A stretch of DNA of 31,913 nt from a virus. Each line of letters starts with the position of its first letter. The stretch's first letter is position 1. The translations under genes and the position numbers were made by a program. The notes beneath the pieces were generated by a model. That model was given only the letters and a program-made list of their open reading frames with translations, had not been told where the DNA came from and did no database searches. Of the stretch, positions 1 to 31,913 are shown piece by piece. The stretch covers positions 1 to 31,913 of IMG/VR virus record IMGVR_UViG_3300021964_000290; one strand, given 5' to 3'.

Positions 1-505
1 CCTGAGACGGGTGCAATACAGCAGAGTATTGGCCAGGAGCCTTAGCCGCTCGCAAACGTGAAGCCGCGTTAAAGATGTCAGCCACAGTGATCTCTTGAGT
101 AGTAGCACCCAAGGAAGTGCTGAAGCCATCAAACAGAGCAATGAGGTCCGTATCCATCTTGGTAGCGATAGCGTTACCCAGGACGGTGCCCAGCTCTGCA
201 GCAGGGTTGCCAGCGCCCATAGCAGCCAGGTCAGTCAGCACAACCTGTGCGCCAACTTCGCCAACCGTTACGGTTACGCTAGACGTTGATACCTGCGTTG
301 CGCTCATGTCAGTGCCTTCCGTGAGGTTAGCAGCAGAGATTGCAGGATACTTAGGCACCTGGACAGTTTTGCCTGCCACGTTGCCGATGTCATAACGAGT
401 AACCAGCCCAAGCATGATGGACTGCTCTTCTGCGGTGAATCGTGCTTGCAGAATGATATTCGCAAACAGATCGTCTAAAGTTGTTGAAGTAGTTTCATTA
501 GCCAT
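1..505 (-). CDS. Major capsid protein, N-terminal part (runs off left edge)
   Basis: First 168 codons of the major coat protein, which builds the icosahedral shell. It starts at an ATG with an AAGGA ribosome site about 8 nt upstream, 17 nt after the scaffold stop. The N-terminus (MANETTSTTLDDLFANIILQ) and the later stretches around VTRYDIGNVAGKTVQVPKY and VTVTVGEVGAQVVLTDLA are typical of HK97-fold coat proteins of the P22/N4-gp56-like phage type. Position after portal, MuF and scaffold genes agrees. The gene is cut by the window edge, and its C-terminal end appears to be the partial ORF at the right edge. I infer the assignment from sequence style and synteny; the exact family cannot be confirmed here. 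Confidence 0.88.
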   Translation of the reverse strand, partial: MANETTSTTLDDLFANIILQARFTAEEQSIMLGLVTRYDIGNVAGKTVQVPKYPAISAANLTEGTDMSATQVSTSSVTVTVGEVGAQVVLTDLAAMGAGNPAAELGTVLGNAIATKMDTDLIALFDGFSTSLGATTQEITVADIFNAASRLRAAKAPGQYSAVLHPSQ

Positions 506-522
506 TTTAAGATTCCTTTAAG

Positions 523-1197
523 TTATCGGGCAGCCTCTCGCAGCTTCTGCTCGCGGAATAAGCGCATACCCTCCTCGCCTTTGTTTAACATTTCCGAGTA
601 ACTTAAAGGCTTGCTCGTAGAACCTCCAGCCGCTCCGCTTGATCCTGCACCGCCTGCCGATGCTTTCACAAAATGCGGATTAGCCGTTAAAAATTCTGCC
701 ACTAACTGCTGCACAGTTAGCAGATCGCCATTGTCCCCGTACCGTGGCGTCCCATTTGCATCGTATACCTCGACAGTGCCATCTTCAGATAGCGCAACGG
801 AGCCACGCAACAGCTGACTGACTTGATCTGGAGATACCGCACCGTTACCCGCCGCTGCCGACAATAGCGCCTGGTCAACCAGGGTAGCCTCTAGCCGCTG
901 CTTGTAACTGCTAATCTCCTGATCTTTCTTTTCAACAGTCTGCTTAAGGATAGACTCAAATTCTCCGCGCTCTTTCTGCTTTTCCAGGTCAGCATTTTGC
1001 CTCTCCTGCAGCAGCTGCCGCGCTTCCTCTAAGTCCACGCCCTCTAGTTTCTTATCGTATTGCCTTTTTGTCCTGGCAACCCGATCAGCCACTATCCGGT
1101 CCAATTCCTCTTGCGTAAATGTCTTAAGTACCTGAGTTTCTACAACTTCCTGCTCTACGGCCTCAGTAGCCGCTTCTGCCATGATTTCGTCGCTCAT
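523..1197 (-). CDS. Capsid scaffolding protein
   Basis: A 224-aa acidic, Ala/Glu/Gln-rich protein predicted to be mostly helical. Residues about 25-110 look like a long coiled coil (FTQEELDRIVADRVARTKRQ, then charged heptads). A Gly/Ser-rich linker follows near residues 180-195 and a basic C-terminus (MRLFREQKLREAAR) closes the protein. This layout is that of phage scaffold proteins, which template procapsid assembly and contact the coat protein through a basic tail. It sits directly before the coat gene. The start has a very strong AGGAGGT ribosome site 7 nt upstream, consistent with high expression. No protease domain is visible, so the scaffold may leave uncleaved or be cut by another protein. 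Confidence 0.88.
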   Translation of the reverse strand: MSDEIMAEAATEAVEQEVVETQVLKTFTQEELDRIVADRVARTKRQYDKKLEGVDLEEARQLLQERQNADLEKQKERGEFESILKQTVEKKDQEISSYKQRLEATLVDQALLSAAAGNGAVSPDQVSQLLRGSVALSEDGTVEVYDANGTPRYGDNGDLLTVQQLVAEFLTANPHFVKASAGGAGSSGAAGGSTSKPLSYSEMLNKGEEGMRLFREQKLREAAR

Positions 1198-1235
1198 GTA
1201 ACGAACCTCCTACGGAGTGGGTTAAGTTTATCAAA

Positions 1236-1283
1236 TTAGCGGGATTTTTTCTTTTTCTTCTTGCGTCCATAATGTCCTGGCAT
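1236..1283 (-). CDS. 15-aa lysine-rich micropeptide
   Basis: A tiny ORF, MPGHYGRKKKKKKSR, lies between the 58-aa gene and the scaffold. Its start has an excellent ribosome site: GGAGGA lies in the end of the preceding gene, about 7 nt from the ATG, and the stop of that gene is 2 nt upstream. Six consecutive lysines give a net charge near +8 in 15 residues. It is followed by a 38-nt gap holding the scaffold ribosome site. Function unknown; it could bind nucleic acid or the acidic scaffold or coat proteins. Expression is inferred only from ribosome site, position and composition. Confidence 0.6.
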   Translation of the reverse strand: MPGHYGRKKKKKKSR

Positions 1284-1285
1284 AT

Positions 1286-1462
1286 CTAATCCTCCTCTGT
1301 GATTAATCTTGATTGCAGGGATGCTGCCTCATAAAACCAGAAAAAGTCGTCCTGCTCATCTGGGTCAATATCTTCTCGCAAATTGTCTAAAAGCTCAATG
1401 ATATCTGGCGGCATGGGGTTTTCCTGCACCAACCGCTCTGCCTCATTAAATGCTGCGCTCAT
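1286..1462 (-). CDS. Small acidic hypothetical protein (58 aa)
   Basis: This ORF starts at an ATG that overlaps the stop of the MuF gene as TAATG, indicating coupled translation. The product (MSAAFNEAERLVQENPMPPD at the N-terminus, ending RLITEED) is strongly acidic and has no membrane segment or cysteine. It sits in the packaging/head operon between the MuF protein and the micropeptide, so a role in head assembly is possible. I do not recognise a family. Confidence 0.8.
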   Translation of the reverse strand: MSAAFNEAERLVQENPMPPDIIELLDNLREDIDPDEQDDFFWFYEAASLQSRLITEED

Positions 1463-3489
1463 TATACTGGCCTCCCCTTATCAAAGTCCCAACCATCAAA
1501 CACCCGCAGCCTGCCATTGCTCGCTGCGATTGCATCTAAAAGCTCTACCAGCTTCTCATCAACCAGGTCTTTTCTGCCCATGTTGTACAGGCTAAAGCTC
1601 TCTGCAAACCATTCCTCTGGGTTTGTTTCTGAGTATTTGGTAGGGAAAAATCTATCTTTATTTCTTCGCCCTCCTGGCCCATAGAATAGACTTGCCAGGT
1701 ATCGCTCAAATGATGTGCTGTCCTTGTCAGTAAATTGACGCCAGGACTCCTGGTGCACTAGGTGGCCATATTCGTGATAAACGACGCTCCGCAGCTCATC
1801 TGCAGGATTCTCAAAGTATGAGCCAGCCAATCGTGGGCGCTCGGCCAAATCATCGCCTCTGGCAAAGGTGCTAATCTGCCGTTCTCTATTTTGGTCATTA
1901 AGCGCGTTGACTATATCAGCCTGCTTGTTGACCGCCTTGCGCTTTTTCTCTGCTGCATCTCGTAACGCAATATAATCAGCCCACTCATCACTCCTACTTG
2001 CTGCGCCAAGCCCCCCGTATTTTTCGCTTAGAGCGCTTCTGAGCGCCAAGGACTCTGAATAAGCCTGCTGAAAATCCTGTTTTAGCTCATCATATTTAGC
2101 GTTAGCTGCAGCCAGGCTGACCTGTCGCTTTTCACGACTCGTGTAGGCTTGGCCTGCGTATCTGTTGAAATACGCCGCCTTAATGCCCATAACGCCGTCG
2201 CCCATGTTAGCAGCTGCACTGTCACCTCTCAGCGCATTAATCCCTCTGATTGGTGGGGTTTTAAAGCGCTTCCCGAGGTCTGCAGTTTCTTTCAGCAGCT
2301 GATTAAGGATTGCGGCACCTTCTGGCCCCAGGCTGCCAATCGACACCTTGCCGTAGGAAGCCAGGGCTGCGTCCCTATTGAGCTGGCCACGCTTACGGGT
2401 ATTAGCCTTGAACCTAACCGGCAATTCGCCGTCACGGTCTAAATAGGCGGCATCAGAGCGATCTGGCGAGGTGGCCTTGCTGGCTGCCTCTGCTTGGGCG
2501 GTCATTGCTTTAGTGCTTTTGCTCTTAGCCTCTACAGGTGGCAGATCAGGGCTTACCTCTTCCTCTTCTGGCTCTGGCTCTACGACTGGCTGCGTAAACT
2601 GGTCTACATCATCCTCATCTATGATAGGACGCCAATGGTGGCGGCAGTTATAGCCTCCCCTGGCGGTAAAGGCATCGCTAGAGCTTTTGCCAGACCAAGA
2701 GCCTTGCCAGATTTCCTCTATTTCTTCTGTGGTGTAGGTATTACCAACGTGATCTCTGCAGAATTGCCTAGAATCCCTAATGATATCGCCGTAATACTTC
2801 CATTTCGTAGCGCCTGCCTCAATGCCTGCGTTGACGTTGATAGCAGCGTCAAACTGCATCAAGCTGTCCTGGGCTATCTGTGTCGCGTAACGCCGCATAT
2901 TGTTGCCTGCCCTATCCGCAGCGTAGACAGTGTGCAGCTTGTCTATCGCGGCCTTTGACTGCGCTGGGGTGCCATTCTTGGCAATATCGACCAATCGGTT
3001 AATTTCGGCCTGGTCGCTCTGCATATAGACGCCATTGATGGTCTGCCTAATGCTCTTAATCATCTGCTCTTTAGATCGCCCCGTTAGGGCATTCTGATAG
3101 ATTTCGTTGGCTATGGTGTCGAGATATGTAGCCGATATATCCTCAAAGCCCTGGAACGTCAGACGCTGAAGCTGCCTAATGACATCAGGGCTTGTTTGTG
3201 TGAAATCCCCATAAGTATTGAGCATATCCAGGGCGCGGATAGCGGTACTAGGATAATCGTCCAGGATAGATTGAACAGCAGCGCCGTATTCCTCTTCCAG
3301 AATGCGCTGTATTTCTCGCCTGCTTGATATAGCCCACTCAAGATCAAACAGGCTGCCGTCTGTAACCGGCGCACCATTGAGGTAGGCTGCAATCCTTTCC
3401 TCTGCTCGCTGCAGCGCATCAAGTAGCCTGCCCTCATGGGCATCTGCCAGGGCGTCCAGGTACTCATCATGCTCCTGCTCTGTAGGCAT
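1462..3489 (-). CDS. MuF (SPP1 gp7-like) minor head protein fused to a C-terminal zinc-metallopeptidase-like domain
   Basis: A 675-aa protein following the portal gene (TAATG overlap). Residues about 80-295 match the phage Mu F / SPP1 gp7 head-morphogenesis domain: a helical region, then FCRDHVGNTYT near 243 and the hallmark GGYNCRHHWRP near 278-288. After a Pro/Glu-rich linker (about 300-325) comes about 350 extra residues. These carry a zincin signature HEYGH (H572, E573, H576) and, about 50 residues on, EEWFAESF (625-632), which resembles the third-ligand motif of anthrax-lethal-factor-like peptidases. MuF proteins sit inside the head with a few copies and may enter the host with DNA. Known MuF proteins often carry toxin or enzyme tails. 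A head-maturation protease role is an alternative. The domain match is by motif only. Confidence 0.88.
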   Translation of the reverse strand: MPTEQEHDEYLDALADAHEGRLLDALQRAEERIAAYLNGAPVTDGSLFDLEWAISSRREIQRILEEEYGAAVQSILDDYPSTAIRALDMLNTYGDFTQTSPDVIRQLQRLTFQGFEDISATYLDTIANEIYQNALTGRSKEQMIKSIRQTINGVYMQSDQAEINRLVDIAKNGTPAQSKAAIDKLHTVYAADRAGNNMRRYATQIAQDSLMQFDAAINVNAGIEAGATKWKYYGDIIRDSRQFCRDHVGNTYTTEEIEEIWQGSWSGKSSSDAFTARGGYNCRHHWRPIIDEDDVDQFTQPVVEPEPEEEEVSPDLPPVEAKSKSTKAMTAQAEAASKATSPDRSDAAYLDRDGELPVRFKANTRKRGQLNRDAALASYGKVSIGSLGPEGAAILNQLLKETADLGKRFKTPPIRGINALRGDSAAANMGDGVMGIKAAYFNRYAGQAYTSREKRQVSLAAANAKYDELKQDFQQAYSESLALRSALSEKYGGLGAASRSDEWADYIALRDAAEKKRKAVNKQADIVNALNDQNRERQISTFARGDDLAERPRLAGSYFENPADELRSVVYHEYGHLVHQESWRQFTDKDSTSFERYLASLFYGPGGRRNKDRFFPTKYSETNPEEWFAESFSLYNMGRKDLVDEKLVELLDAIAASNGRLRVFDGWDFDKGRPV

Positions 3490-4889
3490 TACTCAGCGCT
3501 GGGTGCCTGGGCAGCTGCGCCAGTAAAGTCTCCTAGCGCCCTTGTGCTCGCCTCTATTTCCTGGTGTGCCTTGTTTAGCACCTCATCATCTAGCACCAGG
3601 TCAGCAATCTGCTTGTCAACCTCTTGCAGCATGGTTGCCGATCTAACGCCACTAGCTCTAACCTGCTGCAAAAACTGCAGCTCTGAGGCGTAATCGCGGA
3701 TATCAAAGCTATCAGGGTAATTAACCTCTACCTCTGGCTTAATCTGCTGCCATTGACAATAGAACCCCCACAGTTGCTCCTCTGCCAGCTCCAGAATGTC
3801 AGCTTTCTCAGCCAGCTTGGCGTTTAGCATCTGGAACTCTGTCTGCATGGCCACACCAGACTGCGTGATTGCCTCTGTGCCGCGCACTGCGCCCATGTGG
3901 GCCATCCTATTGATAGACTCTATTTTGTCCGTTATAGCGGCTCTGATGGCGTCCAGGTTGGCCCCTGATGGCTGCATCTGATATGGCACTAACCCAGAGT
4001 CCATATCATCGCTGATATTAATGATTGCCCCAGCTCCTGCGCTGGCGTCTGTGTCATAGGTCTTAACTAGGGTGGGATGGTTGCTAATCCTTATCAGCTG
4101 CTCAATCTCGCTAAGCTCCTGGTAGATCGCTTTCTGCATATAGGCAATATCTGAGATATCACTAATGCCAATACCGCGAACAATCGAACGGTTAGCAGGT
4201 AGATACACTGCAGGGATTACGCCGATGGGGTTAGGTATCACCTCAATAACAGCGCTCTCTGCACCGTCATACTTGATTAGCTTTACCTCTTCCCGCGTCC
4301 ACTCTCTGAAATAGACTATGGTTGTGGTGCCGTCTAAACGATGCACAGACTCCCTGATCTTTAAATAGGTCAGCTGATGCCTGCCAGAAGCCTGGCGCTC
4401 CCATCGCCAATCATAGACGTTTTCTGGCGTTATTAGCGTGACATACGGCCTGATCTCTTGCTCTAGCTCTTCTGCCCTGGTGCCAGCCTGGCTGCGTGGT
4501 TTGTCACACATAACCCAGACATGGCCGTAGACGCTAGACCATATCTGCGCCTCGCGCATAAAGCTATCAAATGATTGGCCGTCTAGGTTGGCATCATGCA
4601 AGAAAGCCTGCAGCTCTGGGCTACCTTCAAGGGGGCCAAAGTTTCTGGTGGGTGGAACGCGCCACAGAAACGAGCTGTACACATGGATTACGTTGCGGCA
4701 GTGATTATCCAATGGCGTTAAGGCTATACGCCGATCATACGCCTTGGCGTCCTCATTGAGATACCTGGTTAGATATGAGCCATCCTGGTAATCCTGGCCG
4801 CCCATGTAACTGCGTAAATAAAACTCCCAGCGGTCTACATGGTTCTCATAGTCTGGGTGCTGATATTCAATATCATGGTTAATAAGCAT
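3489..4889 (-). CDS. Portal protein
   Basis: A 466-aa protein between the large terminase and MuF genes, the canonical portal position. Portals form the dodecameric ring at the capsid vertex through which DNA is packaged and ejected. Features consistent with the family are an N-terminal region with YENHVDRWEFYLRSYMGG, a central core with PNPIGVIPAVYLPANR and DISDIAYMQKAIYQELSEIE, and helical C-terminal stem/wing segments (MAHMGAVRGTEAITQSGVAM, then LNAKLAEKADILELAEEQLW). It looks close to the DUF4055-type portals. I chose the ATG at 4889, which overlaps the terminase stop as ATGA and has GGTGG 5 nt upstream, over an upstream GTG at 4898. Confidence 0.88.
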   Translation of the reverse strand: MLINHDIEYQHPDYENHVDRWEFYLRSYMGGQDYQDGSYLTRYLNEDAKAYDRRIALTPLDNHCRNVIHVYSSFLWRVPPTRNFGPLEGSPELQAFLHDANLDGQSFDSFMREAQIWSSVYGHVWVMCDKPRSQAGTRAEELEQEIRPYVTLITPENVYDWRWERQASGRHQLTYLKIRESVHRLDGTTTIVYFREWTREEVKLIKYDGAESAVIEVIPNPIGVIPAVYLPANRSIVRGIGISDISDIAYMQKAIYQELSEIEQLIRISNHPTLVKTYDTDASAGAGAIINISDDMDSGLVPYQMQPSGANLDAIRAAITDKIESINRMAHMGAVRGTEAITQSGVAMQTEFQMLNAKLAEKADILELAEEQLWGFYCQWQQIKPEVEVNYPDSFDIRDYASELQFLQQVRASGVRSATMLQEVDKQIADLVLDDEVLNKAHQEIEASTRALGDFTGAAAQAPSAE

Positions 4890-6100
4890 CAAGTCCACCG
4901 TTGAGGCGCAGCAGCCTCATGTTGCTTGCGGATCGGATAGAGATAATCAACCGCATACCCGAGCGCGTCATTCATGTGATCGAACCCGTCTTTTTCGGGC
5001 TGGCTAGTGCCTGGCTTATACGTTTGGCGCTCAAGGCTTTCAATCGTCTTTTTGCATTTTGGATCGACAAACAAATGCCTCACGCCATCCGCTGCTTGCA
5101 GCCTTGAGTTGACTGCATTAATCCTATCCCTCACTGCTGAGTGTGAGTTTCGTACCCTCACCTCAAAGCCTGCATTCTGCAGTATCGACAAATCTGTGCG
5201 CCCACCTGCGCTGGTCTTACGTTGGCGACAAGCTGGGTCAGGGTATATCGTAACATTTTTGCGACCATATCGCCTGCTGATCTCATCGGCCATCTCATCA
5301 GTGTTGGAACCGAAAATAACAATCTCATCAAAGATATGCAGGCTGCCGCTCTGCCTGGTCATAACAACCGCAGACATCGGATCGAGGTTAAAGTCCATGC
5401 CTATTAGCACCTGGCCTGGCTCTCCTAGATAGCGCCTTACAGACTCCTCGCGCTTGAAGTTGTAGTAAATGACGCCCGAGTAATTAACAAACTGCGCCTG
5501 GTATTCCTGGGTAAACGTGCGCTCATCCAGGTCATGCTTGGCTGCCTCTATTTCTTCCTGGTCAACATTGCCGCCTTGCAGCGTAGTGTATTGATAAGAT
5601 GACCAGCCCTCATCTTTATCCGCGCCCTTAGTCCAGAGATCATAGAAGTGATTACGGCCTTTAGGCGTGCCAATGAATATCGCTGATCCCTTACGATCCG
5701 ATAACGACGGCCTGATGACCTCATGCCATGCCTCCTTTCGCATATCGGCGAACTCATCCAGCACGCAGAAGTCTAGCGCCCTGCCTCTAAGGTTGTCTGG
5801 CTTCTCTGCGCCCTTTAGGCTAATAACCGACCCATTAGCTAGGTGTAGACTGAGTGCCGTTTCATTGGTCTTAGTAACATATTCGCCAGGGATAGCCTGC
5901 ACTAGCATCGACCAGGCTATTTCCTTGGCTGCCTTGTAGGTAGGCGCGATATACCAGCAGTTGCGCTTTTCAGCTGACAGCGCTGCCCTAATTAGCTCTG
6001 CAGTAGATAGGAAGGTCTTGCCAAACCGCCTGCCAGCAACGACAACCCGAAACCTGGAGCTGTCTGTAAATATGACTGTCTGCGGCTTAGTCAGCTGCAT
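4889..6100 (-). CDS. terL: Terminase large subunit
   Basis: A 403-aa packaging motor: an ATPase drives DNA into the prohead and a C-terminal RNase-H-fold nuclease cuts the concatemer. The Walker A motif is AGRRFGKT (residues 22-29), Walker B is FCVLDEF with D115 and E116, and a coupling motif IGTPKG lies near 143-148. The nuclease half shows IGMDFN with D236 and the late acidic motif FDHMNDALGY with D374 and D378. The length is usual for this family. The GTG at 6103 precedes the chosen ATG at 6100; both overlap the small-terminase stop by a few codons. No insertion or intein is visible. Confidence 0.97.
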   Translation of the reverse strand: MQLTKPQTVIFTDSSRFRVVVAGRRFGKTFLSTAELIRAALSAEKRNCWYIAPTYKAAKEIAWSMLVQAIPGEYVTKTNETALSLHLANGSVISLKGAEKPDNLRGRALDFCVLDEFADMRKEAWHEVIRPSLSDRKGSAIFIGTPKGRNHFYDLWTKGADKDEGWSSYQYTTLQGGNVDQEEIEAAKHDLDERTFTQEYQAQFVNYSGVIYYNFKREESVRRYLGEPGQVLIGMDFNLDPMSAVVMTRQSGSLHIFDEIVIFGSNTDEMADEISRRYGRKNVTIYPDPACRQRKTSAGGRTDLSILQNAGFEVRVRNSHSAVRDRINAVNSRLQAADGVRHLFVDPKCKKTIESLERQTYKPGTSQPEKDGFDHMNDALGYAVDYLYPIRKQHEAAAPQRWT

Positions 6101-6374
6101 CACTAGCCAGCTTTATCACCATTGGCGGCAGATCAACGTAATCCTGCACTTCCTCTTTAACGTCAGGCAGGTATTTATTAAGCATTCTAATGCGCTGATC
6201 GTTGGCGGTTTTGATCTTTAAAAGCTCTTTATGGAACCCCTGCGAATTTACGTCCAGTTGCTCGATTTTCTCAATGTTATCAAAGACATACTCCACCCTA
6301 CCCCTCTCGGCCAAATACGCTCTAATTTCATCCTTACGGATAGCCCTATTTTTCTGTGCTCGGGTTTCTGCCAT
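6087..6374 (-). CDS. terS: Terminase small subunit (putative)
   Basis: A 95-aa charged, mostly helical protein immediately before the large subunit, with overlapping ends. The start at 6374 overlaps the preceding stop as TAATG; an upstream in-frame start would overlap the neighbour by a further 33 nt. The N-terminus is basic (MAETRAQKNRAIRKDEIRAY), as expected for DNA recognition, followed by a helical stretch (NIEKIEQLDVNSQGFHKELL) and a short acidic tail. Small terminases recognise cos or pac DNA. The assignment is mainly from position, size and composition because this subunit is poorly conserved. Confidence 0.75.
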   Translation of the reverse strand: MAETRAQKNRAIRKDEIRAYLAERGRVEYVFDNIEKIEQLDVNSQGFHKELLKIKTANDQRIRMLNKYLPDVKEEVQDYVDLPPMVIKLASDAAD

Positions 6375-6577
6375 TACGCATCTGGATGGGGTATTGGGTT
6401 GGCCCAATATGTCCCTTTCGCTGCTCCTGCTCTGATTTCTCCAGCCTCTAAATCGTGGCTGTCTATTGGATATGACTCTACAGTGCCGTCAGTGAATGCA
6501 ACCAGGAAAGTGCCAGTATCTGCTGGCATCCCGCCTGGCTCTATATGCTTCCATTCTATAACGGCGATCTGTCTCAT
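6374..6577 (-). CDS. Small hypothetical protein (67 aa)
   Basis: A compact 67-aa protein starting MRQIAVIEWKHIEPGGMPAD, with a beta-rich central part (TGTFLVAFTDGTVESYPIDS). It lies one base after the stop of the 45-aa membrane ORF and overlaps the small-terminase start as TAATG, so it is the second gene of the packaging operon. No membrane segment, zinc motif or enzyme signature is visible. I do not recognise a family. Confidence 0.72.
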   Translation of the reverse strand: MRQIAVIEWKHIEPGGMPADTGTFLVAFTDGTVESYPIDSHDLEAGEIRAGAAKGTYWANPIPHPDA

Positions 6578-6578
6578 A

Positions 6579-6716
6579 CTAATAAGTTATCAGAAACAGA
6601 GCAAAAAGGATAATAAGCCCAATTTCGCCTACGGGAAGGGCTAAAACCCACCTCCCTAAAAGTAGCATTAAGGAACATGGCTTAAAGGTACTGCGGTTAG
6701 CTAAATTGCGCTCCAT
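6579..6716 (-). CDS. Small membrane protein (45 aa)
   Basis: This short ORF starts MERNLANRSTFKPCSLMLLL and ends with a strongly hydrophobic segment (IGLIILFALFLITY). Two hydrophobic stretches, about residues 15-30 and 32-45, predict a membrane protein. A run of six G lies 8 nt before the ATG as a ribosome site, and the stop is one base before the next gene. An in-frame ATG at 6740 would add 8 residues but lacks a clear ribosome site. Function unknown. The ORF is too short for statistical support, so the call rests on ribosome site, spacing and hydrophobicity. Confidence 0.55.
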   Translation of the reverse strand: MERNLANRSTFKPCSLMLLLGRWVLALPVGEIGLIILFALFLITY

Positions 6717-6791
6717 GAAAATGGCCCCCCACGCATTCATCTAACTTTTCGACGCCGCAGCTCGCCGTAGGAGTTTAGGGGGAATCTGGTG

Positions 6792-7028
6792 TTATCTTTG
6801 CCATACTTTTTTTCCGTATCTCCTCAAGGCTGCAGGGCATCGCACTATCTCTAGAGGAGCCTCTTCTGCTTGCTTCAAAGGGATGACCTCAAGGTTAGGC
6901 ATAATGGCGACATCAATGCCAAAACGCTCTGACATCGCTGTAGCCGCCTGAGCTGCCACCTGCGCGTCCTCTGGGCAATATCCCTCTGCCATCCAAAACG
7001 GCATCCTGTAATTAGCACCGCTCTGCAT
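6792..7028 (-). CDS. Small hypothetical protein (about 78 aa)
   Basis: An ORF with a plausible soluble product containing FWMAEGYCPEDAQVAAQAAT, then a beta-like IDVAIMPNLEVIPL and a basic end (RRYGKKVWQR). Three starts are possible. The ATG at 7064 lies deep inside the upstream gene. The ATG at 7028 has AAGG 5 nt upstream and overlaps the upstream stop by 17 nt, so I prefer it. An ATG at 7004 has no usable spacing. Not recognised. It is the last gene before a 75-nt gap that precedes the terminase operon. Confidence 0.65.
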   Translation of the reverse strand: MQSGANYRMPFWMAEGYCPEDAQVAAQAATAMSERFGIDVAIMPNLEVIPLKQAEEAPLEIVRCPAALRRYGKKVWQR

Positions 7029-7203
7029 AACTGCCTTGATAGTCTGGCCAACCGCTTTCGCCATTTGTCTTTTTGTGCAGTTTTACCATCTCGCAATATG
7101 CAGCTTCCTGCTGTACTGCGTCCTGGTAATCGCCTGCCCCCACTACTGCGAATAGGCTAATTATCGCAGTTATGATTAACGCAATCGACATTTCAGACAT
7201 CAT
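7012..7203 (-). CDS. Small membrane-anchored or exported protein (63 aa)
   Basis: The N-terminus is a hydrophobic helix (MSIALIITAIISLFAVVGAG) followed by a soluble part with two cysteines (YCEMVKLHKKTNGESGWPDY, ending YAERC). This pattern, a short anchor then CEMV..GWPDY..C, recurs in small phage proteins of unknown role. The ATG at 7203 has GGGAG 8 nt upstream; an upstream GTG abuts the ribosome site and is unlikely. It lies just downstream of three 22-bp-spaced repeats that may control it and the late genes. Confidence 0.75.
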   Translation of the reverse strand: MMSEMSIALIITAIISLFAVVGAGDYQDAVQQEAAYCEMVKLHKKTNGESGWPDYQGSYAERC

Positions 7204-7222
7204 TTTTTGCACTCCCTAATTA

Positions 7223-7276
7223 AGCGTTCGCTTAACGAATGGTTAGCGTTCGCTTAACGAATGGTTAGCGTTCGCT
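7223..7276. repeat. Three phased 10-bp palindromes spaced 22 bp apart (operator candidate)
   Basis: The sequence AGCGTTCGCT (4+2+4 inverted repeat) occurs at 7223-7232, 7245-7254 and 7267-7276, exactly 22 bp apart, or about two helical turns. The units sit in a wider tandem repeat, TTAGCGTTCGCTTAACGAATGG. The first unit extends to TTAAGCG-TT-CGCTTAA. The repeats cover the end of the 74-aa gene and the gap before the 63-aa gene, upstream of packaging and head genes. Equal spacing on one DNA face suggests cooperative binding by a dimeric regulator. The protein that binds is unknown; the small HTH protein at 12230-12427 is one candidate. Confidence 0.6.
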
Positions 7277-7478
7277 GTATTAGCTTGCGATAGTCCCGCG
7301 TATCTTTTTTTTCTTGCAGCACTTCATCGAGGAAGGCATACAGCTTCGGCTCCATATATCTATGATATTGCAGCTCTACCGCCATCGCTTTCTGCTGATC
7401 TGTGCTTAGAGACTTCCAGTGGTATTTGTTACTTATGAACTTCTCAAGCGTATCGCTAGGTACAGGCTCATGTGACAT
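7254..7478 (-). CDS. Small hypothetical protein (74 aa)
   Basis: A charged helical protein (N-terminus MSHEPVPSDTLEKFISNKYH; C-terminus YRKLIQRTLTIR). I chose the ATG at 7478, which has GGAGGG about 7 nt upstream, over an in-frame ATG at 7493. Its last eight codons and stop are encoded inside the 22-bp tandem repeat, so the repeat array fixes the C-terminal residues. An 83-nt gap separates it from the HNH gene. Function unknown. Confidence 0.7.
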   Translation of the reverse strand: MSHEPVPSDTLEKFISNKYHWKSLSTDQQKAMAVELQYHRYMEPKLYAFLDEVLQEKKDTRDYRKLIQRTLTIR

Positions 7479-7561
7479 AACATCACCCTCCATGTTTCCC
7501 TAACGGTACAGCAGCAAACCGCCTAACTCAACACCAATGCCTATATCAAAATCTCATAAAA

Positions 7562-7945
7562 CTAGCTGTAGCTTATAATCTGATATGCAGGATCTGCCTC
7601 TGCTTTTAGATACTCTTGGCGGTAATGCCTGGCTATTTCTTTGCGAATTGGCACCGTGGTCTTAAAGATATGCTGCGATTTTTCGCGCAGAATCTCTAAA
7701 TGACCCTCCCCCAGCGTCATCTGCAGCCAATCATGGAAGGCTATAGGGTTCTCAGTGAAATACCTATGTGCCGAGTGAGTCAGGGTCACAGCGTTCATCA
7801 TGTCCCATCGCACAGCCTTGTTACGTCTGCCGACAATATGGGCGCATTCTAAAGCCGTCTGTTGTCCCGTATAGAGGCATCGGCCATCCCTGGCTCTGAC
7901 GCATTTGCTAAACCAAACGTCTGCCTGGTCACGTTTTACAGCCAT
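7562..7945 (-). CDS. HNH-type endonuclease-like protein
   Basis: A 127-aa protein with a treble-clef HNH pattern: cysteines in KCVRARDGRC (C15, C23), then LECAHIVGRRNKAVRWDMMN (H36 as first HNH histidine, N51) and LTHSAHRYF (H60). Similar small phage proteins (NinG/DUF1364-like) are proposed recombination or Holliday-junction nucleases, which fits the Erf, SSB and NinB genes upstream. It is not next to the terminase genes, which makes a cos-cutting helper role less likely. The start at 7945 overlaps the upstream stop as ATGA. A C-terminal helical region (residues 85-120) is basic. Confidence 0.75.
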   Translation of the reverse strand: MAVKRDQADVWFSKCVRARDGRCLYTGQQTALECAHIVGRRNKAVRWDMMNAVTLTHSAHRYFTENPIAFHDWLQMTLGEGHLEILREKSQHIFKTTVPIRKEIARHYRQEYLKAEADPAYQIISYS

Positions 7946-8097
7946 CAAACAGCCTTTTCTTTGTCCTGGTAAAAACGCTCTCTGCCGATCGCCTTTACAA
8001 ATTCGCCACAGGGCTTGCAAAGCCAGCCGTGCAGCTTCCCATCAATACACTTTAGAAACATAGCACGCATCTCAGTGCTGCATTTCGGGCACTTCAT
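7945..8097 (-). CDS. Small zinc-ribbon protein (50 aa)
   Basis: Fifty residues starting MKCPKCSTEMRAMFLKCIDG, with two CxxC knuckles (CPKC near 3-6 and CKPC near 29-32) typical of a zinc ribbon. The likely start at 8097 lies inside the end of the upstream gene by 26 nt and has no good ribosome site, so expression probably depends on coupling. The stop overlaps the HNH gene start. It may bind nucleic acid or a partner protein; no specific function is evident. Confidence 0.65.
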   Translation of the reverse strand: MKCPKCSTEMRAMFLKCIDGKLHGWLCKPCGEFVKAIGRERFYQDKEKAV

Positions 8098-8320
8098 CAG
8101 GGGTAAATTCAATTTCAAATTCCTCCAAAGCCAGTGCAGTCTGCCATTGCCCAGCAAACTCTGTTGTGTCCATGTCGATGGTCACGCCGTCAGGGAATGT
8201 GTCGGTATAAACTACAGTATGTTTTTTGTTTGATATATCGGTAACACAGCCGCCGATAGTCTCAGGCAGAAACACCACTATGCCTGCGTTTTTTGGTAAT
8301 TTTGCTGAAATCAAAATCAT
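8072..8320 (-). CDS. Small acidic hypothetical protein (82 aa)
   Basis: An 82-aa beta-rich protein (MILISAKLPKNAGIVVFLPE at the N-terminus) with an acidic C-terminus (EEFEIEFTPDEVPE). Its start overlaps the metallophosphoesterase stop as ATGA, so the two are probably co-translated. The protein has no cysteine pair or membrane segment and is not recognised. Acidic small proteins in phage replication modules can be host-protein inhibitors or DNA mimics, but nothing specific supports that here. Confidence 0.72.
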   Translation of the reverse strand: MILISAKLPKNAGIVVFLPETIGGCVTDISNKKHTVVYTDTFPDGVTIDMDTTEFAGQWQTALALEEFEIEFTPDEVPEMQH

Positions 8321-9477
8321 TGTCTTGGCCTCACTGTGACACGCGAAACCTCCCCCTCTATCTTGTCGTAGGTTATCACTTTTGCGCCTCTACGGCTCAC
8401 CCAGCCGCCCCTGGCTGCATAAGCATCCCTGCCGCTTAGTGTTGGGTGCATTTCCGCAACAGCGCCACCATCCTCTACGACTCTCTCATGGTGATAGTGT
8501 CCGGTGTGGATATAGGTATAACTAGCCTTGCCCCACATTTCCCGAAACCTTGGCTCACTCGCAAATAGCTTGTGCAGCTGCGCTAGTTTGACCTTATGAC
8601 CATGATGGAAACCTAGCATAGTCTGGCCATGCAAGTGCGCGTAAAACGGATAATCGTTATCGACAACCGATAGCCGTGGCTCATCATCGAATAAGTGCTT
8701 TATGTGTTTCCGCAGCCAAATGCTTCCAGAAATATCATGGTTGCCCTCTGCTGACACCACAATCACCTTATCAAAACGGCGCAGCATCATGTAAACCGCC
8801 TCGGTCATTACCGACATAGCCAGCTCGACCAGCTTCCCATAGCGGGTGTCTGCGTCCAAGATATGCCCAGATTGAGGCGTGACGCTCAAAATCCCGTCCC
8901 AGTGCAGGAAATCACCCAGCTGGCACAAAATCCCCGTCCCTGACTTGGGCGCTGCCTTAATCATGTCGCTCACTGAATTTAAAAAGACATCCCTGGCTAT
9001 ATGCACATCCCAATCATCGCCCGTTTCGGCTTCGTAGGCGTACATTCCCAGGTGAAAATCAGTGATCGTCAGCAGGGTTAGCAACCTATCATCAGTGCCT
9101 TTGGGTATTGGAGCTGGCTTGAATTTCGGCAGACCTTCCTGGGCAGCTTCCAGCCGCTCTATCAGTATCTCAAACTGCCGCTGCTCATCAGTCTGCGACT
9201 TTACCCATTGGCGTACAGGGTTGCCGTCCTCATCATAGAACGTGGAAACGCCTTTTATTTTGTGGCCATCAGGCACAGGGTGGTGCCAATCATTGTGAGG
9301 GCTGTAGCCTCTTTTGGCGGCTTTGTCTTTTACCGCTCGCAAATGATCGCGCACGTTGCTTCGACTTAATCCAAGCTCTTTGCCAGCCACTTGTTGTGAC
9401 TTACCCTCAACGTAACAAAGAGTAACGCACTGCAGCTGTTTTTCTGTCGAGCAGAACTGCAGCAATGGATGCCCCAT
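8317..9477 (-). CDS. HTH domain fused to a calcineurin-like metallophosphoesterase
   Basis: A 386-aa protein. Residues about 10-50 form a helix-turn-helix (EGKSQQVAGKELGLSRSNVR), preceding a linker. From about 130 onward all metallophosphoesterase motifs are present: DFH (D140, H142), GDFLHW (D189), GNHD (N246, H247, D248), FHHGH (290-294) and GHYHH (H327, H329). Such enzymes use two metals to cleave phosphodiesters or phosphomonoesters. Phage proteins of this architecture are common next to replication genes, but their substrate is unknown. The N-terminal HTH suggests DNA targeting, so a DNA nuclease or repair role is plausible. It is two bases after the NinB stop. Confidence 0.87.
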   Translation of the reverse strand: MGHPLLQFCSTEKQLQCVTLCYVEGKSQQVAGKELGLSRSNVRDHLRAVKDKAAKRGYSPHNDWHHPVPDGHKIKGVSTFYDEDGNPVRQWVKSQTDEQRQFEILIERLEAAQEGLPKFKPAPIPKGTDDRLLTLLTITDFHLGMYAYEAETGDDWDVHIARDVFLNSVSDMIKAAPKSGTGILCQLGDFLHWDGILSVTPQSGHILDADTRYGKLVELAMSVMTEAVYMMLRRFDKVIVVSAEGNHDISGSIWLRKHIKHLFDDEPRLSVVDNDYPFYAHLHGQTMLGFHHGHKVKLAQLHKLFASEPRFREMWGKASYTYIHTGHYHHERVVEDGGAVAEMHPTLSGRDAYAARGGWVSRRGAKVITYDKIEGEVSRVTVRPRQ

Positions 9478-9478
9478 G

Positions 9479-9919
9479 TTAGCCCCCTTTTTGGTTGAGC
9501 CTCATATATTCCGAATCGTCTGGGCAGGTGACAAAGACGCCATGATCCATAGCCCAGTTTTGCACTTGATCCATGAAATCCATCATCTCCCCACGATCCA
9601 GGGAGCTAGTTTCACGCACCTGGCCAGATATTACTGTGTTGTTTATTTGTACATCTGCACAGCCAAGAAACTTCCATTTCATCAGCAGCTTCATCTGTTC
9701 TTCAGTTATTTCTGGGTTTTTTTCTCTGAAGGCTGCCGCCATTTCTCTGCACCATAGGTGAAAAAGCGCATTCTGAGACAGAGAGCGCTTAGGCACATAT
9801 CGTGACACCTTCCATTGTACCGCATAATCCCAATTCCATTCAGCCTCAAGCCATTGGGTAAAAAACTTAATGCGCTCTGTTAGCTGCTGCTTGCTGCTGA
9901 CCACCCAAAACTCACTCAT
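9479..9919 (-). CDS. ninB: NinB-like recombination protein
   Basis: A 146-aa protein resembling lambda NinB (Orf), a recombination mediator that binds single-stranded DNA and SSB and replaces RecFOR functions. Family-like features are SKQQLTERIKFFTQWL at the N-terminus, the SLSQNALFHLWCREMAAAF block near residues 46-64, then a Lys/Trp-rich MKLLMKWKFLG segment and SSLDRGEMMDFMDQVQNWA toward the end. The length is like lambda NinB. It overlaps the DUF3310 gene by 8 nt, and with Erf and SSB forms a strand-annealing set. The family call is from pattern memory. Confidence 0.82.
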   Translation of the reverse strand: MSEFWVVSSKQQLTERIKFFTQWLEAEWNWDYAVQWKVSRYVPKRSLSQNALFHLWCREMAAAFREKNPEITEEQMKLLMKWKFLGCADVQINNTVISGQVRETSSLDRGEMMDFMDQVQNWAMDHGVFVTCPDDSEYMRLNQKGG

Positions 9920-10190
9920 GGATGGCTCGCAATCTAGCCGCTACCTCTTCGATTGTTTCATCTGGCCCCAGGTCAGCCTCTGCTTCCAGCTCGCGCTCTA
10001 TCATTATGTCCAAGTAATGCCTGGCTTTACGCAGATCGTCCACGCCTCCCTTAAAATTCCACCTGGAAACGTATTTAATAACTGCGTGCTCGCATACGCC
10101 CAGGTCATTCTCTAGCGCATACTCTAGCGGCTGTATTCTTAGACGGCTGTAATGATCGCCTGCAATTTGCGTTTCTAATGACTTCATCAT
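9912..10190 (-). CDS. DUF3310 protein
   Basis: A 92-aa protein with the DUF3310 pattern: AGDHYSRLRIQPLEYALEN, then AVIKYVSRWNFKGGVDDLRK and ARHYLDIMIERELE. The family is widespread in phages, usually near replication or nucleotide genes; its activity is not established despite occasional 'nucleotide kinase' labels. I chose ATG 10190, which overlaps the helicase stop as ATGA and has GGAG 5 nt upstream. ATG 10187 and GTG 10196 are alternatives. The C-terminal part is acidic. Confidence 0.88.
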   Translation of the reverse strand: MMKSLETQIAGDHYSRLRIQPLEYALENDLGVCEHAVIKYVSRWNFKGGVDDLRKARHYLDIMIERELEAEADLGPDETIEEVAARLRAIHE

Positions 10191-11134
10191 ATCCACTCCA
10201 TAGTTGGCGGTTTTCCGGTTTTGCGAAACTTAAAAGCCTGCCCAGGTGCCAGGTATAGCGGGATGGTTCCCTCAAATGGTGCCTTTCGCTGCTTAGCTAC
10301 TATTAACTTGAAATCACACTCAGTGGTTAAAATCTCTGTTTCCCGAGCGTCTAATGGCTGCCCGTAGTCTTGTTTTTGCAGGATTCGGCTCCTGCGCTTG
10401 TTGTGCCAGGCAATCATTAGCAAATGCACCTGGTCAACCAGGGAGCTGCTGCCCCTAACATCAAACCTGGTGGGGACATATTCATCACCACCGTGCTGCG
10501 GCTTTCTGACATGGTGCAAAATGCAGATATGTATTTTCATGGCGCTGGCCAGACCAATGATCTGGTTGAACCATAGGCGCTCGCGCTCGTTATCCTCAGT
10601 TACGCCAGTAAACTGCAGGTTATCTATAGCAATCACTTTAGCCCCGCGCCTAGCCATCGCCACAATAGCGCCAAGGCATTGTATTGGACTCACGCCACCC
10701 AAGACTCTGTACCAATAAAAACGACCAGATAACCAAGCAGCAAATTTTTTGCCGTACTCAGGTGCTACGTTATCGACGGCTGCGCTCTGTTTGCACATGA
10801 GCTTTGCGGTATCCTCTATATCCATCTCAAAGCTGGCCAGCCCTACGGGATGCTCTCTGGCAGCCCATAACAATATCTGGCTTAAAACCGTGCTTTTCAT
10901 GTGGCCATTGATCCCAGCTATTAGCGAAACCTCGCCCATTCTTAGCCGCACTTTGTCCTCGGTTTCAAACCACGGCAGAGCTATGCCGCTGGTCACTGGG
11001 TTTTCGGACAAGCGCTCTATAAAACTGTCCGAAAATTCCTCAATGCCAATAACGTCGATATCCTCAACCTTGGCGTAAATCTCGCGCAAATCGGCATCAG
11101 TAAAGTCCTCTACCTCTTTCTTTGGTAAATTCAT
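10187..11134 (-). CDS. DnaB/T7-gp4-type replicative helicase (RecA-fold domain only)
   Basis: A 315-aa ATPase that probably unwinds the phage replication fork as a ring. Walker A is AGINGHMKST (73-82), Walker B is VIAIDN with D171, and HH at 207-208 followed by VRGSSSLVDQ near 226-235 match DnaB/gp4 motifs. It lacks the N-terminal collar of bacterial DnaB and has no primase domain, so it is shorter than DnaB (about 450 aa). The primase-type zinc domain is encoded two genes upstream. Being next to an O-like initiator, it takes the place of lambda P plus host DnaB, bringing its own helicase. Confidence 0.88.
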   Translation of the reverse strand: MNLPKKEVEDFTDADLREIYAKVEDIDVIGIEEFSDSFIERLSENPVTSGIALPWFETEDKVRLRMGEVSLIAGINGHMKSTVLSQILLWAAREHPVGLASFEMDIEDTAKLMCKQSAAVDNVAPEYGKKFAAWLSGRFYWYRVLGGVSPIQCLGAIVAMARRGAKVIAIDNLQFTGVTEDNERERLWFNQIIGLASAMKIHICILHHVRKPQHGGDEYVPTRFDVRGSSSLVDQVHLLMIAWHNKRRSRILQKQDYGQPLDARETEILTTECDFKLIVAKQRKAPFEGTIPLYLAPGQAFKFRKTGKPPTMEWI

Positions 11135-11727
11135 AAGCTAAATTCTCCCACTTGATTAACACTCCCCTTTCTTGGAAATACGGATTTCCACCCGCACTCT
11201 ATCGCCATATCGACAGCTGTTCGCTGCTCTTCTGGCGTCAAATCTTTGAGTTTGTTAGCCACTAGGACTAGCGACCTCTCAGTAGTTGGCCCCTTAAACT
11301 TGCGACGATACGCTACCCAATCGCGCCAGGCATCTTTGTCTATTGTATCGGGTGGTTTGTAGCTGCCGCGCCTTGGTGGTTCCTTTGATGGTTCATTGGT
11401 GGTTAGAGTGTTGGTTTCGACACTACTAGCAGTGTTGATTTCCGCACTAGCAGTAGTGCTGATTTCGACACTACTAACAATTAGCTGATAAACCGTAGAC
11501 TTGTTAAATCGCTTTTGCCGTTTCAATATCCCCAGCTGCTCAAATTTCCGCAGCGCATTAGCTACTGCGTGACGGGTAGCGCAGCTGCGCTTGCAGATAT
11601 CATCATAGCCAGGATAACAGTAACCATCGACATCAGCGCGATCTGCTAGGGTCAGCAGAATAGCTTTCTGCGTACTTGTTATGTTGGTGACGGTGTTAAG
11701 CGCCCAGTTGATTGCTTCAATGCTCAT
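11131..11727 (-). CDS. Replication initiator with N-terminal winged helix (lambda O-like)
   Basis: A 198-aa protein. Residues about 1-80 form a winged-helix domain of the HTH_36 / phage O N-terminal type (STQKAILLTLADRADVDGYC, then AVANALRKFEQLGILKRQKR). A Ser/Thr/Asn-rich linker follows (about 85-120), encoded by three 18-bp iterons. The C-terminal part (DKDAWRDWVAYRRKFKGPTT through WKSVFPRKGSVNQVGEF) resembles helicase-loader regions of phage initiators. In lambda O, the origin iterons also lie in the linker between the DNA-binding and helicase-contact domains. It overlaps the zinc-domain gene and the helicase gene at its two ends. Confidence 0.83.
   Translation of the reverse strand: MSIEAINWALNTVTNITSTQKAILLTLADRADVDGYCYPGYDDICKRSCATRHAVANALRKFEQLGILKRQKRFNKSTVYQLIVSSVEISTTASAEINTASSVETNTLTTNEPSKEPPRRGSYKPPDTIDKDAWRDWVAYRRKFKGPTTERSLVLVANKLKDLTPEEQRTAVDMAIECGWKSVFPRKGSVNQVGEFSL
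11407..11472. repeat. Three 18-bp iterons inside the initiator gene (putative replication origin)
   Basis: Units at 11407-11424 (AGTGTTGGTTTCGACACT), 11431-11448 (AGTGTTGATTTCCGCACT) and 11455-11472 (AGTGCTGATTTCGACACT) start exactly 24 bp apart. Each is an imperfect palindrome, AGTG(T/C)TG..CGACACT around a TTT core. They encode the initiator's linker, so the protein shows an 8-residue echo (SVEISTTA, SAEINTAS, SVETNTLT). Lambda ori has four 18-bp dyad iterons in the same place within gene O. Flanking sequence around 11473-11530 is moderately AT-rich. Function is inferred. Confidence 0.72.
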
Positions 11728-12167
11728 CAGTGAGCACCAGATAACGGCTTATTCGCCTCGCGCCTCACTTTGTCTGCAAATCCGTTGCGCCTGCCTCCGC
11801 GCTTTAGTGCCAGTTTATAGCGCTCTTTATCCGTTGCGGTCAGCTTTCTACCATGCTCCTTCGCATCCTCTGCCAACTCCACTACGAAATCGTCGAGACT
11901 GCTTTGATAACGCCTATCTATAGATTTGTAATGCGGCTGCGGGTGTTTTGGTGGCGGCATTACTGCGTCCCAGGATAGCCCTATAGCTGTCAAAACATCT
12001 AAAGTCCCGCAACCTGCATGGCAGCGCAGTAGCACCCTAGTATCTTCCAGCTCTGTTATTGATAAAGATGGCGAGCGATCATTGTGCGCTGGGCACACTG
12101 CCATCCACTTGCCCTGGCCTGTCGCTCTATATTTGCTGATGCGGTTTAAGATGTCCGTTGCAGACAT
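11727..12167 (-). CDS. Primase-type zinc-binding domain protein (no catalytic domain)
   Basis: A 146-aa protein whose first 70 residues match the zinc-binding domain of phage and plasmid primases: CPAHNDRSPSLSI (C25, H28) and VLLRCHAGCGTLDVLTAIGL (C49, C53). The rest (about 75-146) is basic, with no TOPRIM or catalytic primase motif. It probably reads priming sites or helps host DnaG and the phage helicase. The start at 12167 has AGGGGG 6 nt upstream; the stop overlaps the initiator start. It is the first gene after the putative small-RNA locus. Confidence 0.82.
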   Translation of the reverse strand: MSATDILNRISKYRATGQGKWMAVCPAHNDRSPSLSITELEDTRVLLRCHAGCGTLDVLTAIGLSWDAVMPPPKHPQPHYKSIDRRYQSSLDDFVVELAEDAKEHGRKLTATDKERYKLALKRGGRRNGFADKVRREANKPLSGAH

Positions 12168-12189
12168 GGATTGCCCCCTGCGATATAAT
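12161..12189 (+). promoter_or_regulatory. Candidate plus-strand promoter for small antisense RNA
   Basis: A perfect -10 box TATAAT (12184-12189) stands 17 bp from CAGACA (12161-12166), which shares GACA with the -35 consensus. It points rightward, against all protein genes, and its -35 overlaps the first codons of the zinc-domain gene. A start near 12196 would give an RNA of about 50 nt ending at the terminator at 12225-12246. Weak -35 keeps confidence modest. Confidence 0.42.
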
Positions 12190-12195
12190 TACCTG

Positions 12196-12246
12196 GCAAC
12201 CATTTGGCTGCACTCCCCTTGATAGCCCCCTAACGGGGGCTTTTTT
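12196..12246 (+). ncRNA. Putative OOP-like antisense small RNA (about 50 nt)
   Basis: The span between the candidate promoter and the intrinsic terminator could be transcribed rightward. It begins with an imperfect stem (GCAACC at 12196-12201 with GGCTGC at 12206-12211) and ends in the terminator hairpin and T-run. It is antisense to the leader of the zinc-domain gene and to the last codons of the HTH gene. Lambda OOP RNA has the same placement between cII and O, overlapping the 3' end of cII. No open reading frame is apparent. Existence is inferred from signals only. Confidence 0.42.
12225..12246 (+). terminator. Intrinsic terminator, plus-strand orientation
   Basis: GCCCCC-TAAC-GGGGGC gives a perfect 6-bp GC stem followed by TTTTTT. 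The T-run is on the plus strand only; reading leftward the hairpin is followed by TATCAAGG, so it should not stop the leftward mRNA. The hairpin overlaps the stop codon of the HTH gene. A rightward terminator in a genome with no rightward protein genes is unexpected. Confidence 0.75.
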
Positions 12247-12427
12247 CTTGCAAAAACTCAGCCACGCTAACCTCTAGCGCCTGGCATAAGTTAATCACTG
12301 TGCTGGCAAGCATATCAGGCTGCCTTCGCCACCGGCTAATTTGCTGGGGTGAAGTCTGCAGCCGCCTCGCCAGGGCTGCATTGGTCATGCCACGCAGCTT
12401 CTGTGCTTCAATGAGGTTTTTGCCCAT
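12230..12427 (-). CDS. Small Cro/CI-type HTH DNA-binding protein
   Basis: A 65-aa protein, almost entirely one XRE-family helix-turn-helix: MTNAALARRLQTSPQQISRW (about 14-33), followed by LASTVINLCQALEVSVAEFL. Such proteins are usually dimeric repressors. There is no repressor partner, integrase or divergent promoter pair, so it is likely a Cro-like regulator of early or late transcription. I start it at ATG 12427 rather than the TTG at 12436. It follows the SSB stop by 5 nt, and its 3' end is overlapped by the putative antisense RNA. Confidence 0.85.
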   Translation of the reverse strand: MGKNLIEAQKLRGMTNAALARRLQTSPQQISRWRRQPDMLASTVINLCQALEVSVAEFLQEKSPR

Positions 12428-12432
12428 GTGTT

Positions 12433-12789
12433 TCAAAACGGCAAATCATCCTCTGCCTTGGCTTTGCTGTCTAGCAGCTGCAGCTGGTTAGCTATCACCT
12501 CAGTGGTATAGCGATCCTGGCCATTTTGGTCTTGCCATTTGCGCGTCTGCAGCTTGCCCTCAACGTATGCCTTAGAGCCTTTTTTTAAATACTCCGCAGC
12601 GATCTCTGCAACCTTGCCGTAGAAAGTGACCTTATGCCACTCAGTGCGCTCCTGCTTGCTGCCCTGCTTGTCCGTCCAGGACTCGCTGGTAGCCAGGCTG
12701 ATATTTGTAACCATCCCGTTTTGCAGCTGCTTGCTTTCTGGGTCAGCGCCCAGGTTCCCAATCAAAATCACTTTGTTGATTCCAGCCAT
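12433..12789 (-). CDS. ssb: Single-stranded DNA-binding protein
   Basis: A 118-aa OB-fold SSB. Residues 1-105 carry the family pattern [60 protein letters not shown] and the C-terminal tip DDLPF, the acidic-hydrophobic tail that recruits partner proteins. It protects ssDNA and organises replication and recombination. The ATG at 12789 overlaps the Erf stop as TAATG; an upstream start is unlikely. The linker before the tip is short, as in many phage SSBs. Confidence 0.95.
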
Positions 12790-13544
12790 TATGCTTGCTC
12801 CCACATGTTTTCAATAAATGTCTTGCAAATATCGTCGATCATTACCAGCAGCCGCTCATGCTCTAACGCTGATAAATCCTCGACCAGCTCCCTTACCCCA
12901 AGATCGTCCTGCTTTTTCACTAGATCAGGAAGCTGCTTTTTGATTTCCTTCAAAGGCCACCAAAACTCGTTGACGCGATCATTCCAGGCTTTTTTAAACG
13001 CGCTAATCTTGCCTTTCGGCGCTTTGTTAAATACAAGATCACGCATAGCCTCATCAAGCCCCTCAGAAAAAAGTACAAAGTCACCTGGCGTGCCTGTGCT
13101 TAATAAATTGCAAGCCTTGTTGTACTGCTCAGTTACGTCTTTTTCGTTAATCTGAGGATGACTAGCGGCATTGCCGTCATCGTCGGCAGCAGGGATGCCA
13201 GCAATAGCCTGCAAAGCATACCTCCTTGCATAAGTTAGGCAGCTCCCAACTCCCTGGCTATCAAACTTGCCTACCGGCAGCGTAAACTGATCCTCCAGCC
13301 ATTGACCAGAGCTGTGCATAAGCCTGGTAGTAACTCCCGCAGTGTTCTCTTCCCGCAAAGGAAACTGTACGAATGAAAGGCCGTTGTTGGCAAACGGCTC
13401 TTTGACTGCCTTGATAACAGACCCGACATCAGCGTATTTGGCACTAAAAAACGGGTTCTCTGCTCCCTTTAGTGCAGCACCCATTTCGCCCTGCGCCTTT
13501 GCTAGAGCTGATGCCAGCTCGTTAATTTCTGCGCTACTCTTCAT
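12789..13544 (-). CDS. erf: Erf-family single-strand annealing protein
   Basis: A 251-aa recombinase of the ERF superfamily. The signature region is [20 protein letters not shown] then [20 protein letters not shown] and [20 protein letters not shown] near residues 115-135. P22 Erf and relatives anneal complementary ssDNA, helping circularisation and repair of phage DNA. ATG 13544 is chosen because GGGAG lies 8 nt upstream; an in-frame start at 13565 lies within the previous gene. The C-terminal third is charged and helical, with an SSB gene directly downstream. No partner 5'-3' exonuclease is visible in the window. Confidence 0.88.
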
Positions 13545-13785
13545 AATCCCAACTCCCCAAAACATCTATTGACCGGCCATCTACATTCTGTGCAAGCCAG
13601 TAGCCATCACTGAATCCAGCCTTGTACATTTCTGATCGGTTTAAGCTATCCAACGAATCGCAAGCCAAACCGGACTCAAAGCCTTTGCGAAATTCTTGCT
13701 GCGCCAAGCGCTTAAATGAGCGCCACCGCTGCACAAATGCAATCAGCTCCTCTGCGTTTAAATTAGACCCATTTGCCGATTGCAC
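13534..13785 (-). CDS. Small hypothetical protein (83 aa)
   Basis: A GTG-start ORF with AGGAGG 6 nt upstream, inside the end of the preceding gene. The product is helical (LNAEELIAFVQRWRSFKRLA) with aromatic, acidic C-terminal residues (GSWDYEE). It overlaps Erf by 11 nt and is thus part of the early operon. Not recognised; no membrane segment or metal motif. Confidence 0.7.
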   Translation of the reverse strand: MQSANGSNLNAEELIAFVQRWRSFKRLAQQEFRKGFESGLACDSLDSLNRSEMYKAGFSDGYWLAQNVDGRSIDVLGSWDYEE

Positions 13786-14146
13786 TCTCTTCCTCCTCTA
13801 GTAACCATACAAACGCCTTTTTTCTAATGTAATTCCATACCTGGTTTGCCGTATCTTCCAGGACATCAGCAGCCCTAGCGTTATCCATCACCTGCACAAC
13901 CCACTCCAATGGGTGATATTTGGATGGCCTGCCGCCAGTTGGGTCTATGATCGGTGGCACGATATCATCCAGCCATTCCATGTGGCTTTTTAGAAAAACC
14001 AGGGCCAAGTCTGCCCTTATTCCTATATCGCTCTCGATCACTTTTTCAAAACCGGAAACATACTCGCGCCACCTGGGCTCTTCATTATCTAACGCATAGA
14101 TAATGTCGGCGACGGTGACATCCCCAAAAGTTAATAGCTTGCTCAT
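13763..14146 (-). CDS. First early gene, hypothetical protein (127 aa)
   Basis: The first gene of the leftward early operon. The chosen ATG at 14146 (MSKLLTFGDVTVADIIYALD) has GGGGAG 4 nt upstream; a longer version starting at 14215 would read through the palindrome at 14161-14189 and is unlikely. The protein is acidic and Trp-rich (EPRWREYVSGFEKV, GRPSKYHPLEWVVQVMDNAR). Its GRPSKYHP segment resembles a basic, terminase-like or HTH-like element, but no fold can be assigned. Early position suggests host takeover or regulation. Confidence 0.75.
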   Translation of the reverse strand: MSKLLTFGDVTVADIIYALDNEEPRWREYVSGFEKVIESDIGIRADLALVFLKSHMEWLDDIVPPIIDPTGGRPSKYHPLEWVVQVMDNARAADVLEDTANQVWNYIRKKAFVWLLEEEESAIGKWV

Positions 14147-14160
14147 CTTGCTCCCCTGTT

Positions 14161-14189
14161 GGTTGCGTTCCACATGGAACATTGCAACC
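14161..14189. promoter_or_regulatory. Nested palindrome upstream of early operon (operator or hairpin)
   Basis: GGTTGC-GTTCCA-CA-TGGAAC-ATT-GCAACC: an inner 6+2+6 dyad (14167-14180) inside an outer 6-bp arm pair (14161-14166 and 14184-14189). The inner 16-mer CGTTCCACATGGAACA resembles the ParB site parS (TGTTTCACGTGAAACA) at 12 of 16 positions. It lies in the 5' leader of the first early gene, 15 nt before its ATG. It could bind a repressor or fold in the mRNA to limit translation. Confidence 0.5.
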
Positions 14190-14272
14190 GTATAGATAAA
14201 CGCCAATGTTGACAACAGGGATGATGATATTTTCGGCCTATCACTTAGACCGTGTTTTTATATAGAATCTAT

Positions 14273-14626
14273 TTAGTATGACCAGACGGTTGGATAAGGA
14301 CGCTCATAATCCCAATCTAGGTGAATAAATCTGCCGCTGCCTTTCTGGTTTACCCCGATGCGTGGACAACCATGCGCCAAAGCTACTTCTAGCAACTTGT
14401 AAGCGTCCCCACGGTTTACCCCTATATCGACCGCCTTTCCCGTCGTATGCGCTCCTCGGGAGCTTTTAGAGGCTTCTATGGGGTGCTCTGGACACCTATA
14501 GCCACTGGTCACTGGCATGGGGCCAAATTCCCTGCGTATGGAGTTGAGAATCTTCAGCACATCCTGGTCAAATTTGTATTCGCCGCAGTGCTGGCAGGCC
14601 AATTCTTTTTCCGTGAAATAGCTCAT
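14273..14626 (-). CDS. Endolysin, peptidase M15 (VanY-like) family
   Basis: A 117-aa zinc peptidase that cuts stem-peptide bonds of peptidoglycan at lysis. Typical M15 motifs are TSGYRCPEHP (40-49), RGAHTTGKAVDIG (H60 and D67 as zinc ligands) and RFIHLDWDY (H102 ligand, D104). The length fits a single catalytic domain with no cell-wall binding module, usual for Gram-negative hosts. No signal peptide is present, so release depends on the holin encoded directly upstream (ATGA overlap). It is the last gene of the lysis cassette. Confidence 0.93.
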   Translation of the reverse strand: MSYFTEKELACQHCGEYKFDQDVLKILNSIRREFGPMPVTSGYRCPEHPIEASKSSRGAHTTGKAVDIGVNRGDAYKLLEVALAHGCPRIGVNQKGSGRFIHLDWDYERPYPTVWSY

Positions 14627-15021
14627 TTTTCCCTTTGGACGCCTTTGGCTTTTTCATAGGTACGCATCGCACCAAGGCCGAGCATACCCATTAGTACGGG
14701 CATCATGGTTTGCAGGTCAACTAGCGGAACCTCAATATCTGACCCATTAAGGCGCAGAATAAGATTGCCGACAGGAGCAACAAGGAAGTTGCAAGCCATC
14801 CCCATAACGCAAACCCAGCCAACAGCAGGCCGCCAGCCTGCGACAAAGAGGCTCTTATGTGCGGCTTCTGTTTGATTGACCGCCAACTGCGCTTTTGAGA
14901 TTTCATGCGCGTGGCGCTCTGACATTGTGGCAATTTCATGGGCAAGCCTATTTCGCTCATCTGCATCAGGTATGAATTTATCCAGCAGACTTGATACGGG
15001 GCCAATTAGAAGGTCAATCAT
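14623..15021 (-). CDS. Holin, 3TM GTA-type
   Basis: A 132-aa membrane protein resembling the 3TM holin family of gene-transfer agents (PF11351). The N-terminus MIDLLIGPVSSLLDKFIPDA is followed by an amphipathic helix with ISKAQLAVNQTEAAH, then GWRPAVGWVCVMGMACNFLV, a hydrophobic second segment and the final MPVLMGMLGLGAMRTYEKAK. The motif FVAGWRP..GW is characteristic. Holins form lethal holes that release endolysin. The start overlaps the lipoprotein stop by 8 nt and the stop overlaps the endolysin start. Confidence 0.9.
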   Translation of the reverse strand: MIDLLIGPVSSLLDKFIPDADERNRLAHEIATMSERHAHEISKAQLAVNQTEAAHKSLFVAGWRPAVGWVCVMGMACNFLVAPVGNLILRLNGSDIEVPLVDLQTMMPVLMGMLGLGAMRTYEKAKGVQREK

Positions 15022-15103
15022 AAGGCCACTGCCATTCTGGATCGTTGCTTGTTACTGCCGTGCAGGAAGTGAGCAATATTAGGCTAAAGAATATCGCCTT
15101 CAC
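15014..15103 (-). CDS. Tiny lipoprotein, putative o-spanin (29 aa)
   Basis: A GTG-start ORF (start read as Met: MKAIFFSLILLTSC) with a hydrophobic signal and lipobox LTSC (C14), leaving only about 16 mature residues (CTAVTSNDPEWQWPYD). The GTG overlaps the upstream TGA stop as GTGA, and its stop overlaps the holin start. Outer-membrane lipoprotein spanins (Rz1-like) have this form and sit by their inner-membrane partner, here the gene directly upstream. Its very short mature part is unusual; it might serve another lysis function. Confidence 0.62.
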   Translation of the reverse strand: MKAIFFSLILLTSCTAVTSNDPEWQWPYD

Positions 15104-15330
15104 TTGTCTGCCTTGCGGTCTAGCTTTTCCTCAATCGCATCCAGCTTATCAAAAAGCCTCTGCATATCAGACTTCCATTCTTCCCGCTTGAGATATTCAC
15201 CAGCCACAGAGACTTCCAGCTTTCCAACTTGCTCGTCTAAGTTCTTCACGGCATCCCACATCCCTTTCAGCAACAGAGCATACGCCCCTGCGGCTATGGA
15301 AATAATCGTATTGATTAACGCCTGATCCAT
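15100..15330 (-). CDS. Membrane protein with coiled coil, putative i-spanin
   Basis: A 76-aa protein with an N-terminal membrane helix (ALINTIISIAAGAYALLLKG) followed by a long charged coiled coil (WDAVKNLDEQVGKLEVSVAG, WKSDMQRLFDKLDAIEEKLD). That is the layout of Rz-type inner-membrane spanins, which pair with an outer-membrane lipoprotein to fuse membranes at lysis. The gene immediately downstream encodes such a lipoprotein. The start at 15330 overlaps the upstream stop as TAATG. An XhlA-like hemolysin role is a weaker alternative because XhlA has its membrane helix at the C-terminus. Confidence 0.65.
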   Translation of the reverse strand: MDQALINTIISIAAGAYALLLKGMWDAVKNLDEQVGKLEVSVAGEYLKREEWKSDMQRLFDKLDAIEEKLDRKADK

Positions 15331-15509
15331 TATCTCCATACCTCATACCACATTTCTTTAACGGCTTTCTTCGCCTTCTTGTACCGTATTCTAACATCTA
15401 CTCGAACGGTATAGAGAAAACCATCAACACGGGTAACAGCAGTGCGGATATCACTCCTAACACCAGCAATGACTCGATTAACTTCGTCTTTGAATGATTC
15501 ACGATCCAT
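15330..15509 (-). CDS. Small basic hypothetical protein (59 aa)
   Basis: A 59-aa basic, helical protein (MDRESFKDEVNRVIAGVRSD through RYKKAKKAVKEMWYEVWR). I use the ATG at 15509, since the ATG at 15554 would overlap the upstream gene by 41 nt. The ribosome site is weak (GTGGG). No membrane segment. Function unknown; its location at the head of the lysis cassette suggests a role there or a virion association. Confidence 0.6.
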   Translation of the reverse strand: MDRESFKDEVNRVIAGVRSDIRTAVTRVDGFLYTVRVDVRIRYKKAKKAVKEMWYEVWR

Positions 15510-15513
15510 CCCA

Positions 15514-15978
15514 CTAACCCTGTATGATTGACACCGTGCCGAAAATAATTGCACCGCAGACTAGAGCGGCTATAACTATGAGAGTGGTATCCATGATTAA
15601 TCTCTGCTTTCTGCGTTGCTTGTAAATTACCTTCTCCCGCCTTGCCTTGATCTCCCTGCGGAGCGCGATCATCTCCTGATATGTCTCTGTACCGTAAGCC
15701 CAGACAATCAATTCTCTGATCTGCTTTTCCTGCTCCTCCAGCTTTTTCTTGGCGATTACACTATTGAGCGCCTGCTGCTCTACTGTCTGCCCGTCAAATA
15801 GCTTTTTGAATACCCCTGGACTCTCTGCCTCCTTCTCGGCCTCTCTAATATCTGCCGCGAACGTATACCAAGCGCCGAGCTTTTGAGCTACAGCCTCAAT
15901 CTCTGCCCCTCTTTCTACTAACGTCTGGATGCCCTTGAACGTAGTCGAGGCCATCGCTATAAGGGACAGCGGATCCAT
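15514..15978 (-). CDS. Tail-anchored coiled-coil membrane protein (154 aa)
   Basis: The N-terminal part is helical with MDPLSLIAMASTTFKGIQTL, the middle is a long charged coiled coil (SVIAKKKLEEQEKQIRELIV, then EMIALRREIKARREKVIYKQ), and the C-terminus is a single membrane helix (TTLIVIAALVCGAIIFGTVS). Proteins of this form are common between tail fibre and lysis genes in aquatic phages but have no assigned role. The start overlaps the stop of the 49-aa gene. A virion or lysis-regulator role is possible. Confidence 0.78.
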   Translation of the reverse strand: MDPLSLIAMASTTFKGIQTLVERGAEIEAVAQKLGAWYTFAADIREAEKEAESPGVFKKLFDGQTVEQQALNSVIAKKKLEEQEKQIRELIVWAYGTETYQEMIALRREIKARREKVIYKQRRKQRLIMDTTLIVIAALVCGAIIFGTVSIIQG

Positions 15979-16127
15979 TAGTCATCTGCTTCTTCTGGCT
16001 CTATCTGAGGATCAGCCTGCTCTTTAATCTTAACGATCAAGGGCCATGCGCCAGATTTCGTAGGCAAATCGCCCAATACGCTAAGGATTGCGTTCACTTC
16101 TTCTACAGATAATTCTAGGCTTATCAC
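15978..16127 (-). CDS. Small acidic hypothetical protein (49 aa)
   Basis: A GTG-start ORF with GGAG 8 nt upstream. The product reads SLELSVEEVNAILSVLGDLP followed by TKSGAWPLIVKIKEQ and an acidic tail (EPEEADD). Similar short helical proteins with the pattern 'LELT.EE.N.IL..LG.LPTK..A.PL..KI..Q' recur in phages beside tail fibre genes; function unknown. Its stop overlaps the start of the tail-anchored protein gene. Confidence 0.72.
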   Translation of the reverse strand: MISLELSVEEVNAILSVLGDLPTKSGAWPLIVKIKEQADPQIEPEEADD

Positions 16128-16139
16128 TCCCAACTCTCC

Positions 16140-16364
16140 TTATTGGTTTTCGTCAATAGCGGCTTGAAGCACAGTAATGTCCTGCGCGTCAGTCCAAAAG
16201 TCTTTAGCGACCATGATTTCTAAATGCTCGACGTTGCGTGACACGCAATCAGTCCAATCTTCATCAGTCCATTCTGCTGGCTTGCCAGCGTTCAACAGAT
16301 TTACAGAATCCATAGCGGCATCGTAGTGCTTCTGGATTTGTTCGGGGGTTAGTTCATCTAACAT
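16140..16364 (-). CDS. Small acidic hypothetical protein (74 aa)
   Basis: A Trp-rich acidic protein (MLDELTPEQIQKHYDAAMDS; AGKPAEWTDEDWTDCVSRNV; HLEIMVAKDFWTDAQDIT). The start has GGAG 8 nt upstream and follows the big fibre gene by 3 nt. The pattern resembles small proteins encoded after fibre genes in marine phages. It may be a fibre-assembly helper; that is inference from position only. Confidence 0.75.
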   Translation of the reverse strand: MLDELTPEQIQKHYDAAMDSVNLLNAGKPAEWTDEDWTDCVSRNVEHLEIMVAKDFWTDAQDITVLQAAIDENQ

Positions 16365-16367
16365 TTC

Positions 16368-19300
16368 TTACTCTCCACTTAGTTGGGCTTCTAATGCGTC
16401 TACCTTGGCAGACAATTCTTGTACCGCTTTGATTAGCGGATAAACAAACATTTCTTGTGCGATTGCTTGTATGCTGGTGCTTTCTTCCTGATCCCAGCCA
16501 CCAAAATCTGTGATTCCATGCTTGTCCAGCGCCTGCTTAACCTCTTGGGCAATCAAGCCATACATTTTGGAAGTGTGCTTTGCCTCTGTCTCGGTTTCAT
16601 CGTAGTCAGGAAGTGAAGGGTCAATTTCCGAAAGCGCTCTCCATTTAAAGGTAACAGGGCGCAAATCGTTTATAAAGGACAGCCCGCAGTCTGTATTATC
16701 AGCGATTTCTTTTTTATACCGCTCGTCAGAAACTCTTGTCCAAGTCGCGTCTGCGGTTGGGTTGTTATAAATACGATGGACGCCATTGCTGTAGCCCAGA
16801 GTTATCCGATACGTCCCAGAAACGCCCGTTACGTTGTATCCGATAGTGGTCGTGTAATTATCACCGGCACCGGCTGGCTGTGTGTCGTAGCCAATCATAA
16901 TGTTGCCAGTGCCAGTAGTTATATCTAGCCCAGCATTCCCGCCAAGTCCTACGTTGTAACTGCCGGTTGTTACAGAGGGGATGCTGTTGTAGCCGTGAGC
17001 GGTGTTAAACTGCCCTGTCGTTACATTCTGCCCAGCAAGTCTACCTACTGCGGTGTTGTATGCTCCGCTAGTGTTATCAAGAAGCGCTGAGTAACCCATT
17101 GCGACGTTATATGTGCCACTGGTGTTGCTAAAGAGCGCATAGTTACCAACAGCCGTGTTGTCGGAGGCGGCGTTATTAAATAACGATTGATAACCGACAG
17201 ATACGTTGTGTGAATTAGTCGTTTGGTAGTATTGGGATTGAAAGCCTATAGCCGTATTGTAAAGCCCAGTTGTGATTGAATGTCCTGCGCTAATACCAAT
17301 ACCAATATTAGTGTGACCAGTAGTTGCATTTTGGAGGGCGCTGGAGCCAACAGCGGTGTTTTGGTTTGAGAGCGCGTTATACAGCGCGTTCACGCCAACA
17401 GCAGTATTTGAATGACCGCTTTGGTTGTAATACATCGCGGCATAGCCGACGCCGACATTAGAATTGCCGGCAGTCAAGCGGCCTGAGTAATTTCCTACAA
17501 ATGTGTTATAGCTTGCCGCGCCTACCTGCCTGTTAGCCTGATAACCAACCCCAACATTATGGCTTCCGGTAGAACACAGATAGCCAGCTTCAAGACCAAG
17601 ATGAGTATTAACCGTGCCGCTGGTGATTGAATATCCAGCGTCGTTACCCAGCGCAACATTGTTAGCGCCTGTGGTCATACTAAAGTGAGCGTTGCGGCCT
17701 ACAGCCGTGTTATACGATCCGGTAGTTACAGAGTATAAAACGTTAGAGCCTACCGCCGTTGAATAACTGCCTGTTGTTGCGGAGTCCATCGCTACATAAC
17801 CAATCGCAGTGTTTTCAGTTGCCGCTGTAGCTGTTATTAATGCTCTATGGCCTACCGCAGTGTTAGCGTATAAAGTGGCATTTTTTAACGATTGGTAGCC
17901 AACAGATACGTTGTAGTAGCTTGTGGCTCCTGCTTGTGACAATGCGCCAACCGCCACGTTTCCTGACGTACCAACAACAGTAAAATCTCTTAGAGCTTCG
18001 TAACCAATGGCTACGTTATAGTTATCGTTAGTAAGACTAAGCGCCGCGTTATAACCTAAAGCCGTGTTGTAAAAGCCTTGCTGACAGGTAGCTAAACTAG
18101 CGTAACCTGTGGCAGTGTTGTAACCGCCCGTTGTGTTGTTTCTTAGTGCGCCGTATCCAAAAGCTGAGTTTCTAACTCCGGTTGTGTTGTCTTCTAACGC
18201 AAACGTGCCGACCGCTGTAAGGTAATTACCCGTTGTATTGCTATAAGAGGCTTGATAGCCCACGGCGACGTTGTTTGAAGCCGTTGTGTTTGCATATAAA
18301 GCTGACCAGCCAACACCAACATTGCTTGCTCCAGTTGTATTTTGGGTAAGAGCAGATCGACCTACTGCCGTATTGTTTGCGCCTGTTGTGTTTTGGCCCA
18401 AAGAAGAATAACCCACAGCAACATTGTCACTTGCCGTTGTGTTTGCGTCTAAAGCCAAAGCGCCTACAGCAACATTTTGAATCCCTGTTGTAATTGCAGC
18501 TCCTGCTAAATAACCAATACCAGTGTTGGTAGACCCCGTGGTGTTAGATACAAGGGCTTGCATACCAAAGGCAGAGTTGTAGCTGCCCGTGGTGTTGCTC
18601 TGTAACGCGCCTTGACCAACAGCGGAGTTTCTTGTTCCGGTTGTATTGGCGTTAAGAGAGGAAACTCCAACACCAGTGTTATTGTCACCACTGCCGTTTG
18701 TTGAGTTAGAACCTATGCCTACGTTGTTTGAGCCGGTAGTGTTTGAGTATCCAGCGCCGGATCCAAAGTATGCGTTACTTGCGCCTATAGTGTTGCTATA
18801 CCCAGCTCGATAACCAACGGCAGTGTTGTTGGAAGCGGTGGTGTTGGAGTGTAAGGCGCTCAGACCAATCGCCGTGTTAGAAGCGCCTGTAGTATTTGAT
18901 AATAACGAAAGCCTCCCGACAGCGGTGTTGTAAGAAGCCGTCGTATTAGCACCCAAACTGCCTTGGCCTACAGCTACGTTTTGACCGCCACTAATATGAG
19001 AACTTAATGCGCCATTACCAAGCGCCACATTGTAAGACCCACCCGTTGCTGAAGAATACGCATTATCACCAAGTGCTGTGTTAGCTGTCCCAACAGGATA
19101 ATTACCGTCCAACTTAATAGTGCCGCTATCAACAGACACATTACCTGCTACGGTTAGCCCATCAGTTACAGCAGTACCCGTGACATCAATGCCTGTAGCG
19201 GTGGTGGCGAGTTTGACGGTTCCAGCATAACGTAAATCAACTGCTCCTCCATCTACCCCACGAAGATAAGATGCGCTAGCGGCAGAGTTTTGCAAGTAAA

Positions 19301-20285
19301 TGTTATCGCCTTGGATAAGAAGATTTCCTGCAACGCTTTCGTTTATTACGCCATCTGCACCATTAAAATAAATCTGTAGGTCAGAGCCAGCACCAAAGAT
19401 AGCCTTGCCGTTATCAGGGAATTTAGCGTCTGACGTAAAAGTAACGTCTTGGCTTGAGTCAAGAGTGATAGCGGTACTAACCGCGTTATCGTCGATGCCT
19501 GTGGAGGTAAGATTCCCTACAGTGACAGCGTTGGTTGTCGTAGCACCTCGACCAGTAACAGAATCCAGCGTATCGGACTCTGCCGTTAAATAGGCTTGCA
19601 GGTCGCTAATCTGTGATTCAGTGATAGAAAGCGCAGCCTGATGTTGCGTTACGTTGCTTTGTGCTATTCGCGCATCTGCAAATGTGCCAGATTGAATATC
19701 GGCTGTTGTTAATGCTCTTGCCGCCGCTTGATTAGAGCCGTTGCCGATAAAGACATTGCCATCATTAAGGTTAGGCGTGGCGTTTGTCCTGCCTGCGCCA
19801 CCGACCTTAATAGAACCAGCAGACGCATGAGATCGGATAACCGTCCCGATATTCTGAAGCAGGGATGACTCACCCGTAGGGGCAGTGGTCGTTATAGCTC
19901 CCGCCGTAGTTGACACATAAACGGTGTCGCCAGCGGAGAAACTAGAAGTGTCAATGTCGTACAGCGTGCCAAAGGTGACAACATTAACCGCCGCGTTTAG
20001 ATTGGCGGCATCCTCTGCCAAGCCATAAGCAGGCATCTTACTGGCGTCATCAGCATCAGCCTTAGACACCACAGGCTCATTGCCGGATACACCGCTTACA
20101 TATACAACATCACCCTTAGCTAAAGCCTCGCCAGCCTTAGCCTGGAAGATGATCGCGCCTGATACCTCAACTTTGTTGTCGTTGAGGTTTATAAAGTTGG
20201 TATCTACCTCTGCATTAGTAAGGGGCGAACCTTTAGGGCTAGTCCCATCCGTTTGGGTGGTTTCCCGAGTAACGATAACAGCCAT
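16368..20285 (-). CDS. Giant tail fibre with 44 YadA-like head repeats and C-terminal peptidase S74 chaperone
   Basis: A 1305-aa fibre. The N-terminus (TNAEVDTNFINLND) and residues to about 400 hold attachment and small beta domains. Residues 402-1143 contain about 44 repeats, mostly 17 residues, of the form NTAVGxxALxxNTTGxx, expected to make a trimeric beta-roll like the YadA head. The C-terminal 120 residues are an intramolecular chaperone: S1186-D-E-R-Y-K1191 matches the S74 Ser-Lys dyad for self-cleavage, with FINDLRPVTFKWR and YGLIAQEVKQAL after it. Such fibres bind host surface structures. Cleavage should occur just before S1186. The final KVDALEAQL helix is a trimeric coiled coil. Confidence 0.95.
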   Translation of the reverse strand: MAVIVTRETTQTDGTSPKGSPLTNAEVDTNFINLNDNKVEVSGAIIFQAKAGEALAKGDVVYVSGVSGNEPVVSKADADDASKMPAYGLAEDAANLNAAVNVVTFGTLYDIDTSSFSAGDTVYVSTTAGAITTTAPTGESSLLQNIGTVIRSHASAGSIKVGGAGRTNATPNLNDGNVFIGNGSNQAAARALTTADIQSGTFADARIAQSNVTQHQAALSITESQISDLQAYLTAESDTLDSVTGRGATTTNAVTVGNLTSTGIDDNAVSTAITLDSSQDVTFTSDAKFPDNGKAIFGAGSDLQIYFNGADGVINESVAGNLLIQGDNIYLQNSAASASYLRGVDGGAVDLRYAGTVKLATTATGIDVTGTAVTDGLTVAGNVSVDSGTIKLDGNYPVGTANTALGDNAYSSATGGSYNVALGNGALSSHISGGQNVAVGQGSLGANTTASYNTAVGRLSLLSNTTGASNTAIGLSALHSNTTASNNTAVGYRAGYSNTIGASNAYFGSGAGYSNTTGSNNVGIGSNSTNGSGDNNTGVGVSSLNANTTGTRNSAVGQGALQSNTTGSYNSAFGMQALVSNTTGSTNTGIGYLAGAAITTGIQNVAVGALALDANTTASDNVAVGYSSLGQNTTGANNTAVGRSALTQNTTGASNVGVGWSALYANTTASNNVAVGYQASYSNTTGNYLTAVGTFALEDNTTGVRNSAFGYGALRNNTTGGYNTATGYASLATCQQGFYNTALGYNAALSLTNDNYNVAIGYEALRDFTVVGTSGNVAVGALSQAGATSYYNVSVGYQSLKNATLYANTAVGHRALITATAATENTAIGYVAMDSATTGSYSTAVGSNVLYSVTTGSYNTAVGRNAHFSMTTGANNVALGNDAGYSITSGTVNTHLGLEAGYLCSTGSHNVGVGYQANRQVGAASYNTFVGNYSGRLTAGNSNVGVGYAAMYYNQSGHSNTAVGVNALYNALSNQNTAVGSSALQNATTGHTNIGIGISAGHSITTGLYNTAIGFQSQYYQTTNSHNVSVGYQSLFNNAASDNTAVGNYALFSNTSGTYNVAMGYSALLDNTSGAYNTAVGRLAGQNVTTGQFNTAHGYNSIPSVTTGSYNVGLGGNAGLDITTGTGNIMIGYDTQPAGAGDNYTTTIGYNVTGVSGTYRITLGYSNGVHRIYNNPTADATWTRVSDERYKKEIADNTDCGLSFINDLRPVTFKWRALSEIDPSLPDYDETETEAKHTSKMYGLIAQEVKQALDKHGITDFGGWDQEESTSIQAIAQEMFVYPLIKAVQELSAKVDALEAQLSGE
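16857..19082 (-). repeat. 51-bp degenerate tandem repeat encoding fibre beta-roll (about 44 units)
   Basis: Within the giant fibre gene, about 44 units of usually 17 codons repeat (36 of 17, others of 15-19). The consensus is N-[TV]-A-[VI]-G-x2-[AS]-L-x2-N-T-T-G-x2. DNA copies have diverged, so the array is old, but stretches like NTTG codons recur often enough to allow slippage or recombination, which would change fibre length in 17-aa steps. Confidence 0.9.
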
Positions 20286-20305
20286 AAGATTGCGCCCCTA
20301 CTAAA

Positions 20306-20752
20306 TTAAGATGCAGTTAAAGTGATGACCCAAGTGACTGACATAGTATCATCTGCCTGTTTTCCAATGGCAGGGAATACCACGCGACACAGCATGGTGC
20401 CAGCTGTAGAGGCATTAAAGATGCCTGCCTCTGTAACCGTCCCAGTAGCGTCACCAGCCTCAAACGATGAGACATAGGTAATCGTATTGGCCGATACGGT
20501 TGTGCTGTCCAGCGCTTCTCTGGAACCTAACAAAGACTCCAAATCGGTATCACCTGCTGCAGCTGCTGTAGTGCCAGCTCCCAGTGCCATGTGCGACATG
20601 ACAGCCTCAGTTGTGCCTTCCATGCGGTCACAAATAAAATTCAGCCCAGCAGATACCACCAGGTTCTTTTCGTGCCGCTCCTCTTTGACGTTGCCATCCT
20701 TGTCTTTGACAGTGATAAAAACGTCACCTTTTAACTTCAAACTATCTTCCAT
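20306..20752 (-). CDS. Tail/fibre accessory structural protein (148 aa)
   Basis: A 148-aa beta-rich protein typical of phage tail-fibre clusters: ERHEKNLVVSAGLNFICDRM, then MSHMALGAGTTAAAAGDTDL, a TTVSANTITYVSSFEAG segment and TEAGIFNASTAGTMLCRVVF. Proteins of this family occur near fibres and are thought to be distal tail or collar components. It lies 20 nt before the giant fibre gene. Exact role unproven. Confidence 0.78.
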   Translation of the reverse strand: MEDSLKLKGDVFITVKDKDGNVKEERHEKNLVVSAGLNFICDRMEGTTEAVMSHMALGAGTTAAAAGDTDLESLLGSREALDSTTVSANTITYVSSFEAGDATGTVTEAGIFNASTAGTMLCRVVFPAIGKQADDTMSVTWVITLTAS

Positions 20753-20760
20753 AATCCACC

Positions 20761-21546
20761 TCAGAAGGTTCTGGCTACTCCAACATAGTCCTCAAGGAAG
20801 TAACTAATATCGCAATAGCTTTGGTTTACGATGGAGCCAGAATCGGCTGCAGAGCCACTATCTGAGGCCACCTTGGTAAATTGTGCGGTTTGATCCTCAG
20901 ATACGCCTAGCCCATCGCTCGTGTTTTTGAAAAAACTGGCGGTCTGGTCATCCCCTACAGCTGCCCCATTGGAGTCATCTGTAACATTAATTGTATCAGA
21001 TAGGTTCTTGCTGATCGCGTATTGCTGCGAATCTGTAAACCCAAGCTGCTCGTTTCTGACCTTGGTGAAGTCAATAACATTGCTGTCTGCCAAGGCTGCA
21101 GCATCAGCAATACTCTTGCCCAGGGTAATAACGTGCACATCCGTAGACCCCAGGGAATCACTAAAGCCCGTGGAGAATGCGACAGAATGCGCGTCTGTAA
21201 TTGGCACATTTTCAGAAAAAGCCCTAGCGAACGCCTTGGTTATTTCATCCGTAAAGGCCGCAGAATCGCTAGGATTCTTGCCGTATTGAGCAGTCTGGTC
21301 ATCCGTGACCGCAAAAGCATCCGTTGCTGGCTTTCCAACAGACTTTGCTGGGCTATCCGTGACAGATGGCGACTCACTTAGCGCCTTGCCTACAGCTTTG
21401 CTGTCGGAATCTGTAACGCCCAGGGCATCCGCAAAAGTGCGTATTATGAGGAAATAGCCCGTTGTAATCGTATTGATTACGGGTCTGAGGCTTGTGAGCT
21501 TGAAAATCGCCCGCAAGCTGGTGATTGTCGTTTTGATTTGAGGCAC
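20761..21546 (-). CDS. 18-aa-repeat tail protein (261 aa)
   Basis: After a short N-terminal part (TSLRAIFKLTSLRP, then GYFLIIRTF) come about 11 units of 18 residues, residues 38-236, with the pattern SDxxxVTDxxxxxxxxKx, for example SESPSVTDSPAKSVGKP and TDAFAVTDDQTAQYGKN. The end (QSYCDISYFLEDYVGVARTF) is unrelated. Regular VTD repeats predict a solenoid or stalk. It is likely virion-attached, because it sits between tail tip genes and the giant fibre. I do not recognise a formal family. Confidence 0.8.
   Translation of the reverse strand: MPQIKTTITSLRAIFKLTSLRPVINTITTGYFLIIRTFADALGVTDSDSKAVGKALSESPSVTDSPAKSVGKPATDAFAVTDDQTAQYGKNPSDSAAFTDEITKAFARAFSENVPITDAHSVAFSTGFSDSLGSTDVHVITLGKSIADAAALADSNVIDFTKVRNEQLGFTDSQQYAISKNLSDTINVTDDSNGAAVGDDQTASFFKNTSDGLGVSEDQTAQFTKVASDSGSAADSGSIVNQSYCDISYFLEDYVGVARTF
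20839..21435 (-). repeat. 54-bp degenerate tandem repeat encoding 18-aa units
   Basis: Eleven protein repeats of 18 residues (one carries a 9-residue extension, DQTASFFKN) are in register across 20839-21435. DNA identity between units is low, so the periodicity is visible mainly in the protein. The recurring codons are those of S-D, V-T-D and the single Lys/Arg. Confidence 0.82.
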
Positions 21547-21878
21547 TAGAAATCCTCGCGGATTACAATATCGACCCTCTCATAAACCGTCTCAACGGTA
21601 GAATCAGCCAGGGTCAGCTCCAGCTCTCCCTCATAATTTCCTGCAGCAATAGTGGCTAACTGGCCGCCATCCAAGGAAAAGTATAAATTGCCGTTTTCCA
21701 AGTTGTCGCCAACGTCAGACGCAACCAGGGTAAACAGCACAGTATCAGTGCCTTTCTTCCTAACCTTTAGCCTGGCCGTCCCGCTGCTGACATCAACCGC
21801 AACGCCAGTATCCTCGCGGGTTACAGTGATAAAGATTTGCGGCCCAGTATCGCCCTGCACTAAATATATGGTACTCAC
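21546..21878 (-). CDS. Small beta-sandwich tail protein, BppU-N-like (110 aa)
   Basis: A 110-aa beta-rich protein: IYLVQGDTGPQIFITVTRED, SGTARLKVRKKGTDTVLF, YFSLDGGQLATIAAGNYEGE and TVYERVDIVIREDF. It resembles the N-terminal domain of baseplate upper proteins (BppU) that fasten fibres or receptor-binding parts to the tail tip. Position between the tip protein and the repeat proteins supports a connector role. It overlaps both neighbours by a few bases. Confidence 0.72.
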   Translation of the reverse strand: MSTIYLVQGDTGPQIFITVTREDTGVAVDVSSGTARLKVRKKGTDTVLFTLVASDVGDNLENGNLYFSLDGGQLATIAAGNYEGELELTLADSTVETVYERVDIVIREDF

Positions 21879-22459
21879 CAGACAATAGCCTCCAAATCTT
21901 CCTCAGTAGTTGCCGCATCTATTTGATCTCGCAGTATTCTACCACGCTCATGGCACTGACTTACATGGCTGCTTAGCGCCTGGCCTATCTGCTTCATCTC
22001 TGACGCAGCAAATGTGTGCCGTCCATTGTCTGCCAGCGTCCAAACCAGGCTGATACTATCGTCCAGCATTGCAGCCTGCACTGCGGCCTGTATCCGCATC
22101 TGGCTGTCTTGATCGCACTGAAAGGTAAAGCCCCCCCAGGTGAAGCGAGATCGTTCTTCTGCGCTCCTAGCTGCCTTTACCTCTTCCCACTTGGCAGCCT
22201 GCAAATCTGCTAAATCAGCGGCCCATTGCTTTGCCTCATAATCAAAATAATGAGTTTGAGATGGCGCTGGCTCTGGGAAAACGACAGTCCCTGTCTCAAT
22301 GTCCACATAGCAAAAATCAGACTGCGCCCTGTAGAAATCTGCCTCTGAGCCTTCTACCTTTGTCGCAGAGTAAGCAGCCATGCCCTCTGTTGGGGGCACA
22401 GTGTGCGATTCTTTTACTAAAACCTCGCCTTTGTCATCGTGCAGAAAGTAATAAATCAT
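21875..22459 (-). CDS. DUF4376 tail protein (fibre assembly-like)
   Basis: A 194-aa protein. The C-terminal half matches DUF4376: AKWEEVKAARSAEERSRFTW, GGFTFQCDQDSQMRIQAAVQ, VWTLADNGRHTFAASEMKQI and RGRILRDQIDAATTEEDLEA. The family is found in phage tail fibres and fibre-assembly proteins. The N-terminal half (MIYYFLHDDKGEVLVKESHT) resembles an attachment segment. It overlaps the J-like gene as TAATG and the next gene as ATGA-type. Confidence 0.82.
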   Translation of the reverse strand: MIYYFLHDDKGEVLVKESHTVPPTEGMAAYSATKVEGSEADFYRAQSDFCYVDIETGTVVFPEPAPSQTHYFDYEAKQWAADLADLQAAKWEEVKAARSAEERSRFTWGGFTFQCDQDSQMRIQAAVQAAMLDDSISLVWTLADNGRHTFAASEMKQIGQALSSHVSQCHERGRILRDQIDAATTEEDLEAIVW

Positions 22460-25400
22460 TATCGTTTGGCCCCGATATAAGCAATCTCAATCGCCCCGCC
22501 ATTCACTAAAGTAGTGGAATTATGAACTCGTAGCTTTACTGCACACTTTAGATAACCGCCATTGGCAAAATTGGCGTTTTGAGCCGCAGTTGGCAATTCT
22601 TGCTTAATCATCCTCGCATCTAGCCCATAAGAATAAAGCCATATAGTGCTAGATGCTTTTAGGCTGTAGCTTCCCGTTGATGTCCGTTGATATATTTCTA
22701 TGTATAAATCGTAAGTGCTTGGGTTGCTATTGGCGTCATTCACGATTGCATTAACTAAAAAGATAACTGCTGAGCCTGCTGGCAACAGACCTGTTTCGCG
22801 CTCTGCTGTCGTTTTGCTGCTGCCTGTCCCAACGGGAAAGGTGGTCGTAAAATCCGCAAGCGTTACTGCATTGTCATCTATCTTGAGTGTTTCTACCGAC
22901 AGATCAGCAATCTGCGCGGTATCTATAGACGCATTTGCTATGTAGGTGCTGACGGTTTCTGGTGTTATTTGGCTAGGCGACCTGCCAAGGTAAACATTCC
23001 AGATATTGACATAACTAGAGCCTGTGCCGCCTTTTATCCTAATTCTAGCGGTTCTAATAGTTGAATCATTAGGGACTGTTATAACCGCTTGACTAATCTG
23101 CCTAGAGCCAGCCTGCGGAGCATTGCCCCAATTAGAGCTGTTGTATGGAGTGTCTACCTGATCCACGAAGGTGCCGCTAGAATCAAAAAACTGCACCTGT
23201 ATAGACCACGCTCTAGTGCTTCCTGATGGCGTAAAGTTATTGACGGCCAAATAGAGCGTTTCTGCAAACTCTACCGGCACGCCCTTGATTGTTCTGACTG
23301 TGTGATTGCTTGCAAGCTGGAAAACGCCCTGGGTGCCCCAATAAGAGGTATTTGCTGTCCCGCTAGAGCTATCTGCAGTTTCCCAGCCGTCAATAATTTT
23401 GGTGTTTGCAGTATTAGTTAGATATATAAAACTGGCGCTTGCGTCTTTCAAAGCACCATTGCGGAGAATACTGCCGCCCTCCTGGCCTATGCCAGCGCCA
23501 CCGGCATCTAGCAATATCTCGCCAGCCGTATCCTTAACAACCAGGCCGGTTGTGACCAGATCGCTACCATCCCATTTGAGATGATTCGTAGAATCCCCAA
23601 GATAAAAACGCGGGTCTGGTACTGCTTGCGTGCCGTTATTTCCTAGCCAAAATCCATTGCTATTGTCGGAATATGAGCTTTTTCCCTGGCGTATGGCCAT
23701 GCCGGTATCATTAGCTAGGTCTACCACTCCGGTCTTTATCAGGCCGCCATCAATGCGCGTGACCAATGAAGTAGCAGAGTCTCCCAGCTCTGAGTTTAGA
23801 TTCCTAAACGTAACCAGCCCATCAAATACAGTGCTCTGGAATGGCGAGCTAAATTCAACGGTAACAGTGCCGTTATACTGACTTTCTGTAACGTAAAACC
23901 GCGCCACCCAAAACGGATCACCAGTATTGGCGGTGTTGGTGCTAGGTGTCGGTGCATTGATTCCCCAGCCGCTAGTTAAGCCCGTGAACGGGTTAGTCCC
24001 TGCCGCAGCTCCATAATCATAATCACTTGCGCTTGGAGTGCTAGGCGCACTTGCTTGGGCTGTCTGATAATAAACGTACCCATGCAGCTCTCTAGGCTCC
24101 AGGTTGGATATTGCCAAAGGTGCGCTGTCAGTTGTTGCTGATACCGTGTTACTGACCGTGCTTTGATTATTTGACCAATCATAAGCATAAGCGCGGTATT
24201 GATACGTTGTAGCGCTGGCCAGGCTGCCGTCTACATAAGCCCCCGCAGCGCTTGGCTTGCCAAACACATCCTGAATGCTGACATAGCTGCCGACGCCAGA
24301 AACTCTGCGTTGTATTCTGATATAAGCAAAATCATCATTGGCTGGGTTAGTCCAAGATAGGCCAATGCTCTTAACGCCGCCTGTTGGGGTGTCTAAAGTC
24401 ACCGCAGATGGCGGTGTGGTGTCCCCAGTAATTGCTATGGTGCCGCTGATCGGTGTTGATCTAACGCCTGCATCATTAATCGCCCTGACAGTTACCGTAT
24501 AAGTTGTCACCAAGGCTGGGCTGACTAAGTAGGCAACGGGACTGCTGCCGTTGAGTTGTGCGAGGGAGAACTGCGAGGTTGTCAAAATAACCTCTGAGTT
24601 ATCAAAGCCTGACGGGATGATATTGATGACGTACTGGACAACAAATGCGTCCCTGGACGTCGTAAACGCAATATCTAGGTAAGGAATCTCTGATCCATCC
24701 GCTGCCACATTAACGCCCTGCGTTAAACTCAGGCCGCTAGGCGGCTCTACATCAAACGGGTCAGGCAGGGTGGTCTGATTGTTTACGCCTTCCTCATATC
24801 CTTCCTGCCATGTATATACATTTGTATATTCCTGCAGCGTTAATGATACTTCGCCATCATCATTGAGAGACATGGCGAGCACTCTAAACTCCTGGATAGA
24901 TGCCCCTGTCCAGCCAAGCGAATCATGCTCAAGCTCAACAACATCACCCACTGCAATCTCTAGCGCCTCAGAGGTAGCTGTTACCTCCACGGTTAGCTGA
25001 TGCTCTCTGGATGCTCTACATATAACCCTAGCCAAATCCCTGGCTGAGTAATAATTAGTAATTGTGGAAAGCCTGACCTCCCGCATCAGCTCCTCACCAT
25101 TGTCTGCTGCGAGGAATGTGGGGTATGTCGTATCGCCAGTATCGGGATTAGGGGGCCAATCTACACTATCCTCTTGCCAGTTGGCCTCTGGGTTAATGAA
25201 CTTGGCTCTAACTCTGTTGTACTTTTTGTTTTTGCCGCTGGCAGTTACCTTAATGTCTGAGGTTATGTTGCTATCATCTAATCGGAATGGCGTGCCTACT
25301 GGAGCTGCGGCATCTATGAGTAGAGAGTATTGGCCATCCTGGAAAGGCATAAGGCCGCGCATACCTTGCAGCAACACTTTCACGTTATCAAATAGCTTGC

Positions 25401-26280
25401 GCTTGGTATCAATAACCGCGTTACATTCAAGCAGCCTGACTTGATTACTGGAGCCTGTATATTCCGTTACCAAGGTGTCACAGACATTGGCCGCCGCAGA
25501 GAATGCGGTATCGTTAATCTGCGCTCCTAGAAGCCCTTTGCCATAGCGGTTATTAATTAAATAATCACGCAACGCCAGCGCAGGGTTTTTATAGAACGCA
25601 AAGCCGCGCACCGTGCCAGTACCCGTTGGGGCTGAACCTGTAGCGGTGAACTGCACGCCAACAGTATTTGATCTTGCCCCTACTGCCGTAAAGTCTGTGG
25701 TGCCAACAAACGCAATTTCGTATTCTTCGCCAGCGGTTATGTCTGTTGCGCTGCTTGGTGTGAGCCTGGGGTTTACTACCCGCCTGCCATTCACTACAGC
25801 CTGGATATCAGGAATGCTGCCAAATACATTTTGGTCGTATTTTAGGCGTATCGCTAAATACGCAACGCCACTGAGCTTATGATTTGCTCCCCAGGTATCA
25901 TTTGCACCTGCCAGTAGCGTGCTATGGCTCTGGTCATCGCGCCCCGTATATTTATCTATCGTTACCAGACCGCTGTATTTTGAATCAGTAGACAGGACAT
26001 CATTGATATAAACGTCCCCAATAGATGACACTCGGCCTTCGCACAGAACCAGCGCCATATAGAGATATTCATTGTCATTGCCGCCGGTAGAGAGAAATAC
26101 CCTGGTTCCTCCTACCTTCCTTCTGCCGTAGATAACTGGGATGTTGGCGATATTTGAGCTTTTGTTGACTAATACGCCAGCAGCATCATCAAAATCATCG
26201 AAGTCTACGCCGGTTAGGAACCCGATAACCTCGCCAAGCAGGTTCTGTATGCCCTTGAATAGCTTAGAAAATAAGCCCAT
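22459..26280 (-). CDS. Tail tip attachment protein (lambda J-like, host specificity)
   Basis: A 1273-aa central tail protein. The N-terminus has ANIPVIYGRRKVGGTRVFLS and YLYMALVLCEGRVSSIGDVY, typical of J/gp37-like tip proteins. Residues about 178-225 hold an inserted beta module (ITAGEEYEIAFVGTTDFTAV). The hub continues (ALALRDYLINNRYGKGLLGA), then fibronectin-III-like domains at about 510-618 and 622-717 (PPSAVTLDTP, GLSWTNP), a segment with GFWLGNNGTQ and LKWDGSDLV, and a C-terminal receptor-binding part. It determines host adsorption. No NlpC/P60 gene, the usual neighbour in lambda (K), is present. Confidence 0.93.
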   Translation of the reverse strand: MGLFSKLFKGIQNLLGEVIGFLTGVDFDDFDDAAGVLVNKSSNIANIPVIYGRRKVGGTRVFLSTGGNDNEYLYMALVLCEGRVSSIGDVYINDVLSTDSKYSGLVTIDKYTGRDDQSHSTLLAGANDTWGANHKLSGVAYLAIRLKYDQNVFGSIPDIQAVVNGRRVVNPRLTPSSATDITAGEEYEIAFVGTTDFTAVGARSNTVGVQFTATGSAPTGTGTVRGFAFYKNPALALRDYLINNRYGKGLLGAQINDTAFSAAANVCDTLVTEYTGSSNQVRLLECNAVIDTKRKLFDNVKVLLQGMRGLMPFQDGQYSLLIDAAAPVGTPFRLDDSNITSDIKVTASGKNKKYNRVRAKFINPEANWQEDSVDWPPNPDTGDTTYPTFLAADNGEELMREVRLSTITNYYSARDLARVICRASREHQLTVEVTATSEALEIAVGDVVELEHDSLGWTGASIQEFRVLAMSLNDDGEVSLTLQEYTNVYTWQEGYEEGVNNQTTLPDPFDVEPPSGLSLTQGVNVAADGSEIPYLDIAFTTSRDAFVVQYVINIIPSGFDNSEVILTTSQFSLAQLNGSSPVAYLVSPALVTTYTVTVRAINDAGVRSTPISGTIAITGDTTPPSAVTLDTPTGGVKSIGLSWTNPANDDFAYIRIQRRVSGVGSYVSIQDVFGKPSAAGAYVDGSLASATTYQYRAYAYDWSNNQSTVSNTVSATTDSAPLAISNLEPRELHGYVYYQTAQASAPSTPSASDYDYGAAAGTNPFTGLTSGWGINAPTPSTNTANTGDPFWVARFYVTESQYNGTVTVEFSSPFQSTVFDGLVTFRNLNSELGDSATSLVTRIDGGLIKTGVVDLANDTGMAIRQGKSSYSDNSNGFWLGNNGTQAVPDPRFYLGDSTNHLKWDGSDLVTTGLVVKDTAGEILLDAGGAGIGQEGGSILRNGALKDASASFIYLTNTANTKIIDGWETADSSSGTANTSYWGTQGVFQLASNHTVRTIKGVPVEFAETLYLAVNNFTPSGSTRAWSIQVQFFDSSGTFVDQVDTPYNSSNWGNAPQAGSRQISQAVITVPNDSTIRTARIRIKGGTGSSYVNIWNVYLGRSPSQITPETVSTYIANASIDTAQIADLSVETLKIDDNAVTLADFTTTFPVGTGSSKTTAERETGLLPAGSAVIFLVNAIVNDANSNPSTYDLYIEIYQRTSTGSYSLKASSTIWLYSYGLDARMIKQELPTAAQNANFANGGYLKCAVKLRVHNSTTLVNGGAIEIAYIGAKR

Positions 26281-26834
26281 TACTTACGGCCCCATTTGAT
26301 ATCACGGACAGTGTGCGCTGCGTACTCAAATCCCAGATCACTAGAAAAGTAAAATTGCTGAGAGTTGAGATTAGTAAGCCTGCCCTGGGTCTTTTGGAAA
26401 TCAGCCCAATGAGATGAAATCGACACAATAACCTTGGAGTTTTTTCTGGACTCTGTAAATTGCCAGTTAGTAATTTGCCCATTAAAGACCACTAGCGGTG
26501 CGCCAGTGATTGCGCCATTGGAATCGAGCACAACCAGCCACACTGTTGCAGGCTTATTCATCCAATCGTTTTGCAGAAAAATGCTTTGGTACGCTTGGCC
26601 AACGCCAGAGAACTGAATGCCAAGCTGATTAACTCGCAAGTCCCTGGACTCTGAAGGCGTGCCCACCTCTAGCAGATATGGCGAGGCATCCCATGTTTGA
26701 CCATCCCAGGATATATCAGAGGCATGGCTTGTCACCCGTAACCCTGAGCTAATCCCCAAATAGATGAGATGCGCCATCGTAAAGCCATCGTTGGCCAGCG
26801 CAGCCAGCATTGTTGCGTTGACTGTTCTAGGCAT
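26280..26834 (-). CDS. Baseplate hub-type tail protein (DUF2163/gpL-like)
   Basis: A 184-aa protein with TMAHLIYLGISSGLRVTSHA, an ISWDGQTWDASPYLL segment and SESRDLRVNQLGIQFSGVGQ, then SSHWADFQKTQGRLTN and a basic C-terminus. These are characteristic of DUF2163-like proteins and minor tail proteins at the tip, between the distal tail protein and J. It overlaps both neighbours as TAATG, implying fixed stoichiometry. It lacks a visible iron-sulfur motif of lambda L. Confidence 0.78.
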   Translation of the reverse strand: MPRTVNATMLAALANDGFTMAHLIYLGISSGLRVTSHASDISWDGQTWDASPYLLEVGTPSESRDLRVNQLGIQFSGVGQAYQSIFLQNDWMNKPATVWLVVLDSNGAITGAPLVVFNGQITNWQFTESRKNSKVIVSISSHWADFQKTQGRLTNLNSQQFYFSSDLGFEYAAHTVRDIKWGRK

Positions 26835-27406
26835 TAGACGGCCTCTATCAGATCGACTTCAATAATATATTGCTCATAGCCAGCAATACGGAACTCCTGC
26901 ACATCTCTAGCCAGGCGCATCTGGAATGGCACGTTGTTAAACGTCACCACCTCATTATCTGCCACAGATTCAGAAAGCCCAGGCTCAATAGTCATAGTCC
27001 CAGAGCTAAAATCTGCCGTGCACATATAAACCTTGGTGTGATTCGCAAATTTGATAAAGTCGCCAGCCTTAATGGTTCCGCTGATTCCATCCATTGCAAT
27101 AGTCCGATCCCCAGCCGAATGCCCGCCATTGGCCCTGAGCGTCCCTGTAGCGGTTCCAGAGCTGTCACTAATAGCAGAAGGTGGGGTAATGCTAAAAGAG
27201 TCTGTGCCGCCTCTGGTGGCTGCCAGGAAGGCGTATATAGGCGCAAAATCAGTTTGCCGCAGCCTGGGGTAGCGGATGCTAAACGTCCAGTAACCTGCCC
27301 CGATATTCCGCACCTGAGTGCGACCACTGCGGGTCTGTGATCTGACGTTGTTGTAGACCAGGCGAATATCTACAGCCTGGAACTCTGGGCTTGTAGGGTA
27401 ACTCAT
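26834..27406 (-). CDS. Distal tail protein-like minor tail protein (190 aa)
   Basis: A 190-aa beta-rich protein that follows the tape measure, in the position of lambda gpM or GTA distal tail proteins (Dit). It shows SGRTQVRNIGAGYWTFSIRY near residues 31-50, a gpM-like pattern, a middle insertion (GDRTIAMDGISGTIKAGDFI) and a C-terminal FRIAGYEQYIIEVDLIEAV. It should form the ring at the end of the tail tube. The start overlaps the tape-measure stop as ATGA. Confidence 0.78.
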   Translation of the reverse strand: MSYPTSPEFQAVDIRLVYNNVRSQTRSGRTQVRNIGAGYWTFSIRYPRLRQTDFAPIYAFLAATRGGTDSFSITPPSAISDSSGTATGTLRANGGHSAGDRTIAMDGISGTIKAGDFIKFANHTKVYMCTADFSSGTMTIEPGLSESVADNEVVTFNNVPFQMRLARDVQEFRIAGYEQYIIEVDLIEAV

Positions 27407-29130
27407 ACCAGTGCCGCCCTTCCTTGATCTTCCATTGCCTCATTTATCATAGACATCAGCAGCCCTCTGCGCTCGACCAGCAGCGCATCAAAGCCCTCGG
27501 TATCATTGGCGTTAATGTTGAATGTCACGCTTGCGCCCATGCCGCCGCCTTTAGTGTGATCTATGATTGTCTCATTAGGGTGAACGATTGCAGGCATACC
27601 GCCCTTGCCGTCAATGCCTCCAGCCCTTGCGCCAAACCCAGTAAAGCCGCCACCCTCAAAACTTTGCGCCCTGATCTGTGCAACCTGAGCCATACCGTTA
27701 GCTACCGTCAGTGCAGCCAGGCCAATGTTAATAGGGAATGGATACCTTGCCATTGTTTCGGTGGCAGAGGTATAAGTGTTCATAATCGCCTGGGCTATCT
27801 TGGCAGCCTTTTGCAGCGCAAACATTTTGCGGCTCTGGCGACCTAGCGCAGTAAACTGGTTATTAGCCTCATCAATCACTGTGCGCGTCTGATCCTTGGC
27901 AGACATCGCGTTAAATTCAGCCAGCTTTTTCTCGTTCTCTACCTGCTCCGCTGTCTTGGTCTGCGTAGACATAGACATATTTTCATTAGCGGTAGCGACT
28001 ACCTCCGCAGTCTCCTGCGCTGCCAGCTGTATGGCCTCGTATGCGGCCACCAGGTTCTCGCTAGGGTTGCCTGATGACAATATCTCAATAATGGCCTCTT
28101 GTGTCTCCAGGGCGCTCTGGAGCAGGTTCTGGGCAGCCTCTCGCATTGATCTCTCAACGCCAGCCGGTACAGCCTCAAGACCCAGCATAGAGCCAGCTGC
28201 GCTGTTAGCCAGGATATTGTATTTCTCAATAAGGAAGTCAATTCCAGCGCCAGCAGTTGTTAGGCCATCCAGGATTGCTGCGCCCATCTCCAAACCCAGC
28301 ACCTTGAGCTGCATGAGCATGACTTTAACGCCTAGATAGCCGTCTAATAGCCTGCCAATGGCCCCCAGGACTGCATCAGCAACCCTCTGCCCTACGTTGC
28401 CAAACTCAGCATTTTCGATGGCGGCATTTCTAAAGTCAGTGGCCACCGCAGCAACGATTGGCGAGAACTCCACAGCCAGCTGATTGCCCAGGCCAACAAA
28501 TACGCCCTGAGCTGCCAGCATGGCATCATTAGCCTCCTCAATCTTGGCCACATCAGTGCGATTAAGAGCCAGCCCAAGCAGCTCTGCCTCTTCGGCAAAT
28601 TTGGCCAGCTCCGCAGAGCCTCCCGCCAAGGTATTAACCAGAGCCACACCTTCGCTATCAAACAATTTCATAGCAATACGAACGCGATCAGCCTGGCTGC
28701 CCACGTTCTGCATGGCATCAGCCACTACGCCCATCTGCTCATCTAGCGGCAGCTGCTCTAGCTTCTCTGCGTCGATGCCTAGCTCTAACAGCGCACCCTT
28801 GGCCTCACCAGTGCCTATAGCGGCCTCTGATACGCGCCTGGTCATGCGCTGCAGCGCCATGTTCATGGTTTCGATAGATACGCCTGACATTTCTCCTGCG
28901 AGCTGCAGGCCAGCCAGGGCTTCTGTGGTTGCGCCGATTTTGTCAGCCGTCTTGCCTAATTCATCCGCAGCCCTCATGGACTTCACGGTTAAGACGGTAG
29001 CAGCAGCGGCAGCAGCGGCAGACATCGCAGCGGATGCCTTGGCCATCTTTGAGAATCCCGCACCTACGCGCTTAAATGCAGCCTGCGTGCGATCATCTGC
29101 AAAAATCTTAATTAGGATGTTTTCTGCCAT
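27403..29130 (-). CDS. Tail tape measure protein
   Basis: A 575-aa protein that sets tail length. The N-terminal 200 residues are Ala-rich coiled coil (MAKASAAMSAAAAAAATVLT, DELGKTADKIGATTEALAGL, VSIETMNMALQRMTRRVSEA); the middle has hydrophobic helices (GVKVMLMQLKVLGLEMGAAI) and the C-terminal part has a Gly-rich segment (FEGGGFTGFGARAGGIDG, HPNETIIDHTKGGGMG), common in short tape measures. At roughly 0.15 nm per residue the tail would be about 85 nm. It begins inside the frameshifted chaperone end. Confidence 0.94.
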   Translation of the reverse strand: MAENILIKIFADDRTQAAFKRVGAGFSKMAKASAAMSAAAAAAATVLTVKSMRAADELGKTADKIGATTEALAGLQLAGEMSGVSIETMNMALQRMTRRVSEAAIGTGEAKGALLELGIDAEKLEQLPLDEQMGVVADAMQNVGSQADRVRIAMKLFDSEGVALVNTLAGGSAELAKFAEEAELLGLALNRTDVAKIEEANDAMLAAQGVFVGLGNQLAVEFSPIVAAVATDFRNAAIENAEFGNVGQRVADAVLGAIGRLLDGYLGVKVMLMQLKVLGLEMGAAILDGLTTAGAGIDFLIEKYNILANSAAGSMLGLEAVPAGVERSMREAAQNLLQSALETQEAIIEILSSGNPSENLVAAYEAIQLAAQETAEVVATANENMSMSTQTKTAEQVENEKKLAEFNAMSAKDQTRTVIDEANNQFTALGRQSRKMFALQKAAKIAQAIMNTYTSATETMARYPFPINIGLAALTVANGMAQVAQIRAQSFEGGGFTGFGARAGGIDGKGGMPAIVHPNETIIDHTKGGGMGASVTFNINANDTEGFDALLVERRGLLMSMINEAMEDQGRAALV

Positions 29131-29598
29131 TAGCCTCTCTCATTTGAAACCAGGTAATCCAGCCCTGGTACTCCCTGGCGTCCATCTGCATGATCTCGCC
29201 GACAGTCTTGTGCAGATGCTCTGCTAGGCTATAGCAGAATTGTAGATCGCTGTCGGCTTTTAGTTTCCCTCAATATCCTCTGCGCTGGGGTCTGAGCTGT
29301 TGATTTTATTAACAATTTCAGCCAGCACATCAGGGTCAACGGCCTTGAGAAGCTCCAGCCGATCTATCTTTCTAAATATCTGCTTACCTTCCTCATCAAT
29401 CAGCCGGTAGATAATGGTTAGCACCATCGCCTCGGCAGTCTTGTTTTCGTTAGCAGCCTGCATAATTTCGCCAAGACGCTCCAAAGAAATGCCTGGCTTA
29501 ATAAACGCCTCCAGCTCCCACTCAGGGATAGAGATAGGGCGAGGTTCAGCAGATAATTTAGCTTGGTAGTGAGCTTTCGCTTTCTCAAGGACTGACAT
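29108..29598 (-). CDS. Tail assembly chaperone, -1 frameshift product (G-T like, about 163 aa)
   Basis: Slipping -1 on the heptamer GGGAAAC at 29263-29269 lets ribosomes pass the stop of the 112-aa protein and read 51 more codons to the TAA at 29108-29110. The extension has SDLQFCYSLAEHLHKTVGEI and EYQGWITWFQMREANGRK, the usual look of a tail-chaperone T domain ('LAE.L.KTV.E...M...E...W'). The extension has no stop across its full length and overlaps the tape-measure start by 23 nt. Lambda G/GT uses the same logic. Both forms assist tape-measure folding and tube assembly. Frameshifting is inferred from sequence. Confidence 0.85.
29260..29598 (-). CDS. Tail assembly chaperone, unshifted short form (lambda G-like)
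   Basis: The 112-aa in-frame product that ends at a TAA immediately after the slippery heptamer. It is helical (MSVLEKAKAHYQAKLSAEPR; YRLIDEEGKQIFRKIDRLEL; EIVNKINSSDPSAEDIEGN). Such proteins coat the tape measure during assembly and are absent from the virion. It lies between the tail-tube and tape-measure genes, three bases from the tube gene stop. The long form shares its first 112 residues. Confidence 0.88.
   Translation of the reverse strand: MSVLEKAKAHYQAKLSAEPRPISIPEWELEAFIKPGISLERLGEIMQAANENKTAEAMVLTIIYRLIDEEGKQIFRKIDRLELLKAVDPDVLAEIVNKINSSDPSAEDIEGN
29263..29269 (-). promoter_or_regulatory. Programmed -1 ribosomal frameshift site GGGAAAC
   Basis: On the minus strand the codons are GAG GGA AAC TAA, so G-GGA-AAC is an X-XXY-YYZ slippery heptamer in the correct phase, with the stop next. 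It closely resembles lambda's GGGAAAG. About 24 nt downstream, 29220-29238 forms a 7-bp stem (TCTGCTA with TAGCAGA, 5-nt loop), which might stimulate slipping, though the spacing is long. Confidence 0.82.
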
Positions 29599-29601
29599 AA
29601 A

Positions 29602-29991
29602 TTAGACCGTCGTAGATGTCAGAGCGCCATCGCCCTGGACAGAGATAGACTGCTCAACCATGCCGTCAAACGATCCCGCCTTGCTTACGCCCGTTACAAT
29701 GGCAGTGCCAGTGTAGTAGGTATCGCCAGCAGCATCGCCCTCTGGGTACACGTTAAGCGTCACCTCGGAGCCAACAGTCAACGCGCCCTGGCCGGTGGTG
29801 TCTGTCTCATCCCAATAAACATCAACGCTGCCTGACCAGCTGGTAAGACTTGCGCGGAACGCCCTAGCAGACGCGCCCATTGTGGTTTCTTCCAGGGTGT
29901 CTGCCGTTTCTTCCAGGCTATATGACCGGACATTGGCAACAGTATTTGCGCCAACCTTTACGACCCCTTCACTTCCTGCATGAGTAGCCAT
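29602..29991 (-). CDS. Major tail (tube) protein
   Basis: A 129-aa beta-rich protein building the tail tube. Typical features are an N-terminal HAGSEGVVKVGANTVANVRS then SLEETADTLEETTMGASARA, the usual tube-protein motif, and WSGSVDVYWDETDTTGQGAL with LNVYPEGDAAGDTYYTGTAI. An AGGAGG site overlaps the previous stop region, 9 nt before the ATG, indicating strong expression. It lies between the neck genes and the chaperone. Confidence 0.9.
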   Translation of the reverse strand: MATHAGSEGVVKVGANTVANVRSYSLEETADTLEETTMGASARAFRASLTSWSGSVDVYWDETDTTGQGALTVGSEVTLNVYPEGDAAGDTYYTGTAIVTGVSKAGSFDGMVEQSISVQGDGALTSTTV

Positions 29992-29994
29992 TAA

Positions 29995-30144
29995 TTAATC
30001 CTCCTCGGATTCTTCAATATCCTTTTCGACAGGCTCAGGCTCAGGGGTTTCCCCTACTAAACGCCAGCCCATATTTTTCAAACTTTCCACCTTTGACGGG
30101 TGCGCCAATATGGTGTCCCCGCTGTCATGCGTCATTTCGATCAT
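29995..30144 (-). CDS. Small acidic hypothetical protein (49 aa)
   Basis: The ATG overlaps the upstream stop as TAATG. The product is MIEMTHDSGDTILAHPSKVE then SLKNMGWRLVGE, ending in an acidic tail (PEPVEKDIEESEED). Its first half resembles short phage proteins with the pattern 'HPS.V....GW'. It lies between the tail-terminator-like and tail-tube genes. Function unknown. Confidence 0.72.
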   Translation of the reverse strand: MIEMTHDSGDTILAHPSKVESLKNMGWRLVGETPEPEPVEKDIEESEED

Positions 30145-30578
30145 TAAGTTGATCCCCTGGTAAAGTGGTAAACACAGCGTACCGTGATTATAACCCCGCC
30201 CACTGGGTCTATACTACCGTCATCAGTCTCAATGCTAATAACTTGGGTGTTTAGGGCATAGCCGCCTCTAGTCCGATCTGCGTCCAGCCGCTCCTCAACC
30301 TGCTCAATAACGGCATTCCTGGCAGTGTCTATATCCTTACCTTTAACGTAACAAACAATCTGGTAGTCAATCGTGGCTGTGCGCTGCGTTAAAGAGCCGC
30401 CAATAGTCGCATCTTCGCGGTTTTCGCTGGAGCTGCGAATAAGCGCTGCAGGAAACTGGGCATTGCTGAGCTTATCAAAATCAAAAGGCTCTCTAGTGAC
30501 CAGCTTGAACTTATAGTCTGATGCGCTTGCCCCTATGGTTGTGACCAGGTTGAGTGCTATGTTTTCTCTGGTGCTCAT
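30144..30578 (-). CDS. Tail terminator / tail completion-like protein (144 aa)
   Basis: A 144-aa protein in the lambda U / tail terminator position, after the gpG-like gene and before the tube gene. The sequence has a helix then beta-strand core (STRENIALNLVTTIGASASD, TATIDYQIVCYVKGKDID, VISIETDDGSIDPVGGVIIT). Terminators cap the tube and join it to the head. It overlaps its upstream neighbour by 4 nt. Family assignment is from position and size. Confidence 0.7.
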   Translation of the reverse strand: MSTRENIALNLVTTIGASASDYKFKLVTREPFDFDKLSNAQFPAALIRSSSENREDATIGGSLTQRTATIDYQIVCYVKGKDIDTARNAVIEQVEERLDADRTRGGYALNTQVISIETDDGSIDPVGGVIITVRCVYHFTRGST

Positions 30579-31051
30579 CGCTCAAACCCTCTAAAGACGT
30601 ATTTGCGGAACACCTCGGTAAGCCTGGCCTCATCCTCGGTATTCAACCCAAAGAAAGGACGGCTTTTCTGCAGCATGGCTGCTTTCTTGCCCTCTGCGGC
30701 CCTGGCAAAGAATATGCGAGCGAATCGCTGGTTGTAGTCGCTGGTTATAGACCCCCGCATATTGCCTGACCAGGTAAGATTGACAGTGCTGGGATCACTA
30801 AACGTAGGAGCCTGGCCGTCTATTGGCTTGCGCTGCTTCCTCCGCTGCAAATAGGCAGAGCTGTAGGGCTTGAGAGCGCCATCTGGCCCTTCCCCCTGGT
30901 CTAACCTATTCTGAATAATCTCAATGCCTTTAAGCGCTGCCCTGCTCAATCCTAGTGGGGTGCGCTCTTTAATTAGCTGCCGTTCGCGCTCGGTTAGCTT
31001 GCTGCCATCCTTGGGCGTGATCGTTGTTTTAATTGTTGGCACTAATGCCAT
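30575..31051 (-). CDS. Phage virion morphogenesis / head-tail connector protein (Mu gpG-like)
   Basis: A 158-aa protein with the virion-morphogenesis pattern: EIIQNRLDQGEGPDGALKPY, YLQRRKQRKPIDGQA and, late, KKAAMLQKSRPFFGLN, the family's 'RPFLG' motif. Such proteins finish the neck or the tail terminus of long-tailed phages. Start overlaps the upstream stop as TAATG, and the next gene overlaps by 4 nt. Confidence 0.8.
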   Translation of the reverse strand: MALVPTIKTTITPKDGSKLTERERQLIKERTPLGLSRAALKGIEIIQNRLDQGEGPDGALKPYSSAYLQRRKQRKPIDGQAPTFSDPSTVNLTWSGNMRGSITSDYNQRFARIFFARAAEGKKAAMLQKSRPFFGLNTEDEARLTEVFRKYVFRGFER

Positions 31052-31464
31052 TAGCGATCTAACCTATTGGTTGGCAAAGGCTTTTTCTCGCTATCAGCCA
31101 CAGAGCCATCTGCGTCAGTGTCGTATTCGACTCCATCAGCAAAAACGGCCTCTAGCTCTTCGCCATATCTGGCCTTATAGAAATCAATCATTTCTAAAAA
31201 TCGGTCATTATCGACCCAGTTAGTCAGCTTAGGCAGCGCATACTTCCACAGCACCAAGTAACTATTAGCCTTTGTCCATTGGCTGTCTGTTAGCTTAGTT
31301 GCGTCCATCTCGCCAGCAATACCGCGACGATGCCACCAGCGGTTTCTAATCTCGCGGGTAAGCTCTGCCTGAGCAGTCGCGTGCTCATCAATGAAGTTTT
31401 CTATGCCAAAGCTCAGGATGTCTGGCACGATCTCTTGCAAGTTGTAATCAGTAGAAAATGCCAT
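31051..31464 (-). CDS. Head-tail adaptor-like protein (137 aa)
   Basis: A 137-aa, mostly helical protein between the DUF6321-like and gpG-like genes, in the position of the first connector (HK97 gp6 or Ad1). It shows NLQEIVPDILSFGIENFIDE, a Trp-rich segment (IRNRWWHRRGIAGEM; WTKANSYLVLWKYALPKLTN) and an acidic end (YDTDADGSVADSEKK). Assignment rests on neighbours and size; no motif is diagnostic. Confidence 0.72.
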   Translation of the reverse strand: MAFSTDYNLQEIVPDILSFGIENFIDEHATAQAELTREIRNRWWHRRGIAGEMDATKLTDSQWTKANSYLVLWKYALPKLTNWVDNDRFLEMIDFYKARYGEELEAVFADGVEYDTDADGSVADSEKKPLPTNRLDR

Positions 31465-31468
31465 CAGC

Positions 31469-31747
31469 TCACCATTTCACCTTCGCAGCCCAATAAATTG
31501 CGTCCAGAACAGTTGCGCCCTTTAAGGTATCGCCATGCCTGGCATACCAGGCTCTTCGCATTGCCTTATCGCGCTCTGACTCTCCGTCCCTTGGGGGATA
31601 AGTCTTTGCGCCCTGGCCTCCAAATCTGACCAGCTTGATTATGTCCCCCTTTTTAACCAGAACTGCGTGGCTCTTTGTGGGGTGGTTCCTGGTGCGCTTA
31701 GGCACGTTGTAGTCCTCAAAGCGTTCACCACGATATACAATAGCCAT
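31469..31747 (-). CDS. DUF6321-like phage protein (92 aa)
   Basis: A basic 92-aa protein with YRGERFEDYNVPKRTRNHPT, KSHAVLVKKGDIIKLVRFGG, then RDKAMRRAWYARHGD and AIYWAAKVKW at the end. Similar conserved proteins occur in many marine phages, often near structural genes; function unknown. It follows the coat gene after a hairpin that lies 9 nt before its ATG. Basic charge and conserved aromatic residues hint at nucleic-acid contact, but that is inference. Confidence 0.78.
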   Translation of the reverse strand: MAIVYRGERFEDYNVPKRTRNHPTKSHAVLVKKGDIIKLVRFGGQGAKTYPPRDGESERDKAMRRAWYARHGDTLKGATVLDAIYWAAKVKW

Positions 31748-31755
31748 AAGGGAAA

Positions 31756-31773
31756 GCGCCCCCGTAGGGGCGC
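31756..31773 (-). terminator. GC-rich hairpin after coat gene, possible partial terminator
   Basis: On the minus strand GCGCCCC-TACG-GGGGCGC is a perfect 7-bp stem followed by TTTCCCTT. The T-run is broken, so it is likely a partial terminator or mRNA 3'-end stabiliser between the highly expressed coat gene and weaker neck genes. Confidence 0.5.
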
Positions 31774-31780
31774 GAGTACC

Positions 31781-31913
31781 TTAGAGTCCAGCGTCGAAGT
31801 ACATTTCTACGCCATAGGAGTCATCAAGCTCTGCAACGCCATAGACGGCAGTAGCGTTCAACTCAAATGCACGCAGAGATGCGTTGCGCTCAGTCTCAAT
31901 GTTGAAGTCGCGC
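31781..31913 (-). CDS. Major capsid protein, C-terminal part (runs off right edge)
   Basis: The final 44 codons with stop of a coat-protein gene that enters from the right edge. The residues RDFNIETERNASLRAFELNA and TAVYGVAELDDSYGVEMYFD then AGL are the usual C-terminal pattern of HK97-fold coat proteins ('ATAVYG....D.YGV'). It is probably the end of the coat gene begun at the left edge, with a missing middle. The coding frame does not match if the two window ends are simply joined. Confidence 0.85.
   Translation of the reverse strand, partial: RDFNIETERNASLRAFELNATAVYGVAELDDSYGVEMYFDAGL

Follow-up and report, generated by a model that had tools for sequence, protein, structure and literature searches.

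The OOP RNA of phage λ is a 77-nt transcript (pO-oop-tO, NC_001416 38675-38599) that overlaps the cII gene by 52 bases (PMC5869508). It forms a duplex with the cII mRNA, leading to an RNase III-dependent cut just outside cII and to suppression of CII activity (PMC5869508). In λ pO mutants, pR-initiated transcription past pO goes up and replication efficiency goes down; pO activity holds back transcription from pR and has an effect on replication, and the RNA itself appears not to be the means (PMC3985674). OOP is mostly treated as a detail of the lysis-lysogeny decision of λ. Other small cis-antisense RNAs include CopA of plasmid R1, RNA I of ColE1 and Sar of P22.

Here, a locus in OOP's place is described from an uncultivated phage. 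The gap between the gene for a small helix-turn-helix (HTH) regulator and the gene for a primase-type zinc domain is bracketed by an antisense promoter of the sigma-70 type on one side and an intrinsic terminator on the other, and comparison of relatives shows that the two signals are kept together across a broad group of phages.

The replication module and its predicted antisense unit

The window, meaning the whole stretch of DNA that was analysed, comprises 31,913 bases and is catalogued as a virus record in IMG/VR. Its predicted genes are encoded on the minus strand (Table 1). In order of transcription, the module encodes Erf, SSB and a 68-aa HTH protein, then, after a 62-bp gap, the zinc-domain protein, an O-like initiator and a DnaB-like helicase, with NinB and NinG further on. 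The HTH protein matches HTH_26/HTH_3, as do its relatives, and no match to the CII family was found for the window protein or for theirs. A Shine-Dalgarno sequence, AGGGGG, lies immediately 5' of the ATG of the zinc-domain gene (12165-12167). The iteron-like repeats in the O-like gene are 0.7 kb from the antisense promoter. Elsewhere in the window, a 675-aa protein (1462-3489) adjoins the portal gene; its C-terminal matches to zinc metallopeptidase families are weak and below the cut-off, and it is possibly a virion or head-associated protein.

Table 1. Coordinates of the replication module and of the antisense unit in the window
Feature	Position	Strand	Remarks
DnaB-like helicase gene	10187-11134	-	Query for gathering relatives
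O-like replication initiation gene	11131-11727	-	
Three 24-nt direct repeats, iteron-like	11407-11479	+	Within the O-like gene, cf. λ ori
Primase zinc-ribbon-domain gene (DnaG-like zinc domain)	11727-12167	-	146 aa; first gene past the gap
-35-like hexamer CAGACA	12161-12166	+	4/6 of TTGACA; overlaps the start of the zinc-domain gene
-10 element TATAAT	12184-12189	+	6/6; 17-bp spacer from CAGACA; inside the non-coding gap
Predicted antisense small RNA	12196-12247	+	∼52 nt
5' hairpin GCAACC-ATTT-GGCTGC	12196-12211	+	Fully paired in L002/L003; the window has one A.C mismatch
Single-stranded linker with conserved CUCC motif, ACUCCCCUUGAU	12212-12223	+	
Intrinsic terminator AGCCCCC-TAAC-GGGGGCT plus T run	12224-12247	+	Stem-loop 12224-12241; 7-bp stem, 6 G-C
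Small Cro/CI-type HTH gene	12230-12436	-	68 aa from TTG; occupies the λ cII position
Single-strand DNA-binding protein (SSB) gene	12433-12804	-	Overlaps the start of the HTH gene

A sequence-only reading of this DNA had proposed a TATAAT with a 17-bp spacer, about 50 transcribed bases and an intrinsic terminator on the plus strand, all opposing every gene. Both parts held, with every gene predicted nearby on the minus strand; the terminator stem, put at 6 bp of GC, needed correction to the seven pairs of Table 1. The proposed overlap of the RNA with the 3' end of the HTH gene also held, but it amounts to the last 18 nt only. The ends of the RNA are inferred, the start (near G12196) from a distance of 7 nt past the -10 element, and the end (∼12247) from the T run. 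The predicted RNA folds with a minimum free energy of -19.7 kcal/mol (z -3.1), and no convincing open reading frame was found within its ∼52 nt. The mismatch in its 5' hairpin is A.C in the antisense RNA and reads as G.U on the sense strand (mRNA).

The terminator is the sole strict terminator on either strand of the whole window; applied to λ 37900-39700, the terminator detector finds tO alone, inside the end of cII. The promoter is a weaker signal when taken by itself. CAGACA-17-TATAAT is the best of six sigma-70-like matches in 8-16.5 kb, and shuffled sequences give 9.9, so the window promoter alone is no better than chance; because the -35 hexamer overlaps the start of the zinc-domain gene, its conservation provides no independent evidence. 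An Rfam search of the window returned no relevant match, and an exact-sequence search with TATAATTACCTGGCAACC found no match among viral contigs. The inverted repeat GCAACC-N4-GGTTGC was considered as a repeated operator and rejected, 20 matches (up to 3 mismatches) against 16.3 expected giving no sign of extra copies.

Recurrence of the unit among relatives

With a single genome the promoter could not be told from a chance match, and the case that the antisense unit is more than chance therefore comes from relatives. Searches with the DnaB-like and HTH families gathered well over 100 loci, and profiles of the HTH and zinc genes yielded 64 distinct junctions from viral contigs, grouped in 37 clusters at 90% identity. 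Among isolate phages, the phage collection offered remote relatives only, with DnaB-like proteins at or below about 29% identity.

Two contigs with 89% nucleotide identity to the window (L002 and L003) keep both promoter and terminator. The region 12210-12500, over the HTH gene, hardly differs between the window and these contigs, whereas across much of its surroundings they diverge by 10-30% (identity per 100 nt ranges from 67 to 98% outside it), and it represents a recent mosaic exchange between them. As this is a mosaic patch, conservation in these two contigs alone proves nothing and was set aside.

Absence of the promoter and terminator from close relatives would have refuted the sequence-only reading. 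Instead, the unit recurs at the junction: 31 of the 37 clusters have a strict antisense terminator in the interval from -20 to +30 nt around the HTH stop codon, and none (0/37) has a sense-oriented one. Elsewhere in these loci, over ∼300 kb, each orientation is represented by a single strict terminator. The stem-loops occur in 29 distinct versions. Every one is fully paired, and in the antisense RNA the pairs include G.U while A.C is absent. The zinc-domain proteins of the carriers range from 34% to 93% identity. As a separate observation, hardly any strict intrinsic terminator other than the antisense one occurs in the module around it, whichever relative is taken.

The unit is missing from five clusters that together make up a single supported clade (100/98); their HTH and zinc genes are only 8-9 nt apart. 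The gap thus seems to exist for the antisense unit, being this short in the sole clade that lacks it. The one other cluster without the unit (L105) is probably a mis-paired open reading frame. No unit was found at the corresponding place in zinc-domain relatives with other neighbourhoods (L005-L014), nor in more remote HTH relatives that lack the zinc gene (L016, L106 and L111-L137), so that the unit belongs to the HTH-zinc pair.

Conservation of the promoter and the predicted RNA body

A strong -10 element, defined as TATAAT, TATACT, TAAAAT or TATATT on the antisense strand within 100 nt 5' of the stem, is present in 28 of the 31 terminator-bearing clusters. The sense strand has one in 3 of 31, and random windows drawn 1000 times gave 1.8 on average and never more than 6. 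The hexamer varies at positions 3 and 5 only, which are the weak positions of the sigma-70 consensus, with the caveat that the hexamers were chosen by score. Several clades without a good -35 have a TG one base 5' of the -10 (extended -10), and one clade (L071/L078/L087) has the terminator without a strong -10. In the antisense promoters of L019, L150 and L171, the -10 is set within a perfect palindrome, CTGTATAATTACAG, which resembles a LexA box and is two bases shorter.

Where the -10 places the start, the predicted RNAs of relatives are 41-64 nt long. Their bodies usually have a small hairpin, and the body without the terminator has a mean z of -3.2. The stem pairs of the hairpin differ between relatives. 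At pair 5, C-G in the window and L002 is replaced by U.G in L019, L150, L171 and L022 and by U-A in L023, a change that goes via a wobble pair in the antisense RNA only; one window pair, the A.C already mentioned, shows the opposite. These pairs were taken from the folds, since a MAFFT alignment of the 5' hairpins placed the covarying pair wrongly. The motif CUCC appears in the loop or linker of 30 of the 31 RNA bodies, and in all 18 clade representatives (18/18), compared with a mean of 6.1 and a maximum of 11 in shuffled sequences.

A proposed role at the regulator-replication boundary

It is very likely that the unit in the HTH-zinc gap is a real antisense transcription unit, a conclusion reached without transcript data. 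The preferred reading goes further and takes the locus for a conserved antisense small-RNA gene in the place of OOP. Host RNA polymerase would make an RNA of ∼40-65 nt whose sequence complements the early polycistronic mRNA across the HTH-zinc junction, and the loop or linker bearing CUCC would begin pairing with its G-rich complement. The duplex would be cut in an RNase III-like manner, or use of the junction would be blocked, and the mRNA of the HTH gene (with SSB and Erf upstream) would be separated from, and tuned against, the replication mRNA of the zinc, O and DnaB genes. More templates would give more antisense RNA, and hence negative feedback on the regulator and on the early transcript. 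Such action would resemble that of OOP on cII mRNA by analogy, and the RNase III step in particular is borrowed from λ. Taken whole, with this inferred function included, the balance of evidence tips modestly in favour of the preferred reading. The points against it are the A.C mismatch in the window hairpin, the L071/L078/L087 clade without a strong -10 and the one clade that lives without the unit. The earlier suggestion was that the RNA could tune the regulator or the primase-domain gene; as few or no coding bases of the HTH gene are overlapped, it may act on the gene downstream instead, or have no mRNA target.

The strongest rival, which remains possible, is that the act of antisense transcription matters and not the RNA. 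A pO-like promoter would limit read-through into the replication genes or set the topology for origin firing, and the terminator would end antisense transcription at the end of the HTH gene. The effects of λ pO mutants described above (PMC3985674) are consistent with this, as are the nearby iteron-like repeats and the retention of the promoter in 28 of 31 clusters, but it leaves the conserved CUCC (30/31) and the paired 5' hairpins unexplained. Also live, and unlikely, is a trans-acting small RNA that would use its C-rich loop or linker (CUCC or CCUCC) to bind Shine-Dalgarno regions in other phage transcripts or in those of the host, the DnaB-like helicase mRNA being one candidate. In its favour, CUCC is found in every clade representative, above anything reached by shuffling, and the window linker CUCCCCUUGAU (12212-12223) matches AUCAAGUGGGAG before the start of the DnaB-like gene (∼11140-11160, upstream of 11134), the duplex scoring -21.3 in the window against -10.6 in shuffles. 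Across relatives, however, the DnaB target score is barely better than in shuffled sequences (z averages -1.15 and falls below -2 in 7 of 28), and the clades are not independent; any CUCC will pair with any Shine-Dalgarno sequence, and the sense strand carries the same conserved GGAG. The family-wide signal is weak, and the DnaB-like mRNA was rejected as a general trans target.

Other explanations fare worse. It is very unlikely that the element works on the mRNA strand, as leader structure, as a standby ribosome site (GGAG) or through a tiny leader peptide of the zinc gene. GGAG is indeed conserved, short leader frames follow it in some cases (MVAR* in the window; L022, L097) and the window hairpin pairs better as sense RNA, but the frames are missing in most clades, the A tract of the mRNA 5' of the stem makes no sense terminator and a good antisense one, sense terminators are absent from all 37 clusters and the -10 pattern is strand-specific (28 against 3). 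The leader peptide was accordingly rejected as not common to most clades. An insulating terminator that merely stops stray antisense transcripts before the SSB and HTH genes, with no dedicated small RNA, is supported by the L071/L078/L087 clade; this too is very improbable, given the strong -10 close upstream in 28 of 31 clusters, the conservation of the body motif and hairpins, and the fact that no gene that might require a terminator is transcribed in that orientation. Chance resemblance in one genome, which the promoter-like matches of the window would allow, being no commoner than in shuffles, is all but excluded by recurrence at the same junction in 31 clusters.

Read more boldly, these RNAs would make up a phage small-RNA family that so far has no name and is marked by a conserved CUCC in its loop or linker. 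In uncultivated phages that appear to be lytic, it would bring the action of a non-CII regulator into step with DNA replication, in part by pairing with Shine-Dalgarno sequences, that of the DnaB-like gene among them. As a whole, this joint claim is less likely than not. If it were true, an OOP-like device would serve the timing of replication and not lysogeny. An OOP-like layout beside a different regulator, with zinc proteins down to 34% identity and no lysogeny genes detected, suggests a more general job for an antisense RNA at the boundary between regulator and replication genes. The fixed layout and its many sequence versions make the group suited to separating the roles of the RNA, the promoter and CUCC.

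Comparison with known antisense systems

The claim of an OOP-like locus between regulator and replication genes is supported on place and layout, and failed on the CII partner. As in λ, the unit is on the opposite strand between an HTH regulator in the cII position and O-type replication genes, and, judged by sequence and conservation only, it has a promoter of its own and stops at an intrinsic terminator where the regulator gene ends. Both RNAs have a 5' hairpin, and λ has CUCC in the loop region, although a single CUCC in 77 nt is weak evidence alone. The iterons of λ ori lie within O, as the iteron-like repeats of the window lie within its O-like gene.

The differences are equally clear. 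The partner in the window is of Cro/CI type (HTH_26/HTH_3) and not CII; the overlap with the regulator, ∼52 bases in λ, comes to only 18 nt in the window, and in many relatives no coding base is covered; the RNAs are shorter (41-64 nt against 77 nt); and the zinc-domain gene intervenes before the O-like gene. A LexA-type box, CTG-N10-CAG, is present at λ pO and absent near the window promoter. Neither an integrase (PF00589) nor an S24 repressor (PF00717) was found in 18 records, several of them of 32-39 kb, and lysogeny control is therefore not indicated, with the reservation that these records may be incomplete.

The nearest lead to a cultured host is a Haliea salexigens prophage (L142, 4326-5324), which has a P22-type Cro, a CII/CP76-like gene and the same zinc-domain and DnaB-like genes. 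Its replication module resembles that of the window, with the CII/CP76-like gene at the place of the HTH gene; unlike in the window, this gene overlaps the zinc gene by 4 nt, leaving no gap and no antisense unit.

What is common to the window and OOP is thus layout, with neither descent, sequence kinship nor function proven. CopA, RNA I and Sar differ from the window RNA in location, targets and sequences, but they are likewise small and structured, lie opposite the mRNA of a replication or regulator leader or junction, and pair loop first, as the window RNA is proposed to do.
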